Shown here: one piece after another, positions 1-64,000 of the stretch
Layout of the letters: the number at the start of each line of letters is the position of its first letter
Position numbering within the stretch: position 1 is the first letter of the stretch
NCBI RefSeq assembly: GCF_900182695.1
Contig: NZ_FXTK01000007.1
Location: forward strand, 81,402 to 145,401
DNA: 64,000 nt
Direction of reading: 5' to 3'
DNA from: Paracoccus laeviglucosivorans
GTDB lineage: Bacteria > Pseudomonadota > Alphaproteobacteria > Rhodobacterales > Rhodobacteraceae
Notes under the pieces: generated by a model
The model's database searches: none
Told to the model about the DNA's origin: nothing
The model's input: the letters and a program-made list of their open reading frames with translations, nothing else
Program-made: the position numbers and the translations under genes

Positions 1-812
1 TGGCGCTTCAGCGCGATCGCCTTGCGCTGGAGGAAGGGCCGATCGGGGCCGATGCCCGTCCCTCGGCCACGCTGGTGCAACAGATCCGCACCGCCGAGAT
101 CGAACTTGCGCAAGCCCGTCGCACGCTGGCCCCCGGCCATCCTGAAATCAAACGTCTGGAAGACAACCTGACGCGGCTGAATTCGGGCGATGAAAGCACT
201 TCCGACCTGACCGTGCGTCAGGCCGCGCTGATCGACCGCCAGCTGGACCAGCTCGCCGATCAGCGTCGCGAATTGCGCGGGCGCATTCAGGAAATCGAAC
301 GGGGCCGCAGTCGTGCACCTCAGGTCGCGCGCGATATGGAAACCATGACGCGCCAGCAGCGCCGCCTGCAGGACCGCTATGCCGAAATCTCGCGTCAGCT
401 TGCGCAGGTCGAAACGCAGCAGTTGCTGATGGACAACGATCAGGCGGAACGCTTCGTCATGCTGGAACGTGCGCTGCCGCCGGAATATCCGGCATTCTCG
501 AACCGCAAGAAAAGCGCGGTGATGGGGGCGGTGGGCAGCTTCGGACTGGCTTTTGCGGTGGCCCTGGCGCTTGAGTTCCTGCGCCCCGTCCTGCGCCGGA
601 CCGAGCAGTTCAACCGCGCGACGGGCACACGCCCCGTCATCTCATTACCCTACCTTCCGACCTCGCGCGATATTCGCAACCGCCGCATTTCAATGGTTTA
701 CATGATCGTGTTGCTGGCGGCGGGGCTGTTCGTCGCGATGTGGCTGCTGGGCAATATCCCCGGTCTGCAATCGCCCGCCATTGCACCCACCGCGACCGAA
801 GGCCTGGCCTGA
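1..812 (+). CDS. Wzz/GNVR chain-length determinant family protein, 3' part
   Basis: The gene enters from the left edge; the frame is open from base 3. The visible 269 residues contain a long Q/R/E-rich predicted coiled coil, a proline motif (LPPEYPAFSNRKK) typical of the membrane-proximal part of Wzz/GNVR proteins, a transmembrane helix just after it, and a second hydrophobic helix near the C-terminus (ISMVYMIVLLAAGLFVAMW). In this family the protein sits in the inner membrane and controls polysaccharide chain length or export. The stop overlaps the start of the next gene (TGATG), so it is translationally coupled to the flippase. No kinase domain is visible in the part seen. The exact partner polysaccharide is unknown. 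Confidence 0.8.
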   Translation, partial: ALQRDRLALEEGPIGADARPSATLVQQIRTAEIELAQARRTLAPGHPEIKRLEDNLTRLNSGDESTSDLTVRQAALIDRQLDQLADQRRELRGRIQEIERGRSRAPQVARDMETMTRQQRRLQDRYAEISRQLAQVETQQLLMDNDQAERFVMLERALPPEYPAFSNRKKSAVMGAVGSFGLAFAVALALEFLRPVLRRTEQFNRATGTRPVISLPYLPTSRDIRNRRISMVYMIVLLAAGLFVAMWLLGNIPGLQSPAIAPTATEGLA

Positions 813-2167
813 TGACAGCCGAATCGGGCGCGCCCCGCAAAAGCTTTGCCTCGCGCGCGCTTGGCAGCGGCGCTTGGTCGATGGCGAATTTCGGGGGCGG
901 GCAGGTCATGCGCCTGGCCTCGAACCTGATCCTGACGCGCATCCTCAGCCCGGATGATTTCGGCCTGATGGCGCTGGTCTCAAGTTTCCTGATCGGGCTG
1001 AACATGTTCAGCGACATGGGCCTTGGCCCGTCGATCATGCAAAGCAAGCGCGGCGACGATCCCGCGTTTCTGGATACGGCGTGGACGATCAAGGTCGTGC
1101 GCGGCTTCATCATCTTTGCGACCGCCTGCGTCATCGCATGGCCGCTGGCGCTGTTCTATAGCGCGCCCGCCTTTGCATGGGTTTTCCCGGCGGCGGCGAT
1201 TTCCATGCTGATCGGCGGGTTCTTCCCCACGCGGATTGACACGGCGGCGCGGCATCTGCAGGTCGGTCGCCTGACCATGATCGAGCTTGCAAACCAAGGC
1301 ATCGGCATTCTGATCACCATCGCCGCCGCCCTGATCCTGCAAAACGTCTGGGCGCTGGTCTGGGGGCAGGTCCTGGGCGCCGTGGTGCAGCTTGCCATGT
1401 TCCATTACATGCTGCCCGGCCATGTCGATCGCTTCCGCATGGAAAAGGAAGCACGGGACGAGATCGTCAAATTCGGCAAATGGATCTTTTTCAGCACCAT
1501 CTGCGGCTTTCTGCTGTTTCAGGGCGACCGGATAATTCTGGGCCGCGTCCTGACGCTGGAGCATCTGGGGATTTACAACATCGGTCAGTTCCTTGCGACG
1601 GTTCCCGGTCTGCTGGGCACGGCCATCGCGGGGCGGCTGTTCATTCCGATGTATCGCGAACATCCCCCCGGAGAGAGCGAGCAGAACCGCCGCACATTGC
1701 AGCGCACGCGCTTTGGCTTTACCGGCCTGCTGCTTTTCGTGGCGATCGGTTTTGCATTGGTTGGCCCCTGGTTGGTCGATCAGCTTTACGATGACCGCTA
1801 TCACCGCGCAGGTGGCATCCTTGTCGCCATCGCCTGTATCCAGATGCTGATGGTCGTGCCGCTAAGCTATGAAACAGCGGCACTGGCCGCGGGGGATTCA
1901 CGCGGCTTCTTCGTCATGCAATCCAGCCGTGCGATGATCTATTTCGGGCTGGTGCTGGTCGGCGCATGGCTTGGCGGGTTGACGGGGCTGTTGGTGGCAC
2001 AGGGCTTTGCGCATCTGTTCTGCTATCCCGTTTCGGCATGGACGGCGCGACGGCATCAGGCGTGGGATCCCCGCCATGACATCATCGCGGCTGCTGTGGC
2101 TGTCGTGGGCGCGGCCGTGGCACTGACTCTGCATCGCGACGTGGTGGCGGCTGCCTTGCTGCACTGA
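812..2167 (+). CDS. Wzx-like polysaccharide flippase (oligosaccharide flippase family)
   Basis: A 451-residue polytopic membrane protein of the MATE-like polysaccharide-transporter superfamily (Polysacc_synt type). The N-terminus has the characteristic run GSGAWSMANFGGGQVMRLASN followed by ILTRILSPDDFGLMALV, and about 12 hydrophobic segments follow. Proteins of this group flip lipid-linked oligosaccharide units across the inner membrane. I chose the ATG at 812 because it overlaps the upstream stop and the family N-terminus begins there; a longer frame upstream is not family-like. The Wzz-like partner upstream and the stable terminator downstream suggest this is the last gene of an exopolysaccharide operon lying mostly outside the window. 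Confidence 0.88.
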   Translation: MTAESGAPRKSFASRALGSGAWSMANFGGGQVMRLASNLILTRILSPDDFGLMALVSSFLIGLNMFSDMGLGPSIMQSKRGDDPAFLDTAWTIKVVRGFIIFATACVIAWPLALFYSAPAFAWVFPAAAISMLIGGFFPTRIDTAARHLQVGRLTMIELANQGIGILITIAAALILQNVWALVWGQVLGAVVQLAMFHYMLPGHVDRFRMEKEARDEIVKFGKWIFFSTICGFLLFQGDRIILGRVLTLEHLGIYNIGQFLATVPGLLGTAIAGRLFIPMYREHPPGESEQNRRTLQRTRFGFTGLLLFVAIGFALVGPWLVDQLYDDRYHRAGGILVAIACIQMLMVVPLSYETAALAAGDSRGFFVMQSSRAMIYFGLVLVGAWLGGLTGLLVAQGFAHLFCYPVSAWTARRHQAWDPRHDIIAAAVAVVGAAVALTLHRDVVAAALLH

Positions 2168-2171
2168 TCAA

Positions 2172-2237
2172 AAAGCCCGGCCGTCCAGCCGGGCTTTCGC
2201 ATGTCTGGCAGGCCGGGGATGATCCCCGGCCGCTTTT
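2172..2237. terminator. Double hairpin terminator between convergent genes
   Basis: Two perfect stem-loops lie between the convergent flippase and RTX genes. The first has a 10-bp stem (2172-2181 with 2188-2197) with A and T runs on its flanks and fits a bidirectional intrinsic terminator. The second has a 9-bp stem (2211-2219 with 2223-2231), followed by GCTTTT on the plus strand. Confidence 0.75.
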
Positions 2238-2238
2238 G

Positions 2239-3756
2239 TCAGTTGAACAGGAAATCGCTGGCGTCCAGATTGCTTGCATCCGTCCATTGCAGCGTGATGC
2301 GGCTGTCCCCGAACGAGACAATGGCATCATGCCCGCTTTGACGGATGGTCAGATCGGCGAACCGTTCGGCCCCGGACTGGATGACGATCTTGTCATGCTC
2401 TCCGACCCAGCCGATCCCGGCGTTGAAATCCGAGATACGATCCTGACCCGAACCGGCGGTGAACACGAAACGGTCGCTGCCATATCCGCCCGACATCATG
2501 TCGTTTCCGGTGCCGCCGATGATGCGGTCGTCGCCGCCTTCGCCGTGCAGCGTGTCATTACCTTCGCCGCCCCAGATCGTGTCATTGCCGCGATAGGCCC
2601 AGATCAGGTTGGCCTCATCGCTGCCGACCAACTGGTCATTGCCCGACGCGGATTTGATGTTCTCGATGCTGATCAGCGTATCAAGGCCAAAGCCGGTATT
2701 CTGCGGTCCGGTCCGGCTTAGGTCCACGCTGACATCCTGTGCGCCGTCCTGCGGTCCGGTGAAGACGACGAAATCGATGCCGTCTCCGCCATGCAGGTAA
2801 TCGTTGCCCTCGCCGCCCTCCAGGCTGTCGCGACCCAGCTGGCCGTAAAGGGTGTCATCGCCCATGCCGCCGTCCAGCACGTCATCATTGTTGCCGCCCA
2901 GCAGCGTGTCATGACCGGACATGCCTTGCAGATCGTCGTTGCCGTCGCTGCCATCCAGACGGTTGGCGTAAAGATTGCCAATGATGCTGTCGTCATGGGC
3001 GCCGCCGGTGACGTTTTCGATGTTCAGCACCACATCCATGCCGCGCGCGGTGTGCTGCGGGCCGGTGATGCGCAAATCCAGTTTCAGCGCCGCCCCGGTT
3101 TCGGCCAGAAATGTATCGGTGCCCGCGCCGCCGTCCAGCGTGTCGTCGCCCAGCATCCCTTCCAGCGTGTCATTGCCCGCGCCGCCCAGCAGCAGGTTGT
3201 CGCTGTTATTGCCAAGGATCAGGTTGTCCAGCCCGTTGCCGATGCCATTGCGGGCCGAGCCGGTCAGCGTCAGGTTTTCCAGATTGGCCCCAAGCGTCCA
3301 CCCGACCGAGGCCGACACCGTATCGATCGAGGTATTGGGCCGGCCCGCGGCGTCCTGCCACGGCTCAACGATCTGGTCCATCGCGGAATCGACCACGAAA
3401 TGATCGTTGCCGGAACCGCCGCGCATCGTGTCTGCGCCCTGTCCACCGTTAAGATAGTTATTACCCGCACCCGCGATCAGCAGGTCGTTGCCTTCGCCAC
3501 CGTAAAGCTGGGCGTTCGTCCCGCCCGCCGCGGAAAGCGTGTCATTGCCGCCGTCACCACGCAATTCGTTGCCGTTGCTGGCCGTGGTGATGCGGTCGTC
3601 GCCCGCACCGCCATAGACCTGATACGAGACGCCGCCGCGCCCGGTGAATTCGTCGTCGCCATCCAACAGATGTGCAATTACGTCATCGCGGCTATTGGGA
3701 AGATCCAGCGGGTTGAAGACGTCCCGGCTGTTCGTTCCACGAATATTGATCGGCAT
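2239..3756 (-). CDS. RTX (hemolysin-type calcium-binding) secreted protein
   Basis: A 505-residue acidic protein made mostly of GGxGxDxLx nonapeptide repeats in at least four blocks (roughly residues 35-120, 170-215, 255-330, 370-440), separated by beta-rich linkers containing NIEN motifs. Repeats of this type fold into calcium-bound parallel beta-rolls after export. The C-terminal ~60 residues lack repeats, end in aspartate, serine and hydrophobics, and fit an uncleaved type I secretion signal. No Sec signal peptide or catalytic domain is visible, so an adhesin, matrix or S-layer-like role is more likely than a toxin. The Shine-Dalgarno lies inside a hairpin (see 3764-3788). No type I secretion genes are visible nearby. 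Confidence 0.85.
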   Translation of the reverse strand: MPINIRGTNSRDVFNPLDLPNSRDDVIAHLLDGDDEFTGRGGVSYQVYGGAGDDRITTASNGNELRGDGGNDTLSAAGGTNAQLYGGEGNDLLIAGAGNNYLNGGQGADTMRGGSGNDHFVVDSAMDQIVEPWQDAAGRPNTSIDTVSASVGWTLGANLENLTLTGSARNGIGNGLDNLILGNNSDNLLLGGAGNDTLEGMLGDDTLDGGAGTDTFLAETGAALKLDLRITGPQHTARGMDVVLNIENVTGGAHDDSIIGNLYANRLDGSDGNDDLQGMSGHDTLLGGNNDDVLDGGMGDDTLYGQLGRDSLEGGEGNDYLHGGDGIDFVVFTGPQDGAQDVSVDLSRTGPQNTGFGLDTLISIENIKSASGNDQLVGSDEANLIWAYRGNDTIWGGEGNDTLHGEGGDDRIIGGTGNDMMSGGYGSDRFVFTAGSGQDRISDFNAGIGWVGEHDKIVIQSGAERFADLTIRQSGHDAIVSFGDSRITLQWTDASNLDASDFLFN

Positions 3757-3763
3757 GTATAAA

Positions 3764-3788
3764 CCTCTGGTTGTGTTGCACCCAGAGG
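3764..3788 (-). promoter_or_regulatory. Hairpin containing the RTX gene's ribosome binding site
   Basis: On the minus strand CCTCTGG (3788-3782) pairs perfectly with CCAGAGG (3770-3764) around an 11-nt loop, followed by TTTAT. The 3' arm contains AGAGG, the apparent Shine-Dalgarno of the RTX gene, 7 nt from its ATG. The hairpin could terminate trhO transcripts, hide the RTX ribosome binding site, or both. Confidence 0.55.
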
Positions 3789-3810
3789 CTAGGCAATAAA
3801 ATCAAAAGGT

Positions 3811-4710
3811 CTATGACATATCCGCATCGCCGAAACATTCGCCGCGATCGGCCTGACGCTGGCGTTCGCGGAACCTCTCGCGGTCTGCATCGTCATATTC
3901 GGAATGGCAGCGGTGGCAGCTGACGCCCGCCTCGTATTCAGGGCGGGTGCGGTCCTGGGCTGACAGCGGACGGCGGCAGGCGTGGCAAAGTTCGTGCTGC
4001 CCCTGCCGCAGCCCGTGGCCCAGACTGACGCGCTTGTCAAAGACGAAGCATTCGCCCTGCCACAGGCTTTTTTCCTCGGGGACGTCCTCAAGGTATTTCA
4101 GGATGCCGCCGCGCAGGTGGAATACCTCGGGGACGCCTTGCGACATCAGGTAATTGGTCGATTTCTCGCAGCGGATGCCGCCGGTGCAGAACATCGCGAT
4201 GCGCTTGCCCTGAAAGCGGTGGGCGTTTTCTTCCCACCATGCGGGGAAATCGCGGAAGGTCCGGGTTTCGGGATCGACCGCGCCGACGAATGTGCCGATC
4301 TCGACCTCGTAATCGTTGCGGGTGTCGATGACGGCGACATCGGGCGCACTGATCAGGGCGTTCCAGTCCCGCGCCTCGACGTAATGCCCGACCGAGGCGC
4401 TGGGGTCCACGTCGGGCTGGCCCATCGTCACGATCTCGCGCTTCAGGCGAACCTTCATGCGGCCGAACGGCATCGTGTCGGCCCCGCTTTCCTTCCAGTC
4501 CAGCGTATCGCAGCCGGGCAGGGCGCGGATATGGGCCAGCACCGCGTTGATGCCTTCGCGCGTGCCCGCGATCGTGCCGTTGATCCCTTCGGGCGCAAGC
4601 AGCAGCGTGCCGCGCACCCCCAGCGAACAGCACAGCTTGGCCAGCGGCCCCTGCAGGGCGGCGGGGTCGGGGAATCGGGTGAAATGATATAGCGCGGCAA
4701 CGATCAGCAT
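3811..4710 (-). CDS. trhO: tRNA uridine(34) hydroxylase, rhodanese family (UPF0176)
   Basis: A 299-residue protein of the TrhO/YceA family, which catalyses oxygen-dependent 5-hydroxylation of U34 in tRNA. The N-terminal acylphosphatase-like domain ([14 protein letters not shown], about residues 35-50) and central rhodanese domain are intact, including the family loop [14 protein letters not shown] with the reactive cysteine around residue 175. A C-terminal region with CHACRRP and CHRCH pairs may bind zinc. Length matches the family. It lies 54 bases upstream of the RTX gene on the same strand, but the hairpin between them suggests limited read-through. Confidence 0.92.
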
Positions 4711-4804
4711 GGGCGGGGCTTAGACCCGGCGCGCGCCGCAATCAAGCACGGCATTGACGCCCCCCGGATGCCCGCCTACCACTGGCGTGAAACAGGAGGA
4801 CTCC

Positions 4805-5401
4805 ATGACCAGAACGCTGATCGTGGTGGATATGCAGGTGGATTTCTGCCCCGGAGGACGGCTTGCCGTTGCCGGAGGGGACGAGATCGTTGCACCGATC
4901 AACGCCATGATGCCGGATTTCGATACGGTCGTGCTGACGCAGGACTGGCATCCGGCGAACCATGCCAGCTTTGCCGACAACCATCCGGGGGCCGAGCCTT
5001 TCTCGTTGACGCAAATGGAATACGGGCCGCAAGTCCTGTGGCCCGCGCATTGCGTCATCGGCACGCAGGGCGCGGAATTCCACCCCGATCTGGACACCCG
5101 CCGCGCCGATGCAATCATCCGCAAGGGGTTCCGCGCCGATATTGACAGCTATTCGGCGTTTTATGAAAACGACTACAAGACGCCGACCGGCCTTGCGGCA
5201 TATCTGCGCGAGCGCCATCTTGAGGACCTGTATTTCGTGGGTCTGGCCCATGATTTCTGCGTTTCATGGTCGGCGGTGGACGCGGCCCGTCTGGGTTTCA
5301 GCGTCACGGTGATCGAAGATGCCACCCGCGCCATCGACCTGAACGGTTCGCGCGAGGCAGCACGCAACAACATGCGCGATGCGGGGGTGCAACTGGTATG
5401 A
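4805..5401 (+). CDS. pncA: Nicotinamidase
   Basis: A 198-residue isochorismatase-fold enzyme that hydrolyses nicotinamide to nicotinate in NAD salvage. The N-terminus [14 protein letters not shown] carries the catalytic Asp. The metal-site run [10 protein letters not shown] and the nucleophile-cysteine segment [15 protein letters not shown] are present. The ATG at 4805 was chosen because ACAGGAGG lies 7 nt upstream; a longer frame to 4754 has no family match. Its stop overlaps the pncB start, so the two salvage steps are translationally coupled. Confidence 0.93.
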
Positions 5402-6705
5402 TGACGGCGACTGTGGATATTGCGACGCGGGTCTATAACCACAAATGGAAGATCGACCCGATCGTGCGGTCACTGATCGACACGGATTTCTACAAGCTGC
5501 TGATGTGCCAGTCGGTGTTTCGCAATCGGCGCGACACGCATGTCACCTTCAGCCTGATCAACCGCTCGTCCAAGATCCGGCTGGCCGATCTGATCGACGA
5601 AAGCGAATTGCGCGAGCAGTTGGACCATGTGCGCGGCCTGTCGCTGACGCGCGGCGAAAGCACATGGCTGCGCGGCAATACGTTCTATGGCAAGCGCCAG
5701 ATGTTCCGTCCCGACTTCATGGAGTTTCTGGAGAACCTGCGCCTGCCCGCCTATCAGCTTGAAAAGCGTGACGGGCAATATGAGCTGACCTTTGAAGGCA
5801 AATGGGCCGAGGTCATGCTTTGGGAAATCCCGGCACTGGCCATCATCATGGAGCTGCGCTCGCGCGCCGTGCTGAAGGACATGGGTCGGTTCGAATTGCA
5901 GGTGCTTTACGCCCGCGCCATGACCCGCCTGTGGGAAAAGATCGAGGCGCTGCGCGAGCTTGGTCCCGATCTGCGCATCGCCGATTTCGGCACGCGGCGG
6001 CGGCACAGCTTTCTGTGGCAGGACTGGTGCGTGCAGGCCATGATCGAGGGGCTGGGCGACAGTTTCACCGGCACCTCGAACTGCCTGATCGCCATGCGCC
6101 GCGACATCGAGGCGATCGGGACCAATGCGCATGAACTGCCGATGGTCTATGCCGCGCTTGCCAATAACGATGCCGAGCTGCGCGAAGCGCCTTACCGCGT
6201 TCTGGCCGACTGGCACGAAGAGCATGACGGCAACCTGCGCATGATGTTGCCCGATACCTATGGAACCAAAGGGTTTCTGGAAAAGGCCCCGGACTGGCTG
6301 GCGGGCTGGACCGGCATCCGCATCGACAGCGGCGATCCCGCCGAGGGCGCCGAGACGGCGATCCGCTGGTGGCAAAGCCGGGGCGAAGACCCGCGCAACA
6401 AGCTCATCATTTTTTCCGACGGGCTGGATGTCGCAAAGATCAAGGAACTGTTCCTGCGCTTCCAGGGCAGGGTCAAGGTCAGCTTCGGCTGGGGCACGCT
6501 TTTGACCAATGACTTCCGCGGGCTGGTTCCGGGCGACGGGCTTGCCCCATTCTCATTGGTCTGCAAGGCGGTCGCTGCCGAAGGGCGCCCGACCGTGAAG
6601 CTGTCCGACAACCCCGAGAAAGCCACCGGCCCCGCCGATCTGATCGAACATTACCGCCAGATCTTCGACGTGGGCCAGCAGGAACGGCTGGAAGTCGTGG
6701 TCTAA
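5398..6705 (+). CDS. pncB: Nicotinate phosphoribosyltransferase
   Basis: About 435 residues. The enzyme converts nicotinate and PRPP to nicotinate mononucleotide, the step after PncA. Family landmarks are [16 protein letters not shown] near the N-terminus, the central [12 protein letters not shown] motif (phosphoribosyl transfer region), GTSNCLIA, and [11 protein letters not shown] plus IIFSDGLDV in the C-terminal barrel. Two adjacent ATGs (5398 and 5401) overlap the pncA stop; either could be used. The next gene, nadE, converges on it, with a hairpin terminator between. Confidence 0.94.
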
Positions 6706-6709
6706 GCCG

Positions 6710-6733
6710 TCTGCGCGGGATCGACCGCGCAGA
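6710..6733. terminator. Bidirectional hairpin between pncB and nadE
   Basis: A perfect 9-bp stem (6710-6718 with 6725-6733) closes a 6-nt loop between two convergent genes. The tract after the stem is only moderately T-rich. Confidence 0.55.
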
Positions 6734-6741
6734 TATTCGCC

Positions 6742-8412
6742 TTACAGGCTATCACGCCAGCGGTTGACCAAGGGGTAACGGCGATCCAGCCAGAACGCCT
6801 TGGTCGAGATGCGCGGACCCGGCGCTGCCTGATACCGCTTCCACTCGCTGCCATAAAGCAAGGTCTCGACCTTCTTGACTGTGTCGGGATCGAAGCCCTG
6901 CGCAACCAGATCCTTCAGCGCCAGATCCTTTTCGACCAGCCCCTCAAGGATGGCGTCCAGCACCTCATAGGGGGGCAGGCTGTCCTGATCCTTCTGGTCG
7001 GGGCGCAGTTCTGCCGAAGGTGGCTTGGTGATGATCTGCGGCGGCACCACTTCGCCCGCCGGGCCGCGCATCCAGTCGCGGTGATTGTCGTTGCGCCAGC
7101 GGCAGGTCTGGAACACGCGCGTCTTGTAAAGATCCTTGATCGGATTGTAGCCGCCCGCCATGTCGCCATAGATCGTGGCATAGCCCACCGCGACCTCGGA
7201 TTTGTTGCCGGTGGTCAGCAGCAGCTCTCCGAATTTGTTGGACAGCGCCATCAGCATCACGCCGCGCAGGCGGGACTGGATGTTTTCCTCGGTCGTGTCG
7301 GGCCTGGTGCCCTCCATCAGATGGGCCAGTGCCTGACCCACCGCGTCGCGCGCCCCTTCGATATGGACCGTGTCCAGCCGCACGCCCAGACGGGCCGCGC
7401 AATCGGCGGCATCGTCCAGACTGGCCTGCGAGGTGTATTCGCTGGGCAGCATGACGCAGCGCACGTTTTCCGGGCCGATCGCGTCGCTGGCAATGGTCGC
7501 GACCAACGCGCTGTCGATGCCGCCCGAAAGCCCCAGCACCACCTTTTTGAACCCGGATTTGCGCATGTAGTCGCGCAGCCCCTCGGTCATGGCGCGGTAA
7601 TCCTGTTCCCATTCGTCGGGCTGGTGATCCATCCGACCGGGAACCGCGCGCCAGCCCTGCGGCGTGCGTTCGAAATCCAGATGCTCGATCATCTCGTCGA
7701 AGGGTGCCATCTGCATGACCTTGACCGCGCCGCCATCCTCGCCGGGGTTCAGCACGAAGCTGCCGCCGTCGTAAAGCTGGTCATCCTGTCCGCCGACCGA
7801 ATTCAGATAGACCAGCGGCAGGCCGGTTTCGACAACGCGCGCGACCATATGGCCCATGCGCAGGTCCAGCTTGTTGCGGTGATAGGGGCTGCCGTTCGGG
7901 ACCAGCAGGATCTCGGCCCCGGTTTCGGCCAGCGTCTCGGCGACCTCGGGCCACCAGGCGTCCTCGCAGATCGGGCTGCCGATGCGCAGACCGTTCAGGG
8001 CATAGGGGCCGCTGATTGGACCGACATTGAACAGCCGCCACTCGTCGAAAAGTTGCTTATGCGGCAATTCGTGTTTCAGCACGCGGGCCACGATCTTGCC
8101 GTCCTTGAGGACGTAATAGGCGTTGTAAAGCCGGTCTTCCTCGGCGAATGGGCCGCCGATGCCGATGGCGGGGCCGTTGGCGCAGTCCTGCGCCAGCCTT
8201 TCGATCTCGGCCATGGCGTCTTCGGTAAAGGCGGCTTTCAGCACCAGATCCTGCGTCTGGTAGCCGGTGATGAACATTTCGGGCAAAGCCAGCATGTCGG
8301 CACCCGCCGCGCGGGCCTGTTCCCACGCCACACGGGCTTTTGCCGCATTGCCGGGCAGATCGCCGACGGTGGGGTTCAACTGTCCAAGGGTGATGCGGAA
8401 TCTGTCGGCCAC
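6742..8412 (-). CDS. nadE: Glutamine-dependent NAD+ synthetase
   Basis: A 556-residue two-domain enzyme that makes NAD+ from nicotinate adenine dinucleotide using glutamine nitrogen. The N-terminal nitrilase-type amidase domain has the Glu motif ALPEMFITGYQ, the Lys region KHELPHKQLFDEWR and the catalytic Cys in ICEDAWWPEV. The C-terminal synthetase domain starts near residue 265 and has the PP-loop LSGGIDSALVATIA and TTGNKSEVAVGYATIYGDMAG. The length matches the shorter bacterial glutamine-dependent class. With pncA and pncB alongside, this locus covers NAD salvage apart from the NadD adenylyl transfer. Confidence 0.95.
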   Translation of the reverse strand: MADRFRITLGQLNPTVGDLPGNAAKARVAWEQARAAGADMLALPEMFITGYQTQDLVLKAAFTEDAMAEIERLAQDCANGPAIGIGGPFAEEDRLYNAYYVLKDGKIVARVLKHELPHKQLFDEWRLFNVGPISGPYALNGLRIGSPICEDAWWPEVAETLAETGAEILLVPNGSPYHRNKLDLRMGHMVARVVETGLPLVYLNSVGGQDDQLYDGGSFVLNPGEDGGAVKVMQMAPFDEMIEHLDFERTPQGWRAVPGRMDHQPDEWEQDYRAMTEGLRDYMRKSGFKKVVLGLSGGIDSALVATIASDAIGPENVRCVMLPSEYTSQASLDDAADCAARLGVRLDTVHIEGARDAVGQALAHLMEGTRPDTTEENIQSRLRGVMLMALSNKFGELLLTTGNKSEVAVGYATIYGDMAGGYNPIKDLYKTRVFQTCRWRNDNHRDWMRGPAGEVVPPQIITKPPSAELRPDQKDQDSLPPYEVLDAILEGLVEKDLALKDLVAQGFDPDTVKKVETLLYGSEWKRYQAAPGPRISTKAFWLDRRYPLVNRWRDSL

Positions 8413-8543
8413 GTCATGATCCTTCCCGGTTTCGCCCTGTTGATAGGCGAGCCGGAGCGAAAGGGAAAGTCGGGCTTTGCGCCGCGCGGGTCCATGCGGT
8501 AAACCTCGCGCAAAAGCAGCTATAATGCGAAAGGGCAGGAGCG

Positions 8544-10007
8544 ATGAAGGCAGCCACGGTCGCTTGCGCGATCTTCCTGGCCGGGACCGGAATGGCCGCG
8601 GCGCAAGGCGTCGTCACCAAGCAGTATGACGACGGCGCGATTTACGAAGGCACCTTTCGCAACGGCAAGCAGCACGGGCGCGGCACATACAAGCTGCCCT
8701 CGGGCTATGAATATACCGGCGATTGGGTCGAGGGCGAGATCCTGGGACAAGGCAGCGCCAAGTTCCCCAACGGCTCGGTCTACGAAGGGGCGTTTGCCAA
8801 GGGCAAGCCTAATGGCCGGGGCAAGATCACCTATGCCGATGGTGGCACCTATCAGGGCGACTGGCGGGACGGCCAGATCACCGGGCAGGGAGAGGCGCAT
8901 TACGCCAACGGTTCGGTCTATAAGGGTGGCTTCGTCAATGCGCTCCATGACGGGCAGGGCGTGCTGACGCAGGATAATGGCTATCGCTACGAGGGCGGCT
9001 GGAAACAGGGCGTCAAGGAAGGCCGGGGCAAGATCAGCTATCCCGACGGCTCGACCTATGAAGGCGAGATGAAGGCGAACCAGCGGTCCGGGACGGGCAA
9101 GCTGACAATGGCGGACGGCCTGACCTATGAAGGCGGCTGGTCTGCGGGCCAGATGGCGGGGCAGGGCAAGCTGACCCAAGCCAGCGGCGATGCCTATGAG
9201 GGGCGCTTTGCCAATGGGCGTCGCGAAGGGCGCGGCATTGCCACCTATTCCAACGGCGACCGCTATGACGGTGATTTCCGCGCCGACCGCCGTTCCGGTC
9301 AGGGCACGTTCACCGGCACGGACGGCTATGTCTATGCTGGCGATTGGGTCGAAGGCCGGATGGAGGGGTTGGGGCGCATCACCTATCCCGACGGCTCGAT
9401 CTATGAGGGCGCGCTGCGGGCCGACATGCCCGAAGGCAAAGGGCTGATCACCTATCCCGACGGCTCCAGCTATGACGGCGACTGGCTGGCCGGCGTGATT
9501 GAGGGGCAGGGCGTTGCGAAATACGCCAACGGTCTGGTCTATGAAGGCGGCTTCAAGCGGGGCCGCAACGAAGGGCAGGGCCGCATGACCTATCCCGACG
9601 GCTATGTCTATAACGGCGCATGGCGCGACGGGCAGCGGCATGGCCAGGGTCAGGCGACCTATGCCGATGGCACGACCTATGACGGATCGTTCGTGGACGG
9701 GCTGCGGCATGGGCGCGGGCGCCTGATCGCGCCCGACGGTTTCCGCTATGAAGGCGGCTGGACCGGCGGAGAGATCGACGGCGAAGGCGTTGCGACCTAT
9801 GCTAATGGCGATGTCTATACCGGCCATTTCGTCGCCGGAAAGCGTCAGGGCGCGGGTGTCATGCGCTATTCGACGGGACAGGTCGCCGAAGGGCAGTGGA
9901 ACGACAACAGCCTTGCCACTCCGGTCAAAGGGGCCGCGCCCGAAGCTGCCGCCCCACCCGAAGGTGCCGTGCCGGACGAACCCGCAGCCAGCCCGCCAGC
10001 GCCCTAG
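8544..10007 (+). CDS. Secreted MORN-repeat protein
   Basis: A 487-residue protein with a signal peptide (hydrophobic to about residue 20, cleavage near AAAQG) followed by roughly 19 tandem 23-residue MORN repeats of the form YxDGxxYxGxWxxGxxxGxGxxT from about residue 27 to 460, then an Ala/Pro-rich tail. MORN repeats form an elongated beta-sheet that often binds lipids or proteins; in bacteria the function of secreted, all-MORN proteins is not established. Period and register are almost perfectly regular; the last repeat decays. The stop overlaps the convergent hydrolase stop by 4 bases. Confidence 0.88.
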   Translation: MKAATVACAIFLAGTGMAAAQGVVTKQYDDGAIYEGTFRNGKQHGRGTYKLPSGYEYTGDWVEGEILGQGSAKFPNGSVYEGAFAKGKPNGRGKITYADGGTYQGDWRDGQITGQGEAHYANGSVYKGGFVNALHDGQGVLTQDNGYRYEGGWKQGVKEGRGKISYPDGSTYEGEMKANQRSGTGKLTMADGLTYEGGWSAGQMAGQGKLTQASGDAYEGRFANGRREGRGIATYSNGDRYDGDFRADRRSGQGTFTGTDGYVYAGDWVEGRMEGLGRITYPDGSIYEGALRADMPEGKGLITYPDGSSYDGDWLAGVIEGQGVAKYANGLVYEGGFKRGRNEGQGRMTYPDGYVYNGAWRDGQRHGQGQATYADGTTYDGSFVDGLRHGRGRLIAPDGFRYEGGWTGGEIDGEGVATYANGDVYTGHFVAGKRQGAGVMRYSTGQVAEGQWNDNSLATPVKGAAPEAAAPPEGAVPDEPAASPPAP

Positions 10008-10870
10008 ATCACCGCGCTGGCTGCGCTTTCGGGCCAATGGGCAAAGGGCAGCACGCGCCCGTCTTCGCGGCTTTCGCGGACCTTTTCCAGATCGACCTTG
10101 GCCTTGACCCAGCCGCATTGGTCCATCTCGCCCTCGGCCAGAATGCCGCTTTCGGGCCAGACACCATCCGAAGGCGCATAGATCGCGGCCCTGCCGCGGT
10201 TTTCGTCGATCGCGGGGTTCCAGTCGCACAGGCCCACGGTGGGCGATTGCACGACGATGCACTGGCTTTCCAGCGCACGTGCCATGGACCCGATGCGGAC
10301 GCGGTTAAAGCCCGCAACCGTGTCGGTGCAGGACGGAACCAGAATGATTTCGACCCCGGCCTCGGCCAATTGGCGGCCCAGCAGGGGGAATTCGCTGTCA
10401 TAGCAGATCAGAACGCCCAGCTTGCCCACGGGCGTGTCAAAGACGCGCAATCCCGGCGCGGCCTGCACAAACCATTCTTCGCGTTCGAAGCGGGTCATGA
10501 TCTGCTTGTCCTGATGGCCGATGCGACCTTCGGGCCCGAACAGCACGGCGCGATTCACCGGGCGCGCCGCGTCGAAATGCGGGGCGGATGCGGCAAGGAT
10601 ATGTATGCCATGCGCGGCGGCCAGTTCGGCATGAAGCGCGTCGCGGGCCTCGGCATGGCGCGCGACTTCGTGCAGCGATGCCTCCAGATCGCCCGCGACC
10701 TGCTTTCCCCCCAACGAGGCGAGTTCCATCGCCCCGTATTCGGGAAAGACCAGCAGGTCGCAATCAGCAGCCTTTTCGACCCAACGGGTCAGTTTGGCAC
10801 GGTAGGCGTCAAAGTCGTCGAACCAGTCGAATTTGTATGCGGCGGCGGCGATCTTGATTTCGCGTGTCAC
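10004..10870 (-). CDS. Carbon-nitrogen hydrolase (nitrilase superfamily)
   Basis: 288 residues with the Glu-Lys-Cys triad regions of the nitrilase superfamily: FPEYGAME (about residue 43), a Lys in GRIGHQDKQIMTRFE, and CYDSEFPLLG with the nucleophilic Cys (about 155). The substrate is not deducible; it could be an amidase or an N-carbamoyl hydrolase. Its start overlaps the stop of the upstream GNAT gene by 4 bases, so the two are co-translated. Confidence 0.88.
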   Translation of the reverse strand: MTREIKIAAAAYKFDWFDDFDAYRAKLTRWVEKAADCDLLVFPEYGAMELASLGGKQVAGDLEASLHEVARHAEARDALHAELAAAHGIHILAASAPHFDAARPVNRAVLFGPEGRIGHQDKQIMTRFEREEWFVQAAPGLRVFDTPVGKLGVLICYDSEFPLLGRQLAEAGVEIILVPSCTDTVAGFNRVRIGSMARALESQCIVVQSPTVGLCDWNPAIDENRGRAAIYAPSDGVWPESGILAEGEMDQCGWVKAKVDLEKVRESREDGRVLPFAHWPESAASAVI

Positions 10871-11451
10871 AGGGTTTTCATCCAGAATTGCAGCGGTTTC
10901 TTGGTCGAGACCGGCGCGTCCACATCCTTCCAGTCGAACTCTGCGACGACGCCGGAAAGCGGCTCATAGCCCCTTTTGCGCCAGAAGTCATCCAATGGGC
11001 GGTAATCCGCCGGTCGCAGCGGGTGGTTTGCGGGCCGCTGCACGCTGCAAAATGCGCTGTAACGCCTGCCAAGCGCGCGGGCCTGCGCCTCGCGCCCGTC
11101 GAAAAACGCATGGCCCAGCCCATGACCGCGATAGGCGGGCAGCAGGACGGATTCCGCGCAGTAAAAGATTTCTTCCAGCCTTTCCGGTCGGTTGGCAAAG
11201 GCGGTGGCGAAATCGCCCGCATGGTCCTCCATCGGGGCACCGGTCGAGGCGCCGACCATGCGGTCGTCGTCGTCATAGGCCGCGACGACGACCGAACCGG
11301 GCGATTGGTAGACCTTCAAATATTCGCGTTCATAGGCGTGATCGCCTTCGTAAAGGTAAGGCCAGTCGCGAAAAACCGCGATCCGCAGCCGTGCCAGATC
11401 ATCCAGCACGGCCCCCACCGATTCGCCGGTCAGGATGCGGGTTGTAATCAC
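10867..11451 (-). CDS. GNAT family N-acetyltransferase
   Basis: 194 residues. The acetyl-CoA loop region reads LLPAYRGHGLGHAFF (R/QxxGxG/A type motif A, about residues 105-120), preceded by beta-strands with the pattern VVAAYDDDDRMVGASTG. The C-terminal part carries a WRKRGY motif often seen in GNAT enzymes. Substrate unknown. It overlaps both neighbours by 4 bases, giving a three-gene operon (SnoaL-like, GNAT, nitrilase). Confidence 0.82.
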   Translation of the reverse strand: MITTRILTGESVGAVLDDLARLRIAVFRDWPYLYEGDHAYEREYLKVYQSPGSVVVAAYDDDDRMVGASTGAPMEDHAGDFATAFANRPERLEEIFYCAESVLLPAYRGHGLGHAFFDGREAQARALGRRYSAFCSVQRPANHPLRPADYRPLDDFWRKRGYEPLSGVVAEFDWKDVDAPVSTKKPLQFWMKTL

Positions 11452-11849
11452 CCGCAGACCTGCGCGGTCCAGTCGGCAAGGTTGTAATAGGTCGTGACGC
11501 GGGCAATCTTGCCGTCGCGCACGGTAAAGAACGCACCCGCAGGCAGCACGTATTTCTGGCCCCTGGCTTCGGGCAGACCTTCATCGGTCTTCAGATAGGT
11601 GCCGTTGACCACGAATTCCGCCGCCGCGCGGTCGCCAAGCTCATTGGCGAAAACCACGATGTCGGTCAGCAATTCCTTGTAGCTGTCGGTCATGTGGGCG
11701 TTGAATTCGCGAAACTTGTCCTTGCCGCGGCGGATCTGGCCTTCGTTCACGTGATGCTCGATCTCGTCATGCAGATAGGTCAGCATTTCGTCGGTCCGCC
11801 CCGCGTTAAAGGCGTCGTAATAGGCGGTGATCAGGGCTTTGGTGTCCAT
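11448..11849 (-). CDS. SnoaL-like / ketosteroid isomerase-fold protein
   Basis: 133 residues. The pattern LITAYYDAFNAGRTDEMLTYLHDEIEHHVNEG followed by FREFNAHM and a C-terminal PAGAFFTVRDGKIARVTTYYNLADW is typical of the NTF2-like SnoaL superfamily, which includes isomerases and ligand-binding proteins; the reaction cannot be assigned. The start at 11849 was preferred to an upstream ATG at 11903 because the family N-terminus begins there. First gene of the operon with the GNAT and nitrilase-like genes. Confidence 0.75.
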   Translation of the reverse strand: MDTKALITAYYDAFNAGRTDEMLTYLHDEIEHHVNEGQIRRGKDKFREFNAHMTDSYKELLTDIVVFANELGDRAAAEFVVNGTYLKTDEGLPEARGQKYVLPAGAFFTVRDGKIARVTTYYNLADWTAQVCG

Positions 11850-11999
11850 CGGATCCTCATATCGCTGCGCGTCGGGTGTAACGCGCATGGCGGGGTCCGT
11901 CACCTACACCCTTTGGCTGATGCGGCGCTGCGGTTCCACATTCCCATTGGACACAAGGTGATGTAGCCAAGAGCGGTCACCCGAAGGATCGGAAAACAA

Positions 12000-13388
12000 A
12001 TGATTCCTGCGATGCCAGCCCGCCATATCGACTGTTTTAAAGCCTATGACGTTCGTGGCCGTCTTGGCATCGAACTGGACGTGGATATTGCATGGCGCAT
12101 CGGGCGTGCCTTTGCGCAGACCCGCGCCGCGCGACTGGTGATCGTGGGGCGCGATTCCCGCGAAAGCTCGCCTGCGCTGGCCGAGGCGCTGATCCAGGGC
12201 CTGACCGAAGGCGGGGCGGATGTGCGCGACCTTGGCCTTGCCGGGACCGAGGAAATGTATTTCGCCACCGCACATTACGGCGCGGATGGCGGGATCGAGG
12301 TGACGGCTTCGCACAACCCGATCGACTATAACGGCATGAAGCTGGTCGCGGCAGGTGCCGCCCCGCTGGACCCCGACACCGAATTCGCCGATCTGGCGGC
12401 ACTGGCCCGGTCCGGCGCGTTCGAGCCTGCGGACCGCATCGGCGTCATCACCCCGTTTCCCGAAGCGCGGTCGGCCTATGCCTCGGCCCTGTGCGATTTC
12501 GTCGATGTCGCGGCTCTGAAGCCCTTGAAGGTGCTGGTCAATGCCGGGAATGGCACGGCTGGACCGACCTTTGACGCCATTGCGGCCGAACTGGAACGCC
12601 GTGGCGCGCCCTTGCGCTTTATCCGCGTGAACCACGACCCCGATGCCAGCTTTCCCAATGGTATCCCGAACCCGCTTTTGCCGGAAAACCAGCCGATGAC
12701 CTCGGATGCGGTGCGCGAATACGGGGCCGATCTGGGCGTGGCGTGGGATGGCGATTTCGACCGCTGCTTTTTCTTTGACGAAACCGGGCGCTTCATTCCC
12801 GGCGAATATATCGTGGGGCTGCTGGCCTCGGTCTTTCTGAAGAAACATCCGGGCGAAAAGATCGTCCACGATCCCCGCGTGGTGATGAACACCCGCGCCA
12901 TGATCGCCGAGGCGGGCGGGCAGGCCGTGCAGGCCCGCACCGGCCACGCTTTCCTGAAACGCGCCATGCGCGATACGGGCGCGATCTATGGTGGCGAAAT
13001 GTCGGCCCACCATTATTTCCGCGATTTCCACTTCGCTGATAGCGGCATGATCCCGTGGCTACTGGTGGTCGAGCTGATCTCGCGCAGCGGTCAGTCGCTG
13101 GGCGGGCTGCTGTCCGAACGCATCGCGGCCTACCCCTCGTCGGGCGAGATCAACTTTCGACTGGATGATCCCGATGCCTCGATCGCCCGCGTGCTGGAGC
13201 GTTTCGGCCCGCAAGCGGCATCGCGCGATGATACGGACGGCATCAGTCTGGAATTCGAGGGCTGGCGCTTCAACCTGCGACGTTCGAATACCGAGCCCGT
13301 GGTGCGGCTGAACGTTGAATCGTCTGGGGATGTCGCACTGGTCGATGCGCGGGCGGCGGAAATCGGGGCGTTGCTGGGCGGCGTCTAG
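12000..13388 (+). CDS. Phosphomannomutase/phosphoglucomutase
   Basis: 462 residues of the alpha-D-phosphohexomutase family, interconverting hexose 6- and 1-phosphates to supply GDP-mannose or UDP-/dTDP-glucose. Motifs: phosphoserine loop VTASHNPIDYNGMK (about residue 100), metal loop DGDFDRCFFF (about 250), sugar-binding GEMSAHHYFRDF (about 335) and phosphate-binding RRSNTEPVVRLNVE near the C-terminus. It fits the surrounding polysaccharide and dTDP-rhamnose genes. The stop overlaps the convergent ABC transporter gene by 4 bases. Confidence 0.92.
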   Translation: MIPAMPARHIDCFKAYDVRGRLGIELDVDIAWRIGRAFAQTRAARLVIVGRDSRESSPALAEALIQGLTEGGADVRDLGLAGTEEMYFATAHYGADGGIEVTASHNPIDYNGMKLVAAGAAPLDPDTEFADLAALARSGAFEPADRIGVITPFPEARSAYASALCDFVDVAALKPLKVLVNAGNGTAGPTFDAIAAELERRGAPLRFIRVNHDPDASFPNGIPNPLLPENQPMTSDAVREYGADLGVAWDGDFDRCFFFDETGRFIPGEYIVGLLASVFLKKHPGEKIVHDPRVVMNTRAMIAEAGGQAVQARTGHAFLKRAMRDTGAIYGGEMSAHHYFRDFHFADSGMIPWLLVVELISRSGQSLGGLLSERIAAYPSSGEINFRLDDPDASIARVLERFGPQAASRDDTDGISLEFEGWRFNLRRSNTEPVVRLNVESSGDVALVDARAAEIGALLGGV

Positions 13389-14062
13389 TCGCCCACGATG
13401 TCGGGGGGCACGCGCAGGATCGCTTCGTGCATGGCGATGGCTTCGTCCAGATTGTGAAACAAGGTCAGCGTGCCGCGATCCAGAACCGCGCCCATATTGC
13501 ACATCTGCCGGATCATCGGCATCGAGTGGCTGACCACGATCGCGCCGGACTTGCTCATGCGTTCGTTGAAGACGCGCTGCGATTTGGCGCGGAAATCGGC
13601 ATCGCCTACGCTGGTCACTTCATCGACCAGATAGGTGTCGAAATAGATGCCCATGCTGGTGCCCATCGCAAGCCGCGATTTCATGCCGGATGAATAGCTG
13701 TTGACCGGCTGGTGGTAATGCTGGCCCAGTTCGGCGAAATCCGCGACGTAATCGACCAATTCATCGGTATCGACGCCATAGATGCGCGCGACGAAACGCA
13801 CGTTCTGCGCGCCCGAAAGTTCGCCGTGAAAGCTGCCCGCAAAGCCCACCGGCCATGAAATCGTGCCGTCCGACACCACCCGCCCCGATGTCGGCGAGAC
13901 GGTGCCGGCAATCATCCGCAGCAGCGTCGATTTCCCCGCGCCGTTCCGCCCCAGCAGCGCGACAGATGCGCCGGTCGGAAACTCGGCATTGATCTGGTCG
14001 GCCACCAGCATCTCGCGCCCTTTCAGGCGATATTGCTTGGTCAGGTTTTCCAGCCGGATCAT
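13385..14062 (-). CDS. kpsT: Polysaccharide ABC transporter ATP-binding protein (KpsT-like)
   Basis: 225 residues, the short ATPase typical of group 2 capsule exporters. Walker A is LGRNGAGKSTLLRMIAG (about residue 37), the signature is YSSGMKSRLAMG, and Walker B is TYLVDEVTSVGD. It lies 3 bases downstream of the KpsE-like gene on the minus strand, while the KpsM-like permease is transcribed divergently just beyond, so the exporter is complete but split over two transcripts. Confidence 0.9.
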   Translation of the reverse strand: MIRLENLTKQYRLKGREMLVADQINAEFPTGASVALLGRNGAGKSTLLRMIAGTVSPTSGRVVSDGTISWPVGFAGSFHGELSGAQNVRFVARIYGVDTDELVDYVADFAELGQHYHQPVNSYSSGMKSRLAMGTSMGIYFDTYLVDEVTSVGDADFRAKSQRVFNERMSKSGAIVVSHSMPMIRQMCNMGAVLDRGTLTLFHNLDEAIAMHEAILRVPPDIVGD

Positions 14063-14065
14063 GGC

Positions 14066-15577
14066 TCAGGCACGATCCCGGATGCTGTAATAGATCAGCG
14101 CGATGATCGACCAGCAGGTCAGCAGCAGCCCCGCAACCACGAACAGCAGCCACGGCCGGTTCGGCGCCTGCGAGCTTTGCGCGATCTTGGGTTCTATATG
14201 GGCGGCAAGATAGCGCGATTTGCGCCGCGCCTCGGCCATGGCCGCCTCATAGGCGACGCGGGCAGCGCGGTAAGCGCCTTCGGCGAATTCTCGGTCTACC
14301 ATCAGCTTTTCATATTCGGCCATCAGCGCGGAATAGCTTTCGCCGGTCGGACCTTTGCCATCTGCGCCAAATTTCTGGCGTTCGCTGTCGATCAGGCGGC
14401 GTAGGGCATCAATCTTTTGCTGGGATTGCGTGACGCGGTGATCGGTCGGGCGCGCATTGTCCAAAAGCAGGTCATGGGCCACCAGCGCCTCGGCCAGCTG
14501 TGCCTGCAGACCGCTCAGCACGCCCATCTGGCTGGTCAGGTCGGCCTGCGGATCGACGATCTGCGTGCGCATGCGGAACTGGGTCATGTCCTGTCGGACC
14601 TGCGTCAGATCCTGACGGGTCTGTTCCAGTTCATCCCGCGCCAATCGGGTGGAATCGTTTCGCGCGATCGATGACAGCTCATTGATCTTGTCCGAGCTTT
14701 GCTGGAACACCGCCGCCGCGATCTGCTGCGCATCCTCGGCCGTGAAGGCGTTGATCTTCAGCGTGATCAGGTCGCTTGAGGTGTCGTAAAGCACCTTGAC
14801 CTGACGCGACCAGTAATCGGTCAGATCCTCGATCTGGCCGTCGGGGTCATAGGCAAAGACGAAATCATGCGGCCAGTCTCGCGAGAATTTCTGCCGCAGA
14901 TCAAGCTGGGCATCGATCTTTTCCACCATGTCCTGACTGCGGATATATTCGTAAAGCACATCCGTATCGGACGGGCCCGAACCGCCTGCCAGCGGGGCCA
15001 GCCCGCCCAGCAGATCAATGGCGGGGCTGATTTCCTCTTTGTGGACGGAAAAACCCACGGTCGAGACATATTGATCGGTCGCACGCGCCCAAAGATACCA
15101 CGCCCAAAAGATCGTCGGCAGCACCACGATCCCCAGGAAACTGGCCAGCAACAACCAATGCCGCTTGCGAGGATTTGCCGCAGGGACGGTCGGGCGGACA
15201 TTGGCGGGCGCCATGCCGCCGGGCGCACGCGGCGGGGCAGGGGGCGGGGCCGACGGCCGGACCGCGGGGGGCTGCGGCGCACCGGCAGGCACGGCGCGCG
15301 GCATCGGCTTTACCGGAATGGGCTGGGCCTGCACCGGCACCGCTTGCGCTGCGGCCGATTGGGATGCGGATTGCGCCTGAAAGGGGCGGACCACCGGGCG
15401 GGGGGTTGCCTGCATCGGCTGGATGCGCGGCTGCGCCGGAAACGGGCGCGCGGGCTTGGCTGCCCCGTCCCCGCCAGCGCCCGGCGCGGACATATTGGCA
15501 GCCGTTTCGACAGGGGCGGCTCCGCTGGTGCCGATCCGGCCATTGCCCGGCCCCGTCTGGTCAGTGGTTTTGCTCAA
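14066..15577 (-). CDS. kpsE: Capsule polysaccharide export inner-membrane protein (KpsE-like)
   Basis: 503 residues. One transmembrane helix lies at about residues 140-165 and another at the extreme C-terminus (PWLLFVVAGLLLTCWSIIALIYY); a periplasmic coiled-coil domain with LARDELEQTRQDLTQVRQDMT lies between them. This is the KpsE/BexC polysaccharide co-polymerase layout. It is unusual in having an N-terminal cytoplasmic extension of about 135 residues that is almost entirely Pro, Ala and Gln-rich low-complexity sequence. It would link the KpsMT transporter to the outer-membrane exporter. Confidence 0.87.
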   Translation of the reverse strand: MSKTTDQTGPGNGRIGTSGAAPVETAANMSAPGAGGDGAAKPARPFPAQPRIQPMQATPRPVVRPFQAQSASQSAAAQAVPVQAQPIPVKPMPRAVPAGAPQPPAVRPSAPPPAPPRAPGGMAPANVRPTVPAANPRKRHWLLLASFLGIVVLPTIFWAWYLWARATDQYVSTVGFSVHKEEISPAIDLLGGLAPLAGGSGPSDTDVLYEYIRSQDMVEKIDAQLDLRQKFSRDWPHDFVFAYDPDGQIEDLTDYWSRQVKVLYDTSSDLITLKINAFTAEDAQQIAAAVFQQSSDKINELSSIARNDSTRLARDELEQTRQDLTQVRQDMTQFRMRTQIVDPQADLTSQMGVLSGLQAQLAEALVAHDLLLDNARPTDHRVTQSQQKIDALRRLIDSERQKFGADGKGPTGESYSALMAEYEKLMVDREFAEGAYRAARVAYEAAMAEARRKSRYLAAHIEPKIAQSSQAPNRPWLLFVVAGLLLTCWSIIALIYYSIRDRA

Positions 15578-15658
15578 AGCCGTGGCGCTTTCGCTGGTTT
15601 ACCTTTTCCGCGCATTTGTTACATATTGCCGCTCGTCAAGACCAGCCTTTGCGATCAA

Positions 15659-16477
15659 ATGTCCGAGATGACGCGCGAACACTCTACGCCCCAGCACCCC
15701 TACCGCAAAGGGCCGCGCCTGCGGACGATGCGGATTTTGTTCGCGCTGATGCTGCGCGAGATGGCAACGACCTATGGCCGCTCGGCCGGGGGATATATCT
15801 GGGCAATTGTTGAACCGGTCCTGGGCGTCGTGCTGCTTTCGGTCGTTTTCAGCATGGCCCTTGCGCGTCCGGGATTGGGAACGAACTTTCCGCTGTTCTA
15901 CGCGACGGGTTTTCTGCCGTTCACGATGTTTCTGGATCTGTCGGGCAAGGTCGCATCCTCGGTCCGCTATTCGAAGCCGTTTCTGGCCTATCCCAGCGTC
16001 ACCTATATCGATGCCATGCTGGCCCGGATATTGCTGAATACGCTGACACATATCTCGGTCATGGCGATCGTGATCGGTGGCATATTCTTCCTTTACCAGT
16101 TGCCGCTGGTCGTGAACCTTGCCGAGATATTCGAGGCGATCCTGATGATCGTCGTCTTTGCCGTCGCGGTGGGCACGCTGAATTGCTATCTGATGACCGC
16201 CTTTCCGGTATGGGAACGTGCGTGGAACATCCTGACCCGACCGCTGTTCCTGATGTCGGGCATTTTCTTCCTTTACGACATGATGCCGACCGCCGCGCAG
16301 GACATCCTGTGGTATAACCCGGTGCTGCATTGCATATCGCAATTGCGGCGGGGGGTTTATCCGACCTATCAGGCCAGTTTCATCGAACCGGCCTTTGTTT
16401 TCGGGATCGCCGCCGTGCTGCTGGTGTTCGGCTTGCTGTTGCTGGCCCGCAACTATCGTGACCTGCTTGAGCGTTAA
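15659..16477 (+). CDS. kpsM: Polysaccharide ABC transporter permease (KpsM-like)
   Basis: 272 residues with six hydrophobic segments of the ABC-2 type. The segment GGYIWAIVEPVLGVVLLSVVFS and the PxVWERAWNILTRPLFLMSGIFF region are typical of KpsM/RfbA-type permeases. The ATG at 15659 was chosen because it begins the family N-terminus; the open frame upstream overlaps kpsE antisense and is not coding. The 81-base gap to kpsE is the probable divergent promoter. It ends overlapping the convergent RTX gene by 4 bases. Confidence 0.9.
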   Translation: MSEMTREHSTPQHPYRKGPRLRTMRILFALMLREMATTYGRSAGGYIWAIVEPVLGVVLLSVVFSMALARPGLGTNFPLFYATGFLPFTMFLDLSGKVASSVRYSKPFLAYPSVTYIDAMLARILLNTLTHISVMAIVIGGIFFLYQLPLVVNLAEIFEAILMIVVFAVAVGTLNCYLMTAFPVWERAWNILTRPLFLMSGIFFLYDMMPTAAQDILWYNPVLHCISQLRRGVYPTYQASFIEPAFVFGIAAVLLVFGLLLLARNYRDLLER

Positions 16478-19400
16478 AGCAGCAGGTCGTTTTCCCCGAT
16501 TGCCCTGATCGGGCCAAGCGAGATGGTCAGGTCCGCACGCCCATCCGCGTCCAGATCGACCTGAACCAGCCGTCCCGTCGCTTCGGTCCAATAGCTGCGT
16601 AGTTCGGGGCCGTCACCCGAAAAGCCTGCGCCTCCGACGAAATCCAGCCCCAAACCGCGAAAGTCCAGCAGGTCGCTGCCGGGGATGAAATCAGCGATCA
16701 TGTCGGTCGAGCCGTCGAAATCCAGCGGGTTCACAAAGACGAATGTGTCGCTGCCTGCACCGCCGATCAGTCGATCATTGCCGCCACCTGCAATCAGGCG
16801 GTCATTGCCCGTGCCGCCATCCAGAATGTTATGGCCGTGAAGATCGTTCAGCACGTCATTTCCGGCACCACCCATCAAGGTGTCGTTGCCCGTGCCGCCC
16901 ACCAGCATGTCGTTTCCGGCCTCGCCCATCAGGATGTCGTGACCGTCATGCCCCTCCAGCCGGTCATTGCCCGCCCCGCCCCAGATCCGGTCGCTTCCGG
17001 CCTGCCCGGCCAGCGTATCGTTTCCGTCATGGCCAAGCAGCGCATCGTTCCCGCCGCCGCCAAACAGCGCGTCATGCCCCGCCTCTCCCCATAGGGTGTC
17101 ATTGCCGCTGTCGCCCGCGAGCCGGTCATTTCCCGCGCCGCCGTTCAGCATATCGTTGCCGGACTGTCCCCACAGGGTGTCTTCGCCATCGCCGCCGATC
17201 AAAGTGTCATTGCCTGCACCGCTAATCAGCCGGTCGGCCCCCGCATCGCCGCGCAGCACGTCATTGCCCGCATCGCCCAGCAGCGTGTCATTTCCGGGTC
17301 CGCCATACAGCAGGTCATTGCCCGCCCCGCCCGCAATCCAGTCGTTCCCGCCATGCCCCCACAGCCGGTCGTTACCGTCGCCGCCGTCAAGCGAATCGTT
17401 GCCGTCGCCGCCTTGCAGGACGTCGTTCCCGGCATCGCCGAAAATCGTGTCATTGCCCGCGCCGCCGTTGATGCTGTCATCGCCCGCACCACCCCAGATG
17501 CGATCATGCCCGCCTGCGGACAGGATGCTGTCGTTGCCCCCCTGACCAAGCAGCGTATCATTGCCGTTCCCGGTCACGATGCGGTCATTGCCCAGCCCTG
17601 CCCAGATGGCGTTATGGCCGATGCGGTCGTCGATCAGGTCGTCGCCTTCCTCGGCGTGGATGCGGTCATTGCCGGCCTCACCATAGATCGTGTCATTGCC
17701 GCCGCCGCCGTGGATCGTTTCATCGCCATTCCCTCCTCGGATCAGATCGGTCCCGCCGCCGCCAAGGATCAGGTCGTTGCCGTCATTTCCCCAAAGCTGA
17801 TCGTTGCCCGCGCCGCCGTTCAGCGTGTCATTGCCCGCGCCGCCCTGCATGATGTCATTCCCGTCGCCCCCCTGCAGCAGATCATGGCCCGCCAGCCCAT
17901 ACAGGTTCGAGCCGTAGCGCCCCGCGTTCAGCCTGTCATTCCCGACCGTGCCCGTGACGTTCGTGCGCATGTTCGGAGGATCGTAATGACTGATCGGAAA
18001 CAGCGAATTGTCGAGATCCCCGGCCTGAAGCCCGCCGCCGTCACGGGTATGTATCCAGACCACGCTATTGCCGAAGAATATCTTGATCCCGTCGCGCTGC
18101 GGGCTGAAGACCAACTGCGACACGCTGCGGATCATGCCCAGACTGGCCAGATCCAGACGATCCACGCCCGGTTCGTAATCCCTGATGATGATGCGGCCAT
18201 TGACTTCGGCGGCGACGAAAAGGTCGGCACCTTCGCCGCCGGTCATCTGCACCGAGGCTGTGCCCGCAATCAGGATGTCGTCGCCCGCGCCGCCGATCAG
18301 GGCCCGTGTCTGCGGTCCGGCGCGCAAAAGATCGGCATCCGCCGTCCCCTCGATCCGGCCTTCACCGGTGACGGCGGTGCGTCCGATCGCTCCGGGATCG
18401 AAGACAAGCTGGGTGATGCCCTTTTCCGTGCGCGACGCGACAAAGACCGCGATCTTGCCGTCGATCTCCATGGCGGCGATTGCCGATACGTTGGCCAGCG
18501 CCCGGTCATTGCCATCGGCCAGCGTTGCCAGATGCAGCAGATGCCCGTCGGGCATGATGGTGAAAACCGATATGCCGTCATCGCCGCCGCCCGCAAAGAT
18601 AAAGGCACGGCCGTCCAGCATCACCGTCTCCAGCGCCGTCACGGCATGAAAGCGGGTGCCCAATTCGTCGATGATGTGATCCACCGGCTCCAGCCTGCCG
18701 TCATAGGTCACGCGCATCGTTGTCAGGGATGAGCTTTGGGCCGAGCCGACGATCAGATAGGTCACGCCCTGCGTCGTCACCGTGGTGATCTGCGTCGGCG
18801 CGTTCAGCCCTAGCCCGCGATCCGCCCAAAGGACATGTGCAGCGCCCAGCGAACCATTGGCATTCATCCCCTGGATCGCGACATGGTTTCCCAGCCCCGA
18901 GGCGGTCAGCATGAAGCTGCGCGCACCCAGCGTCACCACCTGCATGTCGTCGATCTGCGTGCCGCGCAGACCCTGACCCCAGGGCAGGTCCGACCGACCG
19001 ATCTGGGTCACGCTGCCATTGTCGTTGATGTGCCAGGTTTCAAACGATGTGCGATTGTCGCGGGCGGCGTAAAGGAAATCGCCCGATGCCGTGCTGAACG
19101 ATCCCAGCAAGGTCACGTCCCGACCCAGCGCCGCGCCGCCGTGCAGGGCGATGCTACCCGCCAATCCGCCTGCAGCATCCAGCATCGCGCCGCTGGCCAG
19201 CCCATTTGCCAACCCTGCGCCAAAGATCGCGGCCCCCGCCGCAAGATCGACCAGCGCCGCGTTCGGCCGGTCCAGATACCCCATCTGCGGCCCATAGGCG
19301 CGGGCCGATGTCAACTCGATCGCGTGATCCGCCGACCTGATGCGATAGGCGGCGATGCCCCCGCCGATATGGGTCACGCTGTATAGCGCATAACCGGCGT

Positions 19401-19488
19401 CGGCCCGAAAGGCGCGCAGATCCGATATATTCGTGACGAATGAGGTATCAGCGCCGAAATAGGTCGCGACGTGACGATAGCTGAGCAT
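16474..19488 (-). CDS. Large RTX calcium-binding protein with N-terminal propeller-like domain
   Basis: About 1004 residues from the ATG at 19488 (a TTG at 19545 would add 19). The first ~380 residues are repeat units of the form xxVTLGxxxFMLTAxG with beta-strand spacing, resembling a beta-propeller. The next ~450 residues are more than 40 consecutive GGxGNDxLx nonapeptides, an unusually long uninterrupted RTX array. The last ~100 residues resemble a type I secretion signal region (TFVFVNPLDFDGSTDMIADFIPGSDLLDFRGLGLDF). No protease or lipase motif is visible. Adhesive or matrix roles are plausible. It sits between kpsM and rfbC. Confidence 0.83.
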   Translation of the reverse strand: MLSYRHVATYFGADTSFVTNISDLRAFRADAGYALYSVTHIGGGIAAYRIRSADHAIELTSARAYGPQMGYLDRPNAALVDLAAGAAIFGAGLANGLASGAMLDAAGGLAGSIALHGGAALGRDVTLLGSFSTASGDFLYAARDNRTSFETWHINDNGSVTQIGRSDLPWGQGLRGTQIDDMQVVTLGARSFMLTASGLGNHVAIQGMNANGSLGAAHVLWADRGLGLNAPTQITTVTTQGVTYLIVGSAQSSSLTTMRVTYDGRLEPVDHIIDELGTRFHAVTALETVMLDGRAFIFAGGGDDGISVFTIMPDGHLLHLATLADGNDRALANVSAIAAMEIDGKIAVFVASRTEKGITQLVFDPGAIGRTAVTGEGRIEGTADADLLRAGPQTRALIGGAGDDILIAGTASVQMTGGEGADLFVAAEVNGRIIIRDYEPGVDRLDLASLGMIRSVSQLVFSPQRDGIKIFFGNSVVWIHTRDGGGLQAGDLDNSLFPISHYDPPNMRTNVTGTVGNDRLNAGRYGSNLYGLAGHDLLQGGDGNDIMQGGAGNDTLNGGAGNDQLWGNDGNDLILGGGGTDLIRGGNGDETIHGGGGNDTIYGEAGNDRIHAEEGDDLIDDRIGHNAIWAGLGNDRIVTGNGNDTLLGQGGNDSILSAGGHDRIWGGAGDDSINGGAGNDTIFGDAGNDVLQGGDGNDSLDGGDGNDRLWGHGGNDWIAGGAGNDLLYGGPGNDTLLGDAGNDVLRGDAGADRLISGAGNDTLIGGDGEDTLWGQSGNDMLNGGAGNDRLAGDSGNDTLWGEAGHDALFGGGGNDALLGHDGNDTLAGQAGSDRIWGGAGNDRLEGHDGHDILMGEAGNDMLVGGTGNDTLMGGAGNDVLNDLHGHNILDGGTGNDRLIAGGGNDRLIGGAGSDTFVFVNPLDFDGSTDMIADFIPGSDLLDFRGLGLDFVGGAGFSGDGPELRSYWTEATGRLVQVDLDADGRADLTISLGPIRAIGENDLLL

Positions 19489-19684
19489 GGGCCTGCGGAC
19501 GGTCGTGAAAATCTGCCCAAAGGCTAGCTGCCCCGCGTTTAACAAAACCTTTAACTTCGCGCGCTAATTACCGCGCATTTTAATGAGTTTGGACCGCGAT
19601 GACCTGACCCGGCTGGCAGGTGGCTTGTGCGGCGCGGAAACATCGGCCATACGCGTTTTGCGTGCAGTCAACGGGCATGGTTAT

Positions 19685-20266
19685 ATGCAAATCGAAAAGA
19701 CGTCGCTTCCCGGAGTGCTGATCATCGTGCCGCGCAGGCATGGCGACGCGCGCGGATTTTTCTCGGAAAGCTGGAACGATAAAACCCTGCGGGATTCGGG
19801 GCTGGAGCTGCCTGAATTTGTTCAGGACAATCACTCGATGTCGGCTGCCGCAGGCACGCTGCGGGGGCTGCATTTCCAGTCGCCGCCCCATGCGCAGGGC
19901 AAGCTGGTGCGCTGTGGACGCGGCAGGCTTTTCGATGTGGCGGTGGACATACGCAAGGGTAGCCCGACCTATGGCCAGTGGGTCGGTGAAGAGCTTTCCT
20001 TTGAAAACGGTCGCCAGCTTTGGGTTCCCGCTGGTTTCCTGCACGGTTTCGTCACACGCGAAGCGGATACCGAAATCTGTTACAAATGCACCGATCACTA
20101 TGCGCCCGACTGCGATGGCGCGGTCGCGTGGAACACGATCGGCATCGACTGGGGCCTGACCGGCGAGCCGCTTTTGTCCGCGAAAGACGCCATCGCGCCG
20201 GCCCTTGCAGATTTCGATAGTCCCTTCGACTATGAAGGACCATTTGATTACGAGGCGAATATATGA
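19685..20266 (+). CDS. rfbC: dTDP-4-dehydrorhamnose 3,5-epimerase
   Basis: 193 residues. The enzyme carries out the third step of dTDP-L-rhamnose synthesis. Characteristic motifs: [25 protein letters not shown] with the catalytic His, [18 protein letters not shown], and VPAGFLHGF. The ATG at 19685 begins the family N-terminus ([14 protein letters not shown]); an upstream extension to 19583 is not supported. First of four overlapping genes rfbC-B-D-A. Confidence 0.95.
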
Positions 20267-21300
20267 AGATTCTGGTGACGGGCGGCGCGGGTTTCATCGG
20301 CTCGGCCGTGGTGCGTCTGGCAGTCCGGCGCGGGCATGAGGTGGTGAACCTTGACGCGCTGACCTATGCGGCGAACCTTGAAAACGTCGCCTCGGTCTCG
20401 AACAGCCCGCTTTATGCGTTTGAACAGGCTGATCTGCGCGACCGCACCGCGCTGGACCGCGTACTGGACACGCATAAGCCCGACGCCATCATGCATCTGG
20501 CCGCCGAAAGCCATGTGGATCGTTCCATCGACGGTCCGGGCGATTTCATCGAAACGAACATCACCGGCACCTACAACCTGCTGGAGGCCGCGCGCGCCTA
20601 TTGGGTCGGGCAGGGCCGTCCCGAAGGGTTCCGTTTCCACCATATCTCGACCGACGAAGTGTTCGGCTCGCTCGGGGAAACCGGCCAGTTCACCGAAGAA
20701 ACGCCCTATGACCCCCGCAGCCCCTATTCCGCGTCCAAGGCTGCATCGGACCATCTGGTCCGCGCCTGGCACGAAACCTATGGCCTGCCGGTCGTCCTGA
20801 CCAATTGTTCCAACAATTACGGGCCCTTCCACTTTCCAGAAAAGCTGGTCCCGGTCGTCATCCTGAACGCGCTGCATGGCCGTCCGATCCCGGTTTATGG
20901 CGACGGCGGCAATGTCCGCGACTGGCTGTATGTCGAAGACCACGCCGATGCGCTGCTGCTGGTGCTGGAAAAGGGCGAACTGGGCCGCAGTTACAATATC
21001 GGCGGCGAGAATGAGGCGAAGAACATCGACCTCGTTCGCACCATCTGCGCCGAAATGGACCGTCTGCGCCCGGAAAACGCGCCGCATGACAAGCTGATCA
21101 CCTTCGTGACCGACCGTCCCGGCCATGACCGCCGCTATGCCATCGACCCCGACCGTATCCGCACCGAACTGGGCTGGCGCCCCTCGGTCACGGTTGAGGA
21201 GGGGCTGCGCCAGACGGTCGAATGGTATCTGGACAATGCCGATTGGTGGCAACCGCTGCTGGCGCGCAAGGGCGTGGGCGAACGGCTGGGTAAGGCATGA
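20263..21300 (+). CDS. rfbB: dTDP-glucose 4,6-dehydratase
   Basis: 345 residues, an extended short-chain dehydrogenase. The NAD-binding [12 protein letters not shown] is at residue 7, the catalytic Thr-Asp-Glu triad is in HISTDEVFG, and [15 protein letters not shown] supplies the Tyr and Lys. Length and motifs match RfbB/RmlB. It overlaps rfbC and rfbD by 4 bases each. Confidence 0.97.
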
Positions 21301-22148
21301 GCGGGCTTCTGGTCTTTGGCCGCACCGGGCAGGTCGCCACCGAAATGGCGCGGCTTGCGCCCGATGCGACGTTTCTGGGCCGCGATCAGGCCGATCTGAC
21401 CGATCCCGCCGCCTGTGCCGCAGCGATCCTTGCGGCGCGCCCTGTGGCGATCATCAACGCCGCCGCACATACCGCCGTTGACCGTGCCGAATCAGAACCC
21501 GATCTGGCCCGCGCGATCAACACTGATGCCCCCGCCGCCATGGCGCAGGCGGCGGCGGAACTGGGCGTGCCGTTCCTGCATATTTCGACCGATTACGTCT
21601 TTGACGGTTCGGGCAACCGGCCTTGGGTCGAAACCGATGCGACTGGCCCCTTGGGCGTTTATGGCGCGACGAAACTGGCGGGCGAACAGGCGATTGCTGC
21701 CGCAGGCGGGCAATGGGCCGTGCTGCGCACCTCATGGGTGTTTTCGGCGCATGGCGCGAATTTCGTGAAAACCATGATGCGGCTGGGTGCCGAGCGCGAG
21801 GAGCTGCGTGTCGTGGCCGATCAGTATGGCGGCCCGACCCCTGCCGCCGCGATTGCCGCAGCCTGTCTGACGATGATCGCAGCCATGCAGGCCGACCCGG
21901 CCAAGGGCGGTATCTATCACTTCGCAGGCACCGACGACACGACATGGGCGGGCTTCGCGCGCGAGATCATGTCGCAGGCGGAGCTGGCCTGCAAAGTGGG
22001 TGACATCGCCACCAGCGACTATCCCACCCCGGCAAAGCGGCCTGGAAATTCGCGACTGGATTGCGCGGCCATTGCGCGGGATTTCGGAATTGCGCGGCCC
22101 GACTGGCGCGCCGCCCTGACGGATGTAGTGACGGAGCTTCGGACATGA
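21297..22148 (+). CDS. rfbD: dTDP-4-dehydrorhamnose reductase
   Basis: 283 residues. The final reduction to dTDP-L-rhamnose. The N-terminal [16 protein letters not shown] is the nucleotide-binding loop; [38 protein letters not shown] (Tyr and Lys) and [18 protein letters not shown] are diagnostic. ATGA overlaps couple it to rfbB and rfbA. Confidence 0.96.
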
Positions 22149-23035
22149 CCGACAAGACCACGGCAAGCGGGCGCAAGGGCATCATTCTGGCGGGCGGCTC
22201 GGGGACGCGGCTTTACCCGATCACCATGGGGGTGTCGAAGCAGCTGTTGCCGATCTATGACAAGCCGATGATCTATTACCCGATCTCGGTCCTGATGCTG
22301 GCCGGGATCCGCGAAATCGCGATCATCACCACCCCCGACGATCAGCAGCAGTTCCAGCGCCTGCTGGGCGATGGCGCGCAATGGGGGCTGCGGTTCGAAT
22401 ACATCATCCAGCCGTCGCCCGACGGGCTGGCGCAGGCCTATATCCTGGCCGAGGATTTCCTGGCCGGTGCGCCCTCGGCGATGGTGCTGGGCGACAACAT
22501 CTTCTTTGGTCACGGCCTGCCCCTGCTGCTTGAGGCGGCGGATGCCAAACCGGCTGGCGGCACGGTATTTGGTTATCGCGTGGCAGACCCGGAACGTTAC
22601 GGCGTCGTGGCTTTCGACGAAAACGGCACGGCCAGCGCTATCATCGAAAAGCCCACCGTGCCGCCATCGGATTATGCGGTGACGGGGCTGTATTTCCTTG
22701 ACGGCACGGCGCCCGAACGCGCCCGCAGCGTCCAACCGTCCGAACGGGGCGAGCTGGAGATCACCACCCTGCTGGAGACCTATCTGCATGACGGCAGCCT
22801 GACGGTCGAGCGGATGGGGCGCGGTTTTGCGTGGCTGGATACCGGCACCCATGCCAGCCTGCTGGACGCGGGCAATTTCGTGCGCACGCTGGAACAGCGC
22901 CAAGGTCTGCAGACCGGCTGCCCCGATGAAATCGCCTATAATCAGGGCTGGATCGACGATGACGGGCTGCGCGAGCGTGCCCGCAAATTCGCCAAGAACG
23001 ATTACGGTCGGTATTTGCTGCGTCTGCTGGGCTGA
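22145..23035 (+). CDS. rfbA: Glucose-1-phosphate thymidylyltransferase
   Basis: 296 residues. Makes dTDP-glucose, the first step of the pathway. Motifs: [16 protein letters not shown] (nucleotide binding), [45 protein letters not shown], and [10 protein letters not shown] near the C-terminus. The start is the ATG overlapping the rfbD stop (ATGA); an open frame further upstream is a shadow. No strong terminator is visible in the ~90 bases to the convergent glycosyltransferase. Confidence 0.97.
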
Positions 23036-23127
23036 TCTTTGACCGGACTTGCGAAAGCTGTCGGCCCCTGACCGGATTTGACCTGAAGCGCGCCGTATCG
23101 CGAATGCGGGCAGCGTGGCCGGTCCAG

Positions 23128-24090
23128 TTATTCGCCGCTTTCCGGCGGGTCGGATAACGGGTGCCGCCGAAGTTTACCCGCCAATGCCGCCGCATGAACC
23201 GCCAGCGTGCCGGGCAGCGTCTGGCGGTAAAGTCGCAGCGCAACCATGCGCGCCAATGCCGCCGGGCCAGACGCATCCAGCACCTCCGCAAAGCCTTGCA
23301 ACAGCTTGCGATTTGCAGGCGTCAGCACATCTGCGACGCTTTCCAGCGCAGACTGGTTCTGCGCGAGCCAGCCAGCAAAGGTGCCGTCGAACAGCATCGA
23401 AAAACGCGCGGCCCGCGCCTTGGTCGTGTCGTTGCGGCCCATGACATTGCCTTGATGCTGGCGGTAAAGCAGCACTTGCGCAGGATCGCGATGGATATGT
23501 GCGCCCGCGCCGGACAGCAGCTGATAGGTCCACCAGTCATGTGATACGACGCCTGCGCGTGCGGCCGCCTGCGCACCGGCTTGCAACAATTGCAGCGCAG
23601 CACTGTTCGCAACCGTCGTATTTCCCGGCAGACAAGCCTGCACCAGCGCATTTCGCAAGCTAAAGGGGCCGCGAAAATGCGGGGCAGGGGCCAGCGGGCG
23701 CAGTTCATCGTCGCAAACCGTCGTGCGCGCCGCATAAATCGCTGGGCCGTCCTGTGCCGCCAGATGTGCCGCCGCGCGGGCCAGCTTGTCGGGCTGCCAC
23801 AGATCATCCTGATCGCAATAGGCAATCCAACCCTTTGGATCGGCCTGCAAGATCAGATGCAGGAAATTCGCCGTTGCCCCCTGTCGCGGCCCGTCGATCC
23901 GCGTGATCCGACTGCCGCCCGGTCTGGCGGCGTAATCGTCGATGATCGCGCAGGTGTCATCCGTCGATCCGTCGTCCGAGACGATAAGCCGCCAGTTCGT
24001 CTGCGTCTGAGCCAGAATGCTGTCAAGCTGCGTGGGCAAATAGCGTGCGCCGTTATAGCTGGCCATAACGATGGTGATCTGCGGATGCAC
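23128..24090 (-). CDS. Family 2 glycosyltransferase
   Basis: 320 residues, with the GT-A fold N-terminus ITIVMASYNGARYLPTQLDSILAQT and IVSDDGSTDDT (nucleotide-sugar binding), then the metal-binding motif in IAYCDQDDLWQPDKL. Resembles rhamnosyl- or other GT2 enzymes acting on lipid-linked or surface glycans; the acceptor is unknown. Convergent with rfbA, on the minus strand ahead of the flagellar block but separated from it by 64 bases. Confidence 0.9.
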   Translation of the reverse strand: MHPQITIVMASYNGARYLPTQLDSILAQTQTNWRLIVSDDGSTDDTCAIIDDYAARPGGSRITRIDGPRQGATANFLHLILQADPKGWIAYCDQDDLWQPDKLARAAAHLAAQDGPAIYAARTTVCDDELRPLAPAPHFRGPFSLRNALVQACLPGNTTVANSAALQLLQAGAQAAARAGVVSHDWWTYQLLSGAGAHIHRDPAQVLLYRQHQGNVMGRNDTTKARAARFSMLFDGTFAGWLAQNQSALESVADVLTPANRKLLQGFAEVLDASGPAALARMVALRLYRQTLPGTLAVHAAALAGKLRRHPLSDPPESGE

Positions 24091-24154
24091 GGTTTCCCCT
24101 TTGGCAACACCAAAGCCGGTCTACACTTATTGCGTGCCGGGATACCAGTCCTGG

Positions 24155-24643
24155 CTATTGATCCTGCCGCGCGATGTCTTCGATCAGAACGCGGGTGATG
24201 CTGGGCCCGGAGGCTTTATGCGCGGCACTTAGCAACGCCTGCCGCAACCTTGCCTGACTGGGTTCAGCGGTGAAGTTTCCATCGAAAGCGCCGGTATTTG
24301 CCTCGATCATCAAGGCATTCAGCATGGCATCGCGCAGTCGATGCTCTTGCGCCTCGATCCGAGGGCGGGCGTCTGCCGACATTTCCAGGGTCAGCGACAT
24401 GACCATGATGCCCGTTGTGCTGCCATTGCGCAGGATCGGGATAAAGAACTGGTTCGGGAACTTGAACCAGTCCGTAGCTGCTTCGGTTTGCTCCTCGGTG
24501 GGCTTTTCAGGTTCTGCTCCGGCCTCGGCGGTTTGCGGTTCGGTGACCTTCGGCCTCGAGTTGCCGCCATGCAGCATGTCACCCGCCGCGGCGCCGCCGA
24601 TGAAAGCCAACAGGGGCAGGATCAGGATTATCAGCTTTTTCAT
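24155..24643 (-). CDS. FliL-like flagellar basal-body-associated protein
   Basis: 162 residues. One N-terminal transmembrane helix (LIILILPLLAFIGGAAAG) and a Pro/Glu-rich linker precede a small domain with FFIPILRNGSTTGIMVMSLTLEM and RPRIEAQEHRLRDAMLNAL. This matches the FliL layout of a single-pass membrane protein with a periplasmic domain around the stator. It sits directly downstream of flgH. Assignment rests on architecture and context rather than a unique motif. Confidence 0.7.
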   Translation of the reverse strand: MKKLIILILPLLAFIGGAAAGDMLHGGNSRPKVTEPQTAEAGAEPEKPTEEQTEAATDWFKFPNQFFIPILRNGSTTGIMVMSLTLEMSADARPRIEAQEHRLRDAMLNALMIEANTGAFDGNFTAEPSQARLRQALLSAAHKASGPSITRVLIEDIARQDQ

Positions 24644-24652
24644 CGGATCCCC

Positions 24653-25384
24653 CTAATACGGCAGAACGATATCGGCGATCTGCTGCCCATAGCGTGGCTG
24701 CTGCACATCGCTGATCTGACCGCGCCCGCCATATGAGATGCGCGCGCCCGCGATCCGGTCATAGGCAATTTCATTGCGCCGCCCGATATCCGAGGGGCGG
24801 ACGAAACCGCTGACAGTCAAGATCCGAATTTCATAGTTCACGCGCACCTCTTGCGTGCCCTCGATGCGCAGCACGCCATTCGGCAGTCGTTCGGTGACGG
24901 TTGCGGCGACGCGCAATGTGATCTTGTCCTTGCGCGAGATATTGCCGCTGCCCTTGAACGCCGACGATCCCCTTGCTTCGACCAATTCGTCCATGCTGGC
25001 ACCTTCGGGCAGCATATTGTCGACGCGCTGCGGCAGGCCCGCCAGTGACGGGATGCTGACCGTATCGGAAGCCGTGCGATTGCGGCCCGATGAGTTCTGC
25101 ATGGTCGCCTGATCGTTGATCTCGATCACCACGGTCAGGATGTCCCCACGCTGCGCTGCGCGGCGATCGGCCACCAGCGAATTCTGCGACACCGACCAAA
25201 GCGAGGCCGCGCTGTCGGCGCGCGCGGGCAGTTCGGGGATGACCGGTTGCGACATGGCGGCAAATTCCGCGCTGTCGGCAGGCTCGGTCAACTGCGGTAC
25301 GCGCCCGACCTCGCTCACCCGTCCGCATGCCGAAAGACAAAGCGCAAGGCCACCAGCGGCCAGCACAAGATTCCGTCGCATCAT
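24653..25384 (-). CDS. flgH: Flagellar L-ring protein
   Basis: 243 residues. A lipoprotein signal with lipobox LSAC near residue 20 places it in the outer membrane. Family motifs SLWSVSQNSLVADRRAAQRGDILTVVIEINDQA, LRVAATVTERLPNGVLRIEGTQEVRVN and the C-terminal GRGQISDVQQPRYGQQIADIVLPY are diagnostic of FlgH. Confidence 0.95.
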   Translation of the reverse strand: MMRRNLVLAAGGLALCLSACGRVSEVGRVPQLTEPADSAEFAAMSQPVIPELPARADSAASLWSVSQNSLVADRRAAQRGDILTVVIEINDQATMQNSSGRNRTASDTVSIPSLAGLPQRVDNMLPEGASMDELVEARGSSAFKGSGNISRKDKITLRVAATVTERLPNGVLRIEGTQEVRVNYEIRILTVSGFVRPSDIGRRNEIAYDRIAGARISYGGRGQISDVQQPRYGQQIADIVLPY

Positions 25385-25393
25385 CTGTTTCCC

Positions 25394-25810
25394 TTAGTTC
25401 TGTGCGACCATCACGCTGCCATCGGGCAGGATGCGCCCGATCACCGTGACCCGCGATTCATTGTTCATGACGCGCACCATCTGGCCGATGCTGCCCGCCA
25501 TCAGGGCGCGGCCTTCGGCGGCAATGCGCAGCGCGCCTTTTTCATAGATCAGCGTCACGCGCTGATTGCGGCTGACCACCGTGGGGGCCGCGATATGTTC
25601 GGGCTGGACAGGGCGCCCTTCGGAAACCATGACTCGCAACTCTTGCCCGATGGCATGTGCGGGGTCGTTGATGCGGCCTGTCGTTTCCGGGGCCAGCCGC
25701 ACATCCTGCGGCGTGATGACGATGCCCGCGCGCAGGGTGCGGGCGGCGACCACCGCCTCGGCCAAGGCGGGCAGGGGCAGCAGGGCCGCGAACAGGGCAA
25801 GGTAACGCAT
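25394..25810 (-). CDS. flgA: P-ring assembly chaperone, SAF domain
   Basis: 138 residues with a Sec signal peptide (first ~17 residues) and a SAF-type domain: ARTLRAGIVITPQDVRL, IGQELRVMVSEGRPVQPEHIAAPTVV and GQMVRVMNNESRVTVIGRILPDGSVMV. It chaperones the periplasmic P-ring protein FlgI. Shorter than enteric FlgA, as usual in Rhodobacteraceae. It overlaps flgG by one base. Confidence 0.9.
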   Translation of the reverse strand: MRYLALFAALLPLPALAEAVVAARTLRAGIVITPQDVRLAPETTGRINDPAHAIGQELRVMVSEGRPVQPEHIAAPTVVSRNQRVTLIYEKGALRIAAEGRALMAGSIGQMVRVMNNESRVTVIGRILPDGSVMVAQN

Positions 25811-26595
25811 CAGCGGACCTGCACCGTCGCGCCCAGCATCTGGTCGGCGGCGGTGATGACCTTTGAATTCAGCTCATACCCACGCTGTGCCTTGATCAGT
25901 TCGGTGATCTCGCGCACAGGATCGACGGCGCTTTCCTCAAGGTATCCGGCGCGCAGGACGCCCAAGCCTTCCTCGCCCGGTGCGGCGACCTGCGGCGGAC
26001 CCGAGGCGGTGGTTTCCAGAAACAGGTTGCCCCCCGTCGCCTCAAGGCCCTTTTCGTTGACGAAATTCGCCAGCGTGATCTGGCCCAGATTTTCCGGCTC
26101 GACCTGATCGGCAAAGAACGCCATCACCTCGCCCGACGGGCTGATCGAGACGCTGCGCGCTTCGGGCGGGATCACGATCTCGGGGATCAGGGGATAGCCT
26201 TCCGAGGTGACGATCTGCCCCTCGGCCGAGCGTTTCAGGCTGCCATCGCGGGTATAGGCCGAATTGCCCGCAGGCATCTGCACCTCAAGATAGCCGTTGC
26301 CTTCGATGGCGACGTCAAGATCGCCGCCGGTCTGCACGGGCGTGCCTTGCGCCAGCATCATGGTGACGGCGGCGGGGCGAACCCCCAGACCCAACTGGAC
26401 GCCTGCGGGCACCATTGCGCCGGTCGTGGCGGTCAGGGTGCCGGGGCGGGTCGCCTGCTGATATTGCAGGTCGGCGAATTCGGCGCGGCGCGGGTTGTAG
26501 CCGGTGGTGGACATATTGGCGAGGTTGTTCGAGATGACCTCGACACGCATCTGCTGCGCGCTCATGCCGGTGGCGGCGATCTGAAGGGCTTTCAT
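25810..26595 (-). CDS. flgG: Flagellar distal rod protein
   Basis: 261 residues, the normal FlgG length. The N-terminal ALQIAATGMSAQQMRVEVISNNLANMSTTGYNPRRAEF and C-terminal SAVDPVREITELIKAQRGYELNSKVITAADQMLG regions form the coiled coils of rod proteins. Exported by the flagellar type III system without a cleaved signal. Confidence 0.96.
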   Translation of the reverse strand: MKALQIAATGMSAQQMRVEVISNNLANMSTTGYNPRRAEFADLQYQQATRPGTLTATTGAMVPAGVQLGLGVRPAAVTMMLAQGTPVQTGGDLDVAIEGNGYLEVQMPAGNSAYTRDGSLKRSAEGQIVTSEGYPLIPEIVIPPEARSVSISPSGEVMAFFADQVEPENLGQITLANFVNEKGLEATGGNLFLETTASGPPQVAAPGEEGLGVLRAGYLEESAVDPVREITELIKAQRGYELNSKVITAADQMLGATVQVR

Positions 26596-26604
26596 CGGTT
26601 TTCC

Positions 26605-27321
26605 TTATCGCGTGAGCGAGGTGATGGCCTGGCGGATGCGCTGGTCTTCCTGTTCCAGGAAGGACTGGCCAAGTTCATAGGCGCGCTGAACCTCGACCAT
26701 CCGGGCTATTTCGGTCACGGGGTCCACGTTCGATTCCTCAAGAAAACCTTGGCGGATTTTGGCGTCATCCATCGGCTCGGCGGCGTCGCCCGCCTCAAAC
26801 AGCGTGCCGGCGACATGGCGCAGATCTGCAGGATCTGGACTGGCAAAGACGCCGACGCGGCCGATGGGCTGGCCGTCGGCGGATACCGTGCCGTCCATAC
26901 CCACACCAAGGCTGCGGGTGCCGGGCGGGATCACGATGGCGGCCTGGCCGTCGTCCAGCAGCGGATGGCCATCGGGGTTCACGATCTCTCCGGCGGCGTT
27001 GGGCATGAAGACGCCTGCGCGGGTCAAGCGGTTGCCCTGCGGCGTCTGGACCATGAAGAACCCGTCGCCGTCGATGGCCATATCGTAATCGCCGCCGGTC
27101 TGGGTCATGCCGCCCTGCGCCAGATCGACCATGCGCCCACGGATATTGGCCATGGCCAGCGTGTCGCCATCGGATCCCAAGGGGACCATATACTCGGAAA
27201 ACACCAGCCCTTCGCGGCGAAAGCCGGTGGTGCTGGCATTGGCCATGTTGTTGGCGATGGCGCGCATTTCCTGCATCAGCCCGGATTGCCGCGTCAGCGA
27301 GGCATAGATCGCGTTATCCAT
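26605..27321 (-). CDS. flgF: Flagellar proximal rod protein
   Basis: 238 residues. The N-terminal AIYASLTRQSGLMQEMRAIANNMANASTTGFRREG and C-terminal SNVDPVTEIARMVEVQRAYELGQSFLEQEDQRIRQAI are rod-protein signatures; the central domain is shorter than in FlgG. It lies between fliQ and flgG in the same operon. Confidence 0.94.
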   Translation of the reverse strand: MDNAIYASLTRQSGLMQEMRAIANNMANASTTGFRREGLVFSEYMVPLGSDGDTLAMANIRGRMVDLAQGGMTQTGGDYDMAIDGDGFFMVQTPQGNRLTRAGVFMPNAAGEIVNPDGHPLLDDGQAAIVIPPGTRSLGVGMDGTVSADGQPIGRVGVFASPDPADLRHVAGTLFEAGDAAEPMDDAKIRQGFLEESNVDPVTEIARMVEVQRAYELGQSFLEQEDQRIRQAITSLTR

Positions 27322-27588
27322 CTACGACCCCACGATCTGCGGGATGATCTGGTCGGTAAAGAACCCGGCCAGAGTCGCGGTCATAAAGCTCATGCTGACC
27401 CAGAACACGACCAGCATCAGCCCGATCTTGGGCACGAATGTCAGCGTCATTTCCTGTACCGAGGTCAGTGCCTGAAAAAGGCCGATCACCACCCCGACCA
27501 CCAGTGCCACCGCCAGAAGCGGTGCGGACATCCGCACGGCGATCCACAAGGCCTGCCGCGTCAGGTCGAAGATCAGGTTCTGATCCAT
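27322..27588 (-). CDS. fliQ: Flagellar type III export protein
   Basis: 88 residues with two hydrophobic hairpins (ALWIAVRMSAPLLAVALVVGVVIGLFQALTS and LMLVVFWVSMSFM), the standard FliQ size and layout. The motif FQALTSVQEMTLTFVPK is diagnostic. Part of the inner-membrane export gate; its start overlaps the fliE stop by one base. Confidence 0.94.
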   Translation of the reverse strand: MDQNLIFDLTRQALWIAVRMSAPLLAVALVVGVVIGLFQALTSVQEMTLTFVPKIGLMLVVFWVSMSFMTATLAGFFTDQIIPQIVGS

Positions 27589-27866
27589 CAGACCGGCATC
27601 CGCAGGATTTCCTGATACGCCTCGACCACCTTGTCGCGCATGGCGACGGCGGTTTCCAAGGCGACCTCGGCCTGCGCGATGCTTTGCACAAGCTGATGGG
27701 TGTCGGTCGTGCCGCGCATCGCGCCGGTGGCGGAAATATCCACCTGATCCATGATGCGGGCGAAATCGGCGGCGGCTCGGCTTGCGCCCTGCGGCAATCC
27801 TTCGGCGGGCGCGACGGCAGGGCGGGCGCGGTCATAGGCGTTGGCGGCAATCGTGGCGGAAATCAT
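27588..27866 (-). CDS. fliE: Flagellar hook-basal body complex protein
   Basis: 92 residues. C-terminal helix QAEVALETAVAMRDKVVEAYQEILRMPV is the FliE signature. It joins the MS ring to the rod. Located between flgC and fliQ. Confidence 0.92.
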   Translation of the reverse strand: MISATIAANAYDRARPAVAPAEGLPQGASRAAADFARIMDQVDISATGAMRGTTDTHQLVQSIAQAEVALETAVAMRDKVVEAYQEILRMPV

Positions 27867-27877
27867 CTGCGGTTCCT

Positions 27878-28267
27878 TCAGCGGCGGATCAGATCAAGCA
27901 GGGCGCTGCCCATCTGGCGGGATTGTTCAAAGACGCGAAGATTGGCTTCATAGCTGCGGCCCGCCTCTCGGGCGTCGGCCACTTCGATGACCAGATCGAC
28001 ATTCGAGCCGTCGTAATACCCGGCGTCATCGGCCATTGGGTGCGCGGGTTCGAAGATGCGGGGCAATTCGCGGCGGTCCAGCCGCATGGGGCTGGTTTCG
28101 ACCGCGCCCGTGCGGCGGCCAAAGTCCATTTCCTCCTGAAAGGAAACAAGCTTGCGGCGATAGCCGGGGGTGTCGGCATTGGCGATGTTTTCGGAAACAT
28201 GCCGTAAGCGGGTCGCCTGCGCGCGCATCCCCGATGCGGCCATATCTGTGGCGGAAAGCTGATCCAT
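27878..28267 (-). CDS. flgC: Flagellar proximal rod protein
   Basis: 129 residues. The N-terminus AASGMRAQATRLRHVSENIANADTPGYRRKLVSF and the C-terminal GSNVDLVIEVADAREAGRSYEANLRVFEQ are typical of FlgC. It starts 3 bases downstream of the flgB stop. Confidence 0.94.
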   Translation of the reverse strand: MDQLSATDMAASGMRAQATRLRHVSENIANADTPGYRRKLVSFQEEMDFGRRTGAVETSPMRLDRRELPRIFEPAHPMADDAGYYDGSNVDLVIEVADAREAGRSYEANLRVFEQSRQMGSALLDLIRR

Positions 28268-28270
28268 GAC

Positions 28271-28657
28271 TTACCCCCGCCGCCCGATGCTGGTTCGGAT
28301 CATGTTCAGCGAGGATTTCGTCACCGCCAGCGACAGATCGAATTCGCGCTTGGCCTGCGCTATGCGGATCATCTCCTCCTCGATCGAGACGGTGTTGCCA
28401 TTGGGCGCCCGCTCGGTTCCCGCGTCCTGCGGGCGGTCGCTGCCACCCCAGCTGATACCCGTGGCATGACCGGGCCGGGTCGCCCGCATTTCAGCGGCCA
28501 CACCCGATCGATAGGTTTCTGCGAACCGGCCCAGATCCGTGGCACGAAAGCCGGGCGTGTCGGCATTGGCGACGTTCTGAGCGATCAGCTTTTGGCGCTG
28601 CGACGCATGAGAGGTCAGCGAACTGGCCATCCGCAGCGTTTCGATCCGGTCAAACAT
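28271..28657 (-). CDS. flgB: Flagellar proximal rod protein
   Basis: About 128 residues from the ATG at 28657, which has GGAGAG upstream; the longer frame to 28774 runs into the fliI promoter region and is not supported. Signature: LTSHASQRQKLIAQNVANADTPGFRATDLGRF and the C-terminal EEEMIRIAQAKREFDLSLAVTKSSLNMIRTSIG. First gene of the minus-strand flagellar operon. Confidence 0.92.
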   Translation of the reverse strand: MFDRIETLRMASSLTSHASQRQKLIAQNVANADTPGFRATDLGRFAETYRSGVAAEMRATRPGHATGISWGGSDRPQDAGTERAPNGNTVSIEEEMIRIAQAKREFDLSLAVTKSSLNMIRTSIGRRG

Positions 28658-28748
28658 CCAAGGTCTCTCCCCTGTTCCGATAAACCGGGTCTTAACCCCA
28701 ATAGGTTTAGAAACCCTTTCGAGCGGGACGAAAAAACGGGGATGCCGA

Positions 28749-30068
28749 ATGAATAAGATGCAATCCATTGCCACCCGGATTCAGCGGCTTGGGATGACGC
28801 GGCATTTCGGTCGCGTATGCGGCGTGCATGGCGGCACGGTCCGGATCACGGGGCTGAACACACATGCATCCGTCGGGGATCGCGTTTTGTTTTCAATGCG
28901 TTCGAAGGATTTTCTGGGCGGAGAGATCGTGGCGCTGCATCCCGACACCGCGATGGCCCTGTCGGAAGGTCCGACCGAAGGACTGGCCATCGGGGATGAG
29001 GTGGAACTGCTTTTCGCCCCAAGGCTTGCCCCTGCCGATTCGTGGATCGGGCGAATCGTTGATCCGCTGGGGCGTCCGTTGGATGGTCGCCCACTGGCCG
29101 CGGGTGCCAGCCCGCGCGGCTTTCGCAATGCGCCGCCCCCTGCCGCGTCGCGCAATCGCCTGGGCGCGCGGCTGGATACGGGGCTTGCGGTGTTCGACAC
29201 GATCCTGCCGCTTGTCCGGGGGCAGCGGACCGGGCTGTTCGCAGGGTCCGGCGTCGGTAAATCGACGCTGCTTTCCATGCTGGCCAAAGGGGTGTCCGCC
29301 GATGTCGTGGTGATCGGCCTGATCGGCGAACGCGGGCGCGAGTTGCGTGAATTCGTCGAAGAAACCCTTGGCCCCGCGGGGATGGCGCGGGCGGTCGTGG
29401 TTGCCGCGACATCGGACCAGTCGCCTTTGATGCGGCGGCGCTGTGCATGGGCTGCGATGACCGTGGCCGAGCATTTCCGCGATCAGGGCAAGCATGTGCT
29501 GTTTCTGGCCGATTCGATCACCCGCTTTGCCGAAGCTCACCGCGAGATCGCGCTTTCGGCCGGCGAAGCGCCCAGCTATCGGGGTTTCCCGCCATCGACC
29601 TCGCAGCTTATCATGGCGCTGGCAGAACGTTCCGGGCCGGGTCCGACAGGTGCAGGGGACATCACGGCGATCTTTAGCGTGCTGGTCGCAGGGTCCGATA
29701 TGGAGGAGCCGGTTGCCGACATTCTGCGCGGCACGCTTGACGGGCATGTGGTGCTGGACCGCGCCATCGCAGAGCGCGGGCGATTCCCTGCGGTGGATGT
29801 GCTGCGGTCCGTGTCGCGTTCGCTGCCCCATGCGGCCAGCGCGATGGAAAATGCGCTGATCGCACGGGCGCGGGCGGCGCTGGGGGCTTATGCGGAATCC
29901 GAACTTATGATCCGCGCGGGGCTTTACGCAGCCGGATCGGACCCTAAACTGGACGAGGCGGTGCGGATCTATCCGGCGCTGGATGCGTTCTTCACCAGGA
30001 AAAGCACGGGCGCGCGGCAGGGCTTTCAATTGCTTACCGAGGCGCTTGGGGCGCATGGGGGTCGTTAG
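28749..30068 (+). CDS. fliI: Flagellum-specific ATP synthase
   Basis: 439 residues, the ATPase of the flagellar type III export apparatus. Walker A is GLFAGSGVGKSTLLSML, Walker B lies in HVLFLADSITRFAEAHREIALSAGE, and PSYRGFPPSTSQLIMALAERSG is diagnostic. Divergent from flgB with 91 bases between, which must hold both promoters; I see no clear sigma54 -24/-12 pair there. Confidence 0.95.
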   Translation: MNKMQSIATRIQRLGMTRHFGRVCGVHGGTVRITGLNTHASVGDRVLFSMRSKDFLGGEIVALHPDTAMALSEGPTEGLAIGDEVELLFAPRLAPADSWIGRIVDPLGRPLDGRPLAAGASPRGFRNAPPPAASRNRLGARLDTGLAVFDTILPLVRGQRTGLFAGSGVGKSTLLSMLAKGVSADVVVIGLIGERGRELREFVEETLGPAGMARAVVVAATSDQSPLMRRRCAWAAMTVAEHFRDQGKHVLFLADSITRFAEAHREIALSAGEAPSYRGFPPSTSQLIMALAERSGPGPTGAGDITAIFSVLVAGSDMEEPVADILRGTLDGHVVLDRAIAERGRFPAVDVLRSVSRSLPHAASAMENALIARARAALGAYAESELMIRAGLYAAGSDPKLDEAVRIYPALDAFFTRKSTGARQGFQLLTEALGAHGGR

Positions 30069-30193
30069 CACCGACACAAAGGTCGTTGCATTTCAGGGGA
30101 ATATGCGAATTGATGAATGTTAAAACACAGCCGGTGGACATTGCGTCTGCGGTGCCGAGTTGACAATCTCCTGCGGTCGAGCCGAGGAGAGAC

Positions 30194-30925
30194 ATGGCTA
30201 TCACCGAGTATTTTGTCCGCTATCTGCAGCGCCGCGATCAGCTGAGCGAAAGCGACATTGCTCGGCTGCGGGCAATCAAGACGACGCTCGTGGGCTTTCA
30301 GCCCGGTGAAGTGATCGTCCCGCGAGGCCGCATGGCATCGCGAAGCTGCATGATGCTGCGGGGCATGTCAGCGCGTCAGCACCATCTGGCGGACCGACCC
30401 GGAGAGCGGGTCATCACCGCGCTGCATGTGCCGGGCGATTTCGTGGACCTGCACGGTTTCGTGCTGGCAGGGCTGGAACATGAAGTCGTTTCGATGGGCG
30501 CATCCGAAGTGGAGTTCGTCGAACATGACGAATTGCGCGAAATTACACAGAATTTTCCGCATCTGACGCGGCTTTTGTGGATGTCTACCGTCATTGATGC
30601 GGCGATCCACCGCCAATGGCTGGTCGCTGCGGCATCGCTGCGATCCAGTGGGCATCTGGCGCATCTTTTGTGCGAAATCTACACCCGGCTTGCCAGCGTG
30701 GGGGCGGCGCAGAACTATGTCTTCACGCTGCCGCTGCTGCAAAAGGAACTTGCGGATATTCTTGGCTATACGCCCATCCATATCAACAGGGCGGTCCGCG
30801 ACCTGCGCGACGGCAGGCTGATTCGCTGGACCGGGCAAGAGGTGCGGATTCTGGATTGGGCCGGGCTGGCCCGCATCGCGCGTTTCGACCCGCAATATCT
30901 GGAGCTGGACAAGGTCAAGCGTTAG
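30194..30925 (+). CDS. Crp/Fnr-family transcriptional regulator
   Basis: 243 residues: an N-terminal cyclic-nucleotide-binding-type beta-roll (LVGFQPGEVIVPRG to VPGDFVDLHG), a long dimerisation helix, and a C-terminal winged helix (LPLLQKELADILGYTPIHINRAVRDLRDGRLI). The N-terminus lacks the spaced cysteines of iron-sulfur Fnr, so it is not an oxygen-sensing Fnr. The start has GAGGAGAG 5 bases upstream. Ligand and targets are unknown. Confidence 0.87.
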   Translation: MAITEYFVRYLQRRDQLSESDIARLRAIKTTLVGFQPGEVIVPRGRMASRSCMMLRGMSARQHHLADRPGERVITALHVPGDFVDLHGFVLAGLEHEVVSMGASEVEFVEHDELREITQNFPHLTRLLWMSTVIDAAIHRQWLVAAASLRSSGHLAHLLCEIYTRLASVGAAQNYVFTLPLLQKELADILGYTPIHINRAVRDLRDGRLIRWTGQEVRILDWAGLARIARFDPQYLELDKVKR

Positions 30926-30926
30926 G

Positions 30927-31835
30927 TCACTGGCAAAGCCGCCAGCCGCTGTCTCGCGCCTTGATGTCCAGATGCAGATGGTCGTCATGCGCGGCATTCG
31001 CGCCGGGGCCAAGCACGGTGGTGAAATGCAGGCAAGCCGCGCCACGGATCGCGGTCTGGAACGCCTCGGCCATGTCGCCGCTGTCCTTGCGCGGCTCAAT
31101 GGTCAGGCGGCTGCCGTCGCGAAAGGTAAAGGCCGCAACGTCGAACGCATTGCCAAAGGCGTGTTCCGACAGGTTGACACCTTTGTCCCCCACGGTCGGG
31201 CGGCATTGATAGGTCGATCCCGGCTCGATCCCTGCAAGCTGCGGCTGGCCCGGCAGCATGGCGCTGGCCGGGCGGACGAAATCCCTGAGCCAATGGGCCA
31301 GATGCCACGCGGTTTCGCAACGCATCATCGCTCCGCCGTTTATCGCGATGCCGGGAAGGGGTTCTTGCAACATGATGGGGCGGTCGATCCCGCAATCGCG
31401 CTGGTCGGGATCGGTGATGGCAGCCTCCTGCGTATAGACCGCGCCAAGTTGCGACAGGCCCAGCAGACAGGCGGAATAGGTGAAATCGTCTTCGCGCAGC
31501 GTCTCATGCACCGGCGGGCCGACCGACGCCTCGGGCTGGGTTGCATCCTGCGGCGCGGGGGCTGCGGGCTGGTCCGGGTATTTCAACGCGGGTTGCGGGG
31601 ATGGGGACGCATCGGGCTGGACGGGAAAACGCAGCGCGGGTTCCTGCGGCTTCGTCTCGGGCGGGGCTGCGGGCGGTGATTGCGGTGGCGGTTCAGCATC
31701 CGCCGCGCTTTTGGGTTTGGGGGCAGGCCGGTGTTCGTCGGCGGGCGGCAGATCAGGGCGGGGGGCGGGCGCGTTCTGCGCCACCGCCGCGCCGCCCAGA
31801 ACCGCAAAGGCCACCACCACCGCCCAGCCCTTCAT
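30927..31835 (-). CDS. Extensin-like C-terminal domain protein
   Basis: 302 residues: signal peptide, a Pro/Ala-rich linker to about residue 105, then the extensin-like C-terminal domain (YSACLLGLSQLGAVYTQEA, AWHLAHWLRDFVRPA, TVGDKGVNLSEHAFGNAFDVAAF and AAHDDHLHLDIKARD). The HAFGNAFDVA and HDDHLHLD segments resemble D-Ala-D-Ala peptidase metal ligands, so a peptidoglycan-hydrolase role is plausible though unproven. One base separates it from the L,D-transpeptidase stop, which supports a cell-wall operon. Confidence 0.82.
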   Translation of the reverse strand: MKGWAVVVAFAVLGGAAVAQNAPAPRPDLPPADEHRPAPKPKSAADAEPPPQSPPAAPPETKPQEPALRFPVQPDASPSPQPALKYPDQPAAPAPQDATQPEASVGPPVHETLREDDFTYSACLLGLSQLGAVYTQEAAITDPDQRDCGIDRPIMLQEPLPGIAINGGAMMRCETAWHLAHWLRDFVRPASAMLPGQPQLAGIEPGSTYQCRPTVGDKGVNLSEHAFGNAFDVAAFTFRDGSRLTIEPRKDSGDMAEAFQTAIRGAACLHFTTVLGPGANAAHDDHLHLDIKARDSGWRLCQ

Positions 31836-31836
31836 G

Positions 31837-33429
31837 TCACAGGCTCGGGGCGCTGGGGGCTGCGTTGCCGCCTACGACTGGCGGCGGCAGCGGTTGCGAT
31901 GTGACAGGCGTGTCGGACGGGTATTCCGGCTCGTCGGCGCTGGCTGCGGGCATCTGCGCCTGCCGGGCCAGCATCTCATCCGCCAGTGCCTCGGCGCGGG
32001 CCAGCGCGGCATCCAAGGATTCGCCTTCCGGCGCAGCGGCGGGGGCTGGCAGCGGATCCGTCCCGGCCACGGATGCGGCAGCGCCGGATGTCGCGACGAC
32101 GGGCGCATCCGGCGTGACGGCAATCGCGGCGGGCGTTGTCGCGGCGCCCGCATCGGCCGGAAGCGTGGTCATCGCTGCGCGTGCCAGCACGCCCGCCGAA
32201 CGCGCGGGCGGACGGGCCGAAGTCACAGCGTCCTGCGCCAGAACGGCCGAGGCGACGGGTGCCGCACCCCCCGTCACGTCCGCAATGCTGACGCCGGGAT
32301 CAAGGAATTCGACCGTGGTGACTTTGGCCTTGACCATATGCGCCAGTTCATGGGCATCCCAGTTCGTCAGCCGCACGCAGCCATGCGACTGGTTGACGAA
32401 CAGCCGCGACGGCGTGGCGGTGCCGTGGATGCCATAGGTGGGTTCCGACAGGTCGATCCAGACATTGCCCACCGGACCATTCGGCCCCGGAGGCACGATC
32501 AGCACCCGGTCGTTTTCGCCCTGCTTGAAGTTGCGCTGCGGGTTATAGGTATAAGTCGGGTTCAGCGCGACCGCGTTGACCACATGCGTGCCATGCGGCG
32601 AAGGCGTATCGGACGACCCGACAGTCGCGGGGTAATCCGCGACCATGTTGCCGCGGGCGTCATAGGCTGCAACCCGGCGGGTTTGCTTGTCCACGATGAT
32701 TCGCGTCACGGTGGCGCGGATGGGCTTGGCGGGCTTGGTGACGACAATGGTCGCGCCCGGCTTGAACTCCAGCCCCGGATTCAGCTTCGCAAGGAATTTC
32801 TCGTCCATGTGAAACCGCTCACCCAGCTTTTCGAGGATGCTGGTATAACCCTGCGAGGTCATCGCGGCCTTTTCGGCGTAGTCGCTGGGGATGTTATCGA
32901 CCAGCCCCTGCGCGTCTTCATCGGTGATGGTATAGGACATGGTGACGGCTTCGGCGGCATAGCCGTGCAGCAGATCCCAGACCACGAAATCCATCCGCCC
33001 GGTCATGGGCAGGCCCGCGCGGCGCTGAAACGCCTTGATGGCGCTTTCGCTCATGCCGCCGCGCCAGCCGTCCACGACACCCGGCGAGATGCCCGAGCGG
33101 TCCAGCAGAATCTGAACCTTGGCCGTCAACGCCGACTGGCCGGGGGGCAAATCGCCGCCATTATAGGTCGCCGTCTCGATCTCGGTCGGTGAGATCGAGG
33201 CAAGCGCCCGGATCGAAGGCGAGGTCGAGGGCGTGGTCCCAACCGCGGTTGCCGCCAGCGCAGGCTCGGCTGCGGTCTGGACGGGCAACGTGGCCGTCAC
33301 CGCTGCCGCGCGGGCAGGGGGACGGGGATGCGGGCCGGACTGGGCCAGCGCCATGCCTGCGGGCAGGATGGCGGCAGCCGATACCAGCAAAAGGCGCGGA
33401 ATCGCACCGGATAGGGGCCTCTGGAACAT
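31837..33429 (-). CDS. L,D-transpeptidase (YkuD domain) with peptidoglycan-binding region
   Basis: 530 residues with a signal peptide. A peptidoglycan-binding-like segment (VQILLDRSGISPGVVDGWRGGMSESAIKAFQRRAGL, about 105-140) precedes the YkuD domain, whose catalytic motif is IHGTATPSRLFVNQSHGCVRLTNWDAHELA with His and Cys. The C-terminal ~150 residues are Ala-rich low complexity. It makes 3-3 peptidoglycan cross-links or attaches proteins to the wall. Confidence 0.9.
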   Translation of the reverse strand: MFQRPLSGAIPRLLLVSAAAILPAGMALAQSGPHPRPPARAAAVTATLPVQTAAEPALAATAVGTTPSTSPSIRALASISPTEIETATYNGGDLPPGQSALTAKVQILLDRSGISPGVVDGWRGGMSESAIKAFQRRAGLPMTGRMDFVVWDLLHGYAAEAVTMSYTITDEDAQGLVDNIPSDYAEKAAMTSQGYTSILEKLGERFHMDEKFLAKLNPGLEFKPGATIVVTKPAKPIRATVTRIIVDKQTRRVAAYDARGNMVADYPATVGSSDTPSPHGTHVVNAVALNPTYTYNPQRNFKQGENDRVLIVPPGPNGPVGNVWIDLSEPTYGIHGTATPSRLFVNQSHGCVRLTNWDAHELAHMVKAKVTTVEFLDPGVSIADVTGGAAPVASAVLAQDAVTSARPPARSAGVLARAAMTTLPADAGAATTPAAIAVTPDAPVVATSGAAASVAGTDPLPAPAAAPEGESLDAALARAEALADEMLARQAQMPAASADEPEYPSDTPVTSQPLPPPVVGGNAAPSAPSL

Positions 33430-33528
33430 GCTCTGGTCTTGCCTGGAAGTTTCTTATCTATTTGTTCCAGCTTTGGCCCTTTCGGACCTGCAAAGCAAGC
33501 AAAGGCTGCACAACTTGACTTGAGGTGG

Positions 33529-34278
33529 CTACATCTCGCTTTCGAAACGATGCTGCGGCGGGAAATAGCGCCGCGACAACGAAACGGGCATGTTGTTCAG
33601 CCATTCCATTCGTTCAAGTTGCAGGACCGGCTCGGCTGGTGCGACCTTCAGCGACGGTGCGATGAATTGCGCATCCGCCGTGCGAACCCCGATCGACATG
33701 CTGGCGCGGTTCAGCGGCACATGCCCCAAAAGCCATTCGCAAGCGCTCATCTCCTCCAGCACCTCGGCGGTCAGGCCGGGCGTGGCATAGGTGTTCGTCC
33801 AGCGTTCTTCGCAGCAATAGGGCTGGCCATCCGACAGGAAGATGGACTGGTTGAACAAAAGCGCCTCAGAGCTGCGCAGCAGCATGGCTTGCGCCACATC
33901 TGCCGGGGGGACGCGCTCGCTGCTGAAAACATGCCTGTAGCCATAGACATGCCCGCCCGCCTCAAGCTCGCGCCGCAAAAGCGAACGGACAAGCTGGACA
34001 CGGGGATGGTGGGCCACGCGCGTGCCGACCTTGCGCCGCCGTTCAATAACGCCGGTTTCTGCAAGGGCTTGCATGGCGCGGTTCACAGTGGCGCGCGCGC
34101 AGCCAAGTTCGGTTGCAAGCTCGCATTCCGTCGGGATCAATTCCCCTTCGGCCCAGGTGCCGTCCTGAATGCGTTCAAGCACGATATCCTGGACGGACTG
34201 CCAGGTCATGCCTTTACGTTTAGAACTGAACACGGGAACGCTGCTCGTGGAAATCTGTGCTTGTGCAAATATGGACAT
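33529..34278 (-). CDS. GntR/HutC-family transcriptional regulator (UTRA domain)
   Basis: About 249 residues from the ATG at 34278, which has AAGG 6 bases upstream; starts at 34386 and 34209 are alternatives. N-terminal winged helix (LIPTECELATELGCARATVNRAMQALAETGVIERRRKVGT) and a C-terminal UTRA effector domain (EALLFNQSIFLSDGQPYCCEERW to LQLERMEWLNNMPVSLSRRYFPP). HutC-like proteins often control histidine or purine catabolism; the neighbouring allA and MFS genes make ureide metabolism possible, but this is inference. Confidence 0.85.
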   Translation of the reverse strand: MSIFAQAQISTSSVPVFSSKRKGMTWQSVQDIVLERIQDGTWAEGELIPTECELATELGCARATVNRAMQALAETGVIERRRKVGTRVAHHPRVQLVRSLLRRELEAGGHVYGYRHVFSSERVPPADVAQAMLLRSSEALLFNQSIFLSDGQPYCCEERWTNTYATPGLTAEVLEEMSACEWLLGHVPLNRASMSIGVRTADAQFIAPSLKVAPAEPVLQLERMEWLNNMPVSLSRRYFPPQHRFESEM

Positions 34279-34528
34279 AGGAACCTTAAGATCCTTAAAA
34301 GGGTCTGAAAACTCAGTAAAATCCGGTTGCTCAAATACATTCACCTTGCCATCTCGGCAGGCAAATGCCAACAGGACCATGAACAAATTAAACTACTAAG
34401 TTCAGTTTGTGCGGCTTTATGCAGGGTAAGGTCAAGGCCGTTCCTGTAGAATAAGCATAAATTGCGGGGTGAGTTGACAATCCTGTGCATGGGGCAGAAG
34501 GTCCGCCCATTCTGCAAGAGGTGTGCAA

Positions 34529-35719
34529 GTGTCGGATGCAACCGCATTCCGGGGGGACAACCCCTCGACCACGGCATGGACTGTCCTGATCGCGATCAGC
34601 CTGTGCCACATGATCAACGATGTGATGCAATCCATGCTGGCGGCAATCTATCCGCTGCTTCAGCAGGAATTCGCGCTTTCATATTGGCAGATCGGGTTGA
34701 TGACCTTTGCCTTTCAGGTGACGGCATCGCTGCTGCAGCCGGTCGTGGGTGCGGTGACGGACAAGAACCCGATGCCGAAATCGCTGCCGGTCGGCATGGG
34801 CTCGACCGTGGTGGGCGTGCTGTTGCTGGCACTCGCGCATGAATATTGGGTGCTGCTGATCGGGGCGATGCTGATCGGTATCGGCTCGGCGGTGTTCCAT
34901 CCCGAAAGCTCGCGCGTGGCGCGCGTGGCGTCGGGCGGGCGTTTCGGCACGGCGCAATCCATCTTCCAGATGGGCGGGAACTTCGGCACCTCGCTGGGGC
35001 CGCTGCTGGCCGCCTTCATCGTCGTGCCGCTGGGCCGTCCGTCGATCGCGCTGTTTTCGATCATGGCGATGGTCGGATCGTGGATCCTGTGGCGCATCGG
35101 CGCCTGGGCCGAGGGGCGGCGCAAGGCGGGCGGATCCCGCGCCAGCACCGCGCTGAACCTGCCGCGCAATCAGGTCGTCATGGCCATCGTGATCCTGGCG
35201 CTGCTGACCTTTACCAAGAACATCTACACGGCCAGCATCTCCAGCTATTTCACCTTTTTCCTGATCGAGAAATTTGCCCTGACCACCCAGCAGGCGCAGC
35301 TGATGCTGTTCCTGTTCCTTGGTGGCATGGCGGGGGGTGTCATGCTGGGCGGTCTGGTCGGCGACAAGATCGGGCCGTTGAAGGTCATCTGGTTCTCGAT
35401 CCTTGGCATCCTGCCGTTCACGCTGGCGTTGCCCTATGCCGGACTGGCCGCGACAGGCGTGCTGGTAGTGGTGATCGGGCTGATCCTTGCCTCGGCCTTC
35501 CCGGCCATTGTGGTCTTTGCGCAGGAACTGGTGCCGGGGCGCACCGGGCTGATCGCGGGCATCTTTTTCGGCTTTGCGTTCGGCATGGGCGGCATCGCGG
35601 CTGCGGTGCTGGGCGTGGTGGCCGATGCGAAGGGGATCGAATTCGTCTACAAGATCTGCTCCTATCTGCCGCTGATGGGGCTGCTGACGATCTTTCTGCC
35701 CCGCATGAACCGGACCTGA
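34529..35719 (+). CDS. MFS transporter (fosmidomycin-resistance-like)
   Basis: About 396 residues with 12 predicted transmembrane helices. Motifs include LCHMINDVMQSMLAAIYPLLQQEFALSYWQIGLMTF and FHPESSRVARVASGGRFGTAQSIFQMGGNFGTSLGP, strongly reminiscent of the Fsr branch of the major facilitator superfamily. I chose the GTG at 34529 because AAGAGG lies 7 bases upstream. It is 9 bases before allA on the same strand and divergent from the GntR regulator, so a regulated transport/catabolism unit is plausible. Confidence 0.88.
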   Translation: MSDATAFRGDNPSTTAWTVLIAISLCHMINDVMQSMLAAIYPLLQQEFALSYWQIGLMTFAFQVTASLLQPVVGAVTDKNPMPKSLPVGMGSTVVGVLLLALAHEYWVLLIGAMLIGIGSAVFHPESSRVARVASGGRFGTAQSIFQMGGNFGTSLGPLLAAFIVVPLGRPSIALFSIMAMVGSWILWRIGAWAEGRRKAGGSRASTALNLPRNQVVMAIVILALLTFTKNIYTASISSYFTFFLIEKFALTTQQAQLMLFLFLGGMAGGVMLGGLVGDKIGPLKVIWFSILGILPFTLALPYAGLAATGVLVVVIGLILASAFPAIVVFAQELVPGRTGLIAGIFFGFAFGMGGIAAAVLGVVADAKGIEFVYKICSYLPLMGLLTIFLPRMNRT

Positions 35720-35728
35720 GGGGGGACG

Positions 35729-36205
35729 ATGACGATCAAGGCAAAGCCGATCACCGCTGCGGAATTCGCACTTTATGGCGAATTGCTGACGCCGCGCGAT
35801 GCGCCGACCAAGATGATCAACGCGGGCCGTTGCGAACGCCACAACGCGCTGGCGACGGTCGAACGTTTCGGAGGAGAGGCGATCATCTCGATCTTCCGCT
35901 CTGATCCGGTGAGCCTGCCTTACGATTGCGCGCTGTTGGAACGTCATCCGCTTGGCTCGCAAGCCTTCGTGCCGCTTGGGCCGGACCCGTGGCTGTCGGT
36001 GGTGGCCCCCGACGATGGCGGCAAGCCGGGGACACCCATCGCGTTCATCGTGCCTGCGGGCATGGGGGTGAACCTGCGCGCGGGCGTCTGGCATGGCGTG
36101 CTGACCCCCTTGGACCGCGCCGCAGATTTTCTGGTCGTGGACCGCGCAGGCGACGGCGTGAACCTTGAAGAAATCACCATCGCCCCGGTGACGATCACCG
36201 CATGA
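35729..36205 (+). CDS. allA: Ureidoglycolate lyase
   Basis: 158 residues. AllA converts ureidoglycolate to glyoxylate and urea in purine degradation. Recognisable segments: YGELLTPRDAPTKMINAGRCERH, ISIFRSDPVSLPYDCALLERHPLGSQAFVPL, and GVNLRAGVWHGVLTPL. It overlaps rnhB by 4 bases. Confidence 0.9.
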   Translation: MTIKAKPITAAEFALYGELLTPRDAPTKMINAGRCERHNALATVERFGGEAIISIFRSDPVSLPYDCALLERHPLGSQAFVPLGPDPWLSVVAPDDGGKPGTPIAFIVPAGMGVNLRAGVWHGVLTPLDRAADFLVVDRAGDGVNLEEITIAPVTITA

Positions 36206-36832
36206 ACGGCCCGGACTATTCCCACGAACAGGCCGCAATCCTTGGCGGCGCGCGCTTTGTCGCGGGCGTCGATGAGGTGGGACGGGGGCCGCTGGCCGGG
36301 CCAGTGACGGCGGCGGCGGTGATTCTGGATGTCACCTGCATCCCCGAAGGTCTGAACGACTCCAAGAAGCTGACCGCCAAACGCCGCGACGTGCTCGCCG
36401 CCCAGATCATGGCAAGCTGCGACTGGGCCGTGGGCCATGCAACCGTCGATGAGATCGACGAGTTGAACATCCTGCGCGCCTCGCATCTGGCGATGTGCCG
36501 GGCGATTGCGGGGCTGCGCCAGCGCCCTTGCCTGGCGCTGATCGACGGGAACATGCTGCCGCGCGGGCTGGACCTGCCGGGGCGTGCGGTGGTCAAAGGC
36601 GACGCGCTGTCGCTGTCGATTGCCGCCGCCTCGATCATCGCCAAGATGTTGCGCGATCGCATCATGGTGGATTTGGCGCAACAGCATCCCGGATATGGTT
36701 GGGAAGTTAACGCGGGTTACCCAACGCCCGCGCACAGGCAGGCGCTGCTAGATTTGGGGATAACCCCACATCATAGGCGCAGCTTCGCACCCGTCCACAA
36801 TATCTTGTGTAAACCCCAAACGGCAAGTTGTT

Positions 36833-36834
<2 letters not shown>
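36202..36834 (+). CDS. rnhB: Ribonuclease HII
   Basis: 210 residues. The catalytic DEDD residues lie in VAGVDEVGRGPLAGPVTAAAVIL, LIDGN and VKGDALSLSIAAASIIAKMLRD. It removes ribonucleotides from RNA-DNA hybrids. Standard length. Confidence 0.96.
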
Positions 36835-38055
<1,221 letters not shown>

Positions 38056-38114
38056 GTTTTCCGGTTCGCCAAGTCCCGATGCTCCGCAAGCTCTGGTGCG
38101 GCCGGGACCGCCTT

Positions 38115-38148
38115 GCCCCGTTCGGCGCTGCCGGGCGGGGCCTTTTTA
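38115..38148 (+). terminator. Intrinsic terminator after ccrM
   Basis: A stem (38115-38120 with 38136-38141) with an inner 4-bp extension, followed by a run of five T residues at 38143-38147. Confidence 0.8.
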
Positions 38149-39282
38149 CAGCGCGTTGCGCGGCATCGGCAGATCGCCGCGGTTATAGGGCTTCCAATCC
38201 TCGATCTCGGGATAGAATTGCCGCCGCCACGCCCGCACACGCGGGTTCATCCGCCGCCGCCACAGGGGCGGAACCATCGCCATGAAGGTCATTGCCGGAT
38301 AGCCCATCGGCAGCTGCGGTGCCTCCTCATCGGAATAGGTCTGCAGCAGGGGAAAGCGCCGGTCGGGCTTGTAATGATGGTCGGAATGGCGCTGCAGGTT
38401 GATCAGCAGCCAGTTCGTCGCGGTATGCGAGGAGTTCCAGCTGTGGCGCGGCAGCACATGTTCATAGCGGCCATTGCCCAGATGCTTCCGGGTCAGGCCG
38501 TAATGTTCGACGTAATTCGTCAGCTCCAACTGCCAGACAGCCACGAAAGCCTGCCAGACGAACAGACCCAGCCCCCACCAGCCGCCAAGCGCCACGGCCA
38601 GCGCCAGCATCCCCAGTTGCAGCGCGGCGTAGCGCCAGAACGGGTTCCTGCGGTCGAATTTGGACCGCTTGGCGCGTTCCAGCCGCTTTGCCTCGGCCTG
38701 CCATGCGCTTGTGGGGCAATCTGCCAGCACGCGCAGGAAGAAGCGGAAGAAGCCTTCGTTATAGCGGGCCGAGACAGCATCGCGCGGCGTTGCCACCCAT
38801 GAATGGTGCACCAGCAAATGTTCCGTGCGGAAATGCGAATACAGGGTCGAGGCCAGCAGCAGGTCGCCCAGCCAACGCTCGATCGGGTTCTTCTGGTGCA
38901 GCAGTTCATGGGCATAGACGATGCCGATGGTGCCCGAGGCGACGCCGATGCCAAAGAACAGCCCGACGCTTTCCCAGCCGGTCATGCCGCCGCGCATAGC
39001 CCACCAGATGCCGCCAAAGATCATCGCGGCCTGCATCGGGAACCACAGGATGGTGATGGCGCGATACCAGAAAAGCTGCGCCTCGGGCGTTTCGGTATCG
39101 GGGTTTTCTTCGTTCAGGCCCAGAAAACTGTCCAGAACGGTCATCAGATACCAGGCGTAAAGCGGCATCGTCAGGAACCACCAGCCGCCAAAGCGGGCGG
39201 CGACAAAGGCAAGCGGCACCATTCCCAGCGAAAGCCAGAAAGGCAGCGCGTCGATCAGGCGGGCGCGGAAGGCGTTATCCAT
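38146..39282 (-). CDS. alkB: AlkB-type membrane alkane hydroxylase
   Basis: 378 residues with several hydrophobic helices and the histidine boxes of membrane di-iron hydroxylases: AHELLHQKN (about residue 125), EHLLVHHSW (about 155), NYVEHYGL and LQRHSDHHYKPDR (about 290). AlkB hydroxylates the terminal carbon of medium-chain alkanes and needs rubredoxin and its reductase, neither of which is visible here. Separate from mutY by ~53 bases. Confidence 0.9.
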   Translation of the reverse strand: MDNAFRARLIDALPFWLSLGMVPLAFVAARFGGWWFLTMPLYAWYLMTVLDSFLGLNEENPDTETPEAQLFWYRAITILWFPMQAAMIFGGIWWAMRGGMTGWESVGLFFGIGVASGTIGIVYAHELLHQKNPIERWLGDLLLASTLYSHFRTEHLLVHHSWVATPRDAVSARYNEGFFRFFLRVLADCPTSAWQAEAKRLERAKRSKFDRRNPFWRYAALQLGMLALAVALGGWWGLGLFVWQAFVAVWQLELTNYVEHYGLTRKHLGNGRYEHVLPRHSWNSSHTATNWLLINLQRHSDHHYKPDRRFPLLQTYSDEEAPQLPMGYPAMTFMAMVPPLWRRRMNPRVRAWRRQFYPEIEDWKPYNRGDLPMPRNAL

Positions 39283-39335
39283 GGTTCAACTATGACGTGT
39301 CTGATGCGGGCTTACCAGCGGGGTCGCGGGCAGGG

Positions 39336-40352
39336 CTATGCGGTTTCGGGCCGGACGAGTGCAAAGGCTTTGCGCATCAGGCCGGGCAGGGCGCTGGGGC
39401 TGAATTCGCGTAGCGGCAGCAAGGTGCCCCGTTCCGGGTTCGCGGTCAACTGCGCGGTCTTTACCGTCAGATCCAGCGCGAAATGCGTGAAAATATGGCG
39501 CACCAGCCCCAGTTCCTGCCAGTCGCCCGCCGCCGGTGGCGGCAGGTCCGATCCGTCCCAACCGGTCGAGGGGAAGGCAAGCGTTCCGCCCAGCAGTCCT
39601 TTTTCAGGCCGCGTTTCCACAAGGATGCTGTCTTGCCCGAAGCCGATCCAGACCGTGCCCACGCGCTGCGGTTTGGCCTTTTTCGGCAGTTTGCGCGGCA
39701 GATCGGCGGCGATGCCCTGCATGCGGGCGGCGCATTCGTCGATGATCGGGCATATGCCGCAGGCGGGGCTGCGCGGGGTGCAGATCGTCGCGCCCAGATC
39801 CATCATGGCCTGCGCGAAATCGCCGGGCCGCCGGTCTGGCGTCAGCAGCGTCGCCAGCCGCACCAGCTCGGGCTTGCTGGCGGGCAGCGGCGTTTCCACC
39901 GCAAACAGGCGCGACACCACGCGTTCGACATTGCCATCCACCACGGTTTCCGCGCGTCCAAAGGCGATGGCAGCAATCGCAGCCGAGGTGTAGGGGCCGA
40001 TGCCGGGCAGCGCCGCCAGCCCGTCGCGCGTGTCGGGAAAGCCGCCCATCGCCGCCACGGCCCGCGCACAGGCCAACAGGTTGCGGGCACGGGCGTAATA
40101 GCCAAGCCCCGCCCATTCCGCCATGACCTGCGCATCGGGCGCCGCGGCAAGGTCGTGGACTGTCGGCCAAAGCGTCGTGAAGCGTTCGAAATACGCCTTG
40201 ACCGCCGCGACGGTGGTTTGTTGCAGCATCACCTCGGACAGCCAGACGCGATAGGGGTCGGCCTGCCCCTGCGGCACGCGCCAGGGCAGGCTTCGGGCAT
40301 GACGGTCATACCAATCCAGCAACTGGGCGCTTATCACCCCGAAGTCACGCAA
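39336..40352 (-). CDS. mutY: Adenine DNA glycosylase
   Basis: 338 residues. HhH-GPD fold with ALPGIGPYTSAAIAAIAFG and the catalytic Asp in VVDGNVERVVSR. The iron-sulfur loop is C-X6-C-X2-C-X5-C in CTPRSPACGICPIIDEC. The C-terminal NUDIX-like domain (GLLGGTLAFPSTGWD) recognises 8-oxoG opposite A. Confidence 0.95.
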   Translation of the reverse strand: MRDFGVISAQLLDWYDRHARSLPWRVPQGQADPYRVWLSEVMLQQTTVAAVKAYFERFTTLWPTVHDLAAAPDAQVMAEWAGLGYYARARNLLACARAVAAMGGFPDTRDGLAALPGIGPYTSAAIAAIAFGRAETVVDGNVERVVSRLFAVETPLPASKPELVRLATLLTPDRRPGDFAQAMMDLGATICTPRSPACGICPIIDECAARMQGIAADLPRKLPKKAKPQRVGTVWIGFGQDSILVETRPEKGLLGGTLAFPSTGWDGSDLPPPAAGDWQELGLVRHIFTHFALDLTVKTAQLTANPERGTLLPLREFSPSALPGLMRKAFALVRPETA

Positions 40353-40427
40353 TTTTCAGTCTCTCCGCTCTGGCGTCCGGGCGCGGCAGGGGTCACACTG
40401 CACGCCAGACAACCATATGGTCGCTTC

Positions 40428-40985
40428 ATGGCCCCAAGGAAACCCGATACCCCGCCGCGCCGTCGTATGCGCGGATTCGAGGCCGCGTCGTCGCTGGTCG
40501 CGCAGCGGGTGCGTTCCGTGGGCGAAACGCGCGGCTTTGCTGTCGCGCGTTTGCTGACCAACTGGGCCGAGGTGGTCGGCCCCGAGATTGCGGCCCATAC
40601 CCGCCCGGTCAAGATCAGCCACGGCAAAAGCTTCGGCGCTACTCTGACGCTGCTGGTGCCCGGCGCGCGTGCGCCGCTGATCAATATGCAACTGGACGAT
40701 ATTCGCGCCAAGGTGAATGCCTGCTACGGCTTCAATGCCGTGTCGCGCATCGCGCTGACCCAGACGGCACCCACGGGCTTTGCCGAAGCGGGCGGCTTTG
40801 CCGAGGCGCAGGCGGGCTTTGCGGGTGCACCCCGCAAGCCGCGCGCCCTCGATCCGCAGACCAATGCCGCCGCCGATGCGCTGGCGCAGGGCTTTGACGA
40901 TCCTGAACTGTCTGCCGCGATGCGTCAGATGGCACTTAACATTCTGTCCCGCCGGGACGCCAACGACCGAAAGGCCAATTCATGA
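40428..40985 (+). CDS. DUF721 domain protein (DciA-like)
   Basis: 185 residues. The N-terminal segment LLTNWAEVVGPEIAAHTRPVKISHGKSFGATLTLLVPGARAPLINMQ is the DUF721 core, a domain related to the DciA helicase loader. The C-terminal half is Ala/Gly-rich. The ATG at 40428 was chosen because the family core starts shortly after it; the long open frame upstream is antisense to mutY. It overlaps the dsbA-like gene by 4 bases (ATGA). Confidence 0.82.
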   Translation: MAPRKPDTPPRRRMRGFEAASSLVAQRVRSVGETRGFAVARLLTNWAEVVGPEIAAHTRPVKISHGKSFGATLTLLVPGARAPLINMQLDDIRAKVNACYGFNAVSRIALTQTAPTGFAEAGGFAEAQAGFAGAPRKPRALDPQTNAAADALAQGFDDPELSAAMRQMALNILSRRDANDRKANS

Positions 40986-41656
40986 CCCTCTCTCGCCGCT
41001 TTCTGATCGCAGCCGCCACGGCCGCCATGTCGGTCGCCGCGTTCCAGCCGGCGCTGGCGCAAGAGGCCGCACCCGCCGAACAGGCCCAGACGCAGGAACA
41101 GATGCCCGAAGGCAAGATCCTGCCCGACATCGTTCTGGGTCAGGAAAGCGCGCCGCTGACCATGGTGGAATATGCCAGCTTCACCTGCCCGCATTGTGCC
41201 GCTTTCCATGCGGAAAACATGCCCAAGCTCAAGGCCGAATATATTGATACCGGCAAGGTCAAGTTCGTCCAGCGCGACGTTTATTTCGACGCGGTGGGCC
41301 TGTGGGCGGGTATCCTTGCCCGCTGCGGCGGAGATGAGAAATACTATCCCGTCGCCGACATGCTGTTTGACGAACAGAAGGTCTGGCTTGACGCCAAGTC
41401 GGGCGATGACATCGCGGCCAACCTGCGCAAGATCGGCGCAAAGGCGGGCATGACCACTGAACAGATGGACGCGTGCTGGGCCGACAAGCAAAAGGTCGCG
41501 GATCTGGTCGCGACGTTCCAAAAGAACGCCACCGCCGACAATGTCGAAGGCACGCCCAGCTTTATCATCGGCGGCGAAAAGGTGCAGAACCAGCCGTGGG
41601 ATGACATGAAAAAAGTCATCGACGCCAAGCTGGCCGAAGCTGAAAAGCAGGGTTGA
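40982..41656 (+). CDS. DsbA-like thiol:disulfide oxidoreductase
   Basis: 224 residues: a Sec signal (cleavage near ALAQE), a disordered Glu/Gln/Ala stretch, then a thioredoxin fold with active site FTCPHCAAFH (CPHC) and the cis-Pro in EGTPSFIIGG. The CPHC motif and helical insertion fit a periplasmic DsbA/Com1-type protein. Confidence 0.9.
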   Translation: MTLSRRFLIAAATAAMSVAAFQPALAQEAAPAEQAQTQEQMPEGKILPDIVLGQESAPLTMVEYASFTCPHCAAFHAENMPKLKAEYIDTGKVKFVQRDVYFDAVGLWAGILARCGGDEKYYPVADMLFDEQKVWLDAKSGDDIAANLRKIGAKAGMTTEQMDACWADKQKVADLVATFQKNATADNVEGTPSFIIGGEKVQNQPWDDMKKVIDAKLAEAEKQG

Positions 41657-41667
41657 TCCCAGCCCGT

Positions 41668-41693
41668 GCCGGGTTCGTCACGACGGACCCGGC
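41668..41693. terminator. Hairpin between convergent dsbA-like and lpxK genes
   Basis: An 11-bp stem (41668-41678 with 41683-41693, one U-G pair) with a 4-nt loop. No clear T run follows, so its efficiency is uncertain. Confidence 0.45.
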
Positions 41694-41695
41694 TG

Positions 41696-42682
41696 CTACA
41701 GACCCAGCGCCGCCAGCCTGTCGGTCAGCGGTGCAGGGTCGCGCAATTCCAGCCTGACAGGCAGCGCCAGCACCTGCGGGCGAAAACTGCGCGGCAATCG
41801 GGCCGCATCTTTTTCTGTCGTGACAAGCTGTGCGCCGATCAATCGCGCCTCGGTCTCAAGCCGTGTCAGCAGGGCTTGAGTGAAGGGCTGGTGATCCTCA
41901 AGCGGTTCGGCGCGGGCGACTTCGGCCCCCAGGCCGCGCAAAGTGTCAAAGAATTTCTCGGGGTGGCCGATCCCCGCAAAGGCCAGGACCCGCAGCCCGG
42001 CCCATTCCATCCCGGTTTGCAAAGGTGCCAACGCGCCTTGCAGATGCGGCAGGATCAAACCCGATTGGCGCGCCGCAAAACGCCGCTGCGCCGCGTCATC
42101 GCCGATCGACAACAGCAGATCAGCCCGCGCCAGACCCACCGACACAGGTTCGCGCAGTGGCCCGGCGGGCAGGCACAGGCCGTTGCCAAAACCCTTGTCG
42201 GCATCGACGACCACCAAGGACAGATCATGGGCCAAGCCGGGGTCCTGGAAGCCGTCATCCAGCAGGATCGCCTGCGCCCCTGCAGCCACCGCAGCCCGTG
42301 CCCCTGCAAGGCGGTCATCCGATACCCAGACCGGCGCGAATGCCGCCATCAGCAACGGCTCATCCCCGACTTCGGCGGCGCGATGCTGCGATTCGCTGAC
42401 CTGAAGCGGCCCTTTTTGCGTGCCGCCATAACCGCGCGATACGATATGCACCGCGACGCCCCGCGTCTGCAAAAGCTGCGCCATCATGATGGTCGTAGGC
42501 GTCTTGCCGGTGCCGCCAGCGTTGATATTGCCCACGCAGATCACCGGAACGCCAAGTTTTTCGCGACGACCGCCCGCGATGCGACGGGCCGTGGCTGCAG
42601 CATAAAGCCTGCCAAAAGGGGCCAGTATCCGCGCCGTTGCGCCGACTGGGCGAAACCAGAAATCGGGTGCGCGGCGGCTCAT
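41696..42682 (-). CDS. lpxK: Tetraacyldisaccharide 4'-kinase
   Basis: 328 residues. Phosphorylates the lipid A precursor at the 4' position. N-terminal membrane-associated helix, then the P-loop [23 protein letters not shown], the motif [15 protein letters not shown] and [23 protein letters not shown], all diagnostic. It overlaps the Kdo transferase gene by 4 bases. Confidence 0.95.
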
Positions 42683-43914
42683 GCCTTGATCTCCATCAGG
42701 TCGATTACTCCATCAGCGATACGGCGCAGAACAGCGGCGCCCCCCGTGCTGACGGACCACGCATTTTCCGCAAGAATGGCGGCCTGATCGGGCGCCGTGA
42801 GGTCCGACACCGCAGAGATGAGCGCCTCGGGTCCGGTTACAAGTCTTGCGGCCGATGCGCCGTCAAGCTGGACCCATTCCGCCGCATATTGGCCGGGGAT
42901 GGGGCCATGAATGATGGCCGATCCCAACGCTGCCGGTTCGAACGGATGGCGCGGCTGCAACCCGTCGCCGGGCAGAAGCGTGCCGCCCATGAAACAGACG
43001 GGCGACAGGCGATACCACAGGCCCATTTCATGCGGATCCTCGGCGATCAGGACGTGATCGTCGGGTTCAGGGTCGAAATCCTCGGACCGGGAAATGGCAG
43101 CAAGGCCAAGCGCCTCGATCTCGGCCATGATTTCGGGAACCATGGCGGGGGCGACGCAGCCGAGGATCAGAAGCGCCCGGTGATTGTGGTGCAAGGCGGC
43201 CTGATGCGCGGCAAGGGCTGCCTTGGCTTCGGGCAGGGTCGGGGCCGCAGCCAGCCAGACATGACGCCCGCGCAGGATCTGGGCCAGGGCCGCGCGCTCA
43301 GCCTCATTCGCGTGCAGGGGGGGCAGGGTTTCCGTTACGGGGCCGATCAATTCGACGCGGATGGGGTTTGCGCCAAGCTGTCGCGCCGCCGCTGCGGCTG
43401 TCAGGTCAGGCGCAAGAATGCTGTCGATCCGCGACATCAGGCCGCGATTGATCACACCCCGCCAGGTTCCGGCGCGGTTATAGGCAACCAGCCGCGCTTC
43501 GGCCAGAATGATGGGGATGCCGGCATCGGCCACCCCGGTAATCAGCGCGGCGGGAAGCTGATCGCCCAAAATCAGCAGGATGCGGGGTTGCAGGGTCTTG
43601 ATGACCAGCTCGACCGTGGCCGGATCACGCGGGCGCGGCAGGGTCACCGCACGAATGGCGGTCAGGTCGAACCCGTCGGGCAGCGGTGTTCCGGTAAAGG
43701 CGAAACGCAGATTGGGTCTGCGCATCAGCATCGCCCGCACCAGTGCTGCGACCGGCGGTGGGTCATCCGCGCGTTCGGACAGATGCACCATGACCAATGG
43801 CCCATCGCCCGCTGGCGGATCGACCGAATCCGGCGGGTCTTTCCCCAGCGCGGCACGGCGGCGCAGATGCAGCCATAGCGCCAATGAGGAGGTTGTTTTT
43901 CCCGCCGGAGGCAT
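42679..43914 (-). CDS. waaA: 3-deoxy-D-manno-octulosonic acid transferase-like protein
   Basis: 411 residues. Two Rossmann halves with the Kdo-transferase C-terminal signatures [33 protein letters not shown] and [15 protein letters not shown]. It would attach Kdo to lipid A, fitting its position next to lpxK and DUF4170. Oddly, the N-terminal catalytic segment, normally HxxSxGE, reads [12 protein letters not shown], so the catalytic Glu is displaced or missing; this may be a divergent paralogue. Confidence 0.8.
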
Positions 43915-43939
43915 CCGCGTCCGCTTCGGTCAGTCGGGC

Positions 43940-44188
43940 TTAGACGCCCAGTTCCTCGGTCGGGCTGACTTCGCGTTCTTCGTCGCGCAGGCGGTGAAGA
44001 TGGGCGATGAAATAGCGGGTATGTGCGCTGTCCACGGTGCGCTGCGCCTCGGCCTTCCAAGCGGCAAAGGCGCTTTCGTAATTGGCGAAAATGCCGACAA
44101 TGTGGATCTTGTCGGTGTCGCGGAATTCGGTGCGGCTGGGGCTGACCAATTCGCCACCGAAAACAAGGTGAAGACGCTGCGCCATCAT
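43940..44188 (-). CDS. DUF4170 domain protein
   Basis: 82 residues with the family core LHLVFGGELVSPSRTEFRDTDKIHIVGIFANYESAFAAWKAEAQRTVDSAHTRYFIAHLHRL. DUF4170 genes commonly sit beside lpxK and waaA in alphaproteobacteria; the function is unknown. First gene of the three-gene lipid A/Kdo operon here. Confidence 0.85.
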   Translation of the reverse strand: MMAQRLHLVFGGELVSPSRTEFRDTDKIHIVGIFANYESAFAAWKAEAQRTVDSAHTRYFIAHLHRLRDEEREVSPTEELGV

Positions 44189-44189
44189 A

Positions 44190-44511
44190 TTCTCCTGCTG
44201 TCGCGATCCGCGGCGAACCTAGCCGAGGCAGGCGCTGGAACCAAGAGGCATTTCCCCGACATTTCGCATCAAATCGTCGATGCTTGTCATTTGGCCAGCG
44301 GATCATTGCGCCAGACATCATGGTGCGGGCGGCGGGCATTGAATGGCTCTACATCTGGATTTCAGGCGGTATCAGCTCCTGTCTTCCCTCTAACTAGTGC
44401 AAGTATTTACTGTATCTTACACCGTCACGCTCTATCGACACAGATCACCATATAACATACCTATGGGTGGACCAAAGGGTGGACCCATAACGCGTTGGGG
44501 TAAGGTGGACT
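44190..44511. other. Gene-free junction between core and island
   Basis: No complete gene is visible. On the minus strand a 24-codon open stretch ends at a stop (44287-44289) and reads like a protein C-terminus (VEPFNARRPHHDVW then RNDPLAK); it may be the tail of a gene cut by the island. The right half (44390-44460) is clearly AT-richer than its surroundings. No tRNA is present. Confidence 0.45.
44465..44510 (+). repeat. GGTGGAC direct repeats upstream of the integrase
   Basis: GGGTGGACC occurs at 44465-44473 and 44477-44485, and GGTGGAC again at 44504-44510, just before the GTG start at 44512. ATGGGT (44463-44468) and ACCCAT (44483-44488) also form an inverted repeat. They could be integrase or excisionase arm sites or an operator. 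Confidence 0.4.
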
Positions 44512-45684
44512 GTGCGAGCAACCAACAGGTTAAGTGCCAAGGGTGCGGCAGCGCTTGGCCGCGGCAAGTATGCAGACGGCGCCGGACTGTGGCTGGTGAA
44601 AGAGGAAGCCATTCGGGGGAAGTGGGTGCTCCGCGCCACCGTTTACGGCAGGCGTCGTGAAATGGGGCTCGGGCCTTTCCCGGCAGTGTCTCTCGCCGAG
44701 GCGCGCCGCAAGGCCGATGATGCGCGCGCCAAAGTTCGGGCTGGTCTTGATCCGATCAAAGAGCGCGAACGTGAAAAGCGAGAGGCCGCCCGCAATCTTC
44801 ACCTGCTAAAAGACGTTGCCGCAGATTGCTACGAGGCCCGGAAGGCGGAATTGAAAGGTGATGGCAAAGCGGGGCGCTGGTTCAGCCCGCTTGAGTTGCA
44901 CGTCCTGCCTAAGCTGGGCAAAATGCCTGTGTCCGATATCGACCAGACCGACATCCGCGATTGCCTCAAGCCGATCTGGCACACCAAGGCGGCAACAGCA
45001 GAAAAGGCGATTGGCCGTCTGGCGCTGTGTATGAAACACGCCGCCGCCCTGGGCTTTCAGGTCGACTTGCAGGCAACAGAGAAAGCCCGCGCCCTACTCG
45101 GGAAAAGCCGTCACAAAGTCGAGAATATTCCGGCGCTGCCGTGGCAGGACGTGCCGGGCTTCTATGCCAGTTTGACGGATGGAACGGTGACGCATCTCGC
45201 ATTGCGCCTTCTTATCCTGACGGGGGTTCGCTCGGCCCCGCTTCGTTTCCTTCGCGAAAGCCAGATTAGCGGCGACGTGTGGACCATTCCCGCTGAAGCT
45301 ATGAAAGGCCGTAGGGATGAGACGACGGAGTTCCGGGTGCCGCTGGTTCCAGAGGCACTTGCGGTCATCCAGGCGGCGATGGCCCACTCACGCGATGGCT
45401 TCCTTTTCCCTAGCGTCAGGAAAGGCGTTATCTCCGATGCCACTATGTCTCGATTGATGGAACGCCGAGGTATGCAAGCTCGTCCACATGGTTTCCGGTC
45501 CAGCCTTCGTGACTGGCTGGCTGAGGCGACCGAAGCCCCGCATGACGTGGCCGAAACTATGCTGGGACACGTTGTCGGCGGCTCCGTCGAACGGGCCTAT
45601 CGAAGGACGGATTTTCTTGACCAGCGCCGGGCTTTGCTGGAGCGCTGGGCGGGGCATGTCACCGGGCAATCGGGCAAGTGGTGA
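44512..45684 (+). CDS. Tyrosine recombinase/integrase (P4-type)
   Basis: 390 residues. N-terminal DUF4102-like arm-binding domain (KGAAALGRGKYADGAGLWLV, MGLGPFPAVSLAEARRKADDARAKVRAGLDP), a core-binding domain, and a catalytic domain with Arg in ILTGVRSAPLRFL, the HxxR box in RPHGFRSSLRDW, LGHVVGG, and the nucleophile Tyr in VERAYRRTDF. It uses a GTG start with AAGGTGG just upstream. This family commonly integrates into tRNA or gene 3' ends. Confidence 0.92.
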   Translation: MRATNRLSAKGAAALGRGKYADGAGLWLVKEEAIRGKWVLRATVYGRRREMGLGPFPAVSLAEARRKADDARAKVRAGLDPIKEREREKREAARNLHLLKDVAADCYEARKAELKGDGKAGRWFSPLELHVLPKLGKMPVSDIDQTDIRDCLKPIWHTKAATAEKAIGRLALCMKHAAALGFQVDLQATEKARALLGKSRHKVENIPALPWQDVPGFYASLTDGTVTHLALRLLILTGVRSAPLRFLRESQISGDVWTIPAEAMKGRRDETTEFRVPLVPEALAVIQAAMAHSRDGFLFPSVRKGVISDATMSRLMERRGMQARPHGFRSSLRDWLAEATEAPHDVAETMLGHVVGGSVERAYRRTDFLDQRRALLERWAGHVTGQSGKW

Positions 45685-45700
45685 AGTTGGTGGGGACGCT

Positions 45701-46483
45701 ATGAGCGATTGGCAAAAGCTGGTCGAGAACAAAGAGTGGAGCGCACTCAACGACTTCTGGCGTCACCACGCATCGCAAGAGGTCTGCGCCGAAATCCTTG
45801 AAGCCTTACGGCATTTGGTTCCTGTCTTTGAAAGGACCAACGGAACAGAGTCAAGATTTGAGCATGCCTTGCCCCGGGAGGTTCCCCCAGATCTTGCTGG
45901 TGCCGCGCAGATATTGTGCCTGGGTGAACTTGAAGCAACTGCGCTGGATGATGACTTCATTACCACCTACCTGACACAATGGAATGAGTTGTTCCCGCAG
46001 GTTCAGAAGTCGTGCGCGGAACTCGCCGCACTTCCCGAAGTGACAGATGGCGCTGCCGATATGTCGCGCGCCCACCACGCCAAAAAGGCAAGCGAACTGC
46101 TCGCCTTCATTCCCGCCATTCTTGAGGCGATGCTGTATCCCGGCGATGCAGAGGACGAAGAACCGGATGAACTCGGCACCCCGCTTCAAGAACATGTTGC
46201 AATGGCTGCAGTCTACGCATTCACAGCTGGGCGGCATTTTCAATTGGCTATCGGCAAGGAACATGAACTCGATGCACTCAGGGGGGGAAAGGTTCTGAAA
46301 TCTGCCCGCAAGGCCGCTGAACAGACCAACGCGCTGCACGCTGCCCAACGCGAACGAAGGCTTGCCCGCATGGCTGAACTCGTCCCGCACCTTGGTCCCA
46401 GTCAAGCCGCCCGTAACTGCGAGCGCGAAGGGTTGGGGGCCGTATCGGCAATCCTTTCTCAATGGCATCGCCACCAAAAATAG
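45701..46483 (+). CDS. Hypothetical protein of the island
   Basis: 260 residues, mainly alpha-helical, with no recognised domain. It is acidic in the first two thirds and ends in a basic region (ALHAAQRERRLARMAELVPHLGPSQAARNCEREGLGAVSAILSQW) that resembles a helix-turn-helix reading of rows of N-terminal-like helices. The ATG at 45701 lies 17 bases after the integrase stop. Function not assigned. Confidence 0.65.
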   Translation: MSDWQKLVENKEWSALNDFWRHHASQEVCAEILEALRHLVPVFERTNGTESRFEHALPREVPPDLAGAAQILCLGELEATALDDDFITTYLTQWNELFPQVQKSCAELAALPEVTDGAADMSRAHHAKKASELLAFIPAILEAMLYPGDAEDEEPDELGTPLQEHVAMAAVYAFTAGRHFQLAIGKEHELDALRGGKVLKSARKAAEQTNALHAAQRERRLARMAELVPHLGPSQAARNCEREGLGAVSAILSQWHRHQK

Positions 46484-46560
46484 TTGTGGCACCGCCCGCC
46501 GCTGCCACAACTTCGCCTCGCTACCTTGCAGCCCGTATCAACCCGCATACAGGCTGACCA

Positions 46561-46794
46561 ATGGCACAGATGGACATTCAGGCCCTGCGTAGCAGCACGG
46601 CCATTCCCGTTGACCCGCTTCTGAAAGACCGCGAGGCCGCGCCGCTTCTCGGCATCAGCGTTCCGACCTTCTGGCGCCGCGTGAAGGACGGAACGGTTCC
46701 CAAGCCGATCAAGCTGGGTGCATTGTCCCGGTGGCCGCAGTCGGAAATCTTGGAAGTCATCGAGCGCGCGAAAGCCGCCCGTCACACCGCCTAA
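46561..46794 (+). CDS. AlpA-family DNA-binding regulator/excisionase-like protein
   Basis: 77 residues with the AlpA/MerR-like helix-turn-helix LLKDREAAPLLGISVPTFWRRVKDGTVPKPIKLG and the RWPQSEI wing. Such proteins regulate or assist excision of P4-like elements. Confidence 0.82.
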   Translation: MAQMDIQALRSSTAIPVDPLLKDREAAPLLGISVPTFWRRVKDGTVPKPIKLGALSRWPQSEILEVIERAKAARHTA

Positions 46795-46799
46795 GCAAA

Positions 46800-46822
46800 C
46801 CCCCGCCGGGCAAGGGCGGGGG
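46800..46822 (+). terminator. GC hairpin after the AlpA-like gene
   Basis: A perfect 8-bp stem (46800-46807 with 46815-46822) closing a 7-nt loop, 5 bases after the stop. There is no T run, so it may terminate weakly or stabilise the mRNA end. Confidence 0.4.
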
Positions 46823-46894
46823 CGGTATCGTATGCGGCGGTGATAACTGCACTATACCGTTTCCCGCCCGGCCCTGCAAGCAAGAGGCCGAGAA

Positions 46895-47107
46895 ATGTCC
46901 TCCCAGGATCAACTCCCCCCGCCCCCGTTTCACAGCATCGGTGATCTGGTCGCGGACCTCGCAGTGCAGGTCTGCAAGGTGATCGAGGCTGCCGACGAGT
47001 TCGACGCCGAGCTTTCGCACGAGGATCGGAAGTCCGCCGAATCGCGGATGCACCAATCGAAGCGACTGCAAGAGCGCCGCAGCAAGATGGCGGGCACCGC
47101 AATATGA
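46895..47107 (+). CDS. Small hypothetical island protein
   Basis: 70 residues, one predicted helix-rich region (GDLVADLAVQVCKVIEAADEFDAELSHEDRKSAESRM) with a basic C-terminus. No family recognised. It has AGGCCGAG upstream and overlaps the DUF1376 gene by 4 bases. Confidence 0.55.
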   Translation: MSSQDQLPPPPFHSIGDLVADLAVQVCKVIEAADEFDAELSHEDRKSAESRMHQSKRLQERRSKMAGTAI

Positions 47108-47946
47108 GCGATAGCCCGTTCTTCCAGTTTTACCCGTCTGACTGGCTCGCGGGGACGCGCGGACTTACCGCCGCCGAGACTGGCATTTACATCACGCTGA
47201 TCGCCATGATGTATGAGGCCGAGGGGCCGGTTCCGAACGATCCGAAGCGTCTGGCTCGGCTCTGCGGAACGACTCCAGCCGCCTTCTTGAAGGCAGTCGA
47301 TGCCCTTGTCGAAACAGGCAAGCTGACACATGACGAGCGCGGGTTCTTCAACCGTCGCGCTGGAATCGAGATCGAAAAGCGATCAGAAAAACGCGCGGCT
47401 GCATCTGCAAGCGCAAACGCACGCTGGAATAAAACCAAGCAAAAACAGCAGCCGGAAAATACAAACGCATCAAATTCGCAATGCGAACGCAATGCTAACC
47501 AGAAGCCAGAAGTCAGAGAGGGAAAAGAAGAAGCTAAAGCTTCTTCCAAAAAGAAGGGAACTCGCCTTCCGGCGGATTGGCAGTTGCCGAAGGTTTGGGG
47601 CGACTGGGCGGTCGAGCTGGGCTTGCCCGAGGCAAACACCCGGCAGGAGGCAGACAAGTTCCGGGATTACTGGACGAGTGTCGCAGGGGCCAAAGGCCTC
47701 AAGCAGGATTGGCAGGCGACATGGCGGAATTGGGTCCGCAAGGCGATGGATGATCGGCAGCTACGCCAAGGCCTGAAATCTGGGCAAAGCGGCAAGCCTC
47801 AATGGCGCGAGGGCGATATTCGAACCCTAAGTCCAACCAAGGTCCAACGGTTCTGCGATGGGCATTGGGAGCTTTGCAGCGACTTCACCGCCGAAGAAGC
47901 CGAGGCGGATTCGCGCTTCATCGGGAGAGCACTGAGTTATGCTTGA
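47104..47946 (+). CDS. DUF1376 domain protein
   Basis: 280 residues. The N-terminal FFQFYPSDWLAGTRGLTAAETGIYITLIAMMYEAEGPVP is the DUF1376 winged-helix signature, common in phage replication modules. A lysine- and asparagine-rich, AT-richer linker (about 47440-47560) joins it to a C-terminal helical domain (LPADWQLPKVWGDWAVELGLPEANTRQEADKFRDYWTS) resembling DnaT/replisome-organiser C-termini. Likely a replication accessory factor. Confidence 0.8.
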   Translation: MSDSPFFQFYPSDWLAGTRGLTAAETGIYITLIAMMYEAEGPVPNDPKRLARLCGTTPAAFLKAVDALVETGKLTHDERGFFNRRAGIEIEKRSEKRAAASASANARWNKTKQKQQPENTNASNSQCERNANQKPEVREGKEEAKASSKKKGTRLPADWQLPKVWGDWAVELGLPEANTRQEADKFRDYWTSVAGAKGLKQDWQATWRNWVRKAMDDRQLRQGLKSGQSGKPQWREGDIRTLSPTKVQRFCDGHWELCSDFTAEEAEADSRFIGRALSYA

Positions 47947-48424
47947 CATCGACCAGTTCGAAGAACGTGCTGCCATCTGCGAGTTCGACGGCGGCATGAG
48001 CCGGTTCGCCGCAGAGACGGCGGCGGCCCGTGAACAGGGTCTTGCCCGCTGGGAGGCGCTGAAATTCGTGAAGGGTGTCGCAATGACGGCCAGCGCAATG
48101 ATCGGGGAGGCCAACAGCGCGGGTGGAGCAGAGGCAAAAGGCGCGTTTGGTGATCCTGCAACCCTCGGTGGCCAGAACGGAGAGATGGCAGCCCACGGCG
48201 CAAATGTTGCGGCTTGCGGAGATAAGGCAAAGGAGGCTGCCAATGCGCAGCGAGACAGACATTCTGCGGGAAGCGGGAATACCGGCTCCGCGCTGGCACG
48301 GCAGCAGCGCCAGGACGATCTGCCCTGCGTGCAGTCACAGCCGAAAGAAGAAAATCGACCCATGCTTGAGCATTACAAGGAAGCCGGACGGGCTGGTGTG
48401 GTGCTGTTGGCATTGCGGACATAA
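47939..48424 (+). CDS. Hypothetical island protein, partly overlapping the primase zinc frame
   Basis: Up to 161 residues. The first ~60 (MLDIDQFEERAAICEFDGGMSRF, then AAETAAAREQGLARWEALKF) look like a genuine small phage protein and the gene starts 8 bases before the DUF1376 stop. The second half is low-complexity and overlaps the zinc-domain frame that starts at 48243, so the 3' extent may be a chance extension. Confidence 0.5.
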   Translation: MLDIDQFEERAAICEFDGGMSRFAAETAAAREQGLARWEALKFVKGVAMTASAMIGEANSAGGAEAKGAFGDPATLGGQNGEMAAHGANVAACGDKAKEAANAQRDRHSAGSGNTGSALARQQRQDDLPCVQSQPKEENRPMLEHYKEAGRAGVVLLALRT

Positions 48425-48566
48425 GGGCGGGGGATTTTTTGATGACCAACGATCCAATCGAATATCTGACCAAGGTGCGCAAGCTGGACGCCGAGCTTTT
48501 GTTGGAAATGGGCATCAAGGCGGTCGATCATCCGCAACTCGGTCCCGCCGTAGCCTTGACGTATAA
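48243..48566 (+). CDS. Primase-type zinc-binding domain (separate frame)
   Basis: 107 residues from an ATG with a strong AAAGGAGG 5 bases upstream. The core is a CHC2-like zinc ribbon: ICPACSHSRKKK, then a beta-hairpin and WCCWHCGHKGGGFF. This is the normal N-terminus of phage T7 gp4-type primase-helicases, but the rest of the enzyme lies one frame over, beginning at 48442. The residues after the zinc domain (beyond about 48440) look non-coding in this frame. One base fewer in the T run at 48435-48440 would fuse the two. Confidence 0.65.
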   Translation: MRSETDILREAGIPAPRWHGSSARTICPACSHSRKKKIDPCLSITRKPDGLVWCCWHCGHKGGGFFDDQRSNRISDQGAQAGRRAFVGNGHQGGRSSATRSRRSLDV

Positions 48567-49890
48567 GCGCGACGGTAAAGCCTATGCCGCCAAGTTCCGC
48601 GCGACAGATCGGAAGGACTGGCGCAGCACCGCAGAGGTTTCGCGCGGGTTATTCAACGAGGACTGCCTGCGCGGCGGCGATTGCCCGGTGGTCATCACCG
48701 AGGGCGAAATTGACGCCTTGAGCGTGATCCAAGCGGGCTACAGCCGCGTCGTGAGCCTGCCGGACGGCTGGACCGAAGAAGGCGGCAAGCGCCAAGTCCT
48801 GATCGACGCGGAGGCCGCCCTGCGCGCCGCGCCACACGTCATCGTTGCCGGTGATGCCGACGAGGTTGGCGCCGGTCTGCCGAAGGTCGTGGCAAATATC
48901 CTTGCCGGGCATGACGTGCGGTTTGTGACATGGCCGGAAGGCTGCAAGGACGCGAATGACGTTCTGGTCAAATTCGGCGAAGGCGAGGTTGCGCGGAGGC
49001 TGACCGAGGCCAAGCGCATCGACCCGCCCGGCGGCATCATCACCGGGATTTCCGACATGCCGCCCATGCCTGCTCGCCGCGTCCTGCGCATGGGCATGTC
49101 GCCCTATGACAACCTGCTGGCGTTCGAGGTCGGAACCATGTCGGTCGGCACCGGCACGCCGGGCGCGGGCAAGTCCACGTTCACAACCTTTGCTGCCTAT
49201 CACGTCGCCCAGCATGAGCAGATCCGTATTGGCATCATGGGGTTCGAAACGCACCCCCACCGGACCCGCGATCACCTGGCTCGCCTTTATGCCGGCAAAG
49301 CGTGGGATGATCTGGGCGATCAAGAACGGTGCGAATTCACCGCCTTCGCCGATGCGCATTTTCGCATCGTGCATCGGACGTTCGACGGCGACGACAAGCA
49401 CAACCTCGGCTGGTTGCGGTCTATGATTTACACGCTGGCCGTCCGCGACGAGTGCAAGCTGATCGTGGTGGACCCGTGGAACGAGCTGGAACACCTGCCT
49501 GAGCCGGGTGAGAGCATGACCAGCTACATCAACTTCGCCTTGCAGCAAATCCGGCAATGGGCGCAGCAGTTCGACACGCATATCTGCGTCATCGCGCACC
49601 CGAGAAAAATGGGCACGGACGGCAAGCCACGCAGCCCGACCGGGTACGACATTGCCGACAGCGCGGCCTTTTTCAACAAACCTGCGCTGGGCTTCTCCGT
49701 CCACAAGGAAGAGGACGAAGATGCCGGCGAAAGCTGGGTCCGGGTCACGACATGGAAAGTGCGCGAGACGCAGCTTTACGGCTTCGAGCCGGGAAACGTC
49801 CGACTGAACTTTCACCGACACGACATGAGCTACACACGCTTCGAGGGGCAGCGGCAGTACATCCGGTCTAAATCCGCAGCAGGAGCATAA
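48442..49890 (+). CDS. Toprim/RecA-fold primase-helicase
   Basis: 482 residues. A toprim domain has VVITEGEIDALSV (Glu) and IVAGDADEVG (the DxD pair) at about residues 95-140. A DnaB/RecA-like helicase domain has Walker A VGTGTPGAGKSTFTTF (about 237) and Walker B LIVVDPWNEL (about 345), then CVIAHPRKM. It unwinds DNA and probably primes replication of the element. The Shine-Dalgarno before this ATG is poor, which favours frameshift fusion with the upstream zinc domain. Confidence 0.88.
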   Translation: MTNDPIEYLTKVRKLDAELLLEMGIKAVDHPQLGPAVALTYKRDGKAYAAKFRATDRKDWRSTAEVSRGLFNEDCLRGGDCPVVITEGEIDALSVIQAGYSRVVSLPDGWTEEGGKRQVLIDAEAALRAAPHVIVAGDADEVGAGLPKVVANILAGHDVRFVTWPEGCKDANDVLVKFGEGEVARRLTEAKRIDPPGGIITGISDMPPMPARRVLRMGMSPYDNLLAFEVGTMSVGTGTPGAGKSTFTTFAAYHVAQHEQIRIGIMGFETHPHRTRDHLARLYAGKAWDDLGDQERCEFTAFADAHFRIVHRTFDGDDKHNLGWLRSMIYTLAVRDECKLIVVDPWNELEHLPEPGESMTSYINFALQQIRQWAQQFDTHICVIAHPRKMGTDGKPRSPTGYDIADSAAFFNKPALGFSVHKEEDEDAGESWVRVTTWKVRETQLYGFEPGNVRLNFHRHDMSYTRFEGQRQYIRSKSAAGA

Positions 49891-49892
49891 TC

Positions 49893-50249
49893 GTGAGCAG
49901 CATCACCCGCATCTGCATCAGCCCCAACAGCATCGTCGCAAGGGTCTCTGTCCAGGCTTCGGAATACAGCGAGCAGAACGGCGGGGCAGAGCCCGGCATC
50001 GGAACGCTACACGCTGTCGAAACGCTGTTCACCGATGGCATCGCCGCCCGGCTGGAATGGCCAGAACATCTGGCTAATCGCGACATGGCCCCGACCGGGA
50101 GCAGGAAAGAATGCTGGTCGCATCCCCCCAAGCTGACTTCGCGGCATTCGTCCAATCTGGACAACACACGCGCCAGTGCCCGGCCAGGAGCCGCTTCGCC
50201 GTTCTTGACCTGCTGGCGGCCGCGCCCGGCCTGTCGGATCGGGAGATAG
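49893..50249 (+). CDS. Small hypothetical protein (uncertain)
   Basis: 118 residues from a GTG 2 bases after the helicase stop. The first ~70 residues look protein-like (ICISPNSIVARVSVQASEYS, LHAVETLFTDGIAARLEW); the remainder overlaps the 50111 gene and is arginine/serine-rich in a way typical of shadow frames. Possibly a shorter gene with a frameshift near 50100. No function assigned. Confidence 0.35.
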   Translation: MSSITRICISPNSIVARVSVQASEYSEQNGGAEPGIGTLHAVETLFTDGIAARLEWPEHLANRDMAPTGSRKECWSHPPKLTSRHSSNLDNTRASARPGAASPFLTCWRPRPACRIGR

Positions 50250-50320
50250 CCCGCCGCGTGGAATGCAGCCCGCAAACCGTGGGCTACATCCGCAGGGGGA
50301 CCGCCGCATGTTGTTTGTGA
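50111..50320 (+). CDS. Small helix-turn-helix protein
   Basis: 69 residues; AGCAGGAAAG precedes the ATG. The C-terminal half, FAVLDLLAAAPGLSDREIARRVECSPQTVGYIRR, is a clear helix-turn-helix. Probably a regulator of the element. It overlaps the next gene by 13 bases. Confidence 0.6.
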   Translation: MLVASPQADFAAFVQSGQHTRQCPARSRFAVLDLLAAAPGLSDREIARRVECSPQTVGYIRRGTAACCL

Positions 50321-50496
50321 CCATCAGGCACGGCACGGTGCTGCATCTGTGGCAGGACGGGTGCGAGGTGGCTGCAATGGCGCTTACGCCTAACGCGGCG
50401 CTCTTGCTTCCATCCGACCTGTCCCGTGCGATGGCCGAAGCTGTGGGCGATGCAACGCGCAGTGTGGCGATTTCGGGATGCGGAACATGGGTATGA
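50308..50496 (+). CDS. Small hypothetical island protein
   Basis: 62 residues, predicted beta-strands then a helix (LHLWQDGCEVAAMALTPNAALLLPSDLSRAMAEAV). No family recognised. Its stop overlaps the ATG at 50493 (ATGA), supporting a real coupled gene. Confidence 0.45.
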   Translation: MLFVTIRHGTVLHLWQDGCEVAAMALTPNAALLLPSDLSRAMAEAVGDATRSVAISGCGTWV

Positions 50497-50999
50497 CCGG
50501 CAACGAACTCGCCACTCTGCGCCGCCGCGCCGGTCTGTCGCAAGCCGTTCTTGCCAAGCGCGCAGGTGTTTCGCGGCAGACGATCAGCTATTGGGAAAAC
50601 AAACCTGCGCTGGACGGGCGCGTGACGACACTGGCCGGGATCGCCCGCGCCTTCGACCCGCCGGATCGCCAGCGTATTCTGAACAGCCGCCCAGGCTTGG
50701 GCTTTGTCCGCCTGCAGGTGGTTGGCTCAATCAGCTTGGCGAATCTGCGGGTGTTTCACGCCGCCACCGCCCTGCGCAGTGCGGTGCACGCACAGATGCA
50801 TCGCCAAGACTGCGGCGCCCTGACCCGTCGCGGCATGTCTTGCAAACTGAAAAGCGAGCCGGGCAAGGCGCGGTGCCGATTGCATGGCGGGCTGTCGACC
50901 GGCCCAAAGACCGAAGAGGGCAAGGCCCGCATTGCCGAGGCACAACGCAGACGCTGGGCCAAATACCGTCAGCAGCTCGGAAAACCTGATAAAACCTGA
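50493..50999 (+). CDS. HTH (XRE-like) protein fused to an HGGxSTGP domain
   Basis: 168 residues. The N-terminal Cro/CI-type helix-turn-helix (ATLRRRAGLSQAVLAKRAGVSRQTISYWE) is followed by a C-terminal Cys/His/Gly motif (CRLHGGLSTGPKTEEGKARIAEAQ) seen widely as a stand-alone phage protein of unknown role. The fusion suggests DNA-targeted delivery of that domain. The start at 50493 overlaps the preceding stop. Confidence 0.65.
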   Translation: MTGNELATLRRRAGLSQAVLAKRAGVSRQTISYWENKPALDGRVTTLAGIARAFDPPDRQRILNSRPGLGFVRLQVVGSISLANLRVFHAATALRSAVHAQMHRQDCGALTRRGMSCKLKSEPGKARCRLHGGLSTGPKTEEGKARIAEAQRRRWAKYRQQLGKPDKT

Positions 51000-51184
51000 C
51001 ATCAGCTCGCCATGACCGGGCGTTCTTGGGGTCTTACACCGCCCCATGCCTTCATTCAGCCGATCCGGACACGACACATTCGGTCACCCTCTGATCGAAA
51101 ATGAAAAAAACCTTTCCCAACCGTCCTGACAATCCCGCCAACACCAGTCTATCAATGGTTGAGCCATTCGTCCGGAGAAGACCC

Positions 51185-52702
51185 TTGACCATCGAAAAGA
51201 CCCTGTTCGCCGCCGCCGATAAGATGCGCGGCGCCATGGATGCGGGCGAATACAAGCATATCGCGCTTGGCCTTCTGTTCCTGCGCTATGTGTCCGAGGC
51301 CTTCGACCGCCGCCAGACCCTGATCGTCGCAGACGGCGGCGATGCCGAAGATCGCGACGAGTATCTGGCCGAAAACACCTTTTTTGTCCCGCCCTCGGCC
51401 CGATGGACCAGCCTTGCCGCCCAGTCCAAGGATGCCCGCATCGGCGTGATGATCGACGACGCCATGCGCCAGATCGAGGCCGAGAACCCCAGCCTGAAAG
51501 GCGCGCTGCCCAAGGTCTTCGGCCGCGAATCCATCGACCGCGCCATGCTGATCGGGCTGATCGACCTGTTCTCGAACCTCAAGCTGGACGGCAGCAAGAA
51601 TGACTTCGACCTGATCGGTCGCATCTATGAATATTGCATCGGCGAATTCGCCAGCAGCGAGGGCAAGCGCGGCGGCGAGTTCTATACCCCGAAATCCGTC
51701 GTCGACACGCTGATCGAGATGATCGAGCCGACCCGTGGCCGCGTCTATGACCCCTGCTGCGGCACGGGCGGGTTCTTTGTCCAATCGGAAAAGTTCATCG
51801 ACGCACATCAGGGCAAAACCGACGACATCGCCATCTATGGTCAGGAACGCAACCACACCACCTTTGGTCTTGCGCGTATGAATCTGGCGATCCGCTCGAT
51901 CTTTGCCGATATCCGCTGGAACTCCGAAGGCACGCTGCTGCGCGATGAATTCCCGGATGAACGATTCGACTATATCCTTGCCAATCCGCCGTTCAACATC
52001 TCGGACTGGTCGGGCAACCTGCTGCGCGAGGATGCGCGCTGGCGCTTCGGCGCGCCGCCGGTGGGGAATGCGAACTTTGCATGGATCCAGCATATCCACG
52101 CGCATCTGTCGGCGACGGGCATCGGCGGCGTGGTGATGGCCAATGGCTCGATGTCGTCGATGTCGGGTGGCGAGGGTGAGATCAGGCAGGCACTGGTGCA
52201 AGGCGACGCTGTGGATTGCATGGTCGCCCTGCCGGGGCAGCTGTTCTATGGCACTCAGATCCCGGCCTGCCTTTGGATTCTGGCGCGCGACAAATCGAAC
52301 GGCATCGCGATGAATGAAACCCTGCGAGACCGCCGCGGTCAGGTGCTGTTCATGGACGCCCGCAAGATGGGTGCGCTGGTCCCCGGTTCACGCAAGCAGA
52401 AAGAGCTGTCCGAGACCGAGATCCGCCAGATCGCCGCCACCTATCACACCTGGCGGGGTGAGGAGCGCGAGGGTGCCTATGCCGATGTGCCGGGCTTCTG
52501 CAAGTCCGCCACGCTGGAGGAAATTGAGGCGCATAACTTCGTTCTGACCCCGGGCCGTTATGTCGGCGCGGGCGCGGCCGAGGAGGATGACGAGCCTTTC
52601 GAGGAGAAGTTCGACCGCCTGATGGGGGTGCTGCGCGATCAGTTCGCCGAGGGGCGACGGCTGGAGGCCGAGATTGAGGCACGGCTGGGGGCACTTAGCT
52701 GA
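51185..52702 (+). CDS. hsdM: Type I restriction-modification system methyltransferase subunit
   Basis: 505 residues from a TTG preceded by GGAGAAG. N-terminal helical domain (KTLFAAADKMRGAMDAGEYKHIALGLLFLRYVSEAF), AdoMet motif VYDPCCGTGGFF and catalytic NPPFNISDWSG. It forms the M2S methylase with HsdS. A longer frame to 51101 exists but lacks family similarity. The stop overlaps the hsdS ATG. Confidence 0.95.
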   Translation: MTIEKTLFAAADKMRGAMDAGEYKHIALGLLFLRYVSEAFDRRQTLIVADGGDAEDRDEYLAENTFFVPPSARWTSLAAQSKDARIGVMIDDAMRQIEAENPSLKGALPKVFGRESIDRAMLIGLIDLFSNLKLDGSKNDFDLIGRIYEYCIGEFASSEGKRGGEFYTPKSVVDTLIEMIEPTRGRVYDPCCGTGGFFVQSEKFIDAHQGKTDDIAIYGQERNHTTFGLARMNLAIRSIFADIRWNSEGTLLRDEFPDERFDYILANPPFNISDWSGNLLREDARWRFGAPPVGNANFAWIQHIHAHLSATGIGGVVMANGSMSSMSGGEGEIRQALVQGDAVDCMVALPGQLFYGTQIPACLWILARDKSNGIAMNETLRDRRGQVLFMDARKMGALVPGSRKQKELSETEIRQIAATYHTWRGEEREGAYADVPGFCKSATLEEIEAHNFVLTPGRYVGAGAAEEDDEPFEEKFDRLMGVLRDQFAEGRRLEAEIEARLGALS

Positions 52703-53958
52703 TGCGCGACGTTTACCTCGAGGAAGTCGCGCAGCTCACGGTCGGCCATGTGGGCTCGATGGTAGATGAATATGTTGATGTCGGCATTCCATTCCTCCGG
52801 TCTCTGAATATCCAACCCCACAGGATCGACTTCCAAGAAACAAAATTCATCACACGTACTTTCCATGAGAAGCTGCGCAAATCGGCGCTTCGGCCGAATG
52901 ACGTCGTCATCGTGCGGACCGGCAAGCCCGGGACATGCGCTGTCATTCCTGAAGACTTGGTTGAAGCCAATTGTTCCGACCTCGTCATCGTTCGTTGCGG
53001 CCCGCACATACGCCCTCGATTTCTTGCATACTGGGTGAATGCGGTCGCGAGCGAACACGTAGCTTCGCACATCGTGGGGGCCGTGCAGCAACACTTCAAC
53101 GTCGGCTCGGCGAAGCGCATGCCCATCCGTCTGCCTAGTTTGCGTGACCAAGACAACGTGCTCGCCATCCTCGGCACCCTCGACGACAAGATCGAGCTGA
53201 ACCGCAAGACGGCGGCGACGCTGGAGGCGATGGCGCGGGCGCTCTATCGGTCGTGGTTTGTGGATTTCGACCCTGTGCGCGCCCGCGCCGAGGGCCGCGC
53301 CCCCGCCCACATGGACGCCGCCACCGCCGCCCGCTTCCCCGACAGCTTCGGCGAGGATGGGCTGCCGGTGGGGTGGAGGATGGGGGCCGTCCTAGACGTA
53401 TTTGACGTCATCATGGGGCAATCGCCGCCCGGTGAGACATACAATGAAAACGCACTAGGGCTTCCGTTCTATCAAGGTCGTGCTGAGTTCGGATACAGAT
53501 TTCCCACTGTTAAGAAGTATTGCTCTGCCCCGACGCGCATTGCTCGCATGGATAGCACTCTACTAAGTGTTCGAGCTCCGGTTGGTGACCTAAATAGGGC
53601 TTGGGAAGAGTGCTGTATTGGTCGCGGTGTAGCGGCACTTTGGGAACGCTCCGCGCGTAACGCTTATGGCTACGAAGCTATGCAGTCTTTATCAACTGCA
53701 CTTGCTTCTTTCGATACGGAAGGGACCGTCTTCGGCTCGATCAACAAGAAGCAACTCGCGAACCTTCCATTGATCGTACCTGATGATGCCGTCGTTGATG
53801 GTTTCGAGAGATTGGTGGCGCCTATGGATCAACAGATCAGGTCGTTGGTTGCTCAAAACCGCACCCTAGCCACCCTTCGCGACACCCTTCTCCCCCGCCT
53901 CATGTCCGGCGAACTCCGCGTCGGCGCGGCGCGCGAGATGGTCGAGGAAGTCGCCTGA
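52702..53958 (+). CDS. hsdS: Type I restriction-modification specificity subunit
   Basis: 418 residues. Two target-recognition domains (about residues 1-150 and 225-380) are each followed by a conserved helical spacer: ILGTLDDKIELNRKTAATLEAMARALYRSWFVDFDPV and LVAQNRTLATLRDTLLPRLMSGEL. The recognition domains use noticeably AT-richer codons than the spacers, a typical mosaic from domain shuffling. The target sequence cannot be predicted. Confidence 0.94.
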   Translation: MRDVYLEEVAQLTVGHVGSMVDEYVDVGIPFLRSLNIQPHRIDFQETKFITRTFHEKLRKSALRPNDVVIVRTGKPGTCAVIPEDLVEANCSDLVIVRCGPHIRPRFLAYWVNAVASEHVASHIVGAVQQHFNVGSAKRMPIRLPSLRDQDNVLAILGTLDDKIELNRKTAATLEAMARALYRSWFVDFDPVRARAEGRAPAHMDAATAARFPDSFGEDGLPVGWRMGAVLDVFDVIMGQSPPGETYNENALGLPFYQGRAEFGYRFPTVKKYCSAPTRIARMDSTLLSVRAPVGDLNRAWEECCIGRGVAALWERSARNAYGYEAMQSLSTALASFDTEGTVFGSINKKQLANLPLIVPDDAVVDGFERLVAPMDQQIRSLVAQNRTLATLRDTLLPRLMSGELRVGAAREMVEEVA

Positions 53959-55097
53959 TGTTCCGCGTGGACCGCACCGCCAACCGCATCTCTCGCCTGA
54001 CGCAGAAACGCTTTGGCGATCTGGCGCTGCGGGAACGGGACCATCTGCAGGAATGGCTAGTCCATCAACCCGACGCATTGGGCGAGGATCTGCTGATCCT
54101 GCAAAAGGAATTCGACGGCTTCGATGAAACGCGCGAGCGGTTGGACCTGCTGGCGCTGGATAAATCCGGCAATCTGGTGGTGATCGAGAACAAGCTGGAC
54201 GATTCGGGCCGCGATGTGACGTGGCAGGCGCTGAAATACGCGGCCTATGTCTCGGGCCTGACGCGCACGCAGATCGTGGATATTCATCAGCAATATCTGG
54301 ACCGCCATTGCGGCGGCAAGAACGCCACGCAGTCGATCAGCGCCTTCCTTGAGGTCGAAGACCTGTCCGAGGTGGCGCTGAACCCCGGCAACGGCCAGCG
54401 CATCCTGTTCGTCGCCGCCAATTTCAGGCGCGAGGTGACGGCAACGGCGCTGTGGTTGATCAGCCGCGGCATCGCGGTGCAATGTTTCCGCGTCACGCCC
54501 TTTGCCATGGGCGACGAGCTGTTGCTGGACCTGCAACAGATCATCCCACCGCCCGAGGCTGCCGATTACATGATCGGTGTTTCGTCGAAAGAGGTCGAGG
54601 AAACCGCGATCCAAGGCACCCAGAAACGCCGCCACGATCTGCGGCAGCAGTTCTGGACCAAGGCGCTGGAACGTCTGCGCGCCGACGGCGTCAAACTGTT
54701 CGCCAATATCAGCCCGACCAAGGACCATTGGCTGAACGCCGGGTCCGGTGTATCCGCCTGTCGGTTCCAGATGATCTTTGGCCAAAGCGAAGCGCGGGTC
54801 GAGCTGTCATTGGCAAGGTCCGAAGGCGCCGAGAACAAATGGCTGTTCGATCAGCTGTTCACCCGCCGCGCCGAGTTGGAGGCCGCATTCGGTCATGCCA
54901 TGGAATGGCGGCGCATGGATGACAAGAAGCAAAGCCGCATTGTCTATGCTAAGGATTTCGACGGCTATGACAAGGACAGCTGGCCAGACATGCTGGACTG
55001 GCTGTCGGAACATATTCGCAAGCTTGAGATCGCCTTCAGCGAGCCGCTGAACAAAATCGGGCGCGCCATCAATTTACAGGACGAAAGCGAAGACTAA
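53958..55097 (+). CDS. DUF4268/PD-(D/E)XK nuclease-like protein in the RM operon
   Basis: 379 residues. The N-terminal part has ERLDLLALDKSGNLVVIENKLDDSGRDVTWQALKYAAY, the Asp...Glu-x-Lys core of a PD-(D/E)XK nuclease (NucS-like). The C-terminal ~150 residues (FWTKALERLRADGVKLFANISPTKDHWLNAG to ELEAAFGHAMEW) match the DUF4268 pattern. It is coupled by one-base overlaps to hsdS before and hsdR after. Such genes occur within type I operons, but the role in restriction is not established. Confidence 0.8.
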   Translation: MFRVDRTANRISRLTQKRFGDLALRERDHLQEWLVHQPDALGEDLLILQKEFDGFDETRERLDLLALDKSGNLVVIENKLDDSGRDVTWQALKYAAYVSGLTRTQIVDIHQQYLDRHCGGKNATQSISAFLEVEDLSEVALNPGNGQRILFVAANFRREVTATALWLISRGIAVQCFRVTPFAMGDELLLDLQQIIPPPEAADYMIGVSSKEVEETAIQGTQKRRHDLRQQFWTKALERLRADGVKLFANISPTKDHWLNAGSGVSACRFQMIFGQSEARVELSLARSEGAENKWLFDQLFTRRAELEAAFGHAMEWRRMDDKKQSRIVYAKDFDGYDKDSWPDMLDWLSEHIRKLEIAFSEPLNKIGRAINLQDESED

Positions 55098-58000
55098 TGG
55101 CGTGGATCAGCGAAGCGCAGCTTGAGGCGCATTTCATGGAAAGCCTTGCGCCGCTGGGCTACCACCTGATGCATGGGGCGGATGTCTCGCCCGAGATGCG
55201 CGACCCCATGCGCGCCAGTTTCCGCGAAACGATCCTTGCGCCGGTGCTGCTGGACAGTCTGCGTCGGCTGAACCCCGATGTGCCGGACCCGGCGTTGCAG
55301 GACGCGGCGCGGCGGGTGACCGACAGCGTATTCGCGCAAGACGTGGTGCAGGAAAACCGGCGGCTGCATGACCTGATGGTGCATGGCGTGCCGGTGACCT
55401 TTTTGCGCGAGGGCGAGGAGCGCCATGCCCGCGTCCGGCTGGTCGATTGGGGCAATCTGTCGAATGACTGGCGCGCGGTGCAGCAATTCGACGTGGCGGG
55501 CAAGACCGCGCGCATTCCCGATGTGGTGCTGTTCCTGAACGGCCTGCCGCTGGTGGTGGTCGAGCTGAAGGGCGTGGCAGGCGCGGATGTCAAAGCCGCC
55601 TGGAACCAGATCGATACCTATCGCAACGATATCCCCGACCTGTTCCGCACCAACCTGCTGACGGTGATCTCTGACGGGTTGCAGGCGCGCTATGGCTCGG
55701 TCTCGGCCGGGTTCGACCGCTATATGAGCTGGCGGACGGTGGATGGCGAAACGCTGGTGCCCAAGGGCTCGACCTTGGAGCTGTCGACGCTGACCGAGGG
55801 GCTGCTGGCGCCCGGCGTGCTGCTCGACATGCTGCGCTGGTTCGTGGTCTTTGAGGATGAAGGCAAGGGTCCGATCAAGAAGATCGCGGGCTATCACCAG
55901 TTCCACGCCGTGCGCAAAGCCTGTGACACGATCCTGACCGCGCGGGCGGGTGACGGCAAAGGCGGGGTGATCTGGCACACCCAAGGCTCGGGCAAAAGCC
56001 TGCTGATGACCTTTCTGTCGGGCCGGATCATGCATCATCCGGCGTTGGAAAACCCGACGCTGCTGGTGCTGACCGACCGCAACGATCTGGACAACCAGCT
56101 GTTCGCGACCTTTGCCCGCTGCAAGGAATTGCTGGGCGAAGAGCCGGTGCAGGCAGACAGCACGGAAACGTTGCGCGGCCTGCTGGACCGCAATGTCGGC
56201 GGCATCATCTTTTCGACCATCCAGAAATTCCGCCCCGAAAGCGGCGAGACTTTCCCGGAACTGACCGCGCGCTCGAATGTGGTGGTGCTGGTCGATGAGG
56301 CGCATCGCACGCAATACGGGTTCGAGGCCAAGCTGAACAAGGACACCGGCGAGATCCGCCATGGGCTTGCTTATCAGTTGCGCCGGGCGCTGCCGAATGC
56401 TGTCTATGTCGCCTTTACCGGCACCCCGGTCGAGCTGGTCGGCGCCGACACCCGCGGCGTCTTTGGCGATTACATTGACGTCTATGACATCGCGCAGGCG
56501 GTGGCCGATGGCGCGACCGTGCCAATCTATTACGAAGCGCGGGTGGCCAAGATCACGCTGGATGAGGATGTCGCCGCCACGCTGGACGACGAATTCGACG
56601 AGGCGACCGAGATGCTGGCCGAAGATCAGGCCAGCGCCACTGCCAAGAAATGGGCCCGGGTCGAGGCGCTGGTCGGGGCCGACCGTCGGCTGGACACGGT
56701 GGTGCAAGACATCCTGACCCATTTCGACGCACGCCTGACTGCCATCGATGGCAAGGTAATGATCGTCTGCATGAGCCGCCGCATCTGCGCCGCAGTCTAT
56801 GACCGCATCATTGCCGCCCGCCCGGATTGGCATGGCGACACCGACGATACCGGCTGCGTCAAGGTGGTGATGACCGGATCGGCCACCGACCCGGCGGCGC
56901 TGCAACCGCATATCCGGTCGAAAACCCGGCAAGAGGCGATCCGCGTCCGCTTCAAGAACCCCGCCGATCCGCTGAAGCTGGTCATCGTGCGCGACATGTG
57001 GCTGACCGGCTTTGATGCGCCCTGCATGCACACGCTTTACGTCGACAAACCGATGAAGGGGCACGGGCTGATGCAGGCCATCGCCCGCGTGAACCGGGTC
57101 TTTGCCGATAAGCCCGCCGGGCTGGTGGTCGATTATATCGGCATCGCCGCCGAGCTGAAGGCTGCGTTGGCGCATTACTCGCAGACCGATCAGGCCCAGA
57201 CCGGCATTGATGAGGCCGAGGCCATCGCGGCCTTCCTTGACGCATTGGATGTGGCGCGGACGCAGTTTCATGGCTTCGACTATGGCGCCGCGCTGCGGGG
57301 CACTCCCGGCGAGCGGCTGGCTGTCCTGCCCGGTGCGATTGAACATATCCTGTCCAAGGATCGCGACAGCGACACCGCGACCGGCACCAAGCGCTTTCAG
57401 GATGCCGTGGCCGCGCTGGTCAAAGCCTATAAGCTTGCTTCGGGCAGCCCGCAGGCGACCGAACATGCCGAAGAGGTCGCGTTCTTTGCTGCCGTGCGCT
57501 CTAGCCTGGCCAAGCTGGATGTGGGCGGGCCACGCAGCGATGGCGGCAGCGACTTTGCCATCCAGCAGCTGATCAACAACGCAGTCGCCTCGACCGAGGT
57601 GGTCGATATCCTTGAGGCTTGCGGTTTCGACCGCCCCGATATCAGCGTGCTGTCCGACGAATTCATGCTGGAATTGCAGAACATGCAGCATCGCAACCTT
57701 GCCGTCGAGGCGCTGAAAAAGCTGCTGAACGGCGAGATCTCGGCCCGCACCCGTACGAACGTGGTGCAAAAAGAGGTGTTCTCGACCCGGCTGGAACAAG
57801 CCATCGCCCGCTATCACAACCGCAGCGTCGATGCCCTGCAGATCCTGCAAGAGCTGATCGCGCTGGCCAAAGACCTGCAAAGCGAGCCCGAGGACGGCCT
57901 GAACACCGCCGAACGCGCTTTCTATGATGCCCTGGCCCAGAACGACAGCGCCGTGCAGATCATGAGCAACGAGGAACTGCGCGTCATCGCCACCGAATTG

Positions 58001-58174
58001 GTCACGACCGTGCGCAACAATGCGGGTGTGGATTGGTGGAAACGCGAAAACGTCCGCGCCAAGATGCGCGTGGCTATCAAGCGGATCCTAGCGCGACACG
58101 GCTATCCGCCGGATCTCGCGTCCGAAGCCGTCAAGCTGGTGCTGCGGCAGGCCGAGGCGCTGGCGATGGGGTGA
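55097..58174 (+). CDS. hsdR: Type I restriction enzyme R subunit
   Basis: 1025 residues. The N-terminal nuclease has DVVLFLNGLPLVVVELKG; the SF2 translocase has Walker A WHTQGSGKSLLMTF (about residue 296), DEAHRTQYG, FTGTPVELVG and the motif VI region AIARVNRVF. C-terminal helices contact HsdM/S. With hsdM and hsdS it forms an intact type I restriction system. Confidence 0.96.
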   Translation: MAWISEAQLEAHFMESLAPLGYHLMHGADVSPEMRDPMRASFRETILAPVLLDSLRRLNPDVPDPALQDAARRVTDSVFAQDVVQENRRLHDLMVHGVPVTFLREGEERHARVRLVDWGNLSNDWRAVQQFDVAGKTARIPDVVLFLNGLPLVVVELKGVAGADVKAAWNQIDTYRNDIPDLFRTNLLTVISDGLQARYGSVSAGFDRYMSWRTVDGETLVPKGSTLELSTLTEGLLAPGVLLDMLRWFVVFEDEGKGPIKKIAGYHQFHAVRKACDTILTARAGDGKGGVIWHTQGSGKSLLMTFLSGRIMHHPALENPTLLVLTDRNDLDNQLFATFARCKELLGEEPVQADSTETLRGLLDRNVGGIIFSTIQKFRPESGETFPELTARSNVVVLVDEAHRTQYGFEAKLNKDTGEIRHGLAYQLRRALPNAVYVAFTGTPVELVGADTRGVFGDYIDVYDIAQAVADGATVPIYYEARVAKITLDEDVAATLDDEFDEATEMLAEDQASATAKKWARVEALVGADRRLDTVVQDILTHFDARLTAIDGKVMIVCMSRRICAAVYDRIIAARPDWHGDTDDTGCVKVVMTGSATDPAALQPHIRSKTRQEAIRVRFKNPADPLKLVIVRDMWLTGFDAPCMHTLYVDKPMKGHGLMQAIARVNRVFADKPAGLVVDYIGIAAELKAALAHYSQTDQAQTGIDEAEAIAAFLDALDVARTQFHGFDYGAALRGTPGERLAVLPGAIEHILSKDRDSDTATGTKRFQDAVAALVKAYKLASGSPQATEHAEEVAFFAAVRSSLAKLDVGGPRSDGGSDFAIQQLINNAVASTEVVDILEACGFDRPDISVLSDEFMLELQNMQHRNLAVEALKKLLNGEISARTRTNVVQKEVFSTRLEQAIARYHNRSVDALQILQELIALAKDLQSEPEDGLNTAERAFYDALAQNDSAVQIMSNEELRVIATELVTTVRNNAGVDWWKRENVRAKMRVAIKRILARHGYPPDLASEAVKLVLRQAEALAMG

Positions 58175-58330
58175 GCGGCCCGTAGCTTGTCATTCATACC
58201 ACCCTGATCGCCCCTCGGTGAAAATACCAAAAGCTGGCATGAGTATCGGCATAGCGCTGGCGAGCCGGAGAAGTTCTGCGCGATTTTGCCGTTGAGAAGA
58301 GCGAATATCGCTGCACGTCGGGTCTGGTCA

Positions 58331-59911
58331 TCAGCCAGGCTGATTTCCAGACACTGCCGCCCAATCCAGACCAAACCGCGAGAGATACTTGCGCAATCGG
58401 TCGGCGTCGTTCTGGCTGGCTTTCTCTGCCCGCGACATGGCAAACAGCCGACGGCCAGCGGCCGAAAGATTGGCGCATTCCCGGCACGCACGGATAACGG
58501 CGGCTAGCTGGGCGCGGTCGAATTCATCCAGCCGTGCGGAATCCGGCAAGACTTCAGCCAGCAGGACCTCGTCCAGGTCGGCGGTTGCAGAGTTCCACTG
58601 TTCAATAAGGGTCGCGATCTCGGCCTCTACCATCGGCACGGTGATACGTCCACGCTCGGCCAGCACAGCCATGCGATGGGCCGACGCGTGCAGGTCGCGC
58701 AGGTTGCCGGGCCAAAGCGTGCCCGGATCCTGCGCAAACCTTAGATAGCGCACCAGCGCGTCGGCGTTAAATCCGGTCTTGCGGTCCAACTGACGCTCGC
58801 TGCTGTCGATCATGTCCAGAAGATGCGCCTGAATGTCCTGCCGCCGTTCCCGCAGCGGCGGCAGCCGGACCACCCATTGCGATAGCCTTGCGTGCAGATC
58901 GGGCCGCAACCGCCCGGCGCGGACCAACGCGCCGGGGGCGCTGGCGGCGGTGGCAATCAAGTGAAAGCGGGCGGTCACCTCGGCCTCGGATCCGACGGGG
59001 CAATAGCGACCTGTCTCGATCACCTGCAACAGCGCGGCCTGTTCATCGAGGCCCAGCTCGTCGATATGATCAAGAAACAGAACACCCCCGTCTGCTTCGC
59101 GGAGAAAGCCCGGCCGCTCGCTGCCTGCCACGCCCGTCGCGGCACGGCGCTGGCCGAACAACGCGGGCAAGGCCTGCCCTCCGCGCAGCGTGGCGCAGTT
59201 AACCTGAACCAGCCTGCCCTTGATGCGGCGGCGCACCAACTTCAGCTCATGGATCTGAGCGGCAAGGTGGGATTTTCCGGTCCCAGGATCCCCCAGCAGC
59301 AGGATCGGCGCGTCCGATCCGGTGGCCACCAGATCCAAACGGGCGGCCAGCGCCTGCATCGCGGGGCTGGTCGTTTCGATCCCGCCCAGCAGCATTGCCG
59401 AATGGTCACGCGCAGCCGCTTCAAACCGGCGCTGCAGGGCGTTGTAGCGGGTCAGGTCAAGGTCGATGACATCCAGCGTGCCTTGCGGCGCTGCACCCTC
59501 ACGCGGGGGGCCAGTCTGCAAAAGTCGCGCCGGGATATGGCGGCTTTCGGTCAGCAGGAACCAGCATATCTGCGCCACATGCGTGCCGGTGGTCAGGTGA
59601 ACGTGGTAACGCTCTCGATCCTCGTCGAAGCCGTATTCAGCGGCAAAGTCGTAAAGCTTGCCATAGACTTCCTGAAAATCCCAAGGGTTGGCCATGTCGA
59701 TGCTGACCAGCCGCACCTCGGTATCGGGCGATGTCTTGGCGATGGCCTTGGCCACATTGCAGGCCAGATGGTAATGGCGCTGGTCGTGAATCAGTTCCAG
59801 CCGGTCAACGGGAAAATCGGGATGTTCGCATAGTTGGACCGAGGGCCGCCATTCGCGACGCTTGCCCATATCCAACTGGGTTCCAAGAAAGCCGATGACG
59901 ACATTGCGCAT
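58331..59911 (-). CDS. rtcR: RtcR-type transcriptional activator (CARF, AAA+, HTH)
   Basis: 526 residues. The N-terminal CARF-like sensor starts MRNVVIGFLGTQLD and contains LTTGTHVAQICWFLLTE; in known RtcR it binds RNA-damage products. The AAA+ domain has Walker A GDPGTGKS (207-214) and Arg fingers in RPDLHARL. Two key elements are altered: the GAFTGA loop reads RAATGV (256-261) and Walker B ends DH (281-282) instead of DE. The C-terminal helices form the DNA-binding domain. The start is the second Met of the open frame because family proteins begin there. It is divergent from ro60. Confidence 0.93.
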   Translation of the reverse strand: MRNVVIGFLGTQLDMGKRREWRPSVQLCEHPDFPVDRLELIHDQRHYHLACNVAKAIAKTSPDTEVRLVSIDMANPWDFQEVYGKLYDFAAEYGFDEDRERYHVHLTTGTHVAQICWFLLTESRHIPARLLQTGPPREGAAPQGTLDVIDLDLTRYNALQRRFEAAARDHSAMLLGGIETTSPAMQALAARLDLVATGSDAPILLLGDPGTGKSHLAAQIHELKLVRRRIKGRLVQVNCATLRGGQALPALFGQRRAATGVAGSERPGFLREADGGVLFLDHIDELGLDEQAALLQVIETGRYCPVGSEAEVTARFHLIATAASAPGALVRAGRLRPDLHARLSQWVVRLPPLRERRQDIQAHLLDMIDSSERQLDRKTGFNADALVRYLRFAQDPGTLWPGNLRDLHASAHRMAVLAERGRITVPMVEAEIATLIEQWNSATADLDEVLLAEVLPDSARLDEFDRAQLAAVIRACRECANLSAAGRRLFAMSRAEKASQNDADRLRKYLSRFGLDWAAVSGNQPG

Positions 59912-59945
59912 TGGGATGATCCTTTGAGATAATTCCATATATCAC

Positions 59946-59999
59946 AGGATATAATCTTGCGAAGCGCTTTGTGGTGAATATAGTAATAATCACATTATT
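59946..59999 (+). promoter_or_regulatory. Candidate overlapping sigma54/sigma70 promoter and operator for the ro60-rtcB operon
   Basis: GG (59947-59948), ten bases, then GC (59959-59960) within TTGC is a partial sigma54 -24/-12 match. The same TTGCGA (59957-59962) is followed, 16 bases on, by TATAGT (59979-59984), a good sigma70 pair. Immediately downstream, AATAAT-CAC-ATTATT (59985-59999) is a perfect inverted repeat. Only one may be functional. Confidence 0.45.
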
Positions 60000-60086
60000 T
60001 CAATGCACTAATCGGGAAATGAGAATTTCTTCACACCTCGGTCTGTTCCTGCCAAAAAGGACGCAGAAACAGAAGGGAACACGATC

Positions 60087-61643
60087 ATGGCAAACAAATC
60101 CCTGTTTGCATCGTTGGCAGGGCGGCTTGTGCAGCGCGCAACCGCCACCAACGCGGCAGGGGCCAAGGCCTATGCCTATGGCGCTGAACACAAGCTGGCG
60201 CAGCTTGCAATGACCGGCACCTTTGGCGGCGGTTTCTATCAGGGCGCGCAGGCCGAGGTTTCGGCCTTGCTTGATGCGGCCATGGCGGTTGACCCGGTGT
60301 TTCTGGCCCAGACCGCCGTGCATGTCCGCGAAAAAGGCCACATGAAGGACACGCCGGCGCTGTTGCTGGCGGTGCTGTCGGCCCGCGATCCGGCGCTGTT
60401 TGCGCAGATTTTCGGGCGGGTTGTCACCTCGGGCAAGGTGCTGCGTGGTTTTGTGCAGATCCTGCGGTCGGGGCAGACCGGGCGGAAATCGCTGGGCTCG
60501 CGGCCCAAGGCGATGGTGCAGCGCTGGCTGAACGCGGCCACGGATGCGCAACTGCTGGCGGCATCGGTCGGTAACGACCCGTCGCTGGCCGATGTGATCC
60601 GCATGGTGCATCCAAGGCCGGAAACGGCTGAACGGGCGGCCTTTTATGCGTGGATCATCGGAAGGCCCGCCGATACGGCGGCGCTGCCGCGGGTGGTGCA
60701 GGATCTGCTGGCCTTTCGGGCCGGGGTGTCGGGCGTCGTGCCGGATGTGCCGTTCCAGATGCTGGCCGATTTGGCCCTGACGTCCGATCAATGGGCCGAT
60801 GTGGCGCGCAAGGGGTCGTGGCAGATGCTGCGGCAGGGGCTGAACATGCTTGATCGCAAGGGCGCGTTTGCACAGCCCGGCGTGGTTGATCATGTGGCAG
60901 GGGTTTTGCGCGATCCGGGGCGTATCCGGGCCGCCAAGGCGCTGCCCTATCAACTGCTGGCCACGCTGAACGCGCTGTCGCCTGATGTGGACGCAAAGCT
61001 GCGCGATGCGCTGCATGACGCGATGGAGATATCCGTTGCAAATGTGCCGGTGCTGCGCGGATCTGTCGCGGTCTGCCCCGATGTGTCGGGGTCGATGTCG
61101 TCGCCTGTCACCGGGTATCGGCCCGGTGCAACCTCGGTCGTGCGCTGCCTTGACGTGGCGGGGCTGGTCGCGGCGGCGGTGCTGCGCAGCAACCCCAAGG
61201 CCCGCGTCCTGCCGTTCGAGGTGCGGGTGCGCCAGACCCGGCTGGAGGCGCGCGACACCATCCTGACCAATGCCGCAAAGCTGGCGGCACTGGGCGGGGG
61301 CGGCACCAACTGTTCGGCACCGCTGGCTGCGCTGAATGCGGCAGGGTTGGCGCCCGATCTGGTGATCTTCGTTTCGGACAACCAGTCCTGGGTCGATGAT
61401 CGGCAGGGCGGGCAAGGCACAGCGATGATGGCGGAATGGGCCAAGCTCAAGTCCTGCAACCCTGCGGCGAAACTGGTCTGCATCGACATCCAGCCCTATG
61501 GCACCGCGCAGGCGGCAGAACGGAACGATGTGCTGAACATCGGCGGTTTCTCGGATCAGGTCTTTGACCAGATCGCCGATTTCGCAGCCGGGCGGATGGG
61601 CCCTGACCATTGGGTCGGCGAGATCGCTGCGGTCGAAGTCTGA
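60087..61643 (+). CDS. rsr: Ro60/Rsr (TROVE domain) Y-RNA-binding protein
   Basis: 518 residues. The TROVE HEAT-repeat ring occupies about residues 1-320 (VHVREKGHMKDTPALLLAVLSARDP, LPYQLLATLNAL), then a von Willebrand A domain with the metal site CPDVSGSMSSP (about 328-338), GGGGTNCSAPL and FVSDNQSW. Bacterial Ro (Rsr) binds Y RNAs and hands structured or damaged RNA to nucleases such as PNPase. AGAAGGGA precedes the ATG. It heads the operon with the Y-RNA-like array and rtcB. Confidence 0.94.
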   Translation: MANKSLFASLAGRLVQRATATNAAGAKAYAYGAEHKLAQLAMTGTFGGGFYQGAQAEVSALLDAAMAVDPVFLAQTAVHVREKGHMKDTPALLLAVLSARDPALFAQIFGRVVTSGKVLRGFVQILRSGQTGRKSLGSRPKAMVQRWLNAATDAQLLAASVGNDPSLADVIRMVHPRPETAERAAFYAWIIGRPADTAALPRVVQDLLAFRAGVSGVVPDVPFQMLADLALTSDQWADVARKGSWQMLRQGLNMLDRKGAFAQPGVVDHVAGVLRDPGRIRAAKALPYQLLATLNALSPDVDAKLRDALHDAMEISVANVPVLRGSVAVCPDVSGSMSSPVTGYRPGATSVVRCLDVAGLVAAAVLRSNPKARVLPFEVRVRQTRLEARDTILTNAAKLAALGGGGTNCSAPLAALNAAGLAPDLVIFVSDNQSWVDDRQGGQGTAMMAEWAKLKSCNPAAKLVCIDIQPYGTAQAAERNDVLNIGGFSDQVFDQIADFAAGRMGPDHWVGEIAAVEV

Positions 61644-61648
61644 AACGC

Positions 61649-61671
61649 TCCCCGGCGGTGACGCCGAGGGG
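61649..61671 (+). other. Hairpin between rsr and the Y-RNA array
   Basis: A GC hairpin 6 bases after the rsr stop: CGGCG (61653-61657) pairs with CGCCG (61662-61666) around GTGA, extended by C/G pairs across a one-base bulge. It is followed by AATCAAAA, not T, so it is more likely an mRNA 3'-end stabiliser or processing site than a terminator. Confidence 0.45.
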
Positions 61672-61681
61672 AATCAAAACA

Positions 61682-61801
61682 CCCGGCGAATGCCGGTGAA
61701 ACTACAGCGTGTCGCAGGTTCGAATCCTGCCTGCCAAACCGGGCAGTAGCTCAGCGGTAGAGCAGCTCCGAAAGGACGGTTTCGCCAATTTTGTCGCCGG
61801 G
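61682..61801 (+). ncRNA. Y-RNA-like RNA 1 with permuted tRNA-like head
   Basis: Outer 8-bp helix 61682-61689/61794-61801, internal loop ATGCC (61690-61694) opposite AATTTTG (61787-61793), inner 8-bp helix 61695-61702/61779-61786. The head holds a perfect T-arm (61714-61718/61726-61730, loop TTCGAAT), an acceptor-like stem CTGCC/GGCAG (61731-61735/61742-61746) closed by AAACCG, a D-arm GCTC-AGCGGTA-GAGC (61749-61763), and a 3-bp GAAA mini-hairpin (61767-61776) where an anticodon arm would be. The chain is therefore opened in the variable region. Bacterial YrlA-class Y RNAs are known tRNA mimics. Confidence 0.85.
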
Positions 61802-61821
61802 GCCAGAAAAAGGGGGATGAC

Positions 61822-61940
61822 CCGGCGAATGCCGGCAGGACTACAGGTTAGAGCGCCGGGAAACCGGAGGTCGCGCGTTCAACTCGCGCCGTGCGCAAGC
61901 GTGTAGCTCAGTGAAACGTCCTGCCACACCTTGTCGCCGG
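61822..61940 (+). ncRNA. Y-RNA-like RNA 2 with head permuted in the D-loop
   Basis: Outer 7-bp helix 61822-61828/61934-61940, internal loop ATGCC (61829-61833) opposite ACACCTTG (61926-61933), inner perfect 8-bp helix 61834-61841/61918-61925. The head order differs from RNA 1: D-stem GAGC (61851-61854) preceded by GGTTA, mini-hairpin CCGG-GAAA-CCGG (61856-61867), T-arm GCGCG-TTCAACT-CGCGC (61873-61889), acceptor-like CGTGC-GCAA-GCGTG (61890-61903), TA, then GCTC (61906-61909) pairing back to GAGC. The opening is thus inside the D-loop (AGT/GGTTA). Confidence 0.85.
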
Positions 61941-61949
61941 ACCCGAAAA

Positions 61950-62068
61950 CGGGGCGAATGCCAAAGGGACTACAGTGCAATCGAAGGCGATCCAGAGAGG
62001 CTGCCACCCTCTTCATACCGGCCCGGCTTCGGGGTGGGTCGCACAGTCTCTTTCCTTTTGTCGCCCCG
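61950..62068 (+). ncRNA. Y-RNA-like RNA 3 with diverged three-arm head
   Basis: Outer 8-bp helix 61950-61957/62061-62068, internal loop ATGCC (61958-61962) opposite CCTTTTG (62054-62060), inner 8-bp helix 61963-61970/62046-62053 with one G-U. The head lacks T- and D-loop consensus but can fold into three arms: ATCG-AAGG-CGAT (61980-61991), a 6-bp arm with 7-nt loop (61995-62013), and an arm with a 7-nt loop (62017-62039). It could be a drifted tRNA mimic. Confidence 0.7.
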
Positions 62069-62090
62069 ACCAGACCATTCCGGGGGAATT

Positions 62091-62159
62091 CCGGGCAGAC
62101 GACATCCAACCCTGTGTTGGCTTGCCGATTTCCTTGTCCCCCTGAACGACTTTGCCCGG
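62091..62159 (+). promoter_or_regulatory. Structured linker with a pairing alternative to RNA 4
   Basis: CCGGGCA (62091-62097) is perfectly complementary to TGCCCGG (62153-62159), and CCAAC-CCTGT-GTTGG (62106-62120) forms a hairpin between them. The 3' arm shares bases 62156-62159 with the outer helix of RNA 4, so the two folds exclude each other. This may gate RNA 4 or rtcB translation; purely an inference from pairing. Confidence 0.4.
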
Positions 62160-62201
62160 TGAATGCCGCGCGGCACGACTGGCTGCCGCGCTTGTCGCCG
62201 G
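62156..62201 (+). ncRNA. Minimal Y-RNA-like element 4 in the rtcB leader
   Basis: A 46-nt element with only the Ro-binding-type architecture: outer 7-bp helix 62156-62162/62195-62201 (one U-G), internal loop ATGCC (62163-62167) opposite TTG (62192-62194), perfect 8-bp inner helix GCGCGGCA/TGCCGCGC (62168-62175/62184-62191), and an 8-nt loop instead of a head. Its last bases run into GGAG (62200-62203), the only Shine-Dalgarno-like sequence before rtcB. Confidence 0.7.
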
Positions 62202-62215
62202 AGTTCCATATGTGA

Positions 62216-63637
62216 GTGAATGAGATGATGAACGATGACGCACCTTCCCCCGTATCCGGGGCCGACCTGATCGAATGGGGCCACCGCCCCGGCCCGGCGT
62301 TTCCGGACCTTCTGTCGCGCGCAAATGCCGCGCGGGCCGAAGGCCTTGGCCTGATCCGCATCCGCCAGATGCTGGAGCCGGACCTGCCGCCGCCTGCGCC
62401 CGATCCGCTCGCCCTGCGCCGCCCCGGCGAAGTGCCGCTGCATGTCAGCATCCGCGCCGAAAACGCCGATGAACAGGCCAATGTCGGCAAGGTGCTGGCC
62501 ACCATGGTCGAGGTACTGCGGACCCCCACGGTCGAGGCCGGGGCCGTGATGCCCGATGCCTGCCCGGCGGGACCGTTGGGGACTATCCCGGTGGGCGGCG
62601 TGGTTGCAACGCGCAATGCGATCCATCCCGGCATGCATTCGGCCGATGTCTGTTGTTCGGTCATGATCACCGATCTGGGGCATGTCGATCCAAAGGCGGC
62701 ATTGGATGCGGCGCAGGCGATCACCCATTTCGGGCCGGGCGGGCGCGATCAGGGCAATCGCTTCAGCGTATCGCTGGATCTGATGGATCAGTTCCGCGCC
62801 AACCCGTTCCTGAATGGGAACCGGATGCTGTATTCTGCGCAGGCCCATATGGGCACGCAGGGCGATGGCAACCACTTTCTGTTCATCGGGCGCAGCCGCG
62901 CCACCGGGCGGGTGGCCATGGTAACCCACCACGGTTCGCGCGGGCCGGGCGGGCTGCTTTACAAGCAAGGGATGGAGTCGGCCGAGCGGTTCCGCCGCGA
63001 ACTGTCGCCTGCCACGCTCAAGCAGAATGCTTGGATTCCGGCGGATACCGACCAGGGGCGCGACTACTGGGACGCGTTGCAGATCATCCGCCGCTGGACC
63101 AAGGCCAACCACAACGCGCTGCATCAGGCCGTTGTGGAGAAGCTGCGCGCCGAGCCGGGGGACCGCTATTGGAATGAGCACAACTTTGTCTTCCGTCGCG
63201 GCGATCTGTTCCTGCATGGCAAGGGGGCGACCCCGGCATGGAATGGCTATGCGCCTGATGCGACCGGCCTGACCCTGATTCCTTTGAACATGGCAGAACC
63301 GGTTCTCGTGGTGCGTGGCCGTGATGCCGCCCATACACTTGGCTTCGCGCCGCATGGGGCCGGACGAAATTTCTCGCGCACGGAACATCGCCGCCGCACG
63401 GGGACTGTGACGCCTGCACAAATGTTGGCGGCGGAAACGGCAGGACTGGACATCCGGTTTCATGCCGGAGCAGTGGACGCCTCGGAGCTGCCCTCCAGCT
63501 ATAAACGCGCGGGAGCGGTTGTAGACCAGATCCGCGACTATGGGTTGGCCGAAGTTGTTGACTTTATCGACCCTTATGGCTGCATCATGGCCGGGGACGT
63601 CGCCCCGCACTGGCAAGCAAAGCGAACCCGGCGATAG
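62216..63637 (+). CDS. rtcB: RNA-splicing ligase RtcB
   Basis: 473 residues from GTG 62216 (ATG 62225 or 62228 are alternatives). The ligase joins 2',3'-cyclic-phosphate or 3'-phosphate RNA ends to 5'-OH ends. Metal and GTP-site motifs: HPGMHSADVCCSVMI (Asp/Cys, about 138-152), QGDGNHFLFIG (Asn-His, about 216), THHGSRGPGG (about 238), HGKGATP (about 333) and the guanylylated-His region APHGAGRNFSR (about 378). No rtcA or archease gene is visible. Confidence 0.94.
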   Translation: MNEMMNDDAPSPVSGADLIEWGHRPGPAFPDLLSRANAARAEGLGLIRIRQMLEPDLPPPAPDPLALRRPGEVPLHVSIRAENADEQANVGKVLATMVEVLRTPTVEAGAVMPDACPAGPLGTIPVGGVVATRNAIHPGMHSADVCCSVMITDLGHVDPKAALDAAQAITHFGPGGRDQGNRFSVSLDLMDQFRANPFLNGNRMLYSAQAHMGTQGDGNHFLFIGRSRATGRVAMVTHHGSRGPGGLLYKQGMESAERFRRELSPATLKQNAWIPADTDQGRDYWDALQIIRRWTKANHNALHQAVVEKLRAEPGDRYWNEHNFVFRRGDLFLHGKGATPAWNGYAPDATGLTLIPLNMAEPVLVVRGRDAAHTLGFAPHGAGRNFSRTEHRRRTGTVTPAQMLAAETAGLDIRFHAGAVDASELPSSYKRAGAVVDQIRDYGLAEVVDFIDPYGCIMAGDVAPHWQAKRTRR

Positions 63638-63653
63638 TCGGGTTCGTTGTTTG
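63623..63653 (+). terminator. Intrinsic terminator at the end of rtcB
   Basis: A perfect 8-bp stem (63623-63630 with 63639-63646) overlapping the rtcB stop codon, followed by TTGTTTG. It probably ends the ro60-Y RNA-rtcB transcript. Confidence 0.65.
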
Positions 63654-63918
63654 ATCGGCAAGGCTTTTGCCCCATCTGAATGGTTTTCTAAACACTGCGG
63701 CAGCTGTGCGGTCGAACAAGATGCCAAGCTTGCGAATCGCGCTTTGCGTGCGAAGTGCCCATTCCTTGAATGAAAAACATGGCAGATAGTAGTCGCGTCC
63801 TTGCGCGCGGCGTTCAGATGCACTTGGATCAATGACGGCCGAGCCTGTGTGGAAACAGGTGGTTAGCGGCGCGCGGGGAATCCGTGGTTGTCACTGCGGC
63901 TGATTCGCATCGACCGCG
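63654..63918. other. Gene-free spacer between rtcB and the transposase fragment
   Basis: No convincing gene, tRNA or Y-RNA motif is visible; the only open frames here are extensions of shadow frames over rtcB. The right part may contain the terminal inverted repeat of the adjacent insertion sequence, but the other end is outside the window. Confidence 0.5.
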
Positions 63919-64000
63919 TCAGGCGGCGATTTCAGCTATCAGACGCCGGGTGCCGATCAGGGAGATGGTCCGTTTGATGTTATAGGCGAGGACGTTCAGT
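63919..64000 (-). CDS. IS1182-like transposase, C-terminal fragment at window edge
   Basis: The minus strand reads LNVLAYNIKRTISLIG then TRRLIAEIAA and a stop at 63921-63919. The YNxKRxIxxxG pattern is characteristic of the C-terminus of IS1182-like DDE transposases. The rest of the gene lies beyond the window; whether it is intact cannot be seen. Confidence 0.7.
   Translation of the reverse strand, partial: LNVLAYNIKRTISLIGTRRLIAEIAA

Follow-up and report, generated by a model that had tools for sequence, protein, structure and literature searches.

Tandem Y-RNA-like elements with tRNA-like heads on two attachments between rsr and rtcB of Paracoccus laeviglucosivorans

The rsr-rtcB operon and its array

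The window, a 64,000-nucleotide stretch of Paracoccus laeviglucosivorans contig NZ_FXTK01000007.1 (positions 81,402 to 145,401), contains genes for the activator RtcR, the Ro60 orthologue Rsr and the RNA ligase RtcB. Five Y-RNA-like elements lie in tandem between rsr and rtcB (61683-62201), three of them well formed and two apparently decayed. The features of the operon are as follows.

58331..59938, minus strand: rtcR, CARF-AAA sigma-54 activator gene, divergent from rsr (Pfam RtcR, E 2e-74)
60087..61643, plus strand: rsr, Ro60 orthologue, 518 aa (Pfam vWA_Ro60, 49.9 bits, above the cut-off)
61649..61671, plus strand: hairpin directly 3' of the rsr stop codon (fold of 61644-61682, -16.5 kcal/mol)
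61683-61800, plus strand: unit 1, 118 nt, YrlA-type tRNA look-alike
61822-61940, plus strand: unit 2, 119 nt, tRNA look-alike with the Ro stem inside the D-loop
61951-62067, plus strand: unit 3, 117 nt, same Ro stem, head in the window not tRNA-like
62081-62143, plus strand: fifth element, a mini-Y RNA, probably decayed, its core mutated (profile score 17.7, below the cut-off of 24)
62156-62201, plus strand: unit 4 of the earlier note, 46 nt, headless stem-loop (profile score 28.8)
62216..63637, plus strand: rtcB, RNA ligase gene (Pfam RtcB, E 8.7e-37; NCBIfam RtcB models match under their cut-offs)

The gene order (divergent rtcR, then rsr, the array and rtcB) is that of an RtcR-type repair operon, in which rtcR is divergent from the operon that bears rtcB, and the array is encoded beside rsr, as is characteristic of Y RNAs. 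The RtcR product matches the PADLOC RtcR model (E 1.1e-212) and scores 617 bits against the NCBIfam model, whose cut-off of 650 it does not reach. Rsr resembles the structure of D. radiodurans Rsr (2nvo) over its full length (residues 13-502 matched; E 1.4e-12), and the NCBIfam Rsr model matches its C-terminal part only (51.6 bits; cut-off, 900). Directly upstream of rtcR lies a type I restriction locus (51101-58174) composed of hsdM, hsdS, a PDC-S11/DUF4268 protein gene and hsdR. A Pseudomon-groES match on the minus strand was discarded (E 0.37).

In the available text of two papers, the Salmonella rsr-yrlBA-rtcBA operon likewise has a divergent rtcR followed by rsr, Y RNAs and rtcB (PMC7790460, PMC9879122), but it encodes two Y RNAs, compared with the five elements of the window. 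The window operon differs further in that rtcA (PF01137) had no match in the host genome (82 contigs, 99.72% complete) and that no strict sigma-54 site (TGG[CA]N7-8TTGC) was found in the rtcR-rsr spacer (59939-60086). Two of 77 rtcR-rsr spacers contain this pattern; RtcR is a sigma-54 activator, yet the canonical promoter, in its strict form, is absent from the other 75. Terminator prediction over 59900-62300 returned 2 candidates, with 2.3 expected from shuffles. GC hairpins resembling the one at 61649-61671 were seen by eye at the same place in four other rsr loci (L005, L006, L009 and L077).

The earlier note on this DNA had described four Y-RNA-like helical units between rsr and rtcB. All four were found where it placed them, with the anatomy it gave: a 7-bp outer helix ending in GGCGA/TCGCC, an ATGCC internal loop, an 8-bp inner helix (counted with G-U pairs allowed) and a 3' strand ending in TTG. 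Unit 4 has one G-U pair in the outer helix, GGTGA replacing GGCGA, and both helices form in the predicted fold of every unit. Of the lengths previously assigned (120, 119, 119 and 46 nt), those of units 2 and 4 are right, and units 1 and 3 measure 118 and 117 nt. The inner helices indeed differ and still pair, but in each of units 1-3 the last two letters are AC, opposite GT. The note had said that a lack of compensatory changes in homologous loci would refute it; comparison with such loci revealed these changes in the outer and the inner helix alike, and its claim survives this test. Long closing stems with a conserved internal loop, which is taken as the Ro-binding site, are present in units 1-3 by both sequence and covariation; the loop is mutated in the element at 62081 and shortened in the 46-nt unit. 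The note had missed that some heads resemble tRNA, that unit 2 is attached through the D-loop, that a fifth element exists and that unit 4 is probably decayed.

The array was compared with 80 rsr loci from named genomes, which together with the window make a census of 81; these 80 were kept out of 274 matches to the window Rsr, so that the census leans toward its relatives. Two further loci stand outside it, L002 (four units in a later scan) and L003 (a weak rsr match). A descriptor of the common stem found 280 units in the 98,291 bases of rsr-to-rtcB gaps of the 81 loci, whereas the opposite strand of these gaps and 484,171 upstream bases gave a single hit each. A profile built from these units, with the window held out, identified 342 units at a cut-off of 24, and none on the reverse strand, within at most 2 kb upstream of each gap or in one shuffle per gap. 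These strand, upstream and shuffle controls exclude chance helices. The core letters are well preserved among the 342 units (ATGCC in 272, the 3' TTG in 306 and TACA at the start of the head in 299), and neighbouring units are separated by a median of 22 nt (262 pairs).

Seventy-nine of the 81 loci hold two to seven units: 3 loci have two, 16 have three, 30 have four, 18 have five, 7 have six and 5 have seven, with one unit in 1 locus and none in 1. The latter is L069, whose gap is truncated at 231 bases. The median is four in the 65 gaps where rtcB was found, and all these counts are lower bounds because the profile set misses some units found by the descriptor or by the covariance model R1 described below, such as the last ones of L004, L009 and L077. 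A four-member array is therefore not unusual, contrary to what the earlier note had supposed, given that 76 of the 81 loci contain at least three units. The order of elements in the window agrees with L077, where one more unit with a tRNA-like head lies toward the start of the array and a tRNA-Asn gene precedes the mini-Y RNA.

Two attachments of a tRNA-like head

The Rfam YrlA model (RF02553) matches unit 1 with 66.4 bits (E 8.2e-14) and unit 2 with 37.9 bits (E 1.4e-5), and yields no match at E≤1 for unit 3 or the 46-nt unit. The earlier note's reading of the elements as Y-RNA-like is supported. Since no unit of the window reaches the gathering score of 69, routine annotation would probably miss the array as a whole.

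Unit 1 is an ordinary YrlA-type Y RNA, with the Ro stem replacing the anticodon arm (type A). It has the common stem and internal loops of YrlA, and its head presents the T arm, the closed acceptor-like arm and the D arm in the order of the Rfam consensus. The fold of unit 1 includes an extra 3-bp GAAA hairpin at the stem junction, and for this reason the anticodon-arm place is not wholly empty. The window departs from YrlA in that unit 1 stays under the cut-off, unit 2 follows another permutation and the head of unit 3 is not tRNA-like. To place the opening of the tRNA, each head was doubled and aligned locally with the 40 distinct host tRNAs. Head 1 aligns best in this circular form with tRNA-Phe (59/65 aligned bases identical; circular score 62.5 versus 42 linear), with its junction in the anticodon loop, and none of 1,000 dinucleotide shuffles reached its score. 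In an alignment of 20 chosen A-type units, 99.3% of cells are paired and double changes occur at 13 of 28 pairs.

Unit 2 is another circular permutation of tRNA, outside the layout of the Rfam YrlA model (type D). Its head aligns with host tRNA-Asp (56/65 aligned bases identical; circular score 59 versus 44.5 linear; 0/1,000 dinucleotide shuffles), and the stem is inserted at D-loop position 17, immediately 5' of a pair of G's in the places of tRNA G18-G19. A 4-bp hairpin with a GAAA loop stands at the place of the anticodon arm, and a GCAA loop caps the acceptor-like stem. Permuted tRNA genes and tmRNA also carry the tRNA fold in circularly shifted order, as do these Y RNA heads; the difference is that here the opening holds a Ro-type stem. 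The acceptor-like ends in the window are closed by a loop, so that, judging from the sequence, no amino acid could be attached.

Compensatory changes in relatives of unit 2 support this arrangement. In an alignment of 16 of the 29 D-labelled units, 96.2% of cells are paired, 26 of 33 pairs have changed on both sides (shuffle mean 9.2), and the score is 0.427, compared with at most 0.113 for slid versions. The both-side changes affect 4/7 pairs of the outer helix, 8/8 of the inner helix, 4/4 of the hairpin at the anticodon place, 5/5 of the T helix and 5/5 of the acceptor-like helix, in the last of which 83.8% of cells pair. The D helix is nearly invariant, with one-sided G-U changes only; covariation is therefore neutral toward it, neither proving nor refuting it. 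For the window copy, energy alone slightly prefers another fold (-51.5 kcal/mol, versus -49.5 for the permuted cloverleaf), and the helix probabilities are 0.33 for the D helix and 0.11-0.19 for the acceptor-like helix.

It could be argued that all units are ordinary YrlA-type RNAs and that unit 2 looks permuted because the D-arm sequences of tRNAs are short and repetitive. The YrlA model does report unit 2, the outer stem of which is the same as that of unit 1, and the D helix lacks proof by covariation. However, unit 2 can be aligned to YrlA only with 21 nt inserted and with the loop and the 3' strand of the D arm left out. Furthermore, a covariance model (R1) built from the 16 aligned D-type units scores unit 2, which was among its training sequences, at 134.8 bits, compared with 44.2 for unit 1 (and 36.7 for unit 3). 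Across the census, the same circular procedure places the junction in the anticodon arm for 97 of 105 A-labelled heads and in the D-loop for 32 of 42 heads labelled D or L; the anticodon arm was also the outcome for four heads labelled D and one labelled L, which indicates that some class labels are wrong. Taken against these observations, the reading of unit 2 as an ordinary YrlA is very improbable.

Unit 3 was also considered as a tRNA mimic, and in the window this was rejected (928 of 1,000 shuffles score as high); its head does not follow the YrlA order. Most of the aligned relatives of unit 3 retain a T-arm-like hairpin, and the class-IV alignment to which it belongs (14 units, unit 3 included) is 94.9% paired, with double changes at 11 of 21 pairs.

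The remaining two elements were interpreted by aligning them with relatives. The core of the element at 62081-62143 is mutated to ATTCC and GACA. Its best match among 343 units of other loci is the mini-Y RNA of L077 (score 60.5; median 25.5), those of L007 and L009 come third and fifth, and for each of the three comparisons 0/500 shuffles scored as high; judging by sequence, it is probably a decayed mini-Y RNA. The 46-nt unit has its best four matches, out of the 343, in the final units of L077, L009, L004 and L006, all with full tRNA-like heads. The likeness is confined to the first ~30 nt, which suggests a deletion, and the unit is probably the beheaded remnant of a full YrlA-type unit.

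Head classes and tRNA genes in other rsr loci

Heads of at least 60 nt were surveyed in the 81 loci, with 20 simple shuffles per head as the control. In this survey, 174 of 237 heads beat all their shuffles and 63 were not significant; together with the head of unit 3, the latter indicate that tRNA mimicry is not the whole story. Junctions fall at the anticodon arm in 115 heads and at the D-loop or the 3' strand of the D arm in 53, of which 35 are labelled D or L. D-loop-tethered heads occur in 30 of the 81 loci by a strict count, and both attachments are found within one locus in 23 by the strict count and in 36 by a loose one that takes in the 18 of 53 D-loop calls on heads labelled otherwise. 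A search with R1 over 82 sources gave 311 matches at E≤0.01, a total that includes the 16 units used to train it; the 300 listed matches all lie on the rsr strand between rsr and rtcB, as seen by eye, those in loci where rtcB was not found being counted as downstream of rsr.

A third form is present in the relatives, in which invariant TGGCGGA and AGACGC flank the stem (14 aligned units; by eye) and a further hairpin stands at the place of the variable arm (by eye). Among 12 significant heads of this form, the best host tRNA is Leu for 9, Ser for 2 and Val for 1, and 11 open in the D-loop. One tRNA-Leu-like copy (L156) comes from outside Alphaproteobacteria, in another class of the phylum. The alignments of these classes (A1, which holds 16 of the 29 D-labelled units, and A2, A3 and A5) consist of chosen units.

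Other elements in the gaps are not of these types. The mini-30 units, such as that of L016 (7688-7761), are strongly conserved Y RNAs of 72-76 nt with a head hairpin of the GCCGAAAGGC type; 23 were counted in the 81 loci, 22 were aligned including one from L154 (A4, read by eye), and the head is unlike tRNA by eye. In L004, L005 and L006, the first ~140 nt past rsr contain a T-arm-bearing element that precedes the first Y unit; a GC-rich stem closes it, and it lacks the CGAATGCC core (by eye).

Complete tRNA genes are interleaved with the units in many relatives. ARAGORN called 56 of them within the gaps (98,291 bases), every one on the strand of the operon, and 39 of the 81 loci have at least one (21 for Asn, 12 each for Gln and Lys, 9 for Pro and two doubtful), compared with 18 in 764,908 bases outside the gaps, ten of these from one cluster; none was called in the window. 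Leaving out the doubtful pair, an Asp call in L008 that overlaps a Y unit and an undetermined one in L049, 49 of 54 are flanked by Y units on both sides. Each of the 6 genomes searched has, besides the tRNA-Asn of the operon, a second tRNA-Asn that is 81-82% identical to it; the two share the anticodon loop but not the anticodon stem (CCTGA/TCAGG in the operon copy versus GTTGA/TCAAT). For tRNA-Lys, the pattern is alike in 3 of 6 genomes, those from which a second copy was retrieved. The tRNA genes located just before a mini unit, Asn(GTT) in L077 (2127-2202) and Gln(TTG) in L007 (3922-3997) and L009 (5541-5616), have the acceptor stem and most of the body in common and differ in their anticodons.

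The position of the units between two genes, on one strand and with short spacers, and the complete tRNA genes called in the same gaps also accord with an action in cis, whereby the array would lower or time rtcB expression or mark the processing of the rsr-rtcB mRNA, the tRNA likeness serving tRNA-processing cuts. Such an action is nevertheless improbable as the explanation of the array. The core of the Ro stem (ATGCC, TTG, TACA) remains constant under very different heads, and each unit possesses its own closing stem. Specific head classes recur across many loci, moreover, which folding in cis alone would presumably not need.

The operon is sporadic: rsr was matched in 3 of 148 genomes, including the window's own and one weak match. 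It was also found on 58 of 72,556 plasmid records and in 23 of 50,697 phages. Other classes of the phylum (L151, L155 and L156) and plasmids (L188 and L189) have arrays as well, and one viral contig, L182, probably carries an array. On this contig (2141-6884), rsr (5001-6617) is ringed by eight R1 matches, some of them weak, and the viral rsr loci L181 and L184 contain many tRNA genes. Phage tRNAs are described, in the available text of one source, as evading tRNA-cutting defence (PMC11555353). Phylum-wide, the YrlA model matches 140 of 398 genomes at E≤0.001, with only 3 above the cut-off; many of the listed matches follow one another at regular intervals, as tandem tRNA genes might, and only those of L150-L152 and L154-L157, where rsr was confirmed, were kept as evidence.

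The restriction-locus neighbourhood and the sporadic distribution are consistent with a defence-island setting. The sporadic distribution also prompts the suspicion that the units are functionless relics of tRNA gene duplication within a mobile defence island, in line with the presence of rsr on plasmids and in phages and with the decayed appearance of two of the five elements in the window. Conversely, compensatory changes in three classes of units reveal selection on structure among the relatives, and this explanation is very improbable.

A predicted set of Rsr adaptors

Starting from the anatomy, the covariation, the tRNA likeness and the two recurring points of attachment observed here, it is likely that the five tandem Y-RNA-like elements work as a set of adaptors for Rsr, with a stem predicted to bind Rsr and heads 1 and 2 acting as tRNA look-alikes joined to it at the anticodon arm and at the D-loop, respectively. 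This would be the simplest extension of known parts, namely, the Rsr-binding stem, the YrlA head that holds PNPase and the operon switched on by cut tRNAs, as far as these are described in the available text of two papers (PMC8394870, PMC7790460). By analogy with the Salmonella operon, which according to part of the second paper is activated through RtcR by tRNA fragments (PMC7790460), cutting of tRNAs would cause RtcR to switch on rsr, the RNAs and rtcB together. The transcript of the array would then be processed into separate RNAs, each of which may dock on the Rsr ring via the common stem and hold out its own head. Type A would present the tRNA elbow and a capped acceptor-like arm and would lack the anticodon arm. 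Type D, suspended by the elbow side, would present an anticodon-arm-like hairpin without an anticodon, the T arm and a capped acceptor-like arm. An array could in this manner produce several kinds of Rsr particles, differing in the tRNA face that is shown, which would recruit or keep off different tRNA-binding partners while RtcB mends tRNAs. For YrlA, PNPase is a known partner, held by this RNA to Rsr, and TruB and DusA modify YrlA, as reported in accessible portions of one paper (PMC8394870).

Alternatively, the heads might be decoys that sequester enzymes which attack tRNA, anticodon nucleases among them, and stay uncut for want of an anticodon loop. Head 1 has a stem, and head 2 a GAAA-looped hairpin, at the place of the anticodon arm, and a type I restriction locus adjoins the operon. 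In Salmonella, YrlA stayed uncut when tRNAs were cut, and the authors, in the text available, name competitive inhibition as a possibility (PMC7790460). Against decoys stands the expectation that a nuclease reading the anticodon loop would not bind heads that lack one, and some heads are not tRNA-like; on balance, we regard decoys as unlikely.

Beyond the window, the adaptor reading can be extended, tentatively and with somewhat more doubt than confidence, to the RNA-repair operons of Proteobacteria in general. These might constitute a Ro adaptor tool-kit of tRNA look-alikes in at least two permutations, one opened at the anticodon arm and one at the D-loop, the latter including a tRNA-Leu type with a variable arm. 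With spare, real tRNA genes (Asn, Lys, Gln, Pro) interleaved in many relatives, a single switch might deliver, in a cell whose tRNAs are being cut, the ligase, substitute tRNAs and Ro particles that between them display all faces of a tRNA. In the titles, abstract openings and passages surveyed, the literature on YrlA, YrlB and the operon mentions neither a D-loop-tethered or tRNA-Leu-like Y RNA nor tRNA genes inside Y RNA arrays.

The occurrence of two attachments of one tRNA fold within one operon raises the question of which face of tRNA an Rsr particle needs. With the D-loop and tRNA-Leu-like forms and the tRNA genes among the units, the connection of Ro particles with tRNA damage would be closer than a pair of Y RNAs next to rtcB makes it.
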